DNA of 57,006 nt from Methanomicrobiales archaeon. GTDB lineage: Archaea > Halobacteriota > Methanomicrobia > Methanomicrobiales > Methanospirillaceae. Positions within the stretch are counted from its first letter, which is position 1. Every line of letters starts with the position of its first letter. Location of the stretch: positions 1-57,006 of the forward strand of contig JANYKQ010000092.1 in the NCBI GenBank assembly GCA_025358115.1. Direction: 5' to 3'. The notes beneath the pieces were generated by a model. The model was not told the DNA's origin. It was given only the letters and a program-made list of their open reading frames with translations, and searched no databases. The position numbers and the translations under genes are program-made. Shown piece by piece: positions 1-57,006 of the stretch.

Positions 1-38
1 CACCGGAAATAGGATTTCAACAGAGCCAATTTTTTTAT

Positions 39-740
39 TTACCCGCGTGTCTTCCGGCCGTCCCCGTGCAGGAACTCCCCCGCCACCTGCCGGCACAACA
101 GGTTGCTCTCTGCAAGGTACCGTTCCGTATCGCGCCTGATCTTCTCCCTGAGGAACATTTTTTCACCCTTAGTCCAGTCCCGGATCAGATCCCCGGTCAT
201 CTCGAGGTGGAACTGGAGCCCGAGTGCCGACCCGAGCCGGAAACCCTGGTGCGGTACTGTGTCGCCCCGGCACTGGAGCTTTGCTCTCACGGGTAAGTGG
301 AATGTCTCACCATGCATCTGGAAGACGCGGAAGGTTTCGGGGAATGATGCAAATACCCCGGTGGAATCAGCCGTTGTGCTGACCGGGTACCACCCGGTCT
401 CGTTCACGAACCGGTACACGGTGGCCCCGTGGGCTGACGCTATCAGCTGGGCCCCCAGGCAGAGCCCAAGCACCGGGACGTGCTTCTTCACTGCCCTCCG
501 GATGAGTACCTTCTCCTCTTTGAGCCACGGGAGTTCCTGCTCATCGTTTACACTCATAGGCCCGCCCAGGAAGACGAGGTGCGTGGCGTCACTCAAGTTG
601 ACCGGATCTCCTTCCCAGAGCCGGGCGTATTCGAACGGGATCTTCTTTTCAGAAAAGATCTGTTCAAAATGGCCGAGTGGTTCTGAGGGGGTGTGCTGGA
701 AGGCTTTGACCCGGATTGGATGTTCCTGTTCTCCCGTCAT
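39..740 (-). CDS. Class I glutamine amidotransferase (GMP synthase-like)
   Basis: A stand-alone 233-residue class I glutamine amidotransferase domain. The nucleophile elbow GLCLGAQ carries the catalytic Cys94, and the LQFHLE motif supplies His178 and Glu180, so the triad is complete. The LGGPMSV segment near residue 58 fits the oxyanion strand. Such free-standing GATases (COG0518-like) hydrolyse glutamine to release ammonia for an unknown acceptor. No synthetase partner is adjacent, so the substrate cannot be named. The ATG at 738-740 is preceded on the minus strand by AAGGA at good spacing. It reads leftward out of the window's first bases, and no operon partner is visible. Confidence 0.88.
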   Translation of the reverse strand: MTGEQEHPIRVKAFQHTPSEPLGHFEQIFSEKKIPFEYARLWEGDPVNLSDATHLVFLGGPMSVNDEQELPWLKEEKVLIRRAVKKHVPVLGLCLGAQLIASAHGATVYRFVNETGWYPVSTTADSTGVFASFPETFRVFQMHGETFHLPVRAKLQCRGDTVPHQGFRLGSALGLQFHLEMTGDLIRDWTKGEKMFLREKIRRDTERYLAESNLLCRQVAGEFLHGDGRKTRG

Positions 741-1103
741 GGTTTGTCCTTGATCACTATCTTTAATGCGGGATATTTCGGGTTTGTGGTCTTTTCCTCC
801 AACTAAAAAGCGTATATATGTTAGGGAATAACGACCGGATAGGCATCCGGCTCGGGCGATTCCCCCGCTTTAGGGAAACAAGAATCTCCTGAATCCGGCC
901 CGACGCAGAAAGTTTCACGGAGGTTTTTCCATACACCCGAACAAACCGTTCACCAAAAATACCAAAGGGCCTAAACCCGCAGCACCCGCCCGGGTGCCGG
1001 GCACCGGTACGGTATCAGGAATTTCCGGTATCGCAGATGAACCATTTTTCATAAATCCGCGAACGAATCGTCACGCCCAGAAGAAAAAGTCAGGAGCCCC
1101 CGT
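741..1103. other. Intergenic region with hairpins; possible small RNA
   Basis: 363 bases without a convincing gene. A TATA-like stretch (GTATATATG) sits near 811-819. It is followed by a perfect hairpin, CCGGAT-AGGC-ATCCGG, at about 836-851, and a second perfect hairpin, GCACCC-GCCC-GGGTGC, lies near 981-996. The first may belong to a small structured RNA or a leader. I could not match either to a known RNA family. The right end holds the upstream region of the next gene, with a TTTTCATAAATC stretch near 1047 and GGAG just before the start codon. Confidence 0.35.
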
Positions 1104-1628
1104 ATGACCCGCGGCCGCAGGTCCGAAAAGACGCTGAAGCGGGCGCTGGATATTGCAGAGAACAGGGGAACGGTCCAGCAGTACCTGCATGGTCCCGGTA
1201 TGATCTGCAATTTTACGATCATCATTCCGGGTTGTATGGCGCAGGTCCGGATCAAACGGGTTGCCCATCTCCGCTGCTCGCTGCAATGGCTGGAGCGCGA
1301 AGCGGCAGAAGAGCTCGCGGGACTCCGGCTCATCGCGTCGTCCGGTGAAATCTCTCGCGAACTCTGGATCTGTGCACCGCACAGCAGTTTCCGGTTTTTA
1401 CGGATCTGCGATACATCGCTTGCGGAGCTCGATCGCGATGGCCGGCCCCTCCCGGCCAAGTCGCCGGTACCGGTGCCCGGGCCCGCCAGGGCTGTTGCAA
1501 AGAAAGTACCGGCAGCCGCAGCGCAACCGGGAGCCGATCCGGGAACCGGCCTTCCTGCACCCCGGGCAGTCACGGAAACAGCATCTCCGTCGGAGAACCC
1601 CTCCCCCGGGGACCCTGGGGAAGGGTAA
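1104..1628 (+). CDS. Hypothetical protein with Pro/Ala-rich tail
   Basis: 174 residues. The first ~115 form an ordered-looking alpha/beta domain rich in Arg, Leu and Cys. It includes a basic start (TRGRRSEKTLKRALDIAE) and an alternating stretch around IRVKRVAH-like strands and a conserved-looking ELWICAPHSSFRFLRI segment. The last ~60 residues are Pro, Ala and Glu rich and probably disordered. There is no signal peptide. The start ATG has GGAG about 8 bases upstream. The strand, basic N-terminus and shape would allow a nucleic-acid-associated role, possibly a nuclease-like fold, but I recognise no catalytic motif. Probably a Methanomicrobiales-specific family. Confidence 0.65.
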   Translation: MTRGRRSEKTLKRALDIAENRGTVQQYLHGPGMICNFTIIIPGCMAQVRIKRVAHLRCSLQWLEREAAEELAGLRLIASSGEISRELWICAPHSSFRFLRICDTSLAELDRDGRPLPAKSPVPVPGPARAVAKKVPAAAAQPGADPGTGLPAPRAVTETASPSENPSPGDPGEG

Positions 1629-1914
1629 GGACCCCATTTTCAAACTGGCCTTATTTTGGCAAACGGGGTTCGTATGGGGCGATTTCCCAAACCCCAAAAT
1701 GTTGGTGCACCAAAACAGTCGATAATTCGCATGAAACCAGTCACTAATTCGGGCAATTTTACCGGGTTTTGTCCTTTTTTAACGTCGGAGAATCCTCTTT
1801 TTAAAAAGTCAACAATTAGGCTCAATTGGCTGGCAAATCTGCCTGAAACCCAGGGGAGTTTATTGATGAAAAATGAAGGTGGGGTTTTGGATCCGGGGAT
1901 CTGATAAATTTTAG
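1629..1914. other. AT-richer non-coding stretch, probable deletion junction
   Basis: 286 bases with no supportable gene. Short open frames exist on both strands, but they have odd composition and no ribosome binding site. Its right border abuts the truncated hsdR remnant, so it probably contains the deletion or rearrangement junction that removed the rest of the restriction locus. Confidence 0.4.
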
Positions 1915-2256
1915 GAATCTTATTCATTCTCTCTTCACGCTCTGGCCGAACTTAAAACCATCATTGAAGAGATCAATACTGCCCGGCTCGAACAGGAGAA
2001 ACGCAATATCCCGATCGAAGAATTCTCTATCTTCTGGCTTCTCAACAAAACCAGCATCAGCGATCCGGAAACAAAAGCCCATGAGATGAAGATTATCCTG
2101 AACCACTATCCCCACTGGAGAACCAGCGAGCAGCAGGCCCGTGATGTGAAACAGGAACTATACACGGTCATCCTGCAATCCGGAACCCGCGACATCAAAG
2201 AGATCAAAAAGATCGTTGACCAGATCATGAGCGTTCTCAAACGGGCAGTCACATGA
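1915..2256 (+). pseudogene. hsdR: Remnant of type I restriction enzyme R subunit (3' end)
   Basis: An open frame of about 113 codons with no plausible upstream start; an in-frame TAG lies at 1912-1914. The translation has segments LAELKTIIEEINTARL, IEEFSIFWLL and IKKIVDQIMSVLKRA. It resembles the helical C-terminus of HsdR, the motor/nuclease subunit of type I restriction systems, where it contacts the methyltransferase core. The nuclease and helicase domains (normally ~900 residues) are absent, as are hsdM and hsdS. It is followed with a 4-base overlap by a zinc peptidase gene, which matches a known archaeal and bacterial hsdR-peptidase arrangement. I infer a decayed restriction locus. Confidence 0.6.
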
Positions 2257-2531
2257 TCTCACCGGAATTCTTTAAGCGTTCGGTTGGGGAGTGGGCGGAA
2301 ACCTGCAAGGTTGAAATCAAAGAAATTCACCTGCGGAAAATGAAGTACAAGCTGGCGAGTTGTTCAAGCAGGGGCCGGTTAACCTTTGACCCGGCAATTT
2401 TACGACAACCCAGAAACGAGCGGAAAAAAATTATAGTTCATGAACTGCTTCACCTCAAATATCCTAATCATGGCAAGATGTTCCGGGCTCTTCTGAATGC
2501 ATACACCGCTGATGCAATGGAAAATGAGTGA
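2253..2531 (+). CDS. M48/YgjP-like zinc metallopeptidase
   Basis: 92 residues. The motif HELLHLKYPNH places zinc ligands His63 and His67, catalytic Glu64 and a likely third ligand His73 in the DUF45/YgjP (WLM-related) peptidase pattern. At 92 residues it is much shorter than YgjP itself (~170). It matches the small metallopeptidases often encoded at the end of type I restriction operons. Its ATG overlaps the hsdR stop (ATGA), so it was translationally coupled to that gene. Its role in restriction systems is not established. Here the partner is truncated, so it may be an orphan. The reading frame itself is intact. Confidence 0.75.
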   Translation: MISPEFFKRSVGEWAETCKVEIKEIHLRKMKYKLASCSSRGRLTFDPAILRQPRNERKKIIVHELLHLKYPNHGKMFRALLNAYTADAMENE

Positions 2532-2597
2532 GTCTCATTCTTTGTAAACACTAAACACGGCCCGGTTTTTTCGGCACCGCGTTTAAAAAAAAAGGAT

Positions 2598-3488
2598 TTA
2601 CTGGTTTCCAAGCGGCGACTCATTCATGCCGAGGAAATAGAGAGCGTTCTCCCCGTACTGGACAGGTGCGTAATGGGAGCCGACATGCGGGAGACCCTTG
2701 AACCGCACGAGCCACGAGCCGTTGATCTGCCCGGCCATCCGGACCGAGACCGGGTCGGGAGTCAGCACATCACTAGTGCCTACCACGAGCATGACATCCT
2801 TGTGGATTCCGGAAAGGCCATCCCAGCTCCCGTTCCAGGCAAGATTTGCCTGAGCCTCGTTTCGGACGCCTGCAGTCTGGTTGGGATCGTAAGCATCCGC
2901 TTTAAGGACGGCAAGCAGGTTCTTGCATTCAGGAATCCGTGCATCGTAGGTGTTGGAGTCCAGGATCAGTTTTCGTACGCGTTCCGGGTGATCGATGACC
3001 AGCTGCTGGGCAGTTGAGGATCCCATGGATGCCCCGTAGACATGCATGCTGTCATAACCGAGGGCCTTGATCAGCCCGGCTGCATCGTCTGCATACAGGG
3101 GAATCGTGTGGGTTACGTTATTGTCACTGCTGTATCCCATCCCCCGGTGGTCGTAAGCGTAGACATGGTATTTCGAGGAAAGGATGCTAAGGAAGGTCTG
3201 GTTCCACGAATCTTTCAGGGGTGTTGCATTAGCCGCTGTTCCGCCGAATCCCTCGATAAGCAGAATCGGTTCACCGGATGATCCAAATTCCCAGTATGCC
3301 AGCCTGACGCCGTTGACCTCTTTGTACTGGACAGGCGTTGCATTGATCGAAACAGGACTCGGTTGCAGTATTACCGGACCTGCTGCGGGAGCCGGACAGG
3401 TACCGGAGGAGGTATCCGTGCACCCGGCCACCGCGAGAAGGCAGATAGTGAAGGCGATTGTCAGAATTGTTATCAGTTTCTTGTTCAT
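2598..3488 (-). CDS. Alpha/beta-hydrolase fold lipoprotein
   Basis: 296 residues from the chosen ATG at 3486-3488, which has GAGG upstream; a 16-residue longer frame exists but lacks a binding site. The N-terminus is a lipoprotein signal with lipobox LAVAGC (Cys23), so the enzyme is probably tethered outside the membrane. The hydrolase fold is clear. There is an FGG-type oxyanion region near 81, a nucleophile elbow GASMGS with Ser154, Asp240 in VVGTSDVLTPDP, and a His in GLPHVGSH (268 or 272). The family includes esterases, peptidases and haloperoxidase-like enzymes, and the substrate cannot be inferred. It ends in a T-rich stretch shared with the end of the gene to the left. Confidence 0.85.
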   Translation of the reverse strand: MNKKLITILTIAFTICLLAVAGCTDTSSGTCPAPAAGPVILQPSPVSINATPVQYKEVNGVRLAYWEFGSSGEPILLIEGFGGTAANATPLKDSWNQTFLSILSSKYHVYAYDHRGMGYSSDNNVTHTIPLYADDAAGLIKALGYDSMHVYGASMGSSTAQQLVIDHPERVRKLILDSNTYDARIPECKNLLAVLKADAYDPNQTAGVRNEAQANLAWNGSWDGLSGIHKDVMLVVGTSDVLTPDPVSVRMAGQINGSWLVRFKGLPHVGSHYAPVQYGENALYFLGMNESPLGNQ

Positions 3489-3612
3489 GGAAGATCCTCG
3501 TAACCGGTTCATCAGGAGAAAAAACCGGGTTCTCACTTACTTTGGCGAAGCGGGAAAATAATTCTTCGCAAACAATGGAAAAAAGAAAAAAGAACGAAAT
3601 GTCTGAAAAAAT

Positions 3613-4518
3613 CTACAGCGCGATCCGGACTTCCTTTGCCGCATCGCACATGTTCTTGAGTTTCCAGTAGGCCGATTCCCGGCTCCGCATCCTCATCCCG
3701 CAGTCGGGATCGATGAGCATCGTCTTCGGGCCGAATATTTCCACCCCTCTCTCGATCCGCTTCCTTATCTCGGGAACTGTCTCGACGGTATCGATCGATG
3801 AGTCCACGCAGCCAAAGCCGATCATCTTCCCGCCCAGGTCCCGCCGGGAGAGGAGATCGATATTGGCCGTATTGTTGGCGAACTCGAAGTCAAAGACATT
3901 CACGTTGAACTTGAGGATCTCGTCAATTACGTTTCCGAGGCCACCGCAGACATGCATGCAGGTCGGGATATGGACCGCGGCGGTGATCGCCTCGACAGCC
4001 TGCCTGCCCACGGCTAAGTCCGCAATACCCGTCGAGAAGATCGGTTCATCGATCTGGAGCAGGGTGATGCCTGCCGCTTCCAGGCTGCGGGCTTCGACAA
4101 TGAGGGCAGCGGCCAGATCGAGGGCAAGTTCCTCCTTGTTCCGGTACATGGGCGTGCTGATATGCAGGCCGTGAGCGAGCGTGGATGGTCCCGTGATGAT
4201 GCCCTTGACTTTCGGGGCTTTTGACACAGCGTACTTCGTGTCTGCAACCGTTATCGGACCGTCGGCCGGCTGCACCTTGCCTATCACCTGCTGGTCCCGG
4301 ATACCGGGCAGCTTTGCGGTGAACGCTCCGATCATATCGCCCCGCACCTGGCCGTCCGAGATGATATCGATACCGGCATTCATCTGGTCGGCAACGGCAG
4401 TCTCGACTGCGGAGTGAAGCGGATCAAAGAGGTTGCGCAGGCCCCCTGCCTTGACCACCGGGTAACTGCCCACCACAGTTGTCGCAAGCACTTTATTGAT
4501 GAAATATTCCTTTGCCAT
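3613..4518 (-). CDS. Archaeal methionine synthase (core-MetE type)
   Basis: 301 residues, matching only the C-terminal catalytic barrel of MetE. Zinc/homocysteine ligands are visible: His189 and Cys191 in CMHVCGG, Glu212 in FDFEFANN, and Cys273 in DPDCGMR. IDEP near 157 and the opening VVGSYP are also typical. Archaeal core-MetE enzymes lack the folate-binding half. They are thought to take the methyl group from a methylcobamide or corrinoid protein, which in methanogens links methionine synthesis to the methanogenic C1 pathway. It lies 71 bases downstream of aspS on the same strand, so it may be co-transcribed. A TIM-barrel methyltransferase for another thiol is the main alternative. Confidence 0.85.
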   Translation of the reverse strand: MAKEYFINKVLATTVVGSYPVVKAGGLRNLFDPLHSAVETAVADQMNAGIDIISDGQVRGDMIGAFTAKLPGIRDQQVIGKVQPADGPITVADTKYAVSKAPKVKGIITGPSTLAHGLHISTPMYRNKEELALDLAAALIVEARSLEAAGITLLQIDEPIFSTGIADLAVGRQAVEAITAAVHIPTCMHVCGGLGNVIDEILKFNVNVFDFEFANNTANIDLLSRRDLGGKMIGFGCVDSSIDTVETVPEIRKRIERGVEIFGPKTMLIDPDCGMRMRSRESAYWKLKNMCDAAKEVRIAL

Positions 4519-4589
4519 AACCGATGCGGATCTCCGTTCTGTTGTACATCTGGTTGACCCGGATGCAAAAATAGTAATTGGTCAGGGAA

Positions 4590-5885
4590 TTACGGCACGA
4601 GCCGGTGCATATCCCGGGGGAAGAGCACGGCTTCGCGGACATTGGAGAGGCCCAGCATCGTCATGATGAGACGATCTGCGCCCAGTCCCCAGCCTGCATG
4701 GGGGGGCATACCGTACCGGAACGGCTTGAGATAGAAGTCGAAGCTCTCGGGGTTGAGGCCCTTCTTTGCAATCTGCTGCACGAGCTGGTCATGGTTGTGG
4801 ACCCGCTGGGCACCGCTCGAGAGTTCCATCCTCGGGTGCATGAGGTCGAACGCCTTGCAGATCGTGGGATCATTCTCGTAGGGCATCGCATAATACGGCC
4901 GGATCTCGGAAGGCCAGTCCACGATGAAGTAGTGGCCGCCCATCTCGGCTCCGATCGCCCGCTCGGCAGCGCTGCCAATGTCGTCGCCGAACTTGATCGG
5001 TTCGTCGATCTTCTTTGCCGCGATCTCGATCGCTTCGCAGTACGGGAGCCGGGGGAACGGGCCTTTGGGCACCGCAAAGTCCGTGATATCCATGTTTGCG
5101 AGGTGGTCGGAGCAGGTCTTGTCCACGTACTCGTACGTCTTTACCAGGACGTCTTCTAAGATGCGCATCACTTCGGTGTGGTCTGCGTACGAGACTTCGA
5201 TATCGATGCTCGTTGCTTCGTTGAGGTGCTTGGTGGTGTTGTGCTCCTCGGCCCGGAAGATCGGCCCGATCTCGTACACCTTCTCAAGGCCGGCCGCCAT
5301 CATCATCTGCTTGAAGAGCTGGGGACTCTGGTTGAGGTAGGCTTCCTTGTCGAAGTACGCGATCGGGAAGAGTTCGGTCCCGCCTTCAGTTGCAGCTGCC
5401 ACGATCTTGGGGGTGGTGATGGAGATGAACCCTTCGCGGTGGAAGTAATCATTGAGCGCATGCATGGCGGCGCTGCGGATCGCAAAGACGGCAGCGACCC
5501 GGGGCCTCCGCACATCAAGGAACCGGCCATCGAGCCGGGTGTCGAGTTCCACGGATACCTTCTCTGACACATCGAGCGGCAGCGGGGTCTCGGCCAGGCT
5601 GATGATCTCAAACGTCTCGGGGATCAGTTCGCGTCCGCCGGGGGCTTTCTCAACAGCCTTGATCACACCGCTGATCCGGACCACGGATTCGCGGGATACG
5701 GCTTTTGCCGCCGCAATAACTGCTTCGCTCACTTTCTTCTTGGGAATGGTCACCTGGAGGATGCCGGTCCGGTCGCGGATCAAAAAGAAGGCAAGGCCGC
5801 CGAGGTCCCTGACCTCATGGACAAAGCCGCAGACTTCCGCGTGCCCGGTTTCCGGTGTGACTGACTGTATGGGTATACGCATCAA
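4590..5885 (-). CDS. aspS: Aspartyl-tRNA synthetase, archaeal type
   Basis: 431 residues. It has an N-terminal OB-fold anticodon-binding domain (about 1-110) and a class II catalytic core. Motif 2 is [14 protein letters not shown] and motif 3 is [15 protein letters not shown], followed by the FPRD ending usual for AspRS. It charges tRNA-Asp. In the OB fold the segment [11 protein letters not shown] has His where discriminating archaeal enzymes have Trp, as I recall. That suggests a non-discriminating AspRS that also makes Asp-tRNA-Asn for GatCAB amidation. Two consecutive ATG codons make the start uncertain by one residue. Divergent from the gene at 6002, with a shared 115-base promoter region. 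Confidence 0.93.
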
Positions 5886-5960
5886 AATCCTATAACAATG
5901 GGCCGGGAGGGATTATGGACTTTATGGGGGTTTTCCTGCATTGAAGCAAAAAACCCGCCA

Positions 5961-5996
5961 CCTTTATATTTCGCCCCCTCGTTTATACGATAGGAG
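5961..5996 (+). promoter_or_regulatory. TATA box and ribosome binding site of the 6002 gene
   Basis: CTTTATATTT at 5962-5971 is a good archaeal TATA box, about 30 bases before the expected transcript start. AGGAG at 5992-5996 precedes the ATG at 6002 by 5 bases. The leader is therefore very short. Confidence 0.6.
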
Positions 5997-6001
5997 TAAA
6001 A

Positions 6002-6514
6002 ATGTCTAATTCTGATAAAAAAAACTATCCTTTGGGAGCCGGTGGCTTGAGCCGCGGGACGAAGATTCTTCTCGGGATCCTCGCTATTGTGGCTGTTGTT
6101 TCCATCCTCGCCGTTGTCACCCTGACCATCGCGGTCATCGATTCGCAGACCGGGACATCGTTCCCCTATACCACCTCCTATCGTGTCAGCCTGCCGGATG
6201 GCCAGCCGGTCACGATCGGTACCACCAAGATCCTCGCCCTCACGATGCCGGACGGTGTCGATGTCTCGGTTGACGGGACCAAAGAGAAGCTGGCGGTTGG
6301 CCAGGAACGTATCATCAACCCGTACAATGCCCGGATCTCGGCGCTCGGCGTTCCGCTGATGAACACCGATTTCCAGATCACTCTCAAGTACCTTGGCCCC
6401 TCCCCCACCGGGAATAATGCCCTCTTTGACCTGACCGTGAAGACCTCGAAGCAGGTTCCCGAGATGGTGATCAGCAAGCTCATTCCCGCGAGCATGGGTG
6501 CACAACCGGTATAA
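6002..6514 (+). CDS. Membrane-anchored protein of unknown function
   Basis: 170 residues. A hydrophilic N-terminus of ~20 residues is followed by one strong transmembrane segment (about 24-46, ILLGILAIVAVVSILAVV). A ~120-residue mostly beta-strand domain follows, predicted outside the cell. No lipobox or catalytic motif is visible. The type II topology and domain size resemble archaeal surface or pilin-like beta-sandwich proteins, but the N-terminus is not a clear class III signal peptide. It has a strong promoter and binding site and stands alone. A T-rich stretch at about 6522-6540 probably ends transcription. Confidence 0.75.
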   Translation: MSNSDKKNYPLGAGGLSRGTKILLGILAIVAVVSILAVVTLTIAVIDSQTGTSFPYTTSYRVSLPDGQPVTIGTTKILALTMPDGVDVSVDGTKEKLAVGQERIINPYNARISALGVPLMNTDFQITLKYLGPSPTGNNALFDLTVKTSKQVPEMVISKLIPASMGAQPV

Positions 6515-6519
6515 AATCG

Positions 6520-6540
6520 CTCAATTTTTTTTGGATTTTT
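6520..6540 (+). terminator. T-rich transcription terminator
   Basis: Directly after the stop codon at 6514 comes an uninterrupted run of eight T followed by GGATTTTT. Archaeal RNA polymerase stops at such T tracts without needing a hairpin. Confidence 0.45.
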
Positions 6541-6638
6541 CAGGAATGTAATTGTCTGTGACGATGAGCGGGAAGATTTGTTGGTTTGCAGCATTATAAA
6601 ACAAGACAAAAGACCAAAATACCTGAAACTGGTACCTT

Positions 6639-7358
6639 ATGGCAGTCCACGCATATACCGGCGGAATAATACCCGATCTTCTGCTGATTGCCAGCGTTTT
6701 GATTTTTATCGCCGGCATCTGGCTTCTCATTGCAAGGTGGGGCCATGGCAGTCCCGGCCGGTTCTTTTCCTCGTGGGTTACTGAATCATTCCGTGACGGG
6801 GGGATGGCATTTCTCCGGGTTCTGGTTTTTGATGTCTTCTTCTTCCGCCGGATCTGGACCCGGAGCAAACGCCGCTGGGCGGTACACATGGCAATGTTCT
6901 GGGGATTTTTTATCCTGGGTGCGTTTACCCTGGTCTCCATCATCGGGCTTGTCCTTGGATACTTTGACCCGGCCGGCTTTGGCGGAGCAATCTCACGGTA
7001 CCTTGCGGACTTTCACCTTCCCTACGACGTGCTCGGGTATTTCATCCTGGCAGGTTCCGGTATTGCGCTGGGACGACGGCTCTTTGTAAAAGAAGTACGG
7101 AAGCGCACTGGTTTGACGGACCTTTTCCTGGTGGGAAGCATTTTTATTATCGCGTTAACCGGCATGGTTGCGGAGTGGTTCAGCGGGTACGCAACCGGTA
7201 TTGGCCCGCTCATGACAAACTGGAACCTGGCCCTGGAATTCATGGCATGGCACATATACGTGGCGTTCCTCCTTTTTGTCATGGTGATCCCCTGGACAAA
7301 GTTCCGGCATATCATCACCGTACCGCTCACGCTGCTTGCCAGAAGGGGAGGTGATTAG
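6639..7358 (+). CDS. HdrE/NarI-like membrane cytochrome b subunit
   Basis: 239 residues with five or six transmembrane segments, resembling the NarI/DsrM/HdrE family of b-type cytochromes that pass quinone or methanophenazine electrons to an Fe-S partner. Candidate haem-ligand histidines lie in membrane segments: RRWAVHMAMFWG near residue 89 and LEFMAWHIYVAF near 205, with another at ADFHLPYD. The downstream gene encodes an HdrD-like two-cluster Fe-S protein and begins inside this gene's end, so the two surely form one complex. Methanomicrobiales are generally regarded as cytochrome-free, which makes this pair noteworthy. No clear ribosome binding site precedes the ATG; leaderless translation is possible. 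Confidence 0.75.
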   Translation: MAVHAYTGGIIPDLLLIASVLIFIAGIWLLIARWGHGSPGRFFSSWVTESFRDGGMAFLRVLVFDVFFFRRIWTRSKRRWAVHMAMFWGFFILGAFTLVSIIGLVLGYFDPAGFGGAISRYLADFHLPYDVLGYFILAGSGIALGRRLFVKEVRKRTGLTDLFLVGSIFIIALTGMVAEWFSGYATGIGPLMTNWNLALEFMAWHIYVAFLLFVMVIPWTKFRHIITVPLTLLARRGGD

Positions 7359-8574
7359 GCTGAAGGATCCCACGTTTACCGAAATCCAGTCACGCTGGTT
7401 CTCACCTCTCCAGATGCTGGAGCTTGATGCCTGCACCCGGTGTCAGGAATGTGTTGCTGCATGCCCGGTTGTCCGGGCCGGCTTTCCCGACGGTGCCATG
7501 GAACGAATCGCCGGATGGGGTGGGACTGGGGTCCATGCAACCGGACTCATTGCCCGGCTCCTGGGAAAGCCCGCCTCAGGGCCGGATCTCACTGCCGTCT
7601 TTGACAGCCTCCTCCGCTGTACTACCTGCGGTAAATGTTCCGTTGTCTGTGAATCCGGAATCTCCACAACCGAACTCTGGGAATCGATGAGGGGTGCGGG
7701 CAGGGAACTGGGGTTCCGGAACGCAGCGGTTGAAAAGACGATTGACGCAATTGCGCAACAGAAAAATCCCTATAGTGCGGTACCTGAGACCCGGGCCACA
7801 TGGATTCCGGAGAATGTTCCTATAGCCAGTTCGGCTCCGGTAGGTTTCTTTGCCGGCTGTACGGTTGCTTTCCGGCAGCCGGAACTGGGGAGGGCAGCCC
7901 TTCGCATCCTGGCCCGGTCGAACACCCGTTTCTGCATGCTGGGTAATGAATCGTGCTGTGGATCGTTCCTGTTCCGGACCGGGTCATGGAGGGAATATTC
8001 GGCTACCATACTTTCGATGATCCAGGATTTTGAAGAGCGGGGGGTAAAGACTGTTCTCTTTCCCTGTGCAGGCTGCTTAAAGACCGCAACCATTGACTGG
8101 CCGCGGGTGTACGGGCGTCCATTGCCCTTCAGAACAATGCCGTTCTCTGTCTTCCTGCGGGATCTTATCCGGGAAAAAAAGATACGATTCGGCACTCCCG
8201 TACCCCGCCGGGTTGCCTACCATGATCCCTGCCATGGCGGAAGGCACCTGGTGCACCCCCTCGGAAAGGACTGGGTGTTTGAGGCTCCGCGGGATGTGCT
8301 TTCCGCAATCCCCGGCGTTGAACTGGTTGAATTTCCGGATAACCGGGAGTCGGGGATCTGCTGCGGAGCCGGCGGAGGGGTAAAGATAGGAGTTCCCGAT
8401 CTTGCTTCGATCATTGCTCATGAAAAGATCGAATCCGTTCACCAGATGAAGGCTGATATTCTGGCCTCAACCTGCCCGTTCTGCAGGAGAAACCTGGGTG
8501 AAGCCGGTGTTACTGCGGGTTCAAACGTCGAGGTACTGGATGTCATTGAGCTGGTTGACCGGATGATGGAGTAA
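7351..8574 (+). CDS. HdrD/DsrK-like Fe-S protein with two CCG domains
   Basis: About 407 residues. The N-terminal ferredoxin-like domain has CTRCQECVAACP and CTTCGKCSVVCES, binding two [4Fe-4S] clusters. Two CCG domains follow: one with GCTVAF, ESCCGS and CAGC, the other with DPCHGG, ICCGAGGG and CPFC. In HdrB/HdrD these bind the noncubane clusters that cleave heterodisulfide. It probably works with the preceding membrane subunit as an HdrDE/DsrMK-like complex. Whether it acts on CoM-S-S-CoB is unknown. The start is uncertain: TTG 7336, GTG 7351 or CTG 7360. GGAGGTGA at 7347-7354 best fits a start near 7360, coupled to the upstream stop. Confidence 0.82.
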   Translation: MIRLKDPTFTEIQSRWFSPLQMLELDACTRCQECVAACPVVRAGFPDGAMERIAGWGGTGVHATGLIARLLGKPASGPDLTAVFDSLLRCTTCGKCSVVCESGISTTELWESMRGAGRELGFRNAAVEKTIDAIAQQKNPYSAVPETRATWIPENVPIASSAPVGFFAGCTVAFRQPELGRAALRILARSNTRFCMLGNESCCGSFLFRTGSWREYSATILSMIQDFEERGVKTVLFPCAGCLKTATIDWPRVYGRPLPFRTMPFSVFLRDLIREKKIRFGTPVPRRVAYHDPCHGGRHLVHPLGKDWVFEAPRDVLSAIPGVELVEFPDNRESGICCGAGGGVKIGVPDLASIIAHEKIESVHQMKADILASTCPFCRRNLGEAGVTAGSNVEVLDVIELVDRMME

Positions 8575-8776
8575 GAAAGTGTGTGACGGGCCAGTGTTTC
8601 TGACCTGAATAATGACAGAGAATGAAAAGTAATGATGCTTCTGCAATCCGGCACAGCCATTCCCTTAAACTTTTTAAAAAAATGGGGCCGGTCCCCTGGA
8701 AACAGTGCGGGAAAAATTGTGAATTATGGTTGAATGGGTTGGGAGAGTGGTCTGGTTAACCGGGAGAAAAAATCTC

Positions 8777-10930
8777 TCACTTCACCATCCGCATTTCCGG
8801 ATACAGCACCTCGTCCTTCCCGTCCAGCTTGATCGTTGCAACGGTGGTATTGATCTGGCTTAAGGAATTGGCAAGGATCTTTGCTGACGAGAGCGTGTAC
8901 AGCGTATCACCGATATAGAGCGAGCGTTTCACTTCATTTGCCGAGCTGCCGTACCAATAGTACCCGCTGCCGCCTGAGCCGTGCTCCACGGTACCCCGCA
9001 GGACAAACCCGGTATCGGGATTGATACCAAAGACGTACGCCCCGTACCAGATATTCGGCTGGTCGCCGCTGAGTTTCTTATCCTGCATTGCGTTCTGGTT
9101 GATAACCCGGGCCGGGATCACGAGCAGGTTCTTTGCCTTGTCAAAGAGGAACGCCTTGTGGTCCGACAGGGCTGCGGAATCTGAGCCGGCATCCCCTATC
9201 TCGACTTTGCCTACCTGCCGGGGGTGTTCGACATCCGAGACATCGAAGAGTGCCAGTTTAAGTCCTTGTGTTGATACTCCGCCCCAGTCGTTGGTTCCCG
9301 TCTCCTTCCCTATTCCGATGATGAGGTTCTTGTCATACGGGTGGAGGTAATCCGAGTATCCGGGGATCTTGAGCTTGCCGAGGATCTTCGGGCTCGCGGG
9401 TGTGGCGAGATCGATCACAAAGAACGGATCTACGCGTTTGAACGTGACCATGTAGAGCCGGTCACCGATGAACCGGGTCGAGTAGATCTTCTCCTGCTCG
9501 GCAATGTGCGTGAGGGTGCCGATCGTCTTCATTGCACCGTCGAGCACAAACACGTTGTTGTACTCATACTGTCCCCTGGTCGTCCAGACATCGGACGTGG
9601 TTGCCACCCGGAGATTGCCGTCATACTCGTCCATGGCGAACTGGTTCTTGAGATATCCCGGCACCTCGCCTTTTGCCAGGTAGTTGATCGCACCATTGTT
9701 GATCCCGATTTTGTGGATCACCGTGCTTGACTGGTCGATCTCTTTTCTGGCGATCGCATCCTGCTCACCGCTTTTCATTGCTGCGATGGCTGCCTGTTTG
9801 TCGGCCTCATTCATGGTGTTGAAATCATCCACAATGGAGGAGACTGATACGGGTGCTGCACTACCCGATGATACCCCGGAACCCTGCACCATGCCAATGG
9901 CCGGTTCCGCCCCGCCCCGCATCGTGCGGTAGATGTTGTGGTACTTCTGGTAGCTCACGTACATTGCATCGGGTGAGACATAGACGGTGTTGCCGCTGCC
10001 GACCAGGTACGTCTTTGCATCCTTTGTGGCACCGTTGTTTACATCAAACGAAGTGACGGTGGTAAAATCGTACTGGCTTTCAGGATTATCGAAATAGTAC
10101 ACATCCGGTGAGATGACAAGCGTTGCACCTTCCCGTACTGCCGGAACAATGATCCGGTCATTGTACGGGTACACGGATTCGCGGGAGAGCAGGTAGACGG
10201 TGTTCCCGATCATCCGGGCATCCGTGTAATCGCCATCGATGGTGTAGTCCTTCAGCACCTTCGGGTGGGCCCGGTCACTGATATCGTAGAAGACCGCGTG
10301 GGTGACCGGTGCAAAGCGGTAGTACGGGTAGCGTGGCATCATGGCCATCTTCGTTGCAACATCCGTCCCCTGCGCAGGTTCGCTTTGAGTGAGTTCTGAC
10401 GTGCCGGTCTTCAGGAGCACCAGCCGGTCGCCGTTGATGAAGATCTCGCGGGGTGTATCTTCAATCTCGGTCTTTGAAAGGATGGTGGCCGATGATGCCG
10501 GGTAAGCATCCACGATTTTCAGTGTGCTGCCGGATATTACGTAGATGTACCGGGCATCGTTCTTGACAAAGTCCGGTTCATCCACTCCCGCGACCTGCAC
10601 ATTAGTCTGTGAGTGTTCCGTGGTTCCCACGCTCCCGGCTGAAGGGAGCGAAGCGGACTGGGTAACGCCTTTTGCCGAGGACTCCGCCATTGCAGGGGCC
10701 GGGGTGGTCATACGCCCCGCAGTCCATGCCCCATCGGTGGCATAGTAAGAACCCCCCGCAAGCTGGGTGTTGTTCTTAATGTAATCGCGGATCTCTTCTG
10801 CGGAGTTGAATTTTTTGATATCCCCTGCCGGTGCTGTAGCCGTTGAGCCCGTACACCCGCTGGCAATGACAGCGGCGAGAATGAGCACGAGTGCGGTAAT
10901 GGCGATCAGGGTGTTTTTCCTGTGTGACAT
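8777..10930 (-). CDS. Secreted C-terminal beta-propeller lipoprotein
   Basis: 717 residues with a lipoprotein signal (lipobox VIASGC at about 21-26). A short linker leads to a large repeat domain. Recurring strand patterns such as YIYVISGSTLKIVDAY, DRLVLLKTG, NTVYLLSRES and DRLYMVTF match the family of secreted proteins with a beta-propeller distantly related to WD40 (Beta_propel, COG4880). The function is unknown; these are common, large cell-surface proteins of methanogens. It is transcribed alone toward the HdrD-like gene. The intergenic stretch at 8575-8776 between the convergent ends contains only T/A-rich terminator-like sequence. Confidence 0.88.
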   Translation of the reverse strand: MSHRKNTLIAITALVLILAAVIASGCTGSTATAPAGDIKKFNSAEEIRDYIKNNTQLAGGSYYATDGAWTAGRMTTPAPAMAESSAKGVTQSASLPSAGSVGTTEHSQTNVQVAGVDEPDFVKNDARYIYVISGSTLKIVDAYPASSATILSKTEIEDTPREIFINGDRLVLLKTGTSELTQSEPAQGTDVATKMAMMPRYPYYRFAPVTHAVFYDISDRAHPKVLKDYTIDGDYTDARMIGNTVYLLSRESVYPYNDRIIVPAVREGATLVISPDVYYFDNPESQYDFTTVTSFDVNNGATKDAKTYLVGSGNTVYVSPDAMYVSYQKYHNIYRTMRGGAEPAIGMVQGSGVSSGSAAPVSVSSIVDDFNTMNEADKQAAIAAMKSGEQDAIARKEIDQSSTVIHKIGINNGAINYLAKGEVPGYLKNQFAMDEYDGNLRVATTSDVWTTRGQYEYNNVFVLDGAMKTIGTLTHIAEQEKIYSTRFIGDRLYMVTFKRVDPFFVIDLATPASPKILGKLKIPGYSDYLHPYDKNLIIGIGKETGTNDWGGVSTQGLKLALFDVSDVEHPRQVGKVEIGDAGSDSAALSDHKAFLFDKAKNLLVIPARVINQNAMQDKKLSGDQPNIWYGAYVFGINPDTGFVLRGTVEHGSGGSGYYWYGSSANEVKRSLYIGDTLYTLSSAKILANSLSQINTTVATIKLDGKDEVLYPEMRMVK

Positions 10931-11065
10931 AGTTGATCAGGATTCTTTAAAACGGAAAAGATGATGAATCTGGTGTTGACTTCCAAAAAAATGGAAGGTA
11001 TCGCATTTTCCACACGGTCCGGCCGACCACAAACATTTTCGGTAAACCGATGCTCAACTCCTTTT

Positions 11066-11461
11066 ATGGGTGGCAGTTCGCGAAAAAAAGGCAGGACCCT
11101 TTTCATACTCGCCGTCATGCTTGTCCTTGCCGGTCTGGTTATCCCCGGCACCAGTGCTGCAGTGCCTGCCGATGCCCTGCGGGTAAATCCGTTTGTAACG
11201 ATTTCCGATCTCACCGTAACCAATAATTCACTTGCCAATCACACCCTCCCTTCAGAATACCAGGCAACGCCCCCGCTCCTCAAAGTCCAGGTTGAACTGC
11301 CCTGCCCGCCCCGAAAGGGGAGATGGCTGCCGGTCCCCGGACAATTGGTTTTTTGAGCCAATCCGCTCTCCCTTGCAATTGCCATCATGGCGTGTGTCAT
11401 AGCAGCGGCTGGTGTCTTATGGTATGTGAAACGAAAACAGGATAAGGTAGAGCGGGAGTAA
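11066..11461 (+). pseudogene. Small surface protein interrupted by an in-frame TGA
   Basis: From the ATG at 11066 the frame encodes a signal peptide (LFILAVMLVLAGLVIPGTSA) and a short extracellular stretch, then meets TGA at 11354-11356. In exactly the same frame it continues as ANPLSLAIAIMACVIAAAG plus VLWYVKRKQDK, a textbook C-terminal membrane anchor with positive stop-transfer residues, and ends at TAA 11459-11461. The intact form would be a small secreted protein anchored at its C-terminus. A point mutation such as TGG to TGA would explain this. The Cys/Pro/Arg-rich segment just before the stop may also hint at an earlier frame disturbance. A longer upstream extension of the frame seems unlikely. 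Confidence 0.6.
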
Positions 11462-11516
11462 ATAAGAATAAAATAAATCTCTTAAAAAAAACTAAAAAAT
11501 TTACTGGACTGACTCT

Positions 11517-14111
11517 ATGCGATCGATGGATATGATAAAATACCGGCCCTATATGGTAGCCGGTCTCATCGTCTTTTTTTCCCTCTTTGCCCTGTGGCTG
11601 CGCCTGCTCCCTCTGCTAACTCATGGAGACACCGATAAAATCAACATGGTGGCAATGGACGATCCGCTTTACAATCTCCGGCAGGTTGAACTGATGCTTG
11701 CCCATTTCCCCCAGTACAGCTGGTTCGACCCGATGACCAACTATCCCTTAGGGACAATCATCTACTGGGGTCCCATTTTCCCCTCGATAATCGCGGTCTG
11801 CTGCCTCATCACCGGAGCGATAAGCCGCCCGGAGATCATCAGCACTGCCCTGTGGATGGCACCGCTCATGGCAGCGGTCATTGTCGCGCTCATGTATTTT
11901 GTTGGCAGAGTGTTTGGGGACTGGAAGACCGGCGTACTGGCATCCGGTTTTACCGCGATCGTGAGTGGGCAGTTTTTTACCATCTCGTGGTACGGTTACA
12001 TCGATCACCATATCGCCGAAGTGCTCTTCTCGACCCTCTTCTGCCTGTTGTACAGCTATGCCATCCTGTCTGCAAAAGATGCCCCGATCGATCCCACCCG
12101 GTTCGCCAGTTATAAAAAGACCCTCCTTCTCTCACTTATAGCAGGCGGCGGCTATCTCCTGGGCCTCTTTGTCATGCCGACCATGATCCTCTTTGCGATG
12201 ATCGCCGGGATATTTACCCTTGTCCAGTTCATCATCGATGTTTACCGTAACCGGGCCACTGAGTATCTCCTGATCATCAATGGCACTGTTTTCCTGACAG
12301 CCATCGTCGGGCTCCTTCTTTTTGGCCTGAAAGATACGGGAATCGGCCTGTCTACCTATTCCATAGGACACATCTACGCATACGTCGGGCTGATTGGCGG
12401 AACTGCGGTTTTGTATGCCCTGGCCTTTATACTCAAAGGAAGGGAGCGGTGGTATTATCCCGCAGCACTTCTCGGGAGTGCTTCGCTGGTTGTTGTGATC
12501 CTGGCGGCAGCAAGCCCGCAGATATATTCCCTGTTCATCAGTTCCCTGGTTGCCTTTTTCGGCCAGCAGGCGATCACCGATACCGTGCTGGAAGCACAGG
12601 GCTGGTCACTGGATCGTGCCTGGCAGTCCTTAAATTACGGGCTCATCCTGTTTGCCGGTGGTGCGCTGGTCCTGCTGTATAATAACCTGAAAGACGAGCA
12701 CCCCCACCAGGTCTTTGCGCTGGTCTGGTCCCTGGTCATGTTTCTCTCAACCTGGCAGCATATCCGGTACGAATATTATCTTGCCATCAACATTGCCCTG
12801 CTGTCAGCAGTCTGTGCGAGTTTTGTTCTCGGGAAGGGGTGGACGGAATTGTCTCCCCTGGTCGGGAGGCACTTTGGGGGCCCGACATCTTCCGAATCCG
12901 CCGAACGAACCCAGGACCGTCCTGCACGCGGAAAACCCCAGAAGATGTCCCATAAAAAGAGTGTCCCATCCCGGACACCTGTTGTTCTGATCGTTATACT
13001 GGTCACGCTGGTGGCCGTATTGGGTGTTCTCTTTACATGGACTTCCGCTACCCAAAGTTATACACGGGCTACAGAGGGCAGCATGTCCCTGAACCCCGAC
13101 TGGCGTGAGTCGCTCGAATGGCTGGGGAATAATTCCCCGGAGACGGGTGTGGATTATCTCGCAATGTATGATCCAAAGACGTTTGCGTATCCCAAAGAAT
13201 CCTACGGGGTCATGTCCTGGTGGGACTATGGGCACATAATCACGTATCTCGCAAAACGCATTCCGAATGCAAATCCGTTCCAGCAGGGGGTTGTCGGAGC
13301 GAATGGTGCTGCAGCATATTTCATCACCAGCTCTGAAGAGAAGGCAAATGGGATCCTCGATCATGACGGCACCCGGTACGTGGTTACGGATATTGAGATG
13401 GATACCGGCAAATTCCCGGCCATGGCCACCTGGGATAATTCATCCCTTGCGGCAGATCCCTATATGAAATTTATGTTCATCCCGGGCTCGGATAACCCGA
13501 AAAATCTGGAATCGCGTCTCTTATTCACCGAGCAGTATTACCTGACAATGGTGTCACGGCTCCATACCTTCGATGGCTCAATGACTCCGGCAACCCTGGT
13601 TTATTACATTGAATACAGCGATCCATACGTCACCGGGGTAACATTACCGGTGGTGACCAGTGCAAAAACCATGAATGCGACCGATGCAGTCCGGAATGCC
13701 GGGCAGTTCAACCAGAAGGCACCGGCCGGCTATCACGCCCAGGCCTTTGGCATATCGCTCGTTAACCCGGTTCGTGATATCCCGGCCTTGCGCCATTACC
13801 GCCTGATCCATGAATCCCCCACCAATGTTTTCGGTACAGGTACCCCTGATGTGAAATATGTGAAAGTATTTGAGTACGTGAAAGGAGCCCATATCAGGGG
13901 GAATGGTATTATCGAACTGCCGCTGGTATCCAACACCGGACGGAACTTCACCTACCGCCAGGAAAGTACTGATGGGGAGTTTGTTGTGCCGTACTCCACA
14001 ACCGGCAATCCATACGGGGTAAAAGCAACGGGTAACTACCGTATCACCGGCTCCGGCCAGGAGTTCGCGGTCCCGGAAACGGCGGTTATGCAGGGGACCG
14101 TCATAACCTGA
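11517..14111 (+). CDS. aglB: Dolichyl-phosphooligosaccharide protein glycotransferase AglB
   Basis: 864 residues, STT3 family. It transfers a lipid-linked glycan to Asn in N-x-S/T sequons of proteins outside the membrane. The MDDP segment (Asp48/49) is the first-loop acidic motif. About 12 or 13 transmembrane helices fill residues 12-510, and the WWDYG catalytic motif lies at 568-572 in the C-terminal soluble domain. The end of that domain is mostly beta-strand. Residues ~440-485 form a hydrophilic Lys/Arg/Ser-rich linker. ATGs at codons 1, 4 and 6 compete as start, and none has a clear binding site. The many predicted surface proteins in this window are likely substrates. Confidence 0.93.
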   Translation: MRSMDMIKYRPYMVAGLIVFFSLFALWLRLLPLLTHGDTDKINMVAMDDPLYNLRQVELMLAHFPQYSWFDPMTNYPLGTIIYWGPIFPSIIAVCCLITGAISRPEIISTALWMAPLMAAVIVALMYFVGRVFGDWKTGVLASGFTAIVSGQFFTISWYGYIDHHIAEVLFSTLFCLLYSYAILSAKDAPIDPTRFASYKKTLLLSLIAGGGYLLGLFVMPTMILFAMIAGIFTLVQFIIDVYRNRATEYLLIINGTVFLTAIVGLLLFGLKDTGIGLSTYSIGHIYAYVGLIGGTAVLYALAFILKGRERWYYPAALLGSASLVVVILAAASPQIYSLFISSLVAFFGQQAITDTVLEAQGWSLDRAWQSLNYGLILFAGGALVLLYNNLKDEHPHQVFALVWSLVMFLSTWQHIRYEYYLAINIALLSAVCASFVLGKGWTELSPLVGRHFGGPTSSESAERTQDRPARGKPQKMSHKKSVPSRTPVVLIVILVTLVAVLGVLFTWTSATQSYTRATEGSMSLNPDWRESLEWLGNNSPETGVDYLAMYDPKTFAYPKESYGVMSWWDYGHIITYLAKRIPNANPFQQGVVGANGAAAYFITSSEEKANGILDHDGTRYVVTDIEMDTGKFPAMATWDNSSLAADPYMKFMFIPGSDNPKNLESRLLFTEQYYLTMVSRLHTFDGSMTPATLVYYIEYSDPYVTGVTLPVVTSAKTMNATDAVRNAGQFNQKAPAGYHAQAFGISLVNPVRDIPALRHYRLIHESPTNVFGTGTPDVKYVKVFEYVKGAHIRGNGIIELPLVSNTGRNFTYRQESTDGEFVVPYSTTGNPYGVKATGNYRITGSGQEFAVPETAVMQGTVIT

Positions 14112-14404
14112 CGAGGTCATTACCTTTTTTCACCGGGACCCTGATCGTCAGCCGGATCAAAACCCGGCCCGACCCCGGGAAAACCGCCCGGCGAGAACGG
14201 ACGGGACCCGTCCCAGTATCCCGATCAATATTTCGGCCGGTTGCTTCTCCTTCAAGATTACACCGCAAAGCTGACCGTAAAGGATCTGACAAAATAGCCA
14301 GACCCCGGCCAAAAACCGGGTTCGCCGGTCTCCCTTTTTCCCGCATTATGAGGAGGTCTGCTGATGTGACCCATGCCGTGCAGGGGATTTTTCACCCGTT
14401 CCAG

Positions 14405-15511
14405 CTACTGTTTCCCGGTCGCTTCCGTAAGTCTCTCCACATTATTCTTAGAAAAAAACCCGTCAAACCCGCCATACCGGTGAATGTATTCATTGACTAT
14501 CAGCGTATGTTTTGAGGGTTCAGAGAAGATCTGCCGGAGCCCCTCGCTATCAGAGCCCACAAGATCGAGAAGGAACTCCATACCATCCATTGTGAGGGTC
14601 GCAACGGTCTGTTCAATGCTTTCTGTTTTGAACGCCATGTGGTGAACCCGTGTCCCGTAATTCTGGATAAATTTCTCGGTCGGCCCGGATGCCCCGTCAC
14701 TGGTGTAGGGGGTTATTCCGGAAGTGAAGACCATGGCAAAGTCCTCTTTATCCCGCCGGGCAACGCTCGTGATCGAGTTTTGCGATTTGACATGAACCCC
14801 GAAATCGTAATGGTAGTTGGTCAGTGAAAGGAACTCAAGGATCGCAGCGGTGCGATCCTGTGCCCTCACACGGGTTGCAGCATGATCGAGCTTCCCAATA
14901 TTGTTCAGGTGCCGGTACGCCGGTTTGCTGATGTCGGGGGATACCCTGCGGGACCCCTCCGGCACATATGCCCGTATCGTATCTTTCCATTCGATCAACC
15001 CGACAGAATTTCCCGTATAGGGTGAAGGAGCTGTCTGGATAAACGAGAAATGTTCTGATACCTGTAGTGCGGGTGTCAGGAATTCCACCCCGCGTTGTTT
15101 CTGGATCTCCACATACTCTTCAACATCCGGTGTGGTAAATACAAAACACTCAAGCCGGGTGTTCGGGAAATGATCCGTCAGTCGCGCTTTATTGACAATG
15201 GCAAACGGATTGGGGGCATTGCCCCGCGATTGGATGATGAGGGATGCTGAACCGGGCAGGCTAAGTACATAACTCTGCGATTCCGCTTCGAAGAACGCTT
15301 CTGTGCAGTCAAGACCGGTATACCGCAGCAGTTCATAGGTTGCAGGTACGAGATTATCCGTTTCTGTAGAGATGATAACCGAATCAAGACCGCCAACAAG
15401 CCCGTCGAGACCTGCATCATGGCGCGAGTCAAGAGCCCGGGCAGCCATATCCGTGAGCTGTTTTTCCTGTGCAGATGCAGTATCCAGTGCCAAATCCTTT
15501 TGTGCAGTCAT
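14405..15511 (-). CDS. 4-Hydroxyphenylpyruvate dioxygenase-like VOC protein
   Basis: 368 residues from the ATG at 15509-15511; a 31-residue longer frame has an unlikely basic N-terminus. Two vicinal-oxygen-chelate halves are visible. The expected iron ligands of HPPD are present: His in KLDHAATRV, His in RVHHMAFKT and Glu in VNEYIHR, followed by a GFDGFFSKNN segment at the position of HPPD's GFGxGNF. HPPD makes homogentisate using O2, which is odd in a strict anaerobe. Possible explanations are another O2-independent reaction, a role under oxidative stress, or transfer from an aerobic donor. No tyrosine-degradation genes are near. Confidence 0.75.
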   Translation of the reverse strand: MTAQKDLALDTASAQEKQLTDMAARALDSRHDAGLDGLVGGLDSVIISTETDNLVPATYELLRYTGLDCTEAFFEAESQSYVLSLPGSASLIIQSRGNAPNPFAIVNKARLTDHFPNTRLECFVFTTPDVEEYVEIQKQRGVEFLTPALQVSEHFSFIQTAPSPYTGNSVGLIEWKDTIRAYVPEGSRRVSPDISKPAYRHLNNIGKLDHAATRVRAQDRTAAILEFLSLTNYHYDFGVHVKSQNSITSVARRDKEDFAMVFTSGITPYTSDGASGPTEKFIQNYGTRVHHMAFKTESIEQTVATLTMDGMEFLLDLVGSDSEGLRQIFSEPSKHTLIVNEYIHRYGGFDGFFSKNNVERLTEATGKQ

Positions 15512-15680
15512 ATGTCCGGCAACTCTTCTTAGTCTATAGATTCGTAGTCGTTGTGATAAAAACAGCTGACTATTGAACCGCACTGCCAATTCCCGAAAAA
15601 CCATAGATCCTGCTTTCCTTACAGGCCGGACAAAAAATACTATTTATATGGGCACGCAATATGGAATAGTGGAGATAAGT

Positions 15681-16271
15681 ATGAAAAACGTTCGTGAACC
15701 AACGTATTCCTTTGTCATCCTCACCCTTGTCCTTATCGTGGTCAATACTATCCTCGCCCGGCTCTGTGTAATCATCCTGCCCGGTAGTAATGGCGGAATA
15801 TCCGCGCTCTATATCGCCGTAGCGTTTATGATCCTTTTTACCCTCTGGTTTGGTGCCTATGGTGCGATTGCTGCCTATGCCGGTACCTTCATCGGTTCCG
15901 GGCTGCTCTCCACCAATGGGGTCATTCCGGTCGATGTCGCGATCTACTGGTCGATCGCCGGTCTCCTGCAGGTGCTCATTCCGCTTGTTGCCCTGCGTTC
16001 CTTTGAAGTGGATCTCACCCTCGAGAACCGTCGGGACTGGACACTGCTGCTGCTCTTTGGCGTCCTGATCAACAATATTGTGGGTGCAGCCTGGGGTGCT
16101 TACACCCTCGCGCTCGGGAATGTCATCACATCCAGTCAGATTGGGAGCGTCTTTACGCTCTGGCTTATTGGTAACATCATCGTGACGGCCATTATCGTGC
16201 CGCTCGCCCTGCGTCACTTCACCCCAAAGATCCAGAGATCAAAACTCTTTGTCAAATATTACTGGGATTAG
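15681..16271 (+). CDS. Six-helix integral membrane protein, unknown
   Basis: 196 residues, almost entirely hydrophobic, with about six transmembrane helices and a short charged loop (RSFEVDLTLENRRDW) after helix 4. The chosen ATG at 15681 has GGAGAT 7 bases upstream; the frame extends 36 codons further up, but that overlaps the promoter region of the divergent gene. Size and topology resemble MASE1-type sensor domains or the substrate-binding S components of ECF transporters, but no signature is decisive. It is followed by long T tracts at 16288-16312 that look like a terminator, so it is probably monocistronic. Confidence 0.7.
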   Translation: MKNVREPTYSFVILTLVLIVVNTILARLCVIILPGSNGGISALYIAVAFMILFTLWFGAYGAIAAYAGTFIGSGLLSTNGVIPVDVAIYWSIAGLLQVLIPLVALRSFEVDLTLENRRDWTLLLLFGVLINNIVGAAWGAYTLALGNVITSSQIGSVFTLWLIGNIIVTAIIVPLALRHFTPKIQRSKLFVKYYWD

Positions 16272-16285
16272 GAAGTTGCGCAGTT

Positions 16286-16314
16286 CTGCCTGCTTTTTTA
16301 ATTTTTTTCACTTT
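16286..16314 (+). terminator. T-tract terminator
   Basis: Two adjacent T runs (six and seven T) with a further run of five follow the stop at 16271. This is typical of archaeal intrinsic termination. Confidence 0.45.
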
Positions 16315-16457
16315 TTGACTACCGTAATCATCTGAGAGAAATCTCTCCCGATCCATCCGCCGGTTGAGTTTTGGCACACCGGACCTTCTGTTGGTACGAG
16401 TGTTTTTATAAGAACCGTTCTCACGTCTTCTAAGCAATACCAGCAGGAGATCCTTAC

Positions 16458-17000
16458 ATGGTGAAGTGGCAGTCCCTTTTTTTATCGGGTATTCTGATCG
16501 TAATGGTGCTTGCAGCTGGCTGCATTGACGAGGCCTCCCCCCCCGGCCCGGCACCGGAAACAAAGCCTGCTATCCAGCCGGGCCAGGTGTTGTACTCTAT
16601 TGGCGAAGTGACCGGTGATGGTATCGCCGGGGGTACGATCGATTCCATTACTTTTACCATCGGGCTTGCCCCGGGAGAAAAACCTGTCACCATGGAGAAC
16701 ATCTCCATTGTCTATGCCGACGCGATCCGGACAGAAACCCTTGTACCGATGACTGGTTACCATGGTGATCCACCTGCGGGTTCCTGGGGAATTATGAAAG
16801 TGAATGGCGAGATCGGCAGTTTCAATAACCGGCTTGAGGACAAGGAGCAGTTTGTCCTCCGCATCAACCCCAAGGCCCCGCTCGTTCCCCGGCAGTTCAT
16901 CTCGATAGTGGTCAAACCCCCGTCAGGCCCGCCCCTGATCATACGCAGGGTATCTCCCCCTACCATCATTAAAGAGAACAATATCCTTGGCCCGGTGTAA
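16458..17000 (+). CDS. Lipoprotein with archaellin-like beta domain
   Basis: 180 residues. The N-terminus is a lipoprotein signal (LVMVLAAGC-type lipobox, Cys22) followed by a Pro-rich linker. The rest closely resembles the globular beta-sandwich of archaellins (FlaB): the segments TGDGIAGGTIDSITFTIGLAPG, ENISIVYADAIRTETL and LEDKEQFVLRINP read like the conserved core of methanogen flagellins. It lacks the class III signal and hydrophobic helix needed for filament assembly, so it cannot be a normal archaellin. It may be a surface-tethered archaellin relative that anchors or caps filaments. GGAGAT precedes the ATG, and TTTTTATAAG near 16404 is a plausible TATA box. Confidence 0.75.
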   Translation: MVKWQSLFLSGILIVMVLAAGCIDEASPPGPAPETKPAIQPGQVLYSIGEVTGDGIAGGTIDSITFTIGLAPGEKPVTMENISIVYADAIRTETLVPMTGYHGDPPAGSWGIMKVNGEIGSFNNRLEDKEQFVLRINPKAPLVPRQFISIVVKPPSGPPLIIRRVSPPTIIKENNILGPV

Positions 17001-17287
17001 TCTAAAAAAAACCGGGCGATACCTGAAATGTAGGTACAGGGTACCTGCAGTATGAGTTCCATTCTTTTTTTTGGAGAGATGGATAGTAAGGAACATTCTC
17101 CCGTCACAACCCTAAAAAAAAGGGAACCTGATGGCAAAAAGCTAAAAGATCCTCATGCCCCTCGAAAGGAAACAGGGATTAAAAAATAAAAAATATGCCG
17201 GAACAGGAATGAAGGTTGGGGAGGTGTATTGTACACGGATTTTTTTAAATTTGTTCCGGCTCATTTTTCTTTGTTCTCCAGAATGCC
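17001..17287. other. Convergent intergenic region
   Basis: 287 bases between convergent genes. A small perfect inverted repeat (AGGTAC-AGG-GTACCT) occurs near 17032-17046, and several T/A-rich runs could terminate both transcripts. No gene seen. Confidence 0.4.
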
Positions 17288-17932
17288 TCATTTGTATTTT
17301 TGTTCATGGTACGTGGAGAATTTCCGCTTGAGGACAATGATGATCAGGGCAAGAACGTAGACCAGCAGGGAATACGCAGGGGAAAAAACTGATATCCCGA
17401 TGCCGAGTATCGCAACGGTTGGGATGGTTGCAAGGAACCAGAACCGTTTTTTCTGCGATACCGGATCAAATTCCGTATCGCAGAGGTGACTGCTCCGGGA
17501 GAGGTATCTCCAGTGGGCTGCAAACAGTGTACCGATGATCAGAATGTTTGTATGGAACAGTATCACGGCGATCTCCACCCGGTCGTAATTCCCTGCTACA
17601 TCAGTTGTAAAGGGAATGAGGATAATGAAGATCAGGATGGCGACATTGAGTGAGAGAATGGTTGGATCAACAATCCTGAGATAATGGAACTGGCGGTGAT
17701 GCTCGATCCAGAAGGTGACCAGAACCAGAAACGCGATAACAAAGAGAATGAATTGCGGGAGGAGATTCTGGATATAGGACGGAAGTTCCATGGCAGCCCG
17801 GCTTTCAAGGACTTTTGGTACTTCTATCCCCAGCGCAAGCAGGGTCATGGCAAACGCAAAGATCGCATCGACTATTGTTTCAAGCCGGTTTTTGGAGATC
17901 TGATAGGGATTGTCATTTTCATTCCTGCTCAT
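17288..17932 (-). CDS. TMEM175-like potassium channel (DUF1211)
   Basis: 214 residues with six transmembrane helices. The first helix begins RLETIVDAIFAFAMTLLAL, matching the R-x3-F/V-D-A-x2-A signature of prokaryotic TMEM175 channels, whose pore is lined by hydrophobic residues of helix 1. Prokaryotic members assemble as tetramers of one six-helix repeat and conduct K+. The C-terminal tail is basic (KRKFSTYHEQKYK). It lies downstream of three other minus-strand genes, but the gap of ~95 bases and its own AT-rich upstream region suggest separate transcription. Confidence 0.82.
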   Translation of the reverse strand: MSRNENDNPYQISKNRLETIVDAIFAFAMTLLALGIEVPKVLESRAAMELPSYIQNLLPQFILFVIAFLVLVTFWIEHHRQFHYLRIVDPTILSLNVAILIFIILIPFTTDVAGNYDRVEIAVILFHTNILIIGTLFAAHWRYLSRSSHLCDTEFDPVSQKKRFWFLATIPTVAILGIGISVFSPAYSLLVYVLALIIIVLKRKFSTYHEQKYK

Positions 17933-18026
17933 AGTAGTATACTGTTCAGGAACATTTGTAAATCTATCATTTCTTCATCCCGCCCGTTTTGCTATGCCGG
18001 CCACGTTATACCCACAGGAAATTTCT

Positions 18027-18398
18027 TCATGATGATACGTCGGTAATCATGAGCTCGTGTTCTTCCATCATCAGCGAAAACAGGCACATGCCACTGACAA
18101 CAATGAATAGCAGCAGGCTTACCCAGAGCAGGACCCCCTGGACCATGAGGAAGGTTGCCCATAACAATGCCACAAGGATAATGAGATAAAAGAAGATCCA
18201 GCCCCTCATCTTCTGCGAACTTTTCACGTCCAGAAAAACAAAGACCGGGTTCAATCCTGCAATGAGGGCAAACATCAGGGTGAACTGGAATATCTCCCCC
18301 TGGCGAATCAGGAATACGGCCCAGAGCGCTGCTGCAAACAGGATCAGGAAGAAGATGATCCGTGTTCGCTGGAGGGGTGTGAATGGCACAGCATCCAT
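18027..18398 (-). CDS. Small membrane protein with internal duplication
   Basis: 123 residues, four transmembrane helices. The two halves are repeats of each other: RTRIIFFLILFAAALWAVFL in the first half matches MRGWIFFYLIILVALLWATF in the second, each followed by a short polar turn and a second helix. It is a paralogue of the protein at 18907-19260. A TATA-like TTTTTATAGGG on the minus strand near 18420 lies about 25 bases before the ATG, suggesting a leaderless transcript. Function unknown. The double-hairpin design is reminiscent of small transporters, but there are no conserved charged residues within the membrane. Confidence 0.72.
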   Translation of the reverse strand: MDAVPFTPLQRTRIIFFLILFAAALWAVFLIRQGEIFQFTLMFALIAGLNPVFVFLDVKSSQKMRGWIFFYLIILVALLWATFLMVQGVLLWVSLLLFIVVSGMCLFSLMMEEHELMITDVSS

Positions 18399-18474
18399 AG
18401 TGTAGCATTGTCAATCCCCTATAAAAAGAGATGGTATAAATCACCTTCCCTCTGATTCCTTGAAAAACGGGGGA

Positions 18475-18846
18475 TTACGCAACGAGTTCCTCGTCTGCTG
18501 CCTGCCACCGGGGCGAGACGATACAGAGGAAGACAAGATTATCCCTGCCGGTATTCCGGATCCACTGGCGGGCACGGGGCGGGATAAGGACGATCCGGCC
18601 CGGTGAGACGGGCGCTGTTTCTTTGTCGATGTACATCTCTCCTTGTCCTTCAAGAATATAGTAGAGTTCCGTGGATTTTCCCAGGATGTGGGGGAGCGTG
18701 GACTCGCCGGGCGGGACAATGGCATGGGCGATACTGCACCCCAGTCCCTCCGCTCCGGCAACCTTATCGGGATGCAGCAGTTCGCAGATGTGTGAGCGGT
18801 CTAAGACCAGTTCATGGGAGTAGTTGGCGATGTCGCGGATGATCAT
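18475..18846 (-). CDS. Cupin-domain protein
   Basis: 123 residues forming a single cupin barrel. The cupin-1 region PPGESTLPHILGKSTELYYILEGQGEMYI has one His and the Glu, so the usual HxH pair is reduced. The cupin-2 region is VSPGRIVLIPPRARQWIRN, again without the usual His. Metal binding may therefore be altered or absent. Such small cupins act as isomerases, epimerases or sugar-binding proteins. GGAG precedes the ATG at good spacing. It sits between two paralogous small membrane-protein genes on the same strand, with a gap of 60-75 bases on each side. Confidence 0.78.
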   Translation of the reverse strand: MIIRDIANYSHELVLDRSHICELLHPDKVAGAEGLGCSIAHAIVPPGESTLPHILGKSTELYYILEGQGEMYIDKETAPVSPGRIVLIPPRARQWIRNTGRDNLVFLCIVSPRWQAADEELVA

Positions 18847-18906
18847 GGCGGGCTCCGGTAATGTTTCATCTAACTCTACTCTGATACCCGGACAGAGAAA
18901 AAAGTA

Positions 18907-19260
18907 TTATGCATCCATCGGTTCCGGATGCTCGATTAACAGGAATGAGAAGATGGTAGTGCCACCGGCAATAAGGAAGAGAAATGCACTCACCCAGATC
19001 ATGGCTCTCTGCTCCATCAGGAACGATGCCCAGAGTATTGCCACCATGACGATGAGATAAAAGAAGATCCATGTCCGGTGTGCTGTGCAGTGGATAAACG
19101 AGAACAGGGATATAAAAACCGCAAGGATTGCAAGAAGCACGCTCATCTCCGGCATATCCCCACGGGTCATGAGGAAGGATGCCCATAGCAGACCGGCGAG
19201 CAGGATCAGGAAGAAGAAGATCCAGGTCCGTTTTTCAGGAAGTGCACAGGTGATTTCCAT
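18907..19260 (-). CDS. Small membrane protein with internal duplication (paralogue)
   Basis: 117 residues with four transmembrane helices in two repeated halves (RTWIFFFLILLAGLLWASFL and RTWIFFYLIVMVAILWASFL are nearly the same). It is clearly homologous to the protein at 18027-18398, so an ancestral two-helix hairpin was duplicated within the gene and the gene itself was duplicated around the cupin gene. AGGA precedes the ATG by 5 bases. Function unknown. Confidence 0.72.
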   Translation of the reverse strand: MEITCALPEKRTWIFFFLILLAGLLWASFLMTRGDMPEMSVLLAILAVFISLFSFIHCTAHRTWIFFYLIVMVAILWASFLMEQRAMIWVSAFLFLIAGGTTIFSFLLIEHPEPMDA

Positions 19261-19441
19261 AGAGTCCTAATCATTGCATCACTCATATAAAATGAACCAT
19301 CAGGGTCAGCCATATGCTTGGCATAATTATACAAAACCCTGGTAAATGGGTACGGTAGCTGTACATTTTTTTCAACTGAGGGATAATCGCTTGCACACCT
19401 TTATCCTTTCAAAAAAAGACCACTACTTACGTGAGATTACC

Positions 19442-20110
19442 ATGAAGATCATTGGCATCAATGCGAGTCCGAAAGGAGAGAAGAGCCAGACCCGGCGGCT
19501 GGTTATGGCTGTCCTTGAGGGGGCACGGCAGACCGGGGCGGATGTAACGTTTGTGGACATCTGTGGCCTTGAGATCAAGTACTGCACGGCATGCTGTGCC
19601 TGCTATGCAACAGGTGAGTGCATTCATGATGACGATTTCCCGGCGCTGCTTCAGAAGATGAACGATGCTGACGGTATCGTGCTCGGCTCACCGAATTACA
19701 TCAACCAGGTGACCGGCCAGATGAAAACGATGCTCGACCGGATGGCGGATGTGATCCACTGCCAGTCCTTTACCGGGAAGTACGGGTGTGCAGTCTGCAC
19801 CGCAGGAGGATCCCACGTGGAGGAGGTTGCTGATTACATGAACTTTACGCTCGGCAACTTCGGCATGACCACGGTGGGGAAAGTCGGAGTCCTTGTTGGA
19901 GCAGATCCGAACGCTATTGTCGGCGCCGAGAAACAGGCAAAGGAGCTGGGAAGGAAGCTGGCCGATGCGATCAGGAATAAGTGGGTTGACCCGGCCCAGG
20001 AGAAGAACCTGCATGAGCGCAGGGAATATTTCAAGCGGCTGGTATCGTTCAACAAGGATCACTGGACAAACGAGTACGATTACTGGAAGGGGTTGGGGGA
20101 ACTGAAATAA
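19442..20110 (+). CDS. Iron-sulfur flavoprotein (ISF family)
   Basis: 222 residues. The N-terminus MKIIGINASPKGEKSQTRR is the FMN phosphate-binding loop of flavodoxin-like NAD(P)H:FMN oxidoreductases. The ISF cluster motif follows at Cys48-x2-Cys51-x2-Cys54-x5-Cys60, binding a [4Fe-4S]. GSPNYINQVTGQMKTMLDR is the second flavin loop. Methanogen ISFs transfer electrons from ferredoxin and are linked to O2 and peroxide protection. The start at 19442 is chosen because the flavin loop begins there and GTGAG lies upstream; a 32-codon extension is AT-rich and unlikely. Monocistronic, with T-rich sequence after the stop. Confidence 0.88.
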   Translation: MKIIGINASPKGEKSQTRRLVMAVLEGARQTGADVTFVDICGLEIKYCTACCACYATGECIHDDDFPALLQKMNDADGIVLGSPNYINQVTGQMKTMLDRMADVIHCQSFTGKYGCAVCTAGGSHVEEVADYMNFTLGNFGMTTVGKVGVLVGADPNAIVGAEKQAKELGRKLADAIRNKWVDPAQEKNLHERREYFKRLVSFNKDHWTNEYDYWKGLGELK

Positions 20111-20198
20111 ATCTTTTTTCAACACTAAAAACAGGCATGATTTACCGTGCTTTTTCTCAACTCGTCATAGGAAACGGCTCGTTTTTCCAAAAAAAAGC

Positions 20199-20633
20199 TC
20201 ATAGTTCCCCGATATCCTCGTTCCAGAGCCGGGGATTCTGTGCAATGAACTCCTGCATCATGGTAACACACTCGTCAAGGTCCAGGTCGATCACTTCGAT
20301 ATCGTGCTCTTCCATAAACGCCCGTGCCCCGGCAAAATTCCGCGATTCGCCTGCAACCACTTTCCTGATCCCGAACTGGACTGCGGCCCCGGCACAGAGA
20401 TAACAGGGCATGAGGGTGGAGTAGAGCACCACATCCCGGTATGTCCCAATCCGCCCGGCATTACGGAGGCAGTCGATCTCGGCGTGGATGATCGGATCTT
20501 CATCCTGCACCCGCCGGTTATGCCCCCGTCCGAGAATAACACTGTTCCGGACGAGCACGGATCCGATGGGAATACCCCCCTCGTCTTTCCCTTTCGCTGC
20601 TTCTTCAATAGCTTCCTGCATGAACCGATCCAT
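20199..20633 (-). CDS. Cytosine deaminase (FCY1-like zinc deaminase)
   Basis: 144 residues, single deaminase domain. Zinc ligands and the catalytic Glu are visible as HAEID (His50, Glu52) and PCYLC (Cys77, Cys80). Flanking segments GGIPIGSVLV, GRGHNRR and the ending WNEDIGE are strikingly like yeast cytosine deaminase, so deamination of cytosine to uracil is more likely than tRNA or dCMP deamination. Length also fits FCY1 (~158). The ATG at 20631-20633 has GGAGGGAT at good spacing; an upstream extension would run into the next gene. The membrane-protein gene upstream on the same strand ends 49 bases before this start codon. Confidence 0.85.
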   Translation of the reverse strand: MDRFMQEAIEEAAKGKDEGGIPIGSVLVRNSVILGRGHNRRVQDEDPIIHAEIDCLRNAGRIGTYRDVVLYSTLMPCYLCAGAAVQFGIRKVVAGESRNFAGARAFMEEHDIEVIDLDLDECVTMMQEFIAQNPRLWNEDIGEL

Positions 20634-20682
20634 GTCTGATCCCTCCTTGTTAAGATGTATATTGTTTTTACTGATCCCGCTG

Positions 20683-21120
20683 TTACCAGACTTCAGGCAC
20701 CCCGTCAACCAGTGGCGCGAAAAAGACATACACGGCAAGGAGCAGCCCGGCAACAATGGCATTGTAAAACGGCAGCGATGTAACGGTTATGACCCCAAGA
20801 GCAGACACCCAGATGAGAAACCCGATTGCAGAGATGCCCAGCTGTACCGCGTCGGTAACCTTCTCCGCTTTCCAGAGGTACAGCACAGTACCTGAAACAC
20901 CGAGAATCAGGAACCAGCGTGCTGCAACGGGATACCAGGAATCAGTGCCATAGAGGTAAAAGGTGATCCCGTATATTGCGATGAACAGGGCGATCGTCTC
21001 TACCGGGACATATTTGATCAACCGCTCACGATAGGTGTCATTGGGTCTGGTCAGGTTGGCGTCACCCTTTGCCATCGATAATATTGCATCCCGGTTCCGC
21101 CGGGTCACTACAAGCCGCAT
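20683..21120 (-). CDS. Four-helix membrane protein, unknown
   Basis: 145 residues. A basic cytoplasmic N-terminus (~40 residues, RERLIKYVPVE just before the membrane) precedes four predicted transmembrane helices: VETIALFIAIYGITFYLY, AARWFLILGVSGTVLYLW, AVQLGISAIGFLIWVSAL and FYNAIVAGLLLAVYVFF. A shorter start at codon 16 (MAKGDANL) is also possible. The pattern resembles conserved hypothetical membrane proteins of archaea with no known function. It lies just upstream of the cytosine deaminase gene and may be co-transcribed with it. Confidence 0.68.
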   Translation of the reverse strand: MRLVVTRRNRDAILSMAKGDANLTRPNDTYRERLIKYVPVETIALFIAIYGITFYLYGTDSWYPVAARWFLILGVSGTVLYLWKAEKVTDAVQLGISAIGFLIWVSALGVITVTSLPFYNAIVAGLLLAVYVFFAPLVDGVPEVW

Positions 21121-21276
21121 GGTCTCTTTTGTCTCCTTTTTCTTAACGAGCAGGTTCTGGAGGGCTTATCATATCAAGCCATCGCAGCGGGCATGATTTT
21201 AACTATCTTTCAGGCAGCATTCCATTTAAAAAACTGTTACCCCGCAGGGCTAAAAAAAAGATGAATGGCTGGTATC

Positions 21277-22467
21277 TTATTGGGCGGTTCGTTTCTTGAT
21301 CATCTCGAGTGCTTCGAACGCTTCCCGGCGCACGGCAACATTATCGTCCGAGAGAAGACCGGTGATATGATCGACAGCCTTCTGGTCGCCAATCTCTCCA
21401 AGGAGAAGCACTGCACGCCTCCGGACATCGCTCTGGTCGTCTTTCAGGACCATGATGAGGGGAGTGGTTGCCGGCTGGCCGAGCATCCAGAGGGCCTCCA
21501 TGGCACCGGTTCTCATCCGGATGTCGCCCTCGCGGAAGACCTGCATGAGGGGTGCAATTGCCGGTACGCCGAGTGCGGCCAAGGATTTCACCACTTCGAT
21601 CCGGACCGGCCGGTCGGGATCATCAAGGGCTCCGATGATCGGGGGGATCGCCCGGGTATTGCCGATCTGGCCAAGTACTTCTACTGCGCCCCTGCGGATG
21701 CCGAAATTCTGGTCCCCGAGTGCTTTGATCAGGGGTTCTACTGAGGGTTCCCCGATAGTGACAAGGGCGAGTGCCGCTCTCCGCTGGACATCATCATTGG
21801 GATCAACGAGGGCCCGTATGAGAGGTTCAATGGCTGGTTCACCCAGTGAGCAGAGTGTCGCCATTGCAGCCATGCGGACATGCTCCCGGGCATCGTTGAG
21901 GCTCTCGATCAGGGGTGCGACTGCACGGGGGTCCCCGATCCGGCCGAGTGCAACCGCACTCTCGTGCCGGACCCAGGGGTCTGCATCTTTTAATGACTCT
22001 GTAAGATGAGCCACAGCCCGTCCCTCTCCCATGATGCCCAATGCCTGCACAGCCCCGCGGCGGATGAGCGGGTGAGTGTGCTTTACTGCCTGGACCAGGG
22101 GGCCGACAGAGGGTTCCCCGACAAGCTGGAGAGCCCTGATGGTCTCCTGGCGCACATCGTCAGAAGACTCATCCAGTGCACCTATGAGAGGTGCGACGGC
22201 TGGCAATCCGATCTTGCCGAGCGTATCTGCAGATCCCCTCCTGATGATCCAGTACTCATCTTTCAGGCCGCGGATGAGCGGCTCAATAAAAGGTTCACCC
22301 AGATCCCCGACGGATCGCACAGCGTTCCAGCGGGTATCAAGATCCCCCTCGGTAAGAGCCCTGAGGAAATTATCGTAGCGCTCCTTTTGTGCAAGGCGGC
22401 GCGCCTGCTCTTCCTCCTCGCCCTTTCCTGACTTGAACATGTTGAGGAATTTCTTTATAATACTCAT
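21277..22467 (-). CDS. HEAT-repeat (EZ-HEAT/PBS lyase-like) protein
   Basis: 396 residues. After a charged N-terminal segment (~45 residues) there are about eleven ~31-residue helical repeats with the pattern AV-PLI-AL-D-(x)n-VR-AA-ALG-IG-P. This is the EZ-HEAT form, a right-handed superhelix that usually serves as a protein-binding scaffold. Similar proteins accompany phycobilin lyases, but in methanogens their partners are unknown. GGAGAT precedes the ATG. It is related to the pair at 44554-46079, so this genome carries several EZ-HEAT genes. Confidence 0.85.
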   Translation of the reverse strand: MSIIKKFLNMFKSGKGEEEEQARRLAQKERYDNFLRALTEGDLDTRWNAVRSVGDLGEPFIEPLIRGLKDEYWIIRRGSADTLGKIGLPAVAPLIGALDESSDDVRQETIRALQLVGEPSVGPLVQAVKHTHPLIRRGAVQALGIMGEGRAVAHLTESLKDADPWVRHESAVALGRIGDPRAVAPLIESLNDAREHVRMAAMATLCSLGEPAIEPLIRALVDPNDDVQRRAALALVTIGEPSVEPLIKALGDQNFGIRRGAVEVLGQIGNTRAIPPIIGALDDPDRPVRIEVVKSLAALGVPAIAPLMQVFREGDIRMRTGAMEALWMLGQPATTPLIMVLKDDQSDVRRRAVLLLGEIGDQKAVDHITGLLSDDNVAVRREAFEALEMIKKRTAQ

Positions 22468-22712
22468 TTGCAGATCTCCGAACGAATATTAGTATAAAAT
22501 CCCTCAAATAGGTATCGGAACCACAATCGGCGAAAATTGCGCTTCAGATGTCTTTTTTTTAAAAGAAAATGCTGGTTGGGATGCCGTTTAGATACATCCT
22601 GTAACCCTGGGAGAGGGATTGTGATACCCCTGTTCCGCGGTTACCGGAGATCGAATTGCACAGGAAAATGCCCGGGAAAAAACAGGAGTGTGTTGCGTTA
22701 AAAAAATAACAA

Positions 22713-23636
22713 TCAGGATGCAAACCCAATCGTAAACTGGGTGCTGCTGGATGCAGTTTTCGGGACATCATACACGTACATGGTGTAGACTCCCGTTGGC
22801 ATGGTTGCATCGAGGGTAATGGTAAATTTCCATGATTTATCTGCCGTAACAGAGACGGGACCGAATTCCTTCCCGTTGGAAAACAGCCCGGGCCCGTATA
22901 ATCCCAATACCACATTCTGGGCGCCGGTTGTGCACTGGCCCGAAAACGTTATGGAATCTCCGGAACCTGCTGCAAAGCTGCTCGGTGAAATGGAGACGAG
23001 TCCCCCTCCAATCACGGTAAATTCCGCCCGGTCCTGCGTTGTCTTCCACGGGTCGGATACGATCATGGTGTAGGAACCCGCCTGGACCGCCGAACCCGGA
23101 TTCCAGGTATAACTCCAGGTGCCGAGCCCGTTAACGTTTTGCTGGACCAAGGCTACCCCGTTGGCATATTTTCCCGGCCCGTATAAGGTCATTAAAACAG
23201 TATTTGTCCCGGACGCTCTCCCGGAAAAAAGATTCGAATCCCCGATTACCATCATCTTTTTTCCGGCCTGGACCGATACGACTGCCTGTTGTGGGGCAGA
23301 TGTTATTGTCTGCGTGATTTCCTGGGACTGCTGGGCTGCCAGGGGGGTCAATGCTGCATAATAGTTTGATGACCCCGAAGCCACTGTAATATTCGCGGAC
23401 CAGCTCTTATATCCGGCATGACGGTATTCAAGCGTATGAGCTCCCGTCATCACATCCGTAATCGTAACCGGGGTAGTTCCCCGGTACTGGTTGTCGAGAT
23501 AGACCTCGGCGCCGGAAGGTGATGATGTAAGACTGATGGTATTTTTTTGTGAAACGGGCTCTGAAACACACCCGGATAGGAATATAAAAACGACCACGAT
23601 GATTATACCTGTCTTCCAGCTTGTTATTCTCGTCAT
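22713..23636 (-). CDS. PEGA-domain surface lipoprotein
   Basis: 307 residues from the ATG at 23634-23636; GTG at 23645 is an alternative. The lipoprotein signal ends at lipobox FLSGC. A PEGA domain follows (about 35-100: SSPSGAEVYLDNQYRGTTPVTITDV, GAHTLEYRHAGYKSW), then two similar beta-sandwich domains (about 120-215 and 218-305). The halves share the pattern VLMTLYGPGKYANG versus VVLGLYGPGLFSNG, and SYTMIVSDPWKTTQ versus VYTMYVYDVPKTAS, so they arose by duplication. PEGA domains are found in S-layer-associated proteins. The likely role is at the cell surface. Terminator-like T tract at 22553-22560. Confidence 0.82.
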   Translation of the reverse strand: MTRITSWKTGIIIVVVFIFLSGCVSEPVSQKNTISLTSSPSGAEVYLDNQYRGTTPVTITDVMTGAHTLEYRHAGYKSWSANITVASGSSNYYAALTPLAAQQSQEITQTITSAPQQAVVSVQAGKKMMVIGDSNLFSGRASGTNTVLMTLYGPGKYANGVALVQQNVNGLGTWSYTWNPGSAVQAGSYTMIVSDPWKTTQDRAEFTVIGGGLVSISPSSFAAGSGDSITFSGQCTTGAQNVVLGLYGPGLFSNGKEFGPVSVTADKSWKFTITLDATMPTGVYTMYVYDVPKTASSSTQFTIGFAS

Positions 23637-23745
23637 GCCTCTCACGATAACCGTTATTCCGCAGCGTTAAATAGGTTTGCCACACCGGAGTGCTGCAATG
23701 GTGAGGACAGGGAGGAGATGATTTGGTGGGGGTACCCCGGGGCCG

Positions 23746-24648
23746 TCAACCCTTTTTTATAAGATCGGTGATCTCGCGTGCCAGTGCCACGCTCTTCTCC
23801 TCATCGGTCATCAGGGTGTCGAGCCGGACAGCCTTATTCACTTCGACCGGGTCACGGATGTCCTGCACGAAGAGATCGACTAGTCCTTCATAGCAGTGTA
23901 ACGTTCCAGGAGAACCAGGTTCGAATCCTGAGGCCTTCATGAGAGCACCCGCCGGGCCGCTGATGGGTTCAGTTCCAATGAACGGGCTCACCGCGATGAC
24001 GAATTTATCCTTAAGGGCATTTTTCATCCCGTCACAGGAAAGGATCGGCAGGATGCTGGTGATGGGATTGGAAGGACCGATGACTATGGCATCGCTCGCT
24101 TCGATTGCCGCCAGCCCCTCATCGGTTGCAACCGGGGGCTCACTAAAACTCCGTACTATCTTCTGGATCTCGATCTTTCCCCTGGCCCGGATCCAGTACT
24201 CCTGGAAATGGATGAGCCCGATATCGGTCTGGATCTGGGTTGTTACTTCCGTGTCGGTCATGGGAAGCACATTTTCCCGGATCCCGAAGCGGTCGCAGAG
24301 AATTTTTGTCACATTGGTCAGGCGCATCCCGTTTCGCATCATCTCACCCCGGGCTACATGGACCGCCCGGTCCCGGTCGCCGATCGCAATGAACTCGTCG
24401 ATTCCCATCCGGGTGATCTCATCATGGGTAGTGAACGTATCGTTCCTGACCCCCCACCAGGTGTCGGTGTTGAGGATACCCGCGAACAGGTACATGACCG
24501 TGTCAACATCCGGTGATATGTGGTTTCCGGAGATCCAGATGTCTTCTGCCGTGTTGACAATAACCGAGATCTCGTGACGATCCATTACTTTCTGCATGCC
24601 CCGCAGGAGTTTCGGGGTACCGGTTCCGCCCGAAAGAAACGTAATCAT
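23746..24648 (-). CDS. cofD: 2-Phospho-L-lactate transferase CofD (F420 biosynthesis)
   Basis: 300 residues. CofD joins the lactyl-phosphate group of lactyl-2-diphospho-5'-guanosine to FO, making F420-0, the core of the methanogen hydride carrier. Diagnostic segments are the opening [42 protein letters not shown], the central IGDRD, and [14 protein letters not shown]. Length is typical for the family (~300-310). It is divergent from the HD-domain gene with only ~39 bases between start codons, so the two promoters must overlap. Confidence 0.95.
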
Positions 24649-24687
24649 TACTCAATACTTTTATGCGATGTATATGAAGATTGTTTA

Positions 24688-25893
24688 GTGAACCTCAAAA
24701 TCATCAAGGATCCGGTCCATGGCTATGTGGAAGTCGAGGAGTTTGCCCTTGCTCTGCTCGATTCCCCGCCCCTCCAGCGTCTCCGCTATGTCAAGCAGCT
24801 GGGATTTTCTTTCCTCGTGTACCCCGGTGCGAACCATACGCGGTTCGAGCACTCGCTGGGTACCATGTTTCTTGCCGATGTTGCCTGCCGGCGGTTCGCA
24901 TTATCCGATCCCGAGCGTACGCTGGTGGTTGCTGCCGCGCTCCTTCACGATATCGGCCACGGTCCGTTCTCCCACGCAAGTGAGCCCCTGATGGAGGAGT
25001 TCCTGCACCGCACCCACGATGATATTGAACTGATCGTTGAGGAACAGGTGGGGGATCAGCTCCGGGCCTCGGATATTGATCCAGACGAACTCTGCGCCAT
25101 CGTGAAAGGAAAACACCCATTGTCCGGTATTATTCACGGCGATCTCGATGTGGACCGGATGGATTACCTGCTCCGGGATGCGTACTACACCGGCGCCCCG
25201 TATGGCACCGTGGATGCCCAGCGTCTCATCCGGCACCTGATCCAGACCCCGGAGGGGACCGTGCTCGATGAGAACGGGGTGAATGCAGCCGAATCCCTGC
25301 TCATAGCCCGCACGCTGATGCGCCCTTCCGTGTATTACCATCATGTGAGCAGGATTGGCGAGACCATGTTCCAGCTCGCGGTTCTTGAACACTTCCGGGA
25401 CGAACCGGTTGCGGAAGCACAAAAAATGCTGAGAATGGATGATTCAGCGTGCATGCACGTATTACAGACCTCAAAAAATCCCGTTGCCCGGGCACTTGCA
25501 GCACGGCTGTACGAGCGCCGGCTCTACAAACGGGCACTCTCGGTCGGAAGCGATCAGGTCAATATCGCAGGATTCCTCGATGGTGTTCCGATTGAAAAAT
25601 GCCGGGATTTTGCTATCCGGATCGCAGAGCAGGCCCGTCTCCAGCCCCACGAAGTGCTGGTAGATATCCCTTCGGTTCCCAGTGAGATGTCGCTTGGAGT
25701 CCGGGTGAAGAACCGCCATACCATCGTGGATTTCGAAGAGTTCTCGCCCCGCGTGCGGACACTCAATGCAACCCGGCGCCAGCAGTGGCGCCTTGGGGTG
25801 TACACCATCCCCGGCCAGCAGGAGCGTGTTGCCGATGCTGCCTGCGAGGTCCTGCATATTAAAAAACCGACCCGGCAGGATACCCTGTTTTAA
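24688..25893 (+). CDS. HD-superfamily phosphohydrolase (SAMHD1/dGTPase-like)
   Basis: 401 residues from GTG at 24688. The start is chosen because the family's opening KIIKDPVHGYVEV lies right there; the frame continues upstream only through the cofD promoter. The HD metal motif is complete: HTRFEHSLGT (His55), LLHDIGHGPFSH (His87, Asp88) and the later Asp in HGDLDVDRMDYLLRDAYYTG. The YxxT/YYTGAPYG region is also typical of SAMHD1-related enzymes. These hydrolyse (d)NTPs or related phosphoesters. A TATA-like segment, TTATGCGATGTATATG, lies just before the start, suggesting a nearly leaderless transcript. It ends ahead of a separate lipoprotein gene. Confidence 0.88.
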   Translation: MNLKIIKDPVHGYVEVEEFALALLDSPPLQRLRYVKQLGFSFLVYPGANHTRFEHSLGTMFLADVACRRFALSDPERTLVVAAALLHDIGHGPFSHASEPLMEEFLHRTHDDIELIVEEQVGDQLRASDIDPDELCAIVKGKHPLSGIIHGDLDVDRMDYLLRDAYYTGAPYGTVDAQRLIRHLIQTPEGTVLDENGVNAAESLLIARTLMRPSVYYHHVSRIGETMFQLAVLEHFRDEPVAEAQKMLRMDDSACMHVLQTSKNPVARALAARLYERRLYKRALSVGSDQVNIAGFLDGVPIEKCRDFAIRIAEQARLQPHEVLVDIPSVPSEMSLGVRVKNRHTIVDFEEFSPRVRTLNATRRQQWRLGVYTIPGQQERVADAACEVLHIKKPTRQDTLF

Positions 25894-25974
25894 AAAAACC
25901 GGGGAAATAGATGGTGTGTCCCCGGTGAGACAAAAATAACAATAATATATCCTGGTCTCCAACCATTCTCCATA

Positions 25975-26457
25975 ATGAAGCAGAGTCTTTTCATTTTCCT
26001 TGCCCTCCTCCTGGCGGGTATCATGGTTGCCGGGTGCACCCAGCCGAATCCTGCAGCACCTGTTGCAGTCCCAACCCCCACTGCGGGAGTGGCAAATACG
26101 GCGGCAGTAACCCCGGCGCAACAGACCTCGTTCTCCCTTGGTGATCACTTCCTGGATAAAAAGTATTCATGGCAGGATGGAAACGAGGTATATACCGAGC
26201 AGTTTGTTGTTGAAAAGAATCAGCCCTGGGGGATAAAATACGATATTACCCCCCTGAACGACGATCCTAAAAAATGCTGGTATGAAATTACCATCACCAA
26301 TATAGATACCACGCACCGTGAGTCGTTTGGCTTTGGCCGTACCTATAGCAATGAAAAGGTCCAGATGTATCCCGTGTATGGCTCCGGCCCCTATAAACTT
26401 GAGCTGAAAGGAAATTATGTCAAGGTTGATATGATTGCCGCCAAACGGATTCCATAA
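25975..26457 (+). CDS. Small lipoprotein, unknown
   Basis: 160 residues. A lipoprotein signal (LLLAGIMVAGC, Cys21) is followed by a Pro/Ala/Thr linker to ~50 and then a single ~105-residue beta-rich domain (SLGDHFLDKKYSWQDG to the end). The spacing of strands and the segment PKKCWYEITITNIDT suggest an immunoglobulin-like or DUF4352-like fold, but this is a guess. It is followed after 18 bases by a small membrane protein gene with a good ribosome binding site, so the two are probably one transcript. Confidence 0.75.
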   Translation: MKQSLFIFLALLLAGIMVAGCTQPNPAAPVAVPTPTAGVANTAAVTPAQQTSFSLGDHFLDKKYSWQDGNEVYTEQFVVEKNQPWGIKYDITPLNDDPKKCWYEITITNIDTTHRESFGFGRTYSNEKVQMYPVYGSGPYKLELKGNYVKVDMIAAKRIP

Positions 26458-26475
26458 AATACGAGGTGAACCGAA

Positions 26476-26922
26476 ATGAACGAAGACTGGATTGTGATCG
26501 TCTGCGGGGTTGTGGCAATAGTTCTCATCCTTGCCATCATCTTCTATAAACTCCGGACGGCGGAACGCCGGACCATTGAGAATACCCACAAACTTAAGGC
26601 CTATACGGACCTGCTCAATGCCATTACCGAGCTGAATCTCGCCGGCGGTGATCCCTATAAGATGGACATTGCAAAAAAGAGCCTTGCACTGACCCTCAAC
26701 CGGCTCAACCTTGTCGGGAGTACCGGGGTGCTGAAGAGCACCAACGACCTGCTGGATTTCTTAAACGAGTACAAGGACAAGGAGTACGATACGTTAAGGC
26801 TCCACAATATCCTCAATACGCTCGTTATCGAAGCGCGCCGTGACTTAAACCCGTCCCATGCCCGCAAGGTCGAGGATGCACAGGTCAGGTACCGCTTCTT
26901 TGCCCCGCCAAAAAACCAGTAA
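26476..26922 (+). CDS. Single-pass membrane protein, unknown
   Basis: 148 residues. An N-terminal transmembrane helix (about 5-25, IVIVCGVVAIVLILAIIFY) is followed by a ~120-residue cytoplasmic, helical, charged domain with coiled-coil character (KLRTAERRTIENTHKLKAYTDLLNAI). GAGGTG precedes the ATG. It may work with the lipoprotein just upstream. No catalytic motif. Confidence 0.72.
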   Translation: MNEDWIVIVCGVVAIVLILAIIFYKLRTAERRTIENTHKLKAYTDLLNAITELNLAGGDPYKMDIAKKSLALTLNRLNLVGSTGVLKSTNDLLDFLNEYKDKEYDTLRLHNILNTLVIEARRDLNPSHARKVEDAQVRYRFFAPPKNQ

Positions 26923-27004
26923 TTTTTTACCCGGCCGGACCGATCCCGGCATAAACTCTTTTTGCCTTCACTTCGACATTGCTATCACAGGAGTGGGCAG
27001 GATC

Positions 27005-27562
27005 ATGAAGAAAAAAGAGTATGTTGTCGGAGTGACGGGGGCAAGCGGGGCATGTTATGCCCGCCGCCTGCTTGAGGTGCTGTGCCGGGATGCAAATGTG
27101 CATCTCATTGTTTCGGATATTGGGCAGCAGATCGCCACCCACGAGGGTGTCTCTTTTGAAGGGTTCCATGCAACGGTCCACCCCATCGACAAGATGGGGG
27201 CATCGATCGCCAGCGGCTCCCACAAGATCGATGGGATGGTTGTAATCCCGTGCAGTGCCAAGACGCTCTCGGCAATCTCAACCGGGTATGCCGACAACCT
27301 GATCACCCGGACGGCGGATGTCTGCTTAAAAGAGGGCCGGAAGTGTATTCTCGTCACCCGCGAGACCCCTCTCTCAAAGATACACCTCAAAAATATGCTC
27401 GCTGCCGAGGATGCCGGGGCACTGATCATGCCCGCCTGCCCTGCCTTCTACCATCATCCAAAGACGATCGACGATCTGGTGGACATGGTCGTTGCCCGGG
27501 TACTCGATCATCTTGAAGTGGAACATACGCTTACCCGGCGCTGGAGTGGTTACGATGCGTGA
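27005..27562 (+). CDS. ubiX: UbiX-type flavin prenyltransferase
   Basis: 185 residues. It makes prenylated FMN by joining dimethylallyl phosphate to FMN, the cofactor of UbiD decarboxylases. The FMN-binding start VVGVTGASGACYARRLLEVL and the later SGSHKIDGMVVIPCSAKTLSAI and MPACPAFYHHPKTIDDLVD are diagnostic. ATG at 27005 follows GGAGTGGGCAGGATC. The next gene, ubiD, starts 8 bases before this stop, so enzyme and cofactor supplier are translationally coupled. In archaea this trio supports the archaeal mevalonate route, where UbiX also consumes an isoprenoid product. Confidence 0.92.
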   Translation: MKKKEYVVGVTGASGACYARRLLEVLCRDANVHLIVSDIGQQIATHEGVSFEGFHATVHPIDKMGASIASGSHKIDGMVVIPCSAKTLSAISTGYADNLITRTADVCLKEGRKCILVTRETPLSKIHLKNMLAAEDAGALIMPACPAFYHHPKTIDDLVDMVVARVLDHLEVEHTLTRRWSGYDA

Positions 27563-28790
27563 ATTTATTGAAAAGATGCGAAACAAGGGCCTTGTTGTCG
27601 AGGTAAAAGAGCCGGTCTCCTCCGATATGCAGGCTGCAAAGATGGCGAGCACAACGGATAAACTCCTGTTCTTCCATAATCTCGACGGCAAACGTGCCGT
27701 GATGAACCTCACCGCCAGCCGGACCTCGCTCTCCCTTGCCCTGGGCATTGATGAGAAGCAGATTGTCAAGACGCTCGCTGATGCAAAATTTGACGGGAAA
27801 ATTGTCGAAGCCGGCCCTCTGAAGATGGAGAAGCCCGATCTCACCCGGATTCCCATCATGCACCATTTCCCGAAAGATGCGGGAAAATACCTCACCTCTG
27901 CGATCGTCTTCTCCCGCTGGGATGGCGTGGAGAATGCCTCGATCCACCGGATGCAGGTGCTTGACGACCACCGCGTTGTCGCCCGGCTCGTGGAAGGACG
28001 GCATACCCACGTGATGCTCAAAAAGGCTCTGGCAAAGGGCGAGAAGCTGCCCGTTGCCCTCACCATAGGCACACACCCGGCCGTCACGTTTGCCAGCTGC
28101 ACCCGGGTGCCAACGGCAATGGAACTCCCGTTTGCCGCAGAACTGATGGGTGGGGAGATGAAGGTCCACCGGTGCAGCAACGGGGTGCTTGTTCCCGATG
28201 CAGAAATTGTTCTGGAAGGGTTTATCACGGGGGATCTTACCGAGGAAGGACCGTTTGTTGATATCACCGGGACCTATGATCCGATCCGCATGCAGCACAT
28301 CATCGAGTTCAATGGCATGTACATAAAGCCGGACTGCATCTACCACGGCATCCTGCCCGGGGGCGATGAGCACAAGATGCTGATGGGCGCACCGTATGAA
28401 CCCAAGATCTACAAGGCGGTTGCCGGGGTAACGGAAGTGCGCAATGTGGTGCTGACCAAGGGCGGCTGCGGGTACCTCCATGCCGTGATCCAGATCCGGA
28501 AGAGCACGCAGGGTGATGCAAAGAACGCGATCATGGCCGCGTTTGCCGCCCACACCTCGCTCAAGCACGTGGTTGTGGTGGACGAGGACATCAATCCCAA
28601 TGATCCCCATGATGTGGAGTACGCTATTGCAACCCGCGTCCGGGGCGATCTCGATGTGATGGTGATCACCGGTGTCCGGGGCTCATCGCTCGATCCCTGC
28701 CAGCTCGAGGATGGCACGAACGTGAAGATCGGTGTGGATGCAACTATGGTGCTCGGGCGCGAGGCGGATTTCTCGCGGGCTACCTGGTGA
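27555..28790 (+). CDS. ubiD: UbiD-family decarboxylase, probable anhydromevalonate phosphate decarboxylase
   Basis: 411 residues. prFMN-dependent decarboxylase fold with the segments TSAIVFSRWDGVENASIHRMQV, EEGPFVDITGTYDPIRMQHI and GRVRGDLDVMVITGVRGSS-like ends. In the archaeal mevalonate pathway a UbiD homologue decarboxylates trans-anhydromevalonate 5-phosphate to isopentenyl phosphate. The neighbours argue for that role over ubiquinone or aromatic substrates: ubiX is upstream with an 8-base overlap, and the aconitase-X large subunit, which makes the substrate, starts 3 bases downstream. Methanogens make no ubiquinone. The assignment rests on context plus family, not on a unique motif. Confidence 0.85.
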   Translation: MREFIEKMRNKGLVVEVKEPVSSDMQAAKMASTTDKLLFFHNLDGKRAVMNLTASRTSLSLALGIDEKQIVKTLADAKFDGKIVEAGPLKMEKPDLTRIPIMHHFPKDAGKYLTSAIVFSRWDGVENASIHRMQVLDDHRVVARLVEGRHTHVMLKKALAKGEKLPVALTIGTHPAVTFASCTRVPTAMELPFAAELMGGEMKVHRCSNGVLVPDAEIVLEGFITGDLTEEGPFVDITGTYDPIRMQHIIEFNGMYIKPDCIYHGILPGGDEHKMLMGAPYEPKIYKAVAGVTEVRNVVLTKGGCGYLHAVIQIRKSTQGDAKNAIMAAFAAHTSLKHVVVVDEDINPNDPHDVEYAIATRVRGDLDVMVITGVRGSSLDPCQLEDGTNVKIGVDATMVLGREADFSRATW

Positions 28791-28793
28791 CGT

Positions 28794-29960
28794 ATGATGT
28801 ATCTCGATGCCAATGATGAACGGATCCTTGCAGGAGAACAGGGTGAGACAAAGGCGAAGATGCTCGAACTCCTCGTTGCGCTGGGCAAGGTGTTTGGTGC
28901 TGAAAGGCTGGTGCCGATCCGGAGTGCCCAGGTGAGCGGTGCATCCTACAAGACGATCGGTGAGTATGGCCTCCAGTGGCTCTCCTCGCTCGATGCAAAG
29001 GCGGTGGTCCCGGCGGTCTTGAACCCCATCGGCATGCCCCGCGAGCGCTGGGAGGAGATGGGCGTTGATCCGGGTTTTGCAAAGAAGCAGCAGGCCGTGG
29101 TTGCAGCCTACGAGCGGCTCGGCATTGGCCTCGAATGTACCTGCACCCCCTATTACCTGCGTGAAACTTCGTACGGGGATCACCTTGCATGGTCGGAGTC
29201 CTCAGCAGTCAGTTACGCGAACTCGGTGATCGGGGCCCGGACGAACCGGGAAGGCGGGCCGGGTGCACTGGCCGCCGCCCTGATCGGTAAGACTCCCTGC
29301 TATGGCCTGCACCTGGCAGAGAACCGGAAGCCCCAGGTGATCGTCCGCGTGCAGGCCGACACCCGGGACTGGAGCATTGCCCATTACGGTGCGCTCGGCT
29401 ACCATACCGGCAAACTGGTGGGCAACCGTATCCCGTTCTTCTCGGGACTCAACCCGGACAGCGACCATCTCAAGGCACTCGGGGCAGCAATGGCGGCAAC
29501 CGGTGCCGTGGCGCTGTATCATGTCGAGGGCATCACCCCGGAAGCCCTGAACGTACCGTTCGAGTTCTCCGGTCTCGAAGTTATTGCGGTGGAATCCGGT
29601 GAGGTAGAGGCATTGTTTAAGGACCTGCCGGTCGATGCCGTTGCGGTCGGCTGCCCGCACTGCTCTCCCGGCGAACTCGCAACGATCGCCGGGCTTCTGA
29701 CCGGCAAAATTGTCACAAAACCCCTGTACGTCTTTGCGTCACAAGGTGTCATCGACCTGAACCGGAAGATGGTTGACTCTATTGAAAAGAGCGGGGCCCG
29801 GGTCTTTGCCGACACCTGCATGGTGGTCTCACCGGTGATGGAGCAGTACTCTGCCATCATGGTGAACAGCGGCAAGGCTCTTGCCTATGTCCCGGATATG
29901 TGCGGGGCACTGGCGAGGATCGGGACTATCGAAGAGTGCGTGAAGGTAGCAACGGAGTAA
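28794..29960 (+). CDS. Aconitase X large subunit, probable phosphomevalonate dehydratase
   Basis: 388 residues, aconitase-X (DUF521) catalytic subunit. In archaea this family is the large subunit of phosphomevalonate dehydratase, converting mevalonate 5-phosphate to trans-anhydromevalonate 5-phosphate with an Fe-S cluster. Candidate cluster cysteines are in LECTCTPYYL, VGCPHCSPGE and ADTCMVVSPV. SAVSYANSVIGARTNREGGP is a strong family signature. It is coupled to the UbiD-like decarboxylase upstream (3-base gap, GGTGA binding site). The small subunit (DUF126, ~130 residues) is not in the window and must lie elsewhere. Confidence 0.88.
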   Translation: MMYLDANDERILAGEQGETKAKMLELLVALGKVFGAERLVPIRSAQVSGASYKTIGEYGLQWLSSLDAKAVVPAVLNPIGMPRERWEEMGVDPGFAKKQQAVVAAYERLGIGLECTCTPYYLRETSYGDHLAWSESSAVSYANSVIGARTNREGGPGALAAALIGKTPCYGLHLAENRKPQVIVRVQADTRDWSIAHYGALGYHTGKLVGNRIPFFSGLNPDSDHLKALGAAMAATGAVALYHVEGITPEALNVPFEFSGLEVIAVESGEVEALFKDLPVDAVAVGCPHCSPGELATIAGLLTGKIVTKPLYVFASQGVIDLNRKMVDSIEKSGARVFADTCMVVSPVMEQYSAIMVNSGKALAYVPDMCGALARIGTIEECVKVATE

Positions 29961-30031
29961 TGGGGGAGATTACCCCTGATAATGGGGTTTTTCCTCCCGG
30001 TATCATGGATGGTTCTGTGTTCCCGTCTGAA

Positions 30032-30283
30032 TTACAGCCCGGGATCGTTGGTTGGGATATGGCAGGTATTGTAACAGGGATTAAAGAAGTGGCACCAGAA
30101 CCAATCCCACGTCCATGGCGTATAGCTGTTGCATGTTGTAGGACAGACATTTTTACATTCTTCGTTGTCTCCTGCCATGGCGGGTAGGAAGAGCACTCCT
30201 GCCACGATTGAGATGAAGAGGCCGATGATGATCAGTGCCCTTAATTTTTTATCGGCCCGGGCCGGTTGGATATTGTCACTCAT
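30032..30283 (-). CDS. Small secreted or membrane-anchored Cys-rich peptide
   Basis: 83 residues. A charged N-terminus and one hydrophobic helix (about 15-36, LRALIIIGLFISIVAGVLFLPA) act as signal peptide or anchor. The external ~45 residues contain six cysteines in two groups, ECKNVCPTTC and WCHFFNPCYNTC, with many Trp, Tyr and Phe. Six regularly placed cysteines suggest three disulfides or a metal or Fe-S site. The aromatic-rich part, TPWTWDWFWCHFF, is unusual. GGAG precedes the ATG by 8 bases, supporting a real gene. Function unknown; it may be an extracellular electron-carrier or adhesive peptide, but that is only a guess. Confidence 0.68.
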   Translation of the reverse strand: MSDNIQPARADKKLRALIIIGLFISIVAGVLFLPAMAGDNEECKNVCPTTCNSYTPWTWDWFWCHFFNPCYNTCHIPTNDPGL

Positions 30284-30539
30284 GATCTGTTCTCCAGCCC
30301 GGTTTGTCCCGGACCTGATCTCAACGTTGGGGTGAGTGGTTTAAGAAGGGCAGGAAGTTGGAAAAAAACCAGTCCGGGTTTTCCATAAAAACCGGAATTC
30401 CCAAATCACACAATCTCCCTTCTGCTCCGGGGATCCGGCGAGCCGCTCTTCCATAGCAGTCCATCTGTGCCTGTTGACAAGCCTTGTTCTCCAGGATTGC
30501 GGCCATCTTCTGTTGGAGATGAATGGAAAAAAAGGATAC

Positions 30540-30869
30540 TCACTTCACGGCAAGCAGTATCTTTTTGATCTCAACAACTGAGGCCGGGTCGGGGTTCTTT
30601 CCCGGGCCCACCCCTTCGCCATACGAGAGGATCTTCTGGAGATCGTTCCTGGTGACGTTGACGAAATTTATCTTATCCCAGATCTTCTGGTCGATCGTGT
30701 TCCACGTGCATTGGAGCAGGTGCCCGAGAAGGAGAATATCATCTTCTGAATATGATCTCCACTCCGGTCCCAGGCTCTGCTGGATCATTTTGATTGCCTG
30801 TTCAACCAGTTTCTCACGGTGAACATGGTACAGTCGCCGTCCCACCTCAGCCTGCGTTACATCTGGCAT
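30540..30869 (-). CDS. Small helical protein, paralogue of the 31053 gene
   Basis: 109 residues from the ATG at 30867-30869, which has GGAGGAG 6 bases upstream. Soluble, mostly helical and charged. It aligns along its whole length with the protein encoded divergently at 31053-31373: VGRRLYHVHREKLVEQAIKM and LGRRRFQVQKEKAVEEAYEK, then PEWRSYSEDDILLLGHLL and DDWQCFSADDCKILRDVL, then GEGVGPG and KEGPGLK. Function unknown. A small regulator or an antitoxin-like protein is possible. Confidence 0.68.
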   Translation of the reverse strand: MPDVTQAEVGRRLYHVHREKLVEQAIKMIQQSLGPEWRSYSEDDILLLGHLLQCTWNTIDQKIWDKINFVNVTRNDLQKILSYGEGVGPGKNPDPASVVEIKKILLAVK

Positions 30870-31052
30870 TCGTGTCTCCTCCCACACACCTGCGTGGATG
30901 ATGAATCAATTTCATTCTCTCATCAAATACTTTGCGATAGAAGGGCCATTCTCCCTTAAGCGACCCGTTTTGCTGGAGAGGAGAAAGATGACTGTGGTTT
31001 TTCCAAAAACAATATATCCCGGAACGGGGATATTTCCCACCAGTATCCTACC

Positions 31053-31373
31053 ATGTCCCGCACCACTGAAGAAGGTCTCGGCCGAAGGCGGTTCCAGGTC
31101 CAGAAGGAAAAAGCCGTTGAAGAGGCATATGAAAAGATCCGTCGCAGCTTTGGTGATGACTGGCAATGTTTTTCTGCGGATGATTGTAAAATTCTCCGCG
31201 ATGTGTTAGGCGAGATCTGGACCGGCGTTGACCGGGACAGCTGGAAAGAGTACTGCTTCTCCACCCTGTCATACGCGGATATTCTTTCCCTCATTGCCAT
31301 AGCAAAAGAGGGACCGGGCCTGAAATGTATGACCCAGGATACCCTCGCCCGGCTGGATGAGATTCTCGAGTAG
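31053..31373 (+). CDS. Small helical protein, paralogue of the 30540 gene
   Basis: 106 residues, charged and helical, related over its whole length to the divergent neighbour at 30540-30869. Two cysteines (WQCFSADDC) and one near the end (LKCM) are not shared with the paralogue. A TATA-like ACAATATATCCC at 31007-31018 lies upstream. No ribosome binding site is evident, so translation may be leaderless or weak. Function unknown. It precedes the ATP synthase operon by 112 bases, but that operon has its own TATA box. Confidence 0.66.
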   Translation: MSRTTEEGLGRRRFQVQKEKAVEEAYEKIRRSFGDDWQCFSADDCKILRDVLGEIWTGVDRDSWKEYCFSTLSYADILSLIAIAKEGPGLKCMTQDTLARLDEILE

Positions 31374-31447
31374 TGCCTCTGGTGGAAGCTTACTACCGAC
31401 GGAACCGGATCTCTTTTTCCCTGAATTTCTCCCAAACCTTAATATGG

Positions 31448-31478
31448 GTATAATATATTAGGTTGTATCATGGGGAGG
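31448..31478 (+). promoter_or_regulatory. Promoter and SD of the ATP synthase operon
   Basis: GTATAATATAT at 31448-31458 is an excellent archaeal TATA box. GGGGAGG at 31472-31478 is a strong ribosome binding site 7 bases before the atpK ATG at 31486. The transcript start would fall near 31480, so the site may be almost at the 5' end. Confidence 0.6.
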
Positions 31479-31485
31479 CATAAAA

Positions 31486-31704
31486 ATGGTTAGCTGGGAA
31501 GTACCCATTGGAGCCGCAATTGCCTTTGCCGGGGGTGCGATTGCTACCGGCTGGGCACAGTCACGGATTGGTGCGGCCGGAGCCGGTGCAATTGCCGAAC
31601 GGCCGGAGACTGCCGGGTCGATCATCATTTTAGAAGCAATTCCCGAGACGCTGGTGATCCTGGGATTTGTCGTTGCTTCCATGATCATCCTGATGGTCAA
31701 GTAA
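31486..31704 (+). CDS. atpK: A-type ATP synthase subunit K (rotor ring)
   Basis: 72 residues: two transmembrane helices joined by a polar loop (AERPETAG). The ion-carrying carboxylate is Glu54 in AIPETLVILGF, matching the P-E-T motif of the second helix in methanogen c-subunits. The usual Q after ET is Leu here, and the first helix is rich in Ala/Gly (AIAFAGGAIATG). It forms the membrane ring that turns as ions flow through subunit I. This is the first gene of the K-E-C-F-A-B-D operon; subunits H and I, normally in front of it, are on the other strand at 40360-42637. Confidence 0.85.
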   Translation: MVSWEVPIGAAIAFAGGAIATGWAQSRIGAAGAGAIAERPETAGSIIILEAIPETLVILGFVVASMIILMVK

Positions 31705-31846
31705 TGGCAGAAATCCTGGAATGACACGATAAGGAACATATTTCCCCTGCAAAAAACAGGATTCTCCCTTAAATCCGGGGAGGATAAAAAAAAATTGCCC
31801 GGTCATGCATTCCGGTTTTCTGCTAAGAAACGGGTTGGTGATCCTT

Positions 31847-32431
31847 GTGGCCTATGAAAACCTGTTGAGATCGGTTGACGAAAGTGCTGAGGAGCGCGAG
31901 CGGGAGCTTGAGGAAAAGGCACGCGTTACGGTAGAACATATCAATAAAAATGCACGCGAACAGGCAGAACGGATCCGGCAGTCGCTGATCACCGATGCAG
32001 AAAAGGCAGCCACTATCGAGAAGAATAAACTCATGTACCTGGTAAAAGCGGAGAACAAGGCTCAGCTCATCAGGATCCGGGAAGGACTCTTATCATCGTC
32101 ATTTGCTGAGGCCGCGCTCCGGTTATCCGGGCTGAGGGACCGTTTGGGATACCCGGAAATTTTTGGAAAACTTATCAGGGATGCAGCAGAGGCCCTGGGG
32201 GTGGATGCGTTCCAGGTTCACGTGGACAAACGGGACGAAGAACTCTGCCGCAAGACGCTTGCTGCCTTACACCTCAATGCAGAGATTATCCCGGACCTTG
32301 ATTCTGCCGGCGGGCTTGTGGCATGCCTGCCCGATCGATCGGTTATCATCTCCAACACCGTGGAATCCCGGCTGGAACGGGCCCGGGAGCTCAAAAAGCG
32401 GGAGATCTATTCGATCCTGTCGGGTGACTGA
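31847..32431 (+). CDS. atpE: A-type ATP synthase subunit E (peripheral stalk)
   Basis: 194 residues from GTG at 31847. The segment VAYENLLRSVDESAEERE suits a stalk protein start, and GGTGAT lies 5 bases before it; the longer frame from 31805 has a hydrophobic odd N-terminus. Long N-terminal coiled coil (about 1-95) and a C-terminal globular domain that binds the A3B3 head. With subunit H it forms the stator. 142 bases separate it from atpK, the largest gap in the operon, so an extra promoter is possible. It overlaps no gene, and atpC follows after one base. Confidence 0.82.
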   Translation: MAYENLLRSVDESAEERERELEEKARVTVEHINKNAREQAERIRQSLITDAEKAATIEKNKLMYLVKAENKAQLIRIREGLLSSSFAEAALRLSGLRDRLGYPEIFGKLIRDAAEALGVDAFQVHVDKRDEELCRKTLAALHLNAEIIPDLDSAGGLVACLPDRSVIISNTVESRLERARELKKREIYSILSGD

Positions 32432-32432
32432 G

Positions 32433-33482
32433 ATGGACTGGGGGTACATCAACGCACGGATGCGGGGGATGAAAAGCCACCTCCTTGACAAGCGTGCGCT
32501 CGATAACCTCGTAGTACAGCCGGATCTCGCATCCCTCATGGCCGAGCTCGAAAAGACTCCCTACAAGAACGATATCATCGAGGCAAAAGTCCAGTACTCC
32601 GGCGTGCTCTGCATTGAATACGCGCTCCGGAAAAATTTCTCCCGGACGTTCCGGAAGATCCTCAAATTTGTCCGGGAGGATGAGGCGGAACGGTTCATCA
32701 CCATCTTCCTGCACCGCTGGGATGTCCAGAACATCAAAACGATCCTCCGCGGGAAAAATATCCATATAACCAATGAAGAGATCCTCGACTGCCTCGTTCC
32801 TGCCGGGGAACTGGACGAAGCCACGCTGATCGAACTTGTCCGGCAGCCGGATATCCGGGCTGTGATCGATATGCTTGCCACCTGGCAGATTGTGTATTCC
32901 AAACCCTTAACCGAAGAGTACCCGGCGTTTGCAAAGAGCGGAGACCTGGCCCTGCTCGAGTGTGCACTCGACGAATTCTATTATGCTGAAGCGCTGGAAC
33001 AGGTTAAGACTCCCTCGTACAATAACGGGCTGATCCGGAATATCCTCTCGTTAGAGATCGATGTCGTGAACCTCAGGACTATCCTGCGGATGATCCGGGA
33101 TCGCGTGGATCCCAAAGAGGCAGAGAAATTCCTCATTACTGGCGGCAGGGAATTCGACCGGCGGAAGCTCGACCATCTCCTCGCCCTGCACTCGATTGAG
33201 GAGGTTGTAGAGGAACTCAAAACCACTCCTTTCCGGTTCCTTGCCGACATACCAGCACCTGCTTTGAGAACCCAGAAGATCTCGGTGATCGAGAAACAAC
33301 TGGAAAAATTCCTGGTGCAGAAAGGTGTTGGCGCTTTCTTAGGTGATCCCTTAAGCGTCGCCTCGGTGATCGGGTATTTCTGGGCAAAGTATAACGAGAT
33401 CACCAATATCCGGATCATCTCCCGGTGCAAGACTGCGGATTTCTCATTGGATCAGCTGAAGGAGGAACTCGTCTATGTATAA
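32433..33482 (+). CDS. atpC: A-type ATP synthase subunit C (rotor coupling)
   Basis: 349 residues, V-ATPase subunit d/AtpC family. It is a helical funnel that connects the central stalk to the K ring. MDWGYINARMRGMKSHLLDK is the recognised start region, preceded by GGGTGA and one base after the atpE stop; the frame extends 90 codons upstream within atpE but that is a shadow. Tandem helical domains (about 1-115, 116-230, 231-349) are usual for the family. Its last 8 bases overlap atpF. Confidence 0.88.
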   Translation: MDWGYINARMRGMKSHLLDKRALDNLVVQPDLASLMAELEKTPYKNDIIEAKVQYSGVLCIEYALRKNFSRTFRKILKFVREDEAERFITIFLHRWDVQNIKTILRGKNIHITNEEILDCLVPAGELDEATLIELVRQPDIRAVIDMLATWQIVYSKPLTEEYPAFAKSGDLALLECALDEFYYAEALEQVKTPSYNNGLIRNILSLEIDVVNLRTILRMIRDRVDPKEAEKFLITGGREFDRRKLDHLLALHSIEEVVEELKTTPFRFLADIPAPALRTQKISVIEKQLEKFLVQKGVGAFLGDPLSVASVIGYFWAKYNEITNIRIISRCKTADFSLDQLKEELVYV

Positions 33483-33795
33483 ATTCGTGGTTGTTACCGA
33501 CCAGGATCGTGCCTCCGGATTCCGGCTTGCCGGCGTGGAAGTCATGGTAGCGGGGACTATCGATGAAGCCCGGACCGTCATCCCGCCGCTGCTGTACAAG
33601 GATGATATCGGTATTGTAGCAGTGAACGAGGAGTACATGCTCTCCTTAGACGAGAAGCTGATGGACCGGATCGAGAAGATGCACCGCCCGCTCATCATCC
33701 CGATCCCCTCGAAGTCCAAAGAGGTTGACCGGAGGACGTATATCGAACGGCTCCTGAGAAAAGCGATTGGGTACAATATCGTTTTGAAGAGGTGA
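33475..33795 (+). CDS. atpF: A-type ATP synthase subunit F
   Basis: 106 residues, typical length. Central-stalk regulatory subunit with an alpha/beta Rossmann-like fold: [23 protein letters not shown] opens and [22 protein letters not shown] follows. It overlaps atpC by 8 bases and precedes atpA by 4 bases, with GAGGTGAGG as atpA's binding site. Confidence 0.9.
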
Positions 33796-33799
33796 GGAT

Positions 33800-35539
33800 A
33801 TGATTCGGGGAACCATTTCACGAATTTCCGGACCCGTCATCATTGCCCGGGGTATGAAAGGGTCGAAAATGTATGACGTAGTCAAGGTGGGAGAAGAGTC
33901 GTTACGGGGAGAGATCATCCGCCTTGAAGGGGGGGACGCGGTGATCCAGGTCTATGAAGACACCACCGGTCTCACCCGGGGAGAGGCTGTGGAGAATACC
34001 GAAAAACCGCTCTCCGTTGAACTCGGACCCGGCTTGCTCGCCTCCATCTACGACGGGGTACAGCGCCCGCTGCCGGTCCTGCTTAAACTCTGCGGGGATT
34101 TTATTGCCCGCGGTATATCGGCCCCGGGACTCGACCGGGAAAAAAAATGGGCTTTTATTCCTTCTGTCAGGAGCGGTGACACGGTTGCTGCCGGTGATAT
34201 TTTGGGAACCGTCCGGGAATTCCATTTTGAGCACCGGATCCTGGTTCCGCACCATGTATCCGGTACCGTCACCGATATCCGGAGCGGCGGGTTTACCGTA
34301 GAAGAAACGATCTGCACGCTCGATACCAGGATTCACCTCACCATGATGCAGGTCTGGCCGGTCAGGATTCCCCGTCCTCACCAGAAGAAACTCGATCCGG
34401 TCCTGCCGCTGATCACCGGACAAAGGGTCTTTGACTGTATCTTCCCGGTCACCAAGGGCGGGACAGCGATGATCCCGGGCGGGTTTGGTACCGGGAAAAC
34501 CGTCTCCGAGCAGACGCTTGCCAAGTGGTCCGATACGCAGGTCGTAGTCTACATCGGGTGCGGGGAGCGGGGCAACGAGATGACCGATGTGCTCGAAGAG
34601 TTCCCCGAACTGGTGGATCCCCGGACCAACCTGCCCTTAATCCAGCGGACGATTCTCATCGCCAACACCTCCAACATGCCGGTCGCTGCCCGGGAGGCGT
34701 CGATCTACACCGGCATTACCATTGCAGAATATTTCCGGGACATGGGGTACGATGTGGCCCTGATGGCGGACTCAACCTCCCGGTGGGGTGAGGCACTCCG
34801 GGAAGTATCGGGAAGGCTCGAGGAGATGCCCGGAGAAGAGGGCTACCCGGCCTATCTCGCCACCCGGCTCTCTGCGTTTTACGAGCGGGCCGGTCGGGTT
34901 GTCTGCATGGGTGCGGGAGAGCGCAACGGCTCCATCACGGTGGTAGGTGCAGTCTCCCCCCCGGGCGGGGACTTCTCAGAGCCTATCACCCAGAACACGC
35001 TGCGGGTGGTCGGGACATTCTGGGCACTGGATACCAACCTGGCCTACCGCCGGCATTTTCCCTCGGTGAACTGGATCAAGAGCTACTCGCTCTATCTCGA
35101 CAGCATCGGGGAATGGTACATAAAAAATGTTGCTCCCGACTGGCGGGAGCTGCGGGAAAAGTCCATGTACCTGCTCCAGAAGGAAGTTGAGCTGCAGGAG
35201 ATTGTGCAGCTGGTGGGTCCTGACGCCCTGCCGGAGAGCGAGAAGGTGATTCTCGATGTGACGAGAATGATCCGCGAGGACTTCCTCCAGCAGAGCGCGT
35301 ACAGCGATACCGATTCCTTCTGCCCCATTGAAAAACAGTACCTGATGCTCAAGGTGATCATGACCTACTATGCCAGCGTGATCGAAGCAATGAACCGGGG
35401 GATCACGCTCAAACAGGTGCAGGGACTTCCCTTAAAGGCAGAGATCGGCAGGATGAAGGAGATCCAGGAGATCAACCTGATCCAGGCGATGATTGGGGAT
35501 ATCGATTCGCAGCTGCTGTCGCTGGAGGTGGAACGATGA
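33800..35539 (+). CDS. atpA: A-type ATP synthase catalytic subunit A
   Basis: 579 residues, normal length. It has an N-terminal barrel (1-75), the non-homologous insert (about 110-190), the nucleotide-binding domain and a C-terminal helical part. The P-loop reads GGFGTGKTV (227-235) rather than the GPFGSGKTV most A-type enzymes have; the Lys and Thr needed for ATP remain. [16 protein letters not shown] and PPGGDFSEP are the expected catalytic and family motifs. No intein interrupts the P-loop, a common intein site in archaeal AtpA. It overlaps atpB by 4 bases (ATGA). Confidence 0.95.
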
Positions 35540-36942
35540 AACCCGTCTCACTGGTTACCAAGGAGTACCGTACGATCGATTACGTCTCGGGTCCCTTAAT
35601 CTTTGTCAACAATGTGAAAGGTGCCTCGTTCGGGGAGATCGTCCGGATCACCCTGCGGGACGGTGAGGAGCGGACCGGGCAGGTTCTCGATATCTCAGAG
35701 GAGCATGCGGTCATCCAGGTGTACGAGGGCACCCGGGGCATCGATGTAACCGACACGAGCGTCCGGTTCACCGGTGAACCAGCCCGGATCAATGTGTCGC
35801 TGGACATGCTGGGCCGGGTCTTTTCCGGCGTGGGAAAGGCCCGCGACGGCGGCCCCGAGATCATACCCGAAGCGATTCTCGATATCGCAGGAACGCCCAT
35901 CAACCCCTCCGCCCGGGACAAGCCGGCGGACTTTATCCAGACCGGCATGTCGGCCATTGACGGGCTCAACACGCTGGTGCGGGGCCAGAAACTGCCGATC
36001 TTCTCGGGCTCCGGTCTTCCGGCCAGCAAACTTGCTGCCCAGATCGCACGGCAGGCAAAGGTCCGGGGCGAGGGGGAGAAGTTTGCCGTAGTCTTTGTGG
36101 CGATGGGTATCACCCACAAGGAGGCCTCCTTCTTCATGCGGGACTTTGAGCGGACCGGGGCACTCGAACGGGTGGTCTTTTTTATGAACCTCGCCGATGA
36201 CCCCACGGTCGAGCGGCTCGCTGCCCCGCGATGCGGGCTGACGGTAGCAGAGTTCCTGGCATTCACCCACAACCTGCACGTGCTCGTGATCTTAACCGAC
36301 ATGATCAATTACTGCGAAGCCCTACGGGAGATCTCGACTGCCCGGGAAGAGGTGCCCGGGCGGCGGGGCTATCCGGGCTACATGTACACGGACCTTTCCT
36401 CGATCTACGAGCGGGCCGGCCGGCTGAAGGGCAAGAGCGGGTCGATCACCCAGCTCCCGATCCTCACCATGCCTGACGACGATATCACCCACCCGGTGCC
36501 GGATCTCACCGGGTATATCACGGAGGGGCAGATCGTCCTGTCCCGGGACCTCTTCCGCCGGGGTGCAGATCCGCCGGTCGATGCCCTTCCCTGCCTTTCA
36601 CGGCTCATGAACCTGGGGATTGGCCCGGGAAAGACCCGGGAAGATCACCGTGGGGTGGCCGACCAGCTCTATGCCTCGTACGCCTATGGCCGGGACCTGC
36701 GCCGTCTCGTTGCGATCGTGGGGGAAGAAGCCCTGACCGAACTGGATAAAAAATACCTGAAGTTAGCGGACGGGTTTGAAAAAGAGTTCATCTCGCAGGG
36801 CGATGATGACCGGTCGATCGAAGACACATTCAGGATCGCGTGGGACCTGTTTGCCATGCTTCCCGAGGATGAACTCAAGCGGATAAAGCGGGAGTACATC
36901 AAAAAATACCATCCCCTGCACAAGGAAGCGGGCGGAGGTTAG
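35536..36942 (+). CDS. atpB: A-type ATP synthase regulatory subunit B
   Basis: 468 residues. It alternates with subunit A in the head and, as usual, lacks a true P-loop: the region reads [19 protein letters not shown]. Other family motifs are [17 protein letters not shown] and [13 protein letters not shown]. Good binding site GGAGGTG before the ATG, which overlaps the atpA stop. It is followed by atpD after a single base. Confidence 0.95.
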
Positions 36943-36943
36943 C

Positions 36944-37606
36944 ATGGAGCAGGTCAAGCCTACCCGGATGGAGCTGATGCGCAAGAAATCCCAGATCAAG
37001 CTTGCCGAGCAGGGCCGGGACCTCCTGCGGGAGAAGATGGATGCGCTGATCCAGGAATTTTTCAAAATCCTGAACACGGTCTCGAACACCCGCGACGAAC
37101 TCGAACTGGTCTCAAAGGAAGCAGACCTTGCCCTCATGATTGCCCAGGCGGTCGATGATCCGGTCACGCTCCAGTCCGCATCCTTTGCCACGCGGAAATC
37201 GATCACGGTCGATATCACCGGCAAGAACATCATGGGTGTCCCGGTCCCCGTTATCGAGAAGAAACGGATCTCGAAGAGCATGCTGGAACGGGGCTACGGC
37301 ATCATCTCCACGAGCGGGAGGATCGATGAGACCGCCGAGCGGTTCGAGGCCGAGCTGGACCTTCTCATCCAGCTCGCCGAGACCGAGACGGCGATGCGGC
37401 GGCTGGGGTCGGAGATCCAGAAGAACCGCCGGCGGGTCAATGCGCTCGAACAGATCCTGATTCCTGAACTCAAGGGCCAGGCGAAGTACATCAAGAACGC
37501 GATCGAGGAGCGGGAACGCGAGGATTTGTTCCGGTTGAAGAAGGTCAAGAGTATTTTAGAGCGGAAGAAGAAGAAGGCAAAGGAGAAGGCGGGGACCGGG
37601 AAGTGA
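36944..37606 (+). CDS. atpD: A-type ATP synthase subunit D (central stalk)
   Basis: 220 residues, long helical hairpin rich in charged residues, with the conserved PTRMELMRKKSQIKLAEQGRDLLREK start. It forms the rotating shaft within the head. The end is very basic (ILERKKKKAKEKAGTGK). Last gene of the operon. The stretch 37607-37674 holds no gene, and the next gene is convergent. Confidence 0.93.
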   Translation: MEQVKPTRMELMRKKSQIKLAEQGRDLLREKMDALIQEFFKILNTVSNTRDELELVSKEADLALMIAQAVDDPVTLQSASFATRKSITVDITGKNIMGVPVPVIEKKRISKSMLERGYGIISTSGRIDETAERFEAELDLLIQLAETETAMRRLGSEIQKNRRRVNALEQILIPELKGQAKYIKNAIEEREREDLFRLKKVKSILERKKKKAKEKAGTGK

Positions 37607-37674
37607 GTTTTCGATCTCCCCAGCTTTGATCACTCCTTTGCCGTAACCGTATTCAGTCTCCCGAAAGGCAGTCC

Positions 37675-38016
37675 CTACCGCGAAACCGCCCGGACCGCCG
37701 CCTCTTCGGTATCATACATGGAAATGATCTGGGAGAACCCGGACATGGAGAAGATATGGTCGACAAACGGGGCGAGAGCAAAGATCCCGAACCGGCCTCC
37801 CCCTGTTTTTACGGTCTTTGCGGTCTTGAGGATGATCCGGAGCCCGGAGCTGGAGATATATTTTGTACCTGAAAAATCGCAGAGCAGGGCCTTTGGTCCC
37901 CGGTTGGCGAGTTCATGGAGCTCGTGGTCCAGGGTCAGTGCAGCGACATGGTCGATCTGGAGGGGCATTACGACAATGGTAATCTCCCCGTTGATCCGTA
38001 CTCCGCATAAGGTCAT
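37675..38016 (-). CDS. STAS-domain anti-anti-sigma-like protein
   Basis: 113 residues, a single STAS domain. The phosphorylation site region FSGTKYISSSGLRIILKTAK holds the conserved Ser (56/57), and EAAVRAV ends the fold. In bacteria such proteins bind anti-sigma kinases; archaea lack sigma factors of that type, so a partner-switching role with another kinase is likely. No kinase or phosphatase is adjacent. Convergent with the end of the ATP synthase operon. Confidence 0.85.
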   Translation of the reverse strand: MTLCGVRINGEITIVVMPLQIDHVAALTLDHELHELANRGPKALLCDFSGTKYISSSGLRIILKTAKTVKTGGGRFGIFALAPFVDHIFSMSGFSQIISMYDTEEAAVRAVSR

Positions 38017-38138
38017 GATCTGCTGGTCCTCAGTTATGGTTCCTGGTACTCTCTTGTTTTCCGGCTCATTGAATAAAAGGTTAAGGGGCAGGTTTGGAGA
38101 AACAACGGAGCGGGGAATTTGTACTATTATTCATTTCA

Positions 38139-38345
38139 CTATTCTATTGGACCCGGGTTTTTCTCTTCATGAACCGGCATCCATGGATTCGGATCATACA
38201 TGACACAGCCAAACCATTCGATCCAGAACACGGGTAACGGGGGTTCCCGGATCATACCCCCGGCTTTGCAGAGGTAGGTGTGAAGGGATGTTATCTGCGT
38301 CTTTTTTATTGCGTGGATACAGGTTTCACATCGTTTTGCATGCAT
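38139..38345 (-). CDS. Small Cys-containing protein, possible zinc ribbon
   Basis: 68 residues. An N-terminal CETC pair followed by single cysteines (YLCKAGG, FGCVMY) suggests a small zinc or Fe-S site. The remainder is rich in Pro and Trp. No clear promoter or strong binding site was found, so I include it with caution. It has no shadowing gene on the other strand, and a run of tandem repeats begins just upstream of its start. Confidence 0.45.
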   Translation of the reverse strand: MHAKRCETCIHAIKKTQITSLHTYLCKAGGMIREPPLPVFWIEWFGCVMYDPNPWMPVHEEKNPGPIE

Positions 38346-38373
38346 TCAGAATAGTGAGACTGTAGGTTTTTTT

Positions 38374-38418
38374 GTATCATGTATTTTCGTATCATGTATT
38401 TTCGTATCATGTTTTTCT
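38374..38418. repeat. 15-bp tandem repeat, three units
   Basis: GTATCATGTATTTTC occurs twice in direct succession and is followed by a third, partial copy (GTATCATGTTTTT). AT-rich. It may be a slippage product or an upstream element of the small gene on the minus strand. Confidence 0.7.
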
Positions 38419-38470
38419 GATGGGTATTGGCGTCCCTCATGAGAATCCGATCAAGGTGAGGTGTTGACAT

Positions 38471-38594
38471 CTCAACCAGACTCTGATTGAAAAATTCTGT
38501 TCAGATCTCGATTGAAATTTCTCAACCGGACCTTGATTAAAAAATTTCAGGCAGACTCTGCCGGGAAATTTTCAATCGATGTCTGGTTGAAAAG
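38471..38594. repeat. Degenerate ~25-bp tandem repeats, cluster 1
   Basis: Five imperfect units of 24-27 bases sharing the consensus TTCAACCGGACYTTGATTGA followed by an A run. Within each unit the ends (TTCAA and TTGAA) are inverted copies, so units can pair. The same units occur at 39944-40094 and 40140-40286. There are no unique spacers, so it is not a CRISPR array. Confidence 0.65.
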
Positions 38595-38825
38595 TGTTCT
38601 TGGATCAACACTGACCTGATGGGGACATTACAACGGGACTTTAATAAAAAAAGATAGGGCGGGAGAACTCTCCCCCGCCCCGTTTGTTCTCATTGTGTTC
38701 CTTTGGACCGCTCCATCTGATCCAGAACCCGGACCAACTATGAGGTGTTCCGGGATGATCACGTTGGGGAGCATCCCTTCCCCGAGGAAGGCCCCGGTTA
38801 TGATTTTGTTCATTGTCCCTGGTTA

Positions 38826-39329
38826 TCATCCCAGTGCCGGTACCGTGTCTGCCCAGGTTTCGACCCTGCTCCGTATCGCCTCGTCCGAGAACGAGGTGAG
38901 TGTCACTTGTTCGCGGCTGAAGTTGACGAAGTAGATCTCACCGTTGGCATCGTGGCATTTGAGAGTGGCGGCGTACTTTTCGTTGTCAAGGTCCCTGACC
39001 GGTGTCCCGCCAAGAGCGGTTGCGATCGCGGTGTCAGCAACAATCTGGTTTGCGACACTCGTGAACGCTGCGATGGTTGGTGCACGGACCGAGATGAGGG
39101 CGATGACCTTCGCATCCGCGTTCTGGTAGAGGATCCGTGCGGTGTACCCCTGCTTGCTGCGTTCTACCGGGGGGTGGTTCACTCCCTGTGCATTATAAGA
39201 AACGCACTGGAAGGGGTTGTTCGTGATGACGCCCTGGACAATGTTGTCAAAGGCAGTCACATCTGCGAGCGGGTCGGCGAGCTTGCGGACTGCGCTCTTT
39301 GTGGTGTTGCTGGTGGTAAAGTCTGCCAT
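38826..39329 (-). CDS. Conserved 167-residue protein, unknown
   Basis: 167 residues starting MADFTTSNTTKSAVRKLADPL. The ATG at 39327-39329 has GGAGG 8 bases upstream on the minus strand; a longer frame to 39407 is an unlikely extension. Soluble, mixed alpha/beta, with VIALISVRAPTIAAFTSVANQIVADTAIATAL in the centre and many Thr, Ala and Asn. No motif recognised. The strong binding site and codon quality suggest it is well expressed. It stands alone between two groups of ~25-bp repeats. Possibly a member of a methanogen-specific family, or a self-assembling protein; unproven. Confidence 0.72.
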   Translation of the reverse strand: MADFTTSNTTKSAVRKLADPLADVTAFDNIVQGVITNNPFQCVSYNAQGVNHPPVERSKQGYTARILYQNADAKVIALISVRAPTIAAFTSVANQIVADTAIATALGGTPVRDLDNEKYAATLKCHDANGEIYFVNFSREQVTLTSFSDEAIRSRVETWADTVPALG

Positions 39330-39943
39330 GTTTTTTTCCTCCGTTTTTTGTTTTTCCTGAGAGATTCTCCGAACCTCTCCTGGTTGTCGCGGGGCGCCCT
39401 TTGACATACCAGTATGAGACGGGTTACTGGATGGGCTTTTATTATGAAACGGTTTTTTGGAAAAATGGCGGAATATTTGGGCAGTATCGGAGGTTTTGAT
39501 GGATTTATGCGGTTGGATGGGAGGAACATATTATGTTCCTCCGTCGGGAGATCTCGACAACCCGGAACATTTTTCCTGGATTTATTTAGCTCAGTTGGCC
39601 TTTTCCCAACTACTAATAATTACCAAAATCTGCCAAATTAGTAATTACATCGATGGAACATTTTTTTTAAAGCGCAATTCCGGGCCGGATTTTGAGTCAT
39701 TGAAGACCGTAGATGACGACTCCCTGACACCGTAAATTTTTCATTGATTTTCAGTAATTTTCAGGTTTATTATCCCACATTTTATCGTTGAGAAAACCAT
39801 CCTTCTGATTCAGATACCGGAGGCCTGCTGGACTACCCTTTTCGGTCGGTATATCTCCCCCGGTGATCCCAAAGCCGAACACGACTACTGGCACAACAGA
39901 ATCCTGAATAATGAGATCAGTTCCTGGTTTAAAACACCCATTT
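39330..39943. other. Intergenic region without a supported gene
   Basis: About 610 bases holding the promoter side of the 38826 gene and otherwise AT-richer sequence. Short open frames occur (for example 39414-39735) but have no binding site or family resemblance. It leads directly into repeat cluster 2. Confidence 0.4.
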
Positions 39944-40094
39944 TTCAACCAGACCCTGCTCAAAAAATTCCAATCGAACCTTGATTGAAAAAATATAACC
40001 AGACTTTGGTGAAAAATCTTCAACCGGATCTTGATTTGAATTTTCCGGGCAGACTTTGATTGCGATTTTTCATCAAATCCTGAATGAGAATCTT
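39944..40094. repeat. Degenerate ~25-bp tandem repeats, cluster 2
   Basis: Six imperfect head-to-tail units of 23-26 bases, starting TTCAACCAGACCCTGCTCAA and including CCAATCGAACCTTGATTGAA and TTCAACCGGATCTTGATTTG. Same consensus and orientation as clusters 1 and 3. Confidence 0.68.
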
Positions 40095-40139
40095 CCATCG
40101 CTAATATGATTACGTTTTTAAAAAAACGGTTAACGGATC

Positions 40140-40286
40140 AGTCAAACCCTGATGCCAAAATTTCAACCGGACCCTGCTCAAAAAAATTCAATCGCACCTT
40201 GCCTGAAAAATTTCAATCACACTTTGATTGAAAAAAGTAAACCGGACTTTGATAAAAAAAATTCGTCCGGTATTTTTCGATCTCAA
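40140..40286. repeat. Degenerate ~25-bp tandem repeats, cluster 3
   Basis: Five or six units, including TTCAACCGGACCCTGCTCAA, TTCAATCGCACCTTGCCTGA, TTCAATCACACTTTGATTGA and AAACCGGACTTTGATAAA. It ends about 75 bases beyond the atpI stop codon, which reads toward it. Confidence 0.68.
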
Positions 40287-40359
40287 ACTGTCAAGTCTTC
40301 CTTTACCGTTGCGGCCGGAGTACGATCCCTGCATTACAAAAGACAGTCTTTATTCCCCT

Positions 40360-42297
40360 TCACCCAATCCGTCCCCCCTCCTCCACAACCGCCTTCCGGA
40401 ACGGCTTATACACAACCCCCCCGCCCACATAAAACTTCGAGAAGAACTCAACAATATGCAGACGCATCGCGTGAATCGACGGGCTGAACAGGGCAAGCGC
40501 AATATTGAGTGCATGCAGCAGCAACGCCACAATGACACCGATAATCACGATCTCAAACGACTCGCCCAGCCGGTTCGCCACCATCGCGAGGATAACCGAT
40601 GCCATCCCGATCGCCATCAGGCGGGCATAGGAGAGAATGTTTCCCACCGTGCTCATCACCTCGATCGTGCCAAAGACGCCCGCCCCGTAGAGGATCATCG
40701 GCAGCGCAACCACGATAAGGATGACTGTGGGATACATCCCCGCATCGGGAACAATTCCCGCAAGCATCGCCATGAGCAGGATGATCCCGGTCAGCATCAG
40801 GAGCATCCCGGTCTTCTCCGAGAGATGCTTCCTGCTCTTCATGATGATCGCGTTGCGCATCCCCATGACGAGCCCCAAAAAGACATGCAGCACCCCGATA
40901 CTTATGGCAAGGATCAGCATGGGGATCATCGCCTCCACCCGGTTCCACGTGATGCCGAGGAAATGCACCGGGTGCAGCCAGCCCATCATCTCGCCGAAAT
41001 CACCGAAAAACTCCCCGAACAGGTACCCGAAGATGATGGTCGGGATCGATGAGATGAGAAGGATGTCGGCAACGCTTGCGGCAAAGGCAATGGTCCCGTA
41101 CAGTTTTTTGATGAGCAGCGCGATGAGAAGGATGACGATCCCGTACCCGATATCCCCCACCATGATCCCAAAAAAGAGCGGGAAGAAGACGGCAAGAACC
41201 GGGGATGGATCGATCTCCCGGTAGCGCGGGGGAGCAACGAGCTGCATGATCACCTCGAATGGTTTTACCCACCGGGGATTATCATAAAAGACGGGGGCTC
41301 CTTCCATCTCCTTTTCCGTTGTGTCGAGTTCCCTGACCACAACCCGGTCGGAGAACACATCGGAAAGGGATTTTTTCGCCCGCGGTAACTTTTTTTTGGG
41401 GATCCATCCCATGATGACAAAAGTATATTCCGAGAAGGCAAAGTTCGAAAAAGCTCCCAGCTCATCGTTCATATCCTCAAGGGCCTTTCTGAGTACAACC
41501 AGTTCCTGGTACCAGGAGGACGCAAGGTTCAGGAGATCCGCATCGATCTTTTTGATCTCGTCACCGGCCCGGAGCTTGTTCTCCTCGATGAGGGCAAACA
41601 TTTCAAAAAAGGGTTTTCCCATGTATTCCCGGGGCAGGCGCACCTCGTTCACATTCACCGAGTAGATGAAGGAGTGGACCTGCTCGGAATGGCGCTTGTT
41701 AAAGACCATGATGGCAGCAAGGGTCTCGGCATCCACGCTTGTCGAGGACATCTCGAACTGGTTGCTGGTTATGATATCGATCTCTTTCCTGATGATGTCC
41801 ACGACATCGCTGTGCTCTTTTAAGATCAGGAGGATCGTGACTTCGAATCCCTCGAGCATCGGCAGTTCGCGCTCGAGCGGCTGGAGGATGAAGAGGACCT
41901 TTGAGTACCGGTTTAAGGCAGTGATCGTTAAGGTGAGTTCACTCTTTCTCGCTGTGAGGTCACGGGTGGTAGTCTCAAGAGTGTGGATGATCTCCTGCGC
42001 CCGGGCCAGCACCTGGTCATGGTTCCGGCTCCGGAGTGTCTTTTGGATCTCGTCCTGGCGTATCGTGTCGTCACTGAGCGTGGGAAGTGTTGAAAAGATC
42101 CCGTTGATCTTACCCAGGACGGCAGCAACATCGTCTGCGGTGTCCAGTACCACTTTGTCGAGGGGGATCTCCACGGGAGAGACTGAGCGGGACACATCTT
42201 CGAGATGAAGGGTCCCTTCCTGGTACAGCAGGTCTACTACCTGGTTAAATGCCGGTTTTGGCCCGATAACCTGGATTCTCTTCATCTGCTGGAGCAT
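40360..42297 (-). CDS. atpI: A-type ATP synthase subunit I (membrane stator)
   Basis: 645 residues. The N-terminal cytoplasmic half (about 1-330) is helical and holds the stalks. The C-terminal half has seven or eight transmembrane helices that carry the ion half-channels (VFFPLFFGIMVGDIGYG, NILSYARLMAIGMASV, IVEFFSKFYVGGGV typical of the family). It meets subunit K to couple ion flow to rotation. ATG 42297 follows GGGGGGATCC; an ATG 4 codons on is an alternative. It follows atpH by 25 bases on the same strand, opposite to the other subunits. Confidence 0.92.
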   Translation of the reverse strand: MLQQMKRIQVIGPKPAFNQVVDLLYQEGTLHLEDVSRSVSPVEIPLDKVVLDTADDVAAVLGKINGIFSTLPTLSDDTIRQDEIQKTLRSRNHDQVLARAQEIIHTLETTTRDLTARKSELTLTITALNRYSKVLFILQPLERELPMLEGFEVTILLILKEHSDVVDIIRKEIDIITSNQFEMSSTSVDAETLAAIMVFNKRHSEQVHSFIYSVNVNEVRLPREYMGKPFFEMFALIEENKLRAGDEIKKIDADLLNLASSWYQELVVLRKALEDMNDELGAFSNFAFSEYTFVIMGWIPKKKLPRAKKSLSDVFSDRVVVRELDTTEKEMEGAPVFYDNPRWVKPFEVIMQLVAPPRYREIDPSPVLAVFFPLFFGIMVGDIGYGIVILLIALLIKKLYGTIAFAASVADILLISSIPTIIFGYLFGEFFGDFGEMMGWLHPVHFLGITWNRVEAMIPMLILAISIGVLHVFLGLVMGMRNAIIMKSRKHLSEKTGMLLMLTGIILLMAMLAGIVPDAGMYPTVILIVVALPMILYGAGVFGTIEVMSTVGNILSYARLMAIGMASVILAMVANRLGESFEIVIIGVIVALLLHALNIALALFSPSIHAMRLHIVEFFSKFYVGGGVVYKPFRKAVVEEGGRIG

Positions 42298-42322
42298 TGG
42301 ATCCCCCCCGGGCTGTGCCGGA

Positions 42323-42637
42323 CTACTCCATGGTCACGAAGCGTACAATCGCATCTGCAGCCAGGGGAATATTTTTCCTGCCGCTCTCTGCTGCAGCTTC
42401 TGCTTTACGCCCGGCATCCTGTCTCAACTCTCCTGCCTGGGCTTCTGCCTTCCCCTTCTCCCGCCAGTACATCTCTTGGGATGCCACTTTTCCTTCCGCA
42501 TTAGCCGTGCAGAGCAGGTTCTCCGCATCTGTTTTTGCTGCCGCAATCGTTGCTTCAATCCCGGCTCTCACCGTCTCAATCCTGGTTGCCACATCCTGTT
42601 CTTTTTCCCGTATCTGTTGCAGCAGTGTTTTTTCCAT
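42323..42637 (-). CDS. atpH: A-type ATP synthase subunit H (peripheral stalk)
   Basis: 104 residues, an Ala/Glu/Lys/Arg-rich coiled coil (EKEQDVATRIETVRAGIEATIAAAK) as in subunit H/G stalk proteins, which pair with subunit E. It ends with a short hydrophobic segment (IPLAADAIVRFV). AAGGGAG sits directly before the ATG. Directly upstream of atpI, giving an H-I unit separated from K-E-C-F-A-B-D. Confidence 0.82.
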   Translation of the reverse strand: MEKTLLQQIREKEQDVATRIETVRAGIEATIAAAKTDAENLLCTANAEGKVASQEMYWREKGKAEAQAGELRQDAGRKAEAAAESGRKNIPLAADAIVRFVTME

Positions 42638-42653
42638 CTCCCTTTTCCCCCCT

Positions 42654-42854
42654 TTACAGTCCGTGCTTGCGTTTCAGGACAGAGGTTACCCCGCACGGGG
42701 GTTTGCAGGAATCGGCTCGTGTCTTTCCGTCTTCTGCCGGTCCGCCACCCCGCAATTCACGCGCTTTCTGGGCTGCCTCCTCGATTCGCTGGCGGCATCT
42801 CCCCACGGCCGTATTTTTCAGGGCATTGATTGCGGTTAAAATGTCCTGGACCAT
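42654..42854 (-). CDS. Small helical protein upstream of atpH
   Basis: 66 residues. The first ~40 are amphipathic helix (QDILTAINALKNTAVGRCRQRIEEAAQKARELRGGG), and the rest is polar with two cysteines. GGAGGTG lies 14 bases before the ATG, rather far. A gap of 16 bases to atpH on the same strand suggests one transcript. It may be a small stalk-related protein or a leader ORF; I do not recognise a family. Confidence 0.45.
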   Translation of the reverse strand: MVQDILTAINALKNTAVGRCRQRIEEAAQKARELRGGGPAEDGKTRADSCKPPCGVTSVLKRKHGL

Positions 42855-43144
42855 TTTTTAAAGAGACACCTCCTGATATGTTCAATTGGTCTATACCATT
42901 GAAGGTGAATAAATAGTTTCTTCTAAGACCGCACGAGAATAACGCGAATTCTGGCAGGAATCACCCGGCGGGAGTTGCCAGTATGCAGGTATGAGGTAAC
43001 CAGCGGATGAGAACCGCCCGGGGTTTTTCCTGCGCTCTCCTTTTGGCTCTCACTACAATTCTTAAAAATTCTTAAGGGTAGATGTGCAGGCTGCTGCATC
43101 GCGATGCATCTGCATGTTCACCCCATACCGGGAAAAAGAGTTTT
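42855..43144. other. Intergenic region, promoter of the H-I unit
   Basis: 290 bases. A minus-strand TATA candidate (ACTATTTATTC near 42906-42916) precedes the H-I transcript. The remainder, toward the end of the DUF1646 gene, has no gene I can support. Confidence 0.35.
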
Positions 43145-44269
43145 TCAGGAAATGCCCAGGTACGTGGGAACGAAAAGGATTGCAAAGAAGACAAGCATCA
43201 GGGCAAACCCAAGAGGCAGGCCGTACCTTGCCCATTCTTTGCTGGTGATTCCCATCTTCCCCGCTGCTATGATATTGGGAATATTACCGGGAATCAGCAT
43301 CCCCCCGGCGATCAATAACCCCATCAGGGCGCTTTTTACCTGGAGCAGGGTGAGCTGCGGCCCGATCTCGGCTGCCGCGAGGGTCGCATTGTCGAGCACC
43401 GCCGACACAATATTTACCCAGAAGAGTCCCTCTGAAGGTATCTGGATAATATATTCCAGGATGAGCGGCTTGAATCCCTCTCCCAGGAATACGAGTGCCA
43501 TGATGAACAGGTAGACTTTGCCAGCCCGGATCACGACCTCGCGGACACTCTCGCGAACGAGGTTACATTCCAGCCCTTCTCCCCCGGCATTCCCCCGCTT
43601 TACGTAAACGACCCCAAGCATCCCAAGTGCAAGGATTCCGGGCACGATGTACCATCCCAGCAGGCCGAGGAGGAATCCGAACCCGGCATGGTACGGGTCG
43701 CCGGACAGTTTTGAGATAGCGATCGTGGAGAGCGGTTCTCCGAGCGGAGTGAGGGCTGCCCCAAGGCCGATGGAGAAACAGGAGATCACGGTAATGCCGA
43801 TCTTCTCCTGCCGTCCCAGCGGAAGTGAACAGACAATCTCGACAAGGATGATGGCTGCGAGAATTGCCGAGATGATGCTCGAGACAAGGCCGAGACCGCA
43901 GATCAGGAAGAACACGATGATCCCCAGGGGCACCCGGCTCACCATCGCCTGGATGGCCGCGTGGATCCGCTTATGGGCAAAACAGATTACAAGGCCCATG
44001 ATGAGGACTATCTGGACAATGCCTATGGGTATGCCGGCAATGGTCGTGATCATGACCGGAGCAGTAAACGCCTCAAGAATTATTGCCGGCGTCCATCCGA
44101 ATGTCTCCCCGTGCAGGGATGCAAAACTGGCAACACTCAGTGCAGCAATTCCGCAGAGGAAGAGAAAGATCTCAAGGTTCTCTTCTATCTTTTTGATCCT
44201 GAACGGGAAGACCAGTACGATGACAAATATGCACACGAGCAGGATGTTGACGATCATGAGCTGTTCCAT
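43145..44269 (-). CDS. DUF1646 putative cation transporter
   Basis: 374 residues from ATG 44269 (GTG at 44287 is an alternative), with 10-11 transmembrane helices. It belongs to the DUF1646 family within the ion transporter superfamily (NhaD/ArsB-like). Segments such as GLGAALTPLGEPLSTIAISKL and VSAVLDNATLAAAEIGPQL resemble the paired discontinuous helices of that superfamily, where D-N-A-T contributes to the ion site. Likely a Na+/H+ antiporter or similar. No partners adjacent. It is divergent from the HEAT protein gene, with ~285 bases between. Confidence 0.8.
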   Translation of the reverse strand: MEQLMIVNILLVCIFVIVLVFPFRIKKIEENLEIFLFLCGIAALSVASFASLHGETFGWTPAIILEAFTAPVMITTIAGIPIGIVQIVLIMGLVICFAHKRIHAAIQAMVSRVPLGIIVFFLICGLGLVSSIISAILAAIILVEIVCSLPLGRQEKIGITVISCFSIGLGAALTPLGEPLSTIAISKLSGDPYHAGFGFLLGLLGWYIVPGILALGMLGVVYVKRGNAGGEGLECNLVRESVREVVIRAGKVYLFIMALVFLGEGFKPLILEYIIQIPSEGLFWVNIVSAVLDNATLAAAEIGPQLTLLQVKSALMGLLIAGGMLIPGNIPNIIAAGKMGITSKEWARYGLPLGFALMLVFFAILFVPTYLGIS

Positions 44270-44553
44270 AGTCCAGAAGTCCTGCACAGAAGTGCGGTTG
44301 GATATATGTTCACCTGCCGATCACAAAACAGTAATCCCCCGGAGCAATGCCCCACCCGCCGGATCCCTGCCAGTATACGATAATCTGTTCGTCTTTCCCG
44401 TGGGAAAAATCCTCGTTAAACTCATTTTCCCGGACGAGGAATTTCGTTAAAAAGTTCACCGGTGGTACTGAACTTCAGGGAAATGTTCATCCGTTTCTCC
44501 TGAGGACTATTCCCTCGTAACAAAGAACAACACACAATCCATTTATCTCTCTC

Positions 44554-45525
44554 GTGACAAAGTATCCTCAGATGGGTTTTCTCCCGCCGGTCTTCAGGTA
44601 CAGGCGCCTCCTTTACCTTATGGTGCCCATTGTGGTGGAACTGGCCTTTTTTGAAAATTTCAATCCCGCAGGGCTCCTTGGGCCGGATGTGAAAAAACTG
44701 AAAAACCGGTGGGACGTGGCAGGTCTTGCCCGCCTGCTGGACAATAAGGATCCCCAGGTCCAGTATGAAGCGGCGGAAGCGCTGGGCAATATCGGCGATG
44801 AAAAAGCGGTCGGCCCCCTCATCACTGCGTTAAAACGCGATGAGTTCAGCGGTGTGCGGTGGAAGGCGGCAGAAGCGCTCTCAAAGATCGGGAATCCCGC
44901 GGTAGGGCCGCTCATCGCAGCTCTGCAGTACCCGGATGATGATGTCCGGTGGAAAGCAGCAATTGCGCTGGGAGAGATCGGGAACCCGGATGCAGTTGCC
45001 CCTCTCATAGTGCTCCTCTCCGATGCGGACCGGTTCGTGAGAAGCCGGGCTGCGCACGCCCTGAGTATGATTGGCGAACCGGCAGTCCCCTCCCTGATTG
45101 CAGCCCTCAGCAACAGCGATCCCGGTGTCCGGTGGGGGTCTGCCCTTGCCCTGGGGAAGATAAAAAATCCTCTGGCAGTTGAGCCGCTGATTCTTGCGCT
45201 TGCGGATGAACAGGTCATGGTGCGGGCAGAAGCTGCATCTGCGCTTGCCTCTATCGGTACTCCCGCTCTCGCCCCCCTGCTGGGTTTTTTGAAGAGTGCC
45301 CGGGGGGAGCCCCGCGTCGAGGTGATGACTGCAATCGGGGAACTGAAGAACGCCGATGCGATCGAGCCTCTTGTCCAGTTGCTGGAGAATGCGGATGAGG
45401 GCGAGCGGCAGGCAATCGCTGATGCACTCGATGCGATACTGATCCCCACGGTTGAGCCCATGATCCGCAGGATCCGGGATGGAAACACAAAAAAAGAATG
45501 TAATGGCAACGGACTGAGGAAATAA
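44554..45525 (+). CDS. EZ-HEAT-repeat protein
   Basis: 323 residues from GTG 44554; ATG 44572 is equally possible, and neither has a clear binding site. A short hydrophobic stretch near the N-terminus (about 18-32, RLLYLMVPIVVELAFF) may anchor it. Then about eight HEAT repeats of ~31 residues (AAEALGNIGDEKAVGPLITAL and variants) form a scaffold. It ends with a 1-base overlap (TAATG) with a second HEAT gene, so the two are coupled. Confidence 0.82.
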   Translation: MTKYPQMGFLPPVFRYRRLLYLMVPIVVELAFFENFNPAGLLGPDVKKLKNRWDVAGLARLLDNKDPQVQYEAAEALGNIGDEKAVGPLITALKRDEFSGVRWKAAEALSKIGNPAVGPLIAALQYPDDDVRWKAAIALGEIGNPDAVAPLIVLLSDADRFVRSRAAHALSMIGEPAVPSLIAALSNSDPGVRWGSALALGKIKNPLAVEPLILALADEQVMVRAEAASALASIGTPALAPLLGFLKSARGEPRVEVMTAIGELKNADAIEPLVQLLENADEGERQAIADALDAILIPTVEPMIRRIRDGNTKKECNGNGLRK

Positions 45526-46079
45526 TGACACAGCAGAATTCCCGAAACGATCAGGACCCGTCCGATGAGCAGAAGATCAACAGGCTCATTGCCCGGCTGG
45601 GAGACCCTTCGATCGATATACGGCACGAGGCGGTACAGGCGCTCGGGGAGTATGGCGAACCAGCAGTGCCAGTCCTGATCAGGGCACTTGCAGGTTCAGT
45701 GGACAATGATAACCGCTGGTATGCGGCAGTTTCCCTTTCACGGATCGGTGGACCGGCAATCGCCCCGCTAGTCGCTGCGATGCGGGAGAACCGGGACAAG
45801 AATTTCCGGCGCTATGCAGCAGCCGCGCTCGGGAACATGGGTGCACCGGCCGTTGAGTCCCTTATTACGGCGATGGCAAGCGATGATGCCGACCTGCGGG
45901 GCTGTCTCTCCCAGGCTCTCTGCCGTATCGGAAAACCCGCGGTTGAACCTCTCACCCGGAGGCTGGACGACAGCGATGCAATACTCAGCACCTGTGCATC
46001 ACTGACCCTCTGGCAGATGGGCGAGACCGGCATTCCCTCGATGGTGGAGAAGATCCAGCATGACGAGGATAAGGTTTGA
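45525..46079 (+). CDS. EZ-HEAT-repeat protein, partner of the preceding gene
   Basis: 184 residues with about five HEAT repeats (EAVQALGEYGEPAVPVLIRAL, AAAALGNMGAPAVESLITAM). It has no membrane segment. Its ATG overlaps the stop of the upstream HEAT protein by one base. The pair probably works as one scaffold complex; the partner is unknown. The next gene, polC, begins 94 bases later with its own TATA-like AGGGATAAATC near 46139. Confidence 0.82.
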   Translation: MTQQNSRNDQDPSDEQKINRLIARLGDPSIDIRHEAVQALGEYGEPAVPVLIRALAGSVDNDNRWYAAVSLSRIGGPAIAPLVAAMRENRDKNFRRYAAAALGNMGAPAVESLITAMASDDADLRGCLSQALCRIGKPAVEPLTRRLDDSDAILSTCASLTLWQMGETGIPSMVEKIQHDEDKV

Positions 46080-46173
46080 TCTGTTCCGGGCACAATTCAG
46101 CCAGGGCCGATCTGAACTTTTTTCATAGCGATAAACCGAAGGGATAAATCTCCTCCCGGACCATCGTACCGGT

Positions 46174-49100
46174 ATGTTAGTGCTCTCGCCCGCAATGGAG
46201 GAATATGAGAAGTCCCTCCTGGATGGTCTTCATCATGCGATAGCGATTGCAAAGGAAGCCCGCTCCCGCGGCCTCGACCCCTCCCTCGATGTCGAGATTC
46301 CCATTGCGAGCGACCTTGCCGACCGGGTCGAAGCGCTGCTCGGGATCAAGGGGGTTGCGGTGCGGATCCGGGAACTCGAAGCCCAGATGTCGCGTGAGGA
46401 GATCGCGCTCCGGATAGGTGACGACTTTGTTGCCCGGAAGTTCGGGGAGATCTCTGTTCTTGAGGTTCTCGACCATGCCATCCGGGTGGCGATGGCCCTG
46501 CTCACGGAAGGTGTCGTGGCGGCACCCACCGAAGGGATTGCAAAGATCGAGCTCGGCAAGAACGATGACGGCAGCCAGTACCTGATGATCTTCTATGCAG
46601 GTCCCATCCGGAGTGCCGGCGGTACTGCTCAGGCACTCTCGGTGCTGGTCGGGGATTATGTGCGCCAGAAGCTGGGTATCAACCGCTACATCCCCCGGCA
46701 GGAAGAAGTCGAGCGGTACATCGAGGAGATCCGGCAGTACAACTCGATCATGAACCTCCAGTACCTGCCGAGCGAGGCGGAGATCCGGCTCATCATCGAG
46801 AACTGCCCGGTCTGCATTGACGGTGAAGCCACCGAGCAGGAGGAGGTGTCCGGGCACCGGAACCTTGAGCGGGTTGAGACCAACACCGTGCGGGGCGGCA
46901 TGGCGCTCGTTATCGGGGAAGGTATTGCTGGCAAGGCCCGCAAGCTCAAGAGCCGGGTTGAGAAGATGAAGATGGAGGGCTGGGACTGGCTCGACAAGCT
47001 CATTGCCGGCGCCTCGAAGTCCGGCGATGAGGAAAAATTCGTAGGTGTCAAACCCCTGGACAAGTACCTCCGCGACCTGATCGGCGGGAGACCGGTCTTT
47101 GCCTACCCGATGAGAAAAGGCGGCTTCCGGCTCCGGTACGGCCGTTCGCGCAACACGGGTTTCGCCGCTGCCGGCTTTCACCCGTCCACCCTGTACGTGC
47201 TGGGGGAGTTTCTCGCCACCGGCACTCAGATGAAGACCGAACGGCCGGGCAAGGCCTGCGGGGTTGTGCCGGTGGACTCGATCGAAGGCCCGACCGTGCG
47301 CCTCACCAGTGGCGACGTGCTCCGGATCGATGACGAAGCCCAGGCGAAGCGGCTCCAGCCCGTGATCGAGCGGATCCTTGATGTGGGAGAGATCCTCATC
47401 TCGTACGGGGAATTTTTGGAGAACAACCACCCGCTCGTCCCTTCCGGCTACTGCGATGAATGGTGGCTGCTCGACAGTGAACCGGGCACAAAATCCCCCA
47501 AAGATGAAGGGGAGGCGATTGCATTCGCCAAAGCAGGTGGGTATCTCCACCCGGCCTACACATGGTTCTGGGACGATATCACCATGGACCAGATCCGTAC
47601 GCTTGCTGATGCGGTTGCGGGCACGGGAAAGATTGTCGACGATTACCTCCAGCTCCCGCTTGAACCGGTAACCAAGGATATCCTTGAAACACTGCTCCTG
47701 CCCCATATCGTGCGGGACGGGTTCGTGAAGATCCACCTGTTCCCGGCATTCATCGCGTGCCTTGGGCTGGATGAGATGCTGGTAAAACGCGAGGTCTGGA
47801 AGAATGCCCCGGATACAAACCAGCTGGACCTTGTCCAGCACCTTTCCGGCTTTAAGATGCGGTCGCGTTCAGGAACGCGTATCGGCGGGCGCATGGGCAG
47901 ACCGGGGAAATCCAAGCCCCGGAAGATGAACCCCCCCCCGCACGTTCTCTTCCCGCTCGGAGACACCGGGGGTGCCCGGCGGTCGTTCCAGTCCGCCTCC
48001 TCCCATATCGAGCAGGAGGACCAGAACGATACCGAGATCGGTATCCAGAAGGAGAGCGGGATCATCGAGATCGAAGTAGGTCGCCGTCGCTGCTCCCCGT
48101 GCGGGGAGATCACCTATCTCAACCGGTGCGAGTGCGGCGGGCATACCGTTGCGGTCTTTACCTGCATCAAGTGTGGCAGGGAGACCAACCTGCCCCGGTG
48201 TCCTGCCTGCGATGGCCAGGCCACCTGCTCCCAGCGGCTCAAGCTGGATGTCAAGGGGGAATATGCCAAGGTGATGGCCCGCCTCGGGATGAAGACCGAT
48301 GCGGTTGCGCTCGTCAAGGGTGTCAAGGGCATGATCTCGAAGGAGAAGTCTGTCGAGGCAATGGAGAAGGGGATCCTGCGGGGGATCCAGAACATCTGGG
48401 TCTTTAAAGACGGGACCACGCGGTTTGACATGATCGACCTGCCGCTCACCCACATCCGCCCCGATGAGGTGTGTGTGCCGGTCGAGAAACTCCGCTCGCT
48501 GGGCTATACCAAAGACACCCACGGGTACGATCTCCAGAATGGCAAGCAGGTGCTGGAGCTCCATGCCCAGGATCTCCTTGTCTCTGACTCCTGTGCCAAG
48601 TACATGGTGAGCGTGGCAAATTTTATGGACGACCTGCTGGTCAAAGTCTATGGCCTGCCCCCGTTCTACAACATCAAGAAGCCCGATGATCTCGTGGGGC
48701 ATCTCGTGATTGGCCTCGCCCCGCATACGAGTGCCGGGGTACTCGCCCGGATCATCGGGTTCACCCGGGCAGACGTAGGGTATGCCCACCCGTTCTTCCA
48801 CGCAGCAAAGCGAAGGAACTGCTTCTTTGGCGATACTGTGATTGAGGTATACGATGGCCGGACATGGACCCGGCACCCGATCCGGAAGTTCGTGCTGGAG
48901 AACTTCGATCTGAGCCGCCCGGGTCTCGACCAGCTCGGGACCTATTACTCGGACCCGTCCCGGCCGTATTACACTCGCACCATCGATACGAGTGGCGTGA
49001 TGCACATCCGTAAAGTCACAACGGTCTCCATCCACCGCTCACCGGCTACCCTGCTCCGGATAACGACTGCAATGGGCAAGGATATTGCGGTAACTCCCGA

Positions 49101-50085
49101 TCATGCGATGCTGGTCTGGGATACGGCGTACCTCCGGAAGATCCGGGCGCTCGAACTCAAAGTCGGGGATGCCGTGCCGGTGCTTGAAGGCATGAACGTG
49201 ATCTCGGACCGTATCAGTGCTATCGACATTGTGCCGGCCCCCGAGGAACGGGTCTACTGCCTGACCGTTGCTGACGACCATACGCTGGTGGCAAACGGGA
49301 TCTTCACCGGCCAGTGCGATGGTGACGAGGACTGTATAATGCTCCTCTTGGACGGCCTGATCAACTTCTCGCGTTCGTTTCTGCCCCAGAACCGGGGCGG
49401 GTCCATGGATGCCCCACTCGTGCTGACGAGCCGGATCGATCCGGCCCAGATCGACAAGGAAGCCCTGAACGTCGATGTCTGTGAAGGTTACCCGATCGAG
49501 GTGTACCTGGGAGCGCTCAACTACATCGAGCCCAAGACAATCGTCAAGCTCATCGACCGGGTCGAGAACCGGATCGGCACCCCCGCCCAGCTCGAAGGGT
49601 TCCAGTTCACCCATGATACCTCGGATATCTCGTCAGGCCCCATTGAATCCATGTACACCCAGCTCAAGTCGATGACCGACAAGCTTGAGGCCGAACTGGT
49701 ACTGGCAGAGAAGATCCGGGCGGTTGATGCCGATGATGTGGCCGAGCGGGTGCTCAATACGCATTTCATCCGGGACCTGATGGGCAACCTGTCGGCGTTC
49801 TCGAAACAGAAGTGCCGGTGCACGAAGTGCAACACAAGCTACCGCCGTATGCCGCTTTCGGGCAAGTGCACCAAGTTCAAGGGCAAGTACCCGTGCAATG
49901 GCAACATCATCGCCACGGTGCACGAGGGCTCGGTGAAGAAATATCTCGAGATGTCCCGCGAGATCTGCCGGAAGTACAAGGTCTCGGAGTACACCAAGCA
50001 GCGGGTCGAGGTTATCGACCTGGCGATCCAGTCCACGTTCGGGGACGTGAAGGAGCAGCAACTGGGCCTTGCCGACTTCATGTGA
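46174..50085 (+). CDS. polC: DNA polymerase D large subunit (DP2) with intein
   Basis: 1303 residues as translated, about 1138 after splicing, typical of DP2. It is the catalytic subunit of the archaeal replicative PolD and pairs with the DP1 exonuclease. Zinc-finger cysteines are plentiful: [34 protein letters not shown] and [13 protein letters not shown]. The active site contains the aspartates of CDGDEDC, and the intein lies exactly before them. Extein junctions are HAAKRRN/C and Q/CDGDED. The polymerase is inactive until the intein is removed. A long antisense open frame over its first half is a composition shadow. Confidence 0.95.
48820..49314 (+). mobile_element. Mini-intein in polC
   Basis: 165 residues in frame inside polC. 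It starts [13 protein letters not shown] (block A, Cys1) and has TPDHAMLVW (block B, T-x2-H). It ends with [12 protein letters not shown] and VANGIFTGQ (blocks F and G) before Cys +1. It is far too short for a homing endonuclease, so it is a mini-intein that can splice but not spread. The last residue is Gln rather than Asn and the residue before it is Gly rather than His, the unusual C-end known for some PolII inteins. Confidence 0.93.
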
Positions 50086-50219
50086 TACCTGATCCTGCCT
50101 TCCCGTTGATGATCCCGCACCCCCCGCTTTCCCGGTATCCAGTGACGTACTGAAGTGGCCCGCTGATTCCGGGGCATGCACCTTTTGTATCAACCGGCCA
50201 ATATCCATGCAGGAAGTGT

Positions 50220-51113
50220 ATGGTCCACACGCACCGGGATTATAAAAAAAATCTGCAGCTTGCACTGATCATCACGGTTCTCTTTTTTCTCGTAGAACTT
50301 GCCGGGGGACTCATCTCGGGCTCGCTTGCGCTGGTCAGCGATGCCGGTCATATGTTCAGCGATGTGCTGGCGCTCCTTCTCTCGCTCGGTGCAATCACGC
50401 TGGCAACCCGGCTCCCGACCAAGGAACGGACCTACGGGTTCCTGCGGGCCGAGATCTTTGCCGCATTTATCAATTCCCTGTTGCTGATGGCCGTCAGTGC
50501 GATCATCTTATGGGAAGCGTACCAGCGCCTGCAAAACCCCGTTCCGATCGGGAGTGGTATCATGGGTGCGGTCGCAGTGACCGGTCTTATTGCCAATATC
50601 GCTGTGGCATACCTCCTGCACGGGAGTCACAACCTGAATGTAAAGAGTGCCTTTTTGCATGTCATCGGTGACGCGGTCTCATCGGTTGCGGTGATCGTCG
50701 CTGCTCTCTGGATCGCGTTTACCGGGCAGGTGTTCGTTGATTCCCTTCTGTCGGGATTTATTGCGATCCTGATCATTGTCTCGGCTGCCGGCATCCTGCG
50801 CGAGACCATTATCATCCTCCTCCAGTTCACCCCGCGATCCGTTGACTTTGATGCGGTAGTTTCGGATATGTCCTCGGTTAAAGGAGTTATCGGGGTGCAC
50901 CATGTCCACATCTGGAGTCTCAGCTCCGAGATCCACGTGCTTGATGCCCATATTTATTCCTGCGAACAGGATGTGACAAAGATCGCTGAGATGAAGCAGG
51001 AGATCAGGAAGCGGCTTGAGAACTACCATATCCACCATTCCACGCTCGAAGTTGAATGCGAGGAGTGTGAAAATCCTGCAATCGTGGAGCCGGTCAACGG
51101 GCATAAGGAATGA
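50220..51113 (+). CDS. Cation diffusion facilitator (zinc exporter)
   Basis: 297 residues. Six transmembrane helices and a C-terminal cytoplasmic domain. The metal site residues are in SDAGHMFSD (helix 2) and HVIGDAVSS (helix 5), the HD/DD pattern of CzcD/ZitB-like zinc transporters. The His-rich loop is short. A Cys-rich tail (VECEECENP) may sense metal. AGGAAG precedes the ATG. It moves Zn2+ or similar metals out of the cell in exchange for protons. Alone in its transcript. Confidence 0.92.
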   Translation: MVHTHRDYKKNLQLALIITVLFFLVELAGGLISGSLALVSDAGHMFSDVLALLLSLGAITLATRLPTKERTYGFLRAEIFAAFINSLLLMAVSAIILWEAYQRLQNPVPIGSGIMGAVAVTGLIANIAVAYLLHGSHNLNVKSAFLHVIGDAVSSVAVIVAALWIAFTGQVFVDSLLSGFIAILIIVSAAGILRETIIILLQFTPRSVDFDAVVSDMSSVKGVIGVHHVHIWSLSSEIHVLDAHIYSCEQDVTKIAEMKQEIRKRLENYHIHHSTLEVECEECENPAIVEPVNGHKE

Positions 51114-51330
51114 TCGTTAAAGGACGGCGGTGAGCATGCACCATCTTGTCCTGGATCTTTTTTTGAGCCGGGTGAATGTGGGAGTTATCTCGTTCATCAG
51201 CACTTTTTCCCTGCCCTGGAAGGAACGCAAAACCTGACTCCCGGCGACAGATACAGGGTACCTGCCCGTAGCATGACATAAGATTCTTTTAATCTCAAAT
51301 CCATGTACTATTCCAATATTTCATTTCAAA

Positions 51331-51376
51331 GCGAGGGTAACCAAGCCTGGTCAACGGTGACAGACTCAAGATTTGT
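51331..51376 (+). tRNA. Truncated tRNA-Leu (5' half)
   Basis: Starts with the acceptor strand GCGAGGG, then a D-arm (ACC paired with GGT, GCCTGGTCAA loop) and an anticodon arm with loop CTCAAGA and stem ACAGA/TTTGT. The sequence then loses tRNA character: no TTC loop and no 3' acceptor strand. It lies 121 bases before the intact tRNA-Leu with the same start. Stem differences between the copies are mutually compensated within each copy, so this looks like a once-functional tRNA half, not a recent copy. Likely a scar of integration. Confidence 0.6.
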
Positions 51377-51451
51377 TGACCAAGTTTGGCAAAAGAGCAC
51401 ATTTATCAAAACTCAAAACCTTTTACTATCCTAAAACAAACATTATTCCGA

Positions 51452-51536
51452 GCGAGGGTATCTAAGCCTGGTCAACAGAGACGGACTCAAGATCCGTTCC
51501 CGCAGGGGTTCGCGGGTTCAAATCCCTCCCCTCGCA
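51452..51536 (+). tRNA. tRNA-Leu (CAA)
   Basis: 85 bases. Acceptor GCGAGGG pairs with CCCTCGC, with A as discriminator. The D loop contains GCCTGGTCAA. The anticodon loop CTCAAGA in stem ACGGA/TCCGT gives anticodon CAA, decoding UUG. There is a long variable arm as in class II tRNAs. The T arm is GCGGG-TTCAAAT-CCCTC with one C:T mismatch. CCA is not encoded. An AT-rich island follows directly. Confidence 0.85.
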
Positions 51537-51683
51537 TTCTTCTTGTGGGTAATAGGTATCTCGTAAATTTTGAACTCTTCTTGTAATTTTACACAGTTCT
51601 ACAAATGTTACTTGTCTTGTGGCGCGCTATTTTGTAAAACAGTGCAATTAATCTCTGGCAAATCTAAATAGAGTTTTATTAAA

Positions 51684-54600
51684 ATGTCAAAAGCAGTTGC
51701 ATTTGTCAGTCCATTTTCATCTGGTCCTGGTGGATCTCGGTTCGAGTTATTGGTTGCCACGTTTTATTTGACATCAATGTTAAAGGGAGAAATTCCTTTA
51801 GGATATGACAATGGGGGGCTACTTGAATCTGTAAAATTACAACAAAGGAATAAAGGCAACCCCGTAGATGATGTGGTAATTCAATCTCAAAAAGGTGAAT
51901 TATCAATTCAAGTTAAACATTCAGTCCGCTTTACCAACAATAAGTCTAAAACAAGTGGAAAATATCCTGAATTTTATGAGGCCCTTTCACAATGTTGGTC
52001 CCTATTCAATAGTGCGAGTTTCAAACGTGATATCGATTGTTTTGGGATTGCGTTCAACGAGGCGACCATTCCAATAAAAACAAGAAGTAATCTTAACGAT
52101 ACCATAGACTGGGCCAAACGAGAGAGAACTGTTAAATCCTACCTTAAACAACTCGGAAAGTCCGAGGAAAAGAAAAAATATTTTGATATTTTTCAGGATC
52201 TTTTATCAGATATTTCAGAAACCCATATCGATGATAAAACGACTTGGGAATTTATTCGTCATTTTGTAATTTTACCATTTGATTTTAATCAATCATCGGG
52301 TCATAGTACCAATGAATTACAGAATAAACTCCTTGATATCTCAAAATTTAGATCACCAGATAATGCAAAAACTCTGCTATCAATTCTTTATTATTTAGCA
52401 ACAGATTACGCAATAACCGGGGGAGAACACGATTGTTTTTCATTAGAAAAACAATTACCAATGAATGTCTACGCACCTATCAATAACGTATCATCATACA
52501 TTCTTCAGAAAAACTTGGAATTACAGCTTAAACAAAAAATTGATCGGGAGATAAAATCAAAAAAGTATATTCCGGGTTTATTCACCGAATCACCTAGTGC
52601 CAATGAAGATCTTCGAATTTTCTCTGATCCAGTTTTATTTATCCAAAAAATTGTTGAGGATTTACAAAGAGTTGATGTTTATCTCTATAACGAATTCGCT
52701 ACCAAACTCAATTTTCCATTACTTAAAATTGAACCACCGAACACTTTTCGAATGCCGAATACTATTTCAGATGCAATAGATGCATCTGATATTCTAAAGA
52801 ATTACGTATCAAGTATTATTAAAGATTTAAAAGATCTCGACCCTTACAAGGGAAAGAAAATAAAAAAATATGTGACAGATACGAATCGCTCACTTTTTAA
52901 GGCAGTTGACTACCGGTTTTATGGATGTATTCTCTCTGTTCAGCATGAATTAGAACGAATAGAGCATGGTCTAAATCTCATAAAATCTCAAGTTCTAATT
53001 ATCGAAGGAAAAGCTGCATCCGGCAAAACAAATTTCATATGTAATTTTGCAGATCGGACATTGAGAACACGTCAACAAACATCATTCTATATTACTGGAT
53101 ATGATCTGTCGAATGAAGCATCAACGACTTCCTTAAGATTATATTTGATAAATCGATTTAATGAGGAATACGACGGAAAATTATCTCGGCTAAGTCTAGA
53201 TATTGAAAAAATTTGTTTGAAAGAAAAGAAACCAGTGTTAATAATTATTGATGGAATAAATGAACACTCAGACCTCTCACACTTTGCTGGTCAGCTTGAA
53301 CAAGTAATTGAAGAGTTTACATCCACAATTTATGTTAAATTTATTCTAACATGTAGATCTGAAAATTTTGATAAACGTTTTTCAAATTTAAAAACTGCAA
53401 GTTTCGCTGATAAGCTTTCAGTTATCCAAAATTTCTCCCATAATATTGCCCCAATTCATAAAAAATTCATGATACGCGTCTATTTTAAATATTTTAAACT
53501 TATTTGTCATCCGAGTGAAGAGGTGATTGATACATTTATCAAAAATCCTCTGATATTGCGATTATTTTGTGAAGGATACGGGTCTGAAAACGGTAAGAAT
53601 GATGTTACGATTGGGCCCCTGTATAGTATCCATTTACCCATTCTTTTCGATAGGTACAATAGTAGAATCAGCAACCATTTTGAGAAAAAGTATCCCGATA
53701 CAGGCTTTAAAAGAAAATACGGAGAGTTGTTGAATAAACTCGCTGATTATATGCTTATCAATAAAAAATTTTCAAATGTGCCTGTAAATTCAATTTCGAG
53801 TGAATTTGATAGAATTGTTGCAATATTAGTTAATGAAGGGGTAATTTTACGTAAGGATTTGCCCGATAAAAAATCTATCACACTCGATTCTGAAGTACTC
53901 AATTTTACATATGACGAGTTCAGGGACTATATATTGGCAGATTATCTTGTAAAGATAATTTCAGTTGACAATTTTGATCGTTTTAAAGAACTATTCGCGG
54001 AATTGGTTTCCCCAGATTGTCCGGTTTCGGAAGGGATTGGGTATTATACATTTGTAATATCACGTCGAGATCACAATAAAAGAATATTAGACTACCTAAA
54101 AACGCTAGACAATTACGACGAAATTTATATTAGAGCAATTTTTACTATTGATAATTCGTTGATTTTCCAAGAAGATCTTGAAACGATTAAACGACTTTTT
54201 CAAAAGGATAGTCACACCGTTGAATTAATTTATTCAGGTTTGCTCCATCGCCGAGATAAAACAGAATTTCCAATTCTGAATATTTGGTTATTCTTTGATT
54301 TGGTATCTCAACTCAACAAATCAGAATATATTCGTCTGATTCGACCCATTTTCTCATTGAGCCACAATTGGCTTGATGCGACATATGACGGTATAAAAAA
54401 TATAATTGGTGGCTGTACCAAGTTAACGATAGAATTTGACGCATACACCTCATTAATCGAGATTTTAATTTGCTTATCACCAAAAGTAAATTCATATGAA
54501 TTATTTTTTGAAATCGCAAAAAAACACCCTAAACTAACCACATCTTTGTTAAAAAAATATTTAGAAAATCCTGAATCATATGTTGGCGAAACAATGTGGC

Positions 54601-54755
54601 GCATACTAGCGTTCTCACAATTAAAAGCGTTCTATAATGATGAGATATATCGTTTGGCATTAAAAATTAAAAATACTGGATCTACAAAAAAGAATCCTGA
54701 TCTTCAGACCTCAATTGATTTCTTGATATTAACAATGGAGGGTCAAAATGATTGA
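51684..54755 (+). CDS. Nuclease-STAND/NACHT NTPase (Avs-like defence protein)
   Basis: 1023 residues, AT-rich. Residues ~15-85 look like a PD-(D/E)xK/Mrr or Cap4-type nuclease: GGSRFELLVA (Glu21), NPVDDVVI (Asp62/63) and SIQVKHS (Gln76-x-Lys78). A STAND/NACHT-like NTPase domain has Walker A GKAASGKT (442-449) and Walker B LIIIDGIN (Asp523), with ILTCRS after it. The C-terminal ~350 residues are helical and may be the sensor. Avs and bNACHT proteins sense phage proteins and then cut DNA; I infer such a role. Codons differ strongly from the rest of the window. It overlaps the next gene by 8 bases. Confidence 0.82.
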   Translation: MSKAVAFVSPFSSGPGGSRFELLVATFYLTSMLKGEIPLGYDNGGLLESVKLQQRNKGNPVDDVVIQSQKGELSIQVKHSVRFTNNKSKTSGKYPEFYEALSQCWSLFNSASFKRDIDCFGIAFNEATIPIKTRSNLNDTIDWAKRERTVKSYLKQLGKSEEKKKYFDIFQDLLSDISETHIDDKTTWEFIRHFVILPFDFNQSSGHSTNELQNKLLDISKFRSPDNAKTLLSILYYLATDYAITGGEHDCFSLEKQLPMNVYAPINNVSSYILQKNLELQLKQKIDREIKSKKYIPGLFTESPSANEDLRIFSDPVLFIQKIVEDLQRVDVYLYNEFATKLNFPLLKIEPPNTFRMPNTISDAIDASDILKNYVSSIIKDLKDLDPYKGKKIKKYVTDTNRSLFKAVDYRFYGCILSVQHELERIEHGLNLIKSQVLIIEGKAASGKTNFICNFADRTLRTRQQTSFYITGYDLSNEASTTSLRLYLINRFNEEYDGKLSRLSLDIEKICLKEKKPVLIIIDGINEHSDLSHFAGQLEQVIEEFTSTIYVKFILTCRSENFDKRFSNLKTASFADKLSVIQNFSHNIAPIHKKFMIRVYFKYFKLICHPSEEVIDTFIKNPLILRLFCEGYGSENGKNDVTIGPLYSIHLPILFDRYNSRISNHFEKKYPDTGFKRKYGELLNKLADYMLINKKFSNVPVNSISSEFDRIVAILVNEGVILRKDLPDKKSITLDSEVLNFTYDEFRDYILADYLVKIISVDNFDRFKELFAELVSPDCPVSEGIGYYTFVISRRDHNKRILDYLKTLDNYDEIYIRAIFTIDNSLIFQEDLETIKRLFQKDSHTVELIYSGLLHRRDKTEFPILNIWLFFDLVSQLNKSEYIRLIRPIFSLSHNWLDATYDGIKNIIGGCTKLTIEFDAYTSLIEILICLSPKVNSYELFFEIAKKHPKLTTSLLKKYLENPESYVGETMWRILAFSQLKAFYNDEIYRLALKIKNTGSTKKNPDLQTSIDFLILTMEGQND

Positions 54756-55206
54756 AAAAATCACGATCAATAAACCAAATAATAATCTCTATACAACTAG
54801 TGATTCCAGAGATGGTTTCTTAATTTGCCTTCCAGAAAAATGCACATACGATGATTTTTTAATCGCTGCGAAGGTTGAACCTAATTCCTACAGTTCTGCC
54901 CTATTATCAAGATTATATCATGGATTAAAAACGTCTTCGATAAAAGTCGATGAGGAATATCGTAAATATTACTCAAATGAGTACAAAAATTTACTCCATT
55001 TTTTGTTTTGGAAATATTGTATCCCGGTAAGCATATCAAAAAAAGTGTTAACAGAATTACATCCTGGGGAAACTGTATTTTATAATACATTTTCATCAGG
55101 ATGTTCTTGGACCGCTGATGCATTCATTGACAATCATACCATGATGAAAACACTAAATGCAATTATTGATGAGGTTCGGAGGAGGTATTATGAAAATTCG
55201 AAGTGA
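54748..55206 (+). CDS. Unknown protein of the defence-like operon
   Basis: 152 residues, soluble, AT-rich. Its ATG lies 8 bases inside the STAND gene and its end overlaps the next gene by 17 bases, so it is coupled to both. Mixed alpha/beta with Tyr and Ser rich segments and cysteines in LICLPEKC, WKYCIP and SSGCSW. The helical ending IIDEVRRRYYENSK is basic. No known family recognised. It could be an adaptor, an inhibitor or a sensor subunit of the nuclease-NTPase. Confidence 0.7.
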   Translation: MIEKITINKPNNNLYTTSDSRDGFLICLPEKCTYDDFLIAAKVEPNSYSSALLSRLYHGLKTSSIKVDEEYRKYYSNEYKNLLHFLFWKYCIPVSISKKVLTELHPGETVFYNTFSSGCSWTADAFIDNHTMMKTLNAIIDEVRRRYYENSK

Positions 55207-55561
55207 TTTCGTCACAAACAGTTCAACAACCTCCTTCGTTATTATTTCGAAAGGAGATTTCACCAAGAGGAAATTTTTTAATCTTGTAGGATTACAAAAG
55301 GGCTCACCATTAGTTCCCGTTTTTGAAAAATTGTTTAATCTATTTGAAGAAAACATGACTCAAATTGATGATTCTAATCAATTTGCCGATGATATTAACC
55401 TCAAAAAAATAATTGATGAAAGCTTAAAAACGGGGAAAAAAGTCTACCATGGTAAATTATCAAGTGATAACGGGGATGGCATAGAATCATATTTTTGTAT
55501 GGATTCATTCGAAATGAGAAACAATATTTTGTATATTAATGCTGTCGATTGTTACTGGTGA
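55190..55561 (+). CDS. MKIR-DFVTNSS-type small protein, possible rSAM substrate
   Basis: 123 residues from ATG 55190, with an outstanding GGAGGAGG binding site. The N-terminus MKIRSDFVTNSSTTSFVI matches a recurrent leader-like motif (MKIRxxFVTNSSSSSF) that I remember from many otherwise unrelated small proteins. The rest is mixed, ending in DCYW with a C-terminal Cys. It overlaps the upstream gene by 17 bases, and its TGA shares one base with the ATG of the radical SAM/SPASM gene, so the two are tightly coupled. Radical SAM/SPASM enzymes commonly modify small peptides, so this protein is the natural candidate substrate. Confidence 0.75.
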   Translation: MKIRSDFVTNSSTTSFVIISKGDFTKRKFFNLVGLQKGSPLVPVFEKLFNLFEENMTQIDDSNQFADDINLKKIIDESLKTGKKVYHGKLSSDNGDGIESYFCMDSFEMRNNILYINAVDCYW

Positions 55562-56589
55562 TGGCCATTCTCATCCATAAATATTTTCCAAAGCAACATT
55601 ACTCCACACTCTTTAACACTAAAACCGGCTTTTTTTTACGAAAGGAAGATCCGGGTTTCTCATCACCATATTGGTCTGAATGTGGTCCGGAATTATTAGA
55701 TATTTCAATAACACGATGGTGCGATAGAGGATGTCCGCGATGCTATCGTGAATCGAATACTGCTGGTAAACATATGTCAATTCAGGATTACCGATATATT
55801 TTAGATCAAGTCAAAAAAATGCCAGTTAATCAAATTGCATTGGGTGGGGGGAATCCGAATCAGCATCCTGATTTTAGTAAAATTTTACAGGTAACACGAC
55901 AGGAATATGGTATTGTCCCATCCTATACATCAAACGGTAGAGGGTTAACTCAAGAAGTGCTTGAATCCTCAAAGAAATATTGCGGGGCTGTTGCAATAAG
56001 TGCATATCCCCCATATGAGGATCTCACAAACGCAATTCAAAAACTTACATCCATTGGAATAAAGACGAATATCCATTTTGTTTTAGACAAAGAAAGTATT
56101 CTGACCGCAATAAGCTGGTTGAAAGAACCCCCAGCATTTTTAATAAAAGTTAATGCCATGATTTTCCTTAATTTTAAACCGCTTGGAAGGTTTGAAAAAA
56201 AAATTGGTCTTTTGAAGGAAAGTGATCAATTAAAAACTTTTTTCGCTGAAACTCAAAACCCCCATCCCTATAAAATCGGTTTTGACAGTTGCTGTGTTTC
56301 AGGATTGGTGAGTTATACAAAAACATCTCCGCTTTTCTTTGATGGATGTGATGCAGGGAGATTCTCAATGTTCATATCCGAGGATATGAAAGCGTTTCCT
56401 TGTTCTTTCATGATGAATACCCATCAGGGTTACGATTTAAAAAATCACAATATAATCGATGCATGGAAAGATGGTAACGAATTTAAAGTAATTCGAAATC
56501 GGAAATGGGATAATAAGTGCAATAATTGTTTGAAAAAACAAATATGTTTAGGTGGTTGTCCCAGTTGGAATTCAATAAATCTATGTTAA
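55561..56589 (+). CDS. Radical SAM/SPASM-domain protein
   Basis: 342 residues from ATG 55561, which overlaps the upstream stop by one base; a TTG 12 bases earlier is less likely. The radical SAM cluster motif is CDRGCPRC (Cys54, 58, 61), with GGGNPNQHP as the SAM-binding GGE-type region. The C-terminal SPASM-like region has cysteines in FDGCDAG, AFPCSFM, CNNCLKKQICLGGC and the last residue Cys342, enough for one or two auxiliary [4Fe-4S] clusters. SPASM proteins generally install crosslinks or oxidise peptides (RiPP or sactipeptide type, anaerobic sulfatase maturation). Last gene of the four-gene operon. Confidence 0.88.
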   Translation: MAILIHKYFPKQHYSTLFNTKTGFFLRKEDPGFSSPYWSECGPELLDISITRWCDRGCPRCYRESNTAGKHMSIQDYRYILDQVKKMPVNQIALGGGNPNQHPDFSKILQVTRQEYGIVPSYTSNGRGLTQEVLESSKKYCGAVAISAYPPYEDLTNAIQKLTSIGIKTNIHFVLDKESILTAISWLKEPPAFLIKVNAMIFLNFKPLGRFEKKIGLLKESDQLKTFFAETQNPHPYKIGFDSCCVSGLVSYTKTSPLFFDGCDAGRFSMFISEDMKAFPCSFMMNTHQGYDLKNHNIIDAWKDGNEFKVIRNRKWDNKCNNCLKKQICLGGCPSWNSINLC

Positions 56590-56952
56590 AACGCGAATCT
56601 TAATTTCTATAAATATTTCAAAAATTGGTCATTTTTCAAAATCAACCGTTGATCCACGTTGATCAACCCTCGTCATCACATGTTTATTGAGGGTAAACGA
56701 TCGAACTCTTAAATAATCGCATAATGAATATTCAAAAATTCCCCACAGGCAATTTCGAATTTTCTTTTACATCTCGCATCATTTTTTCACATTTTTCTAT
56801 AAAATTTTTACATTTCCCCCACCTTTTGCCCGCGCCCAAAATTTCCCCAAAAATCCGGGCCAACGACAGCCCCGGATTCCACTGTCAGACGCATATCTTT
56901 GATTAATCTAACCAACTGCTTCAGGCAAATATATAACCAATCAAATGCTTGG
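56590..56952. other. Region after the defence-like operon; palindromes, no gene
   Basis: 363 bases. The first half is AT-rich with a set of GTTGAT/ATCAAC inverted copies at 56641-56667 and an ACCCTC...GAGGGT pair at about 56667-56695. From about 56820 the sequence is GC-richer again, with no gene I can support. A TATA-like ATATATAA occurs near 56929-56936. Confidence 0.4.
56641..56667. promoter_or_regulatory. Cluster of GTTGAT/ATCAAC inverted repeats
   Basis: Reads ATCAAC-C-GTTGAT-CCAC-GTTGATCAAC: four half-sites, two of them joined as perfect palindromes. It could be an operator, a recombinase site or the remains of an island end. It is only 50 bases beyond the radical SAM gene. Confidence 0.45.
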
Positions 56953-57006
56953 ATGGATAACAACAATGCTACTGAAATCATGCATGGTAACGGAGAGGAA
57001 GATGCG
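56953..57006 (+). CDS. Start of an incomplete gene
   Basis: ATG at 56953 begins MDNNNATEIMHGNGEEDA, in frame to the last base of the window. A TATA box (AATATATAACC, about 56926-56936) lies roughly 20-25 bases upstream, consistent with a leaderless transcript. Too short to identify. Confidence 0.45.
   Translation, partial: MDNNNATEIMHGNGEEDA

Follow-up and report, generated by a model that had tools for sequence, protein, structure and literature searches.

What links a radical SAM/SPASM enzyme and two small proteins of no known fold to an effector-STAND NTPase, with which they share an operon at the end of a contig from a Methanomicrobiales archaeon (JANYKQ010000092.1; the 57,006 nt analysed are termed the window)? 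A preliminary description of this DNA had suggested that the enzyme modifies one of the small proteins, which would then arm, inhibit or inform the NTPase.

The operon and its four genes

The four frames, all on the + strand (Table 1), overlap by exactly the 8, 17 and 1 bases first described, given that gene 3 starts at the ATG at 55190. The mechanical ORF listing starts this gene at 55157; we preferred ATG 55190 because it follows GGAGGAGGT and opens a conserved motif. The AT-rich character of the operon and the tRNA-Leu upstream of it were also borne out, with a GC content of 32–35 % from 52 kb on versus 45–61 % (mostly >50 %) in the first 51 kb. Integration at the tRNA-Leu is possible, albeit unproven, since its 3′ end (last 22 bases, ≤3 mismatches) is not repeated elsewhere in the window; the operon is followed by the last 417 bases of the contig.

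Table 1. Coordinates of the operon, its neighbouring tRNA gene and the features discussed in the text
Feature	Position	Strand	Basis or remark
tRNA-Leu (CAA), upstream neighbour	51452..51536	+	ARAGORN
Gene 1, effector-STAND NTPase, 1023 aa	51684..54755	+	NACHT and Avs2 model matches
Gene 1 N-terminal effector part, residues 1-292	51684..52559	+	Invariant D62, D63, Q76, K78, H79 in six sequences; possibly PD-(D/E)xK-like
Gene 1 NACHT/STAND NTPase core, residues 437-564; Walker A from residue 444	52992..53375	+	NACHT match
Gene 2, 152 aa, without family; distant gene 3 paralogue without NSS tail	54748..55206	+	Model pLDDT 92
GGAGGAGGT, ribosome-binding-like site of gene 3, within the end of gene 2	55178..55186	+	Sequence
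Gene 3, 123 aa, NSS-tail protein	55190..55561	+	Model pLDDT 85.6; residues 1-10 average 51
NSS tail MKIRSDFVTNSSTTSF, gene 3 residues 1-16, proposed radical SAM substrate	55190..55237	+	Column entropy
Gene 4, radical SAM/SPASM enzyme, 342 aa	55561..56589	+	Pfam, NCBIfam
CX3CX2C of the radical SAM cluster (C54, C58, C61)	55720..55743	+	Sequence
SPASM domain, residues 263-336	56347..56568	+	TIGR04085, 31.7 bits, cut-off 27

Gene 1 had been described as a nuclease fused to a STAND NTPase. The NTPase half of this label held, with a Pfam NACHT match just over the cut-off (27.0 versus 26.7 bits) and a match to the PADLOC Avs2 model (E value 1.1e-20, residues 361–759), a model also matched by all 38 gene 1 proteins scanned. 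The nuclease half is the weakest of the labels: residues 1–292 gave no Pfam match at E ≤ 1, a profile of six relatives gave no match among PDB sequences, and residues 56–258 matched one PADLOC model weakly (E value 6e-5). In its favour, the six aligned relatives share an invariant D-D...Q-x-K-H pattern that would fit a PD-(D/E)xK-like nuclease, and the effector here is probably a nuclease.

Like Avs2, gene 1 carries its STAND NTPase core behind an N-terminal effector. Avs2 (9o4e) was its sole PDB relative at E ≤ 0.001, aligned over residues 235–656 of 1484 only, and the model matches end near position 660 of the 1500-position Avs2 models; no homology was found between gene 1 and the rest of the 1484-residue protein, including its long C-terminal sensor half. 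The score against the Avs2 equivalog model NF041813 (63.5 bits, cut-off 1000) likewise indicates that gene 1 is not a full-length Avs2. We therefore rejected its identification as a solo Avs2, an outcome that would have undercut the preliminary description, because the homology is limited to the NTPase part; moreover, the operon here adds three further conserved genes.

The 38 aligned relatives of gene 1 (744–1077 aa) differ in their front ends, with SMEK (9), trypsin (7), DUF4062 (1), TIR (1) and alpha/beta hydrolase (1) domains recognized. Such an interchangeable front end is a hallmark of an immune effector. Four of the trypsin fronts were read, three with GLSGSP and one with GLSGAP, and the regular expression GxSGG for the trypsin serine pattern matched none of the gene 1 relatives. 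Operons of Bacillota combine the trypsin front with an extra upstream metallo-beta-lactamase (MBL) gene, which matched the Avs1a and LmuA models in 3/3 scanned. This arrangement recalls the Avs1 MBL nuclease-trypsin pair (PMC12799240); however, the pair is here one effector option of a STAND gene that travels with NSS and radical SAM genes, and the word 'radical' occurs 0 times in that article. Neither an Avs1a MBL gene nor a protease-STAND Avs1b was found among the four genes of the window (Pfam, PADLOC).

Genes 2 and 3 are paralogues as judged by profile alignment (hhalign probability 98.3, E value 2.2e-14). Neither resembles a solved fold (Foldseek versus PDB, no match at E ≤ 0.001), and hence the role of both is a guess. 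What sets gene 3 apart is its N-terminus, with the consensus MK[IV][RK]x[DG]F[VI][TS]NSSSTSF and a mean column entropy of 0.58 bits versus 2.24 in the body (51 relatives). Among 85 distinct sequences, the codons of this tail differ at nearly every position while the residues stay constant, which points to conservation of the protein and rules out a gene start conserved as DNA, for instance as a regulatory element. The serine codons at positions 11 and 12 are near-fixed (AGY in 84/85 and TCN in 83/85, respectively), suggesting that these serines were probably seldom lost and regained. In the gene 3 model the tail is predicted to be flexible and so would be readable.

The radical SAM/SPASM label given to gene 4 was upheld: the radical SAM domain is clear, CX3CX2C is present (and kept in 67/67 STAND-linked enzymes) and the SPASM domain exceeds the NCBIfam cut-off, although it falls below that of Pfam (17.2 versus 21.5). 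The SPASM domain marks peptide-modifying enzymes in many studied cases. Gene 4 shares with RiPP maturases (5v1q, SkfB, PqqE) its fold, CX3CX2C, SPASM and a place beside a small protein; yet, among the best 25 of 42 matching NCBIfam families, it scores far under the cut-off of each equivalog, the best maturase match being WgkB (56.0 versus 650). With pVip it has in common a radical SAM domain, a putative place in antiviral defence and a weak likeness in the core (PADLOC viperin match, E value 7e-12), but it differs in its SPASM domain and protein partner. Its score against NCBIfam viperin_w_prok (37.8 bits, cut-off 180) is so far under the cut-off that we discarded viperin as an identity for gene 4.

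Recurrence of the operon in cells

The preliminary description made its proposal depend on whether the four genes recur together. They do: among the 71 relatives for which 3.5 kb or more of upstream sequence was available, frame picking recovers all four in 59, in 16 phyla of bacteria and some archaea, and an NSS gene somewhere in the locus in 69. Profiles, built largely from the same loci, raise the four-gene count to 61/71. Rhodobacter sp. CZR27 (L034) is one bacterium with such an operon. The four-gene arrangement is not a product of chance. The NSS gene also keeps close to the enzyme, as across 80 cellular loci 87 NSS frames lie no more than 3 kb from the enzyme (0.51 Mb of sequence) versus one in the 0.59 Mb further out. 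Two loci have an enzyme with no NSS gene (L093 and L094), and loci of Myxococcota hold the enzyme with NSS arrays and no STAND gene.

The spread of the operon is patchy, with hits in its own genome and one other of 199 in the class (E ≤ 1e-20), and some relatives are carried on plasmids. Together with the tight gene overlaps, this would also suit an addiction module with no anti-phage role, in which gene 1 would act as toxin and modified gene 2/gene 3 would counteract it as antitoxin. We regard such a toxin-antitoxin module as distinctly unlikely, because the Avs2-like NTPase and the swapped effectors favour immunity, as do the defence-type neighbours, where flanking genes match type I restriction, BrxL, PglZ, PtuA and AbiEii models, a tally that has no control set.

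Toxin-antitoxin and immune roles can overlap.

The enzyme and the NSS tail in large phages

Relatives of the radical SAM enzyme also occur in large phages, mostly near one to seven genes that carry the NSS N-terminus on unlike bodies. The DNA pattern of the tail served to select 65 viral contigs, of which 47 encode the enzyme (30/36 and 17/29 in two sets); four of these 47 are themselves rows of the search profile (L015, L026, L028 and L029, under other locus numbers). By comparison, the enzyme was found in 0/31 control viral contigs and NSS frames numbered zero in 0.93 Mb of control viral DNA. The controls were obtained with a third pattern; the first control pattern gave no stretch and the second only 9. 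The 18 tail-bearing contigs with no enzyme may be fragments or may carry tails with no local enzyme. Shorter stretches around the tail pattern contained an enzyme frame in 38 of 120 cases, and 4/26 viral enzyme loci showed no tail gene in the DNA examined (L010, L021, L023 and L027). Overall, the pairing of enzyme and tail is well supported.

Profiles detected gene 1 or gene 2 in 0/146 viral loci. The radical SAM/NSS pair thus accompanies the STAND gene in cells and occurs without it in phages; the case that the preliminary description named as refuting, a pair always found without the NTPase, did not arise. Since the enzyme and the tail are what phage and cellular loci share, these sequence comparisons strongly suggest the NSS protein as the target of the enzyme. 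The absence of genes 1 and 2 from viral loci argues against the alternative that gene 4 acts on something else, be it gene 1, gene 2, a cofactor or a nucleotide, while the tail only docks or targets gene 3 to the enzyme. Radical SAM enzymes act on many kinds of substrate, and the viperin models, whose namesake acts on a nucleotide, do match the gene 4 core. In coliphages RB43 and RB16, moreover, enzyme and tail gene are both present, and in RB43 they lie apart, by some 24 kb; there the enzyme is encoded by RB43ORF169c, and the tail gene (68448-68912) specifies 155 residues with Ser at position 14. Nevertheless, the viperin score is far too low, and the SPASM domain speaks for a peptide substrate. 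The PDB sequence relatives identified are 5v1q (named Radical SAM), PqqE, SkfB and BtrN, the last of which acts on a non-peptide substrate. On balance, we consider another target unlikely.

A radical SAM/SPASM gene next to a small protein is also the usual layout of a RiPP cluster, and the best-scoring NCBIfam model is that of a peptide maturase (WgkB); the operon could then produce a modified peptide for secretion, gene 1 serving as immunity protein or regulator. However, the NSS protein has a conserved N-terminus on a folded body, not a leader followed by a variable core. The phage bodies are mostly unlike one another (up to seven tail genes occur in one viral locus, and within-locus pairs are similar in 24/444), Pfam found no transporter among the four genes of the window, and the sole peptidases in gene 1 relatives are the trypsin fronts. 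In addition, 45/442 tail proteins, some of them truncated where a contig ends, lack cysteine, so that a thioether cannot be the general product. On these grounds, a secreted RiPP was rejected as the main reading; we think it very improbable.

A proposed tail-modifying immune system

Computation established that the four genes recur together, that enzyme and tail are paired, that genes 2 and 3 are paralogous, that the effectors are swapped and that the core is Avs2-like. From these results, we infer that the operon probably represents a widespread STAND immune system in which gene 4 modifies the tail of gene 3, and genes 2 and 3 regulate gene 1. Gene 4 would recognize the NSS tail and introduce a carbon-centred change, whose site we would guess to lie within N10-S11-S12 together with one aromatic residue, F7 or F16. 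Genes 2 and 3 would form a pair, of which only the gene 3 member has a tail; once modified, this pair may regulate gene 1 or act as its sensor subunit, standing in for the long C-terminal half of Avs2. Infection would disturb the pair, upon which gene 1 may oligomerize and its N-terminal effector attack the invader or the cell.

Position 14 of the tail is Thr in 60/60 STAND-locus proteins, whereas among 315 distinct viral tail proteins it is Ser in 284 and Thr in 16. This difference would suit a broader and more tentative reading, to which we give a limited chance: the NSS tail may be a general N-terminal tag that a dedicated radical SAM enzyme writes, put to use by large phages on a wide range of largely dissimilar proteins and taken over by cells for immune sensing, with Thr14/Ser14 telling self from non-self. 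Phage proteins bearing the phage form of the tail, or action of the phage enzyme on gene 3, would then displace or rewrite the cell's own tag and gene 1 would fire.

For the vWA-MoxR FtsH ternary conflict systems, a radical SAM domain has been proposed whose likely role is to modify a peptide effector (PMC7159879); those systems have another NTPase and other partners, and the passage concerned mentions no NSS tail. In the literature searched, which excluded bioRxiv and most subscription papers, the letters of the NSS tail retrieved only unrelated papers, and queries that joined radical SAM to NACHT, STAND NTPase, SMEK, AVAST, jumbo phages or defence islands found no such system. The four-gene STAND system is thus apparently undescribed. 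In a single operon conserved in 16 phyla, it connects a radical SAM enzyme and the probable protein substrate of that enzyme with STAND immunity, and many large phages have the same pair of enzyme and tail. The 16-residue motif offers a means of annotating phage proteins that currently carry the label hypothetical. Should the tail prove to be modified, this would constitute an unrecognized protein modification in phages and a new route by which an Avs-like NTPase may sense infection without a sensor half of its own.

Organization and recurrence of the operon

The overlaps of 8, 17 and 1 bases between the four genes, claimed in the preliminary description, are confirmed by their coordinates, and the AT-richness noted there also held up, GC content being 32–35 % from 52 kb on vs 45–61 % before 51 kb.

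Coordinates of the four genes of the operon
Gene	Position	Strand	Product
Gene 1	51684-54755	+	STAND NTPase
Gene 2	54748-55206	+	Paralogue of gene 3, no NSS tail
Gene 3	55190-55561	+	NSS-tail protein
Gene 4	55561-56589	+	Radical SAM/SPASM enzyme

Gene 4 contains CX3CX2C and a SPASM domain. Across 199 genomes of the class, matches to it at E ≤ 1e-20 were confined to the window's own genome (a 2.26-Mb assembly, 70 % complete, in which the window is contig 77) and one genome of the same order bearing the same operon (G050); none occurred in the 20 same-genus genomes listed. In content, a G050 contig corresponds to locus L045, named Methanoculleus chikugoensis. The operon looks horizontally acquired. 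At 46174-50085, the window encodes what we take to be the archaeal DNA polymerase II large subunit, whose translation includes what looks like an intein near the C-terminal third.

A search of genome contigs with a profile of 20 gene 4 relatives retrieved 292 relatives, of which the best 80 were used, near-copies included; recurrence counts rest on the 71 loci with at least 3.5 kb of upstream sequence. With frames picked by position and motif, an NSS-tail gene lay directly upstream of gene 4 in 64/71 loci (anywhere in the locus, 69/71), a P-loop gene 1 was present in 63/71, and 61/71 had both a P-loop gene 1 and an adjacent tail gene. Loci with both are assigned to 16 phyla, including two of archaea. 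The four genes thus co-occur in other genomes, a check that the preliminary description had proposed: the complete set was found in 59/71 loci by frame picking and in 61/71 by gene 1 and gene 2 profiles, themselves built largely from these loci. Among the 80, contig ends truncate L053, L077 and L082, a tail gene is missing from L093 and L094, and a Myxococcota group has tail genes and no STAND gene. In the Myxococcota MAG loci L088, L089, L096, L097, L098 and L107, the radical SAM gene is accompanied by two to four NSS-tail genes, again with no STAND gene; tail-protein bodies from L098 and L102 align to gene 3 at 32–35 %. Seven records of Alphaproteobacteria plasmids match gene 4 at 47–49 %. 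Of the four examined, two carry all four genes, gene 1 bearing a SMEK domain; the annotation of plasmid L035 splits gene 1 into two frames, and no gene 2 frame was found in plasmid L036.

Gene 1 and its neighbours

The preliminary description had read gene 1 as a nuclease–STAND fusion. The STAND part stands, with a NACHT/STAND core just over the Pfam cut-off; the nuclease part is a candidate. No family was found for residues 1–292, and five residues kept across six sequences (D62, D63, Q76, K78 and H79) fit a putative PD-(D/E)xK-like nuclease, short of proof. The Avs2 model PDLC02164 matches all 38 gene 1 proteins scanned, and the sole PDB match of their profile at E ≤ 0.001 is Avs2 (9o4e, residues 235–656 of 1484). 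Gene 1 shares an Avs2-type core, but does not match the Avs2 sensor half. The front domains of the 38 proteins are SMEK (9), trypsin (7), DUF4062, TIR and alpha/beta hydrolase (one each); the remainder, the window's included, have no assigned domain. This set of domains marks gene 1 as a modular effector of immune type.

Bacillota relatives possess an extra metallo-beta-lactamase gene upstream, and Avs1a and LmuA models match 3/3 scanned. We equate this gene and the trypsin-front gene 1 with the metallo-beta-lactamase nuclease and protease pair that moves between systems, as described in the consulted part of PMC12799240. In four Bacillota loci (L099, L100, L103 and L109), the radical SAM gene is followed by an additional gene of 298–313 aa; one of two scanned matched an integron-cassette family. 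Finally, a scan of 102 flanking proteins of at least 250 aa, drawn from the STAND loci in the range L038–L075, gave matches to 171 PADLOC families at E ≤ 1e-20, a count of families rather than proteins and without a control set for comparison; the 25 listed include type I restriction, BrxL, PglZ, PtuA, HerA and AbiEii.

The NSS tail in cells and phages

Genes 2 and 3 are paralogues by profile comparison, since their profiles align over 103 columns (probability 98.3, E 2.2e-14). The NSS tail is confined to gene 3, where it forms the N-terminal 16 residues (MK[IV][RK]x[DG]F[VI][TS]NSSSTSF). AlphaFold models of genes 2 and 3 (mean pLDDT 92 and 86) resemble no solved fold; residues 1–10 of gene 3 score about 51, suggesting a flexible tail attached to a folded body. 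In 51 gene 3 relatives, chosen from motif-bearing frames with an ATG start, column entropy averages 0.58 bits over the first 16 columns vs 2.24 elsewhere. N10, S11, S12 and T14 are invariant, and the body conserves G34, S92, C103 and the last residue, W123 (S92, C103 and W123 in 50/51 each). The strict motif occurs in 75/77 frames picked upstream of gene 4, motif-bearing frames being preferred; L053 and L107, where the picked frame is not a tail gene, were excluded. Codons vary and residues stay constant.

Gene 4 relatives occur in 26 viral contigs; in 22 of these, the DNA examined contains between one and seven tail frames (none in L010, L021, L023 and L027). Conversely, a tail-only DNA pattern returned at least 120 viral stretches, with an enzyme frame in 38/120, a count covering short surrounding DNA only. 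Among the distinct contigs of the 80 listed, gene 4 relatives (E ≤ 1e-10) were encoded by 30/36 of at least 100 kb and 17/29 of 30–100 kb; 4 of the 47 positives hold enzymes that are rows of the profile (L015, L026, L028 and L029), and without them the figure is 43/61. Control contigs of at least 30 kb from neutral start patterns gave 0/31. Because only five of these reach 100 kb, the size-matched comparison at 30–100 kb, 17/29 vs 0/26, is fairer. The 80 cellular loci contain 87 tail frames within 3 kb of gene 4 (0.51 Mb in total) and a single one, part of a tandem array, farther away (0.59 Mb); control viral DNA (0.93 Mb) contained none.

The tails are attached to unlike bodies: in 65 mostly viral loci with at least three tail genes, just 24/444 within-locus body pairs are similar (BLASTP, E ≤ 1e-3). 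Identity over tail residues 2–17 is 86 % within loci and 76 % between, several positions being fixed by the search regex. At positions 13–16, fixed by neither DNA pattern nor regex, the distinct tail proteins longer than 60 aa have Ser (93 %), Ser/Thr (95 %), Ser (95 %) and Phe/Tyr (99 %), respectively. A search of 146 viral loci (1.29 Mb) with gene 1 and gene 2 profiles gave no match at E ≤ 1e-5.

In coliphage RB43, the enzyme and tail genes lie about 24 kb apart. Named phage records are in line with the pairing: relatives of the RB43 enzyme occur in 173 and those of its tail protein in 174, with nearly equal organism tallies, not matched record by record. The RB43/RB16 tail protein (L176:370-837) has a weak head-tail adaptor PHROG match (residues 64–147, E 3.3e-10), a hint that some tagged phage proteins may be structural. 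Contig G219 (that of L164, 547,943 bp) has nine tail-motif frames within 4.4 kb and a radical SAM match interrupted by one TAG and one TAA; it is possibly a recoded phage.

In a tree of 136 enzymes (quick method, LG+G4, midpoint root, with a program warning about long branches), all 67 STAND-linked enzymes belong to a single clade of 81 that contains no viral enzyme. CX3CX2C is present in 67/67 STAND-linked vs 14/52 viral enzymes (31 with other spacing, 7 not resolved). Viral enzymes (L007-L032, L117-L236) mostly have unusual cysteine spacing (CX7CX6C, CX3CX3C, CX7CX2C and others), and several are missing the final SPASM cysteines. Three long viral frames (L016:3429-5789, 786 aa; L022:3501-5837, 778 aa; L018:1458-3317, 619 aa) have large inserts or a GIY-YIG-like front and perhaps contain inteins or homing endonucleases. 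Tail position 14 is Thr in 60/60 STAND-locus proteins and Ser in 284/315 viral tails, a split that shared descent of gene 3 alone could explain, with no need of function.

Proposed role of the enzyme–tail pair

In the literature searched, we found no relevant paper on the tail letters and no description of the four-gene system where radical SAM is linked to STAND, NACHT, SMEK, AVAST, jumbo phages or defence islands; it is likewise absent from the consulted parts of PMC13092281, PMC10853773 and PMC4158269. In the portion of PMC7159879 consulted, a radical SAM enzyme is proposed to act on a peptide effector in a different conflict system, and the consulted part of PMC9960720 notes that Klebsiella phages have a radical SAM gene predicted to modify peptides, and names no partner.

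The tail is the likeliest candidate substrate of the gene 4 enzyme, as these two elements are common to phage and cellular loci, and we hold a relation between enzyme and tail to be highly probable. A thioether is unlikely as the general product, because 45/442 tail proteins have no cysteine. Our guess is that gene 4 would change the tail at N10-S12, perhaps cross-linking it to F7 or F16. The gene 2/gene 3 pair would probably stand in for the Avs2 sensor half missing from gene 1; that the modified pair is a sensor or regulator is a prediction with about an even chance of being right. An immune function of the operon is predicted with considerable confidence. Taken broadly, it would be an immune-type STAND operon in which the enzyme modifies the gene 3 tail and the gene 2/gene 3 pair regulates gene 1 or acts as its sensor, a reading we consider reasonably likely.
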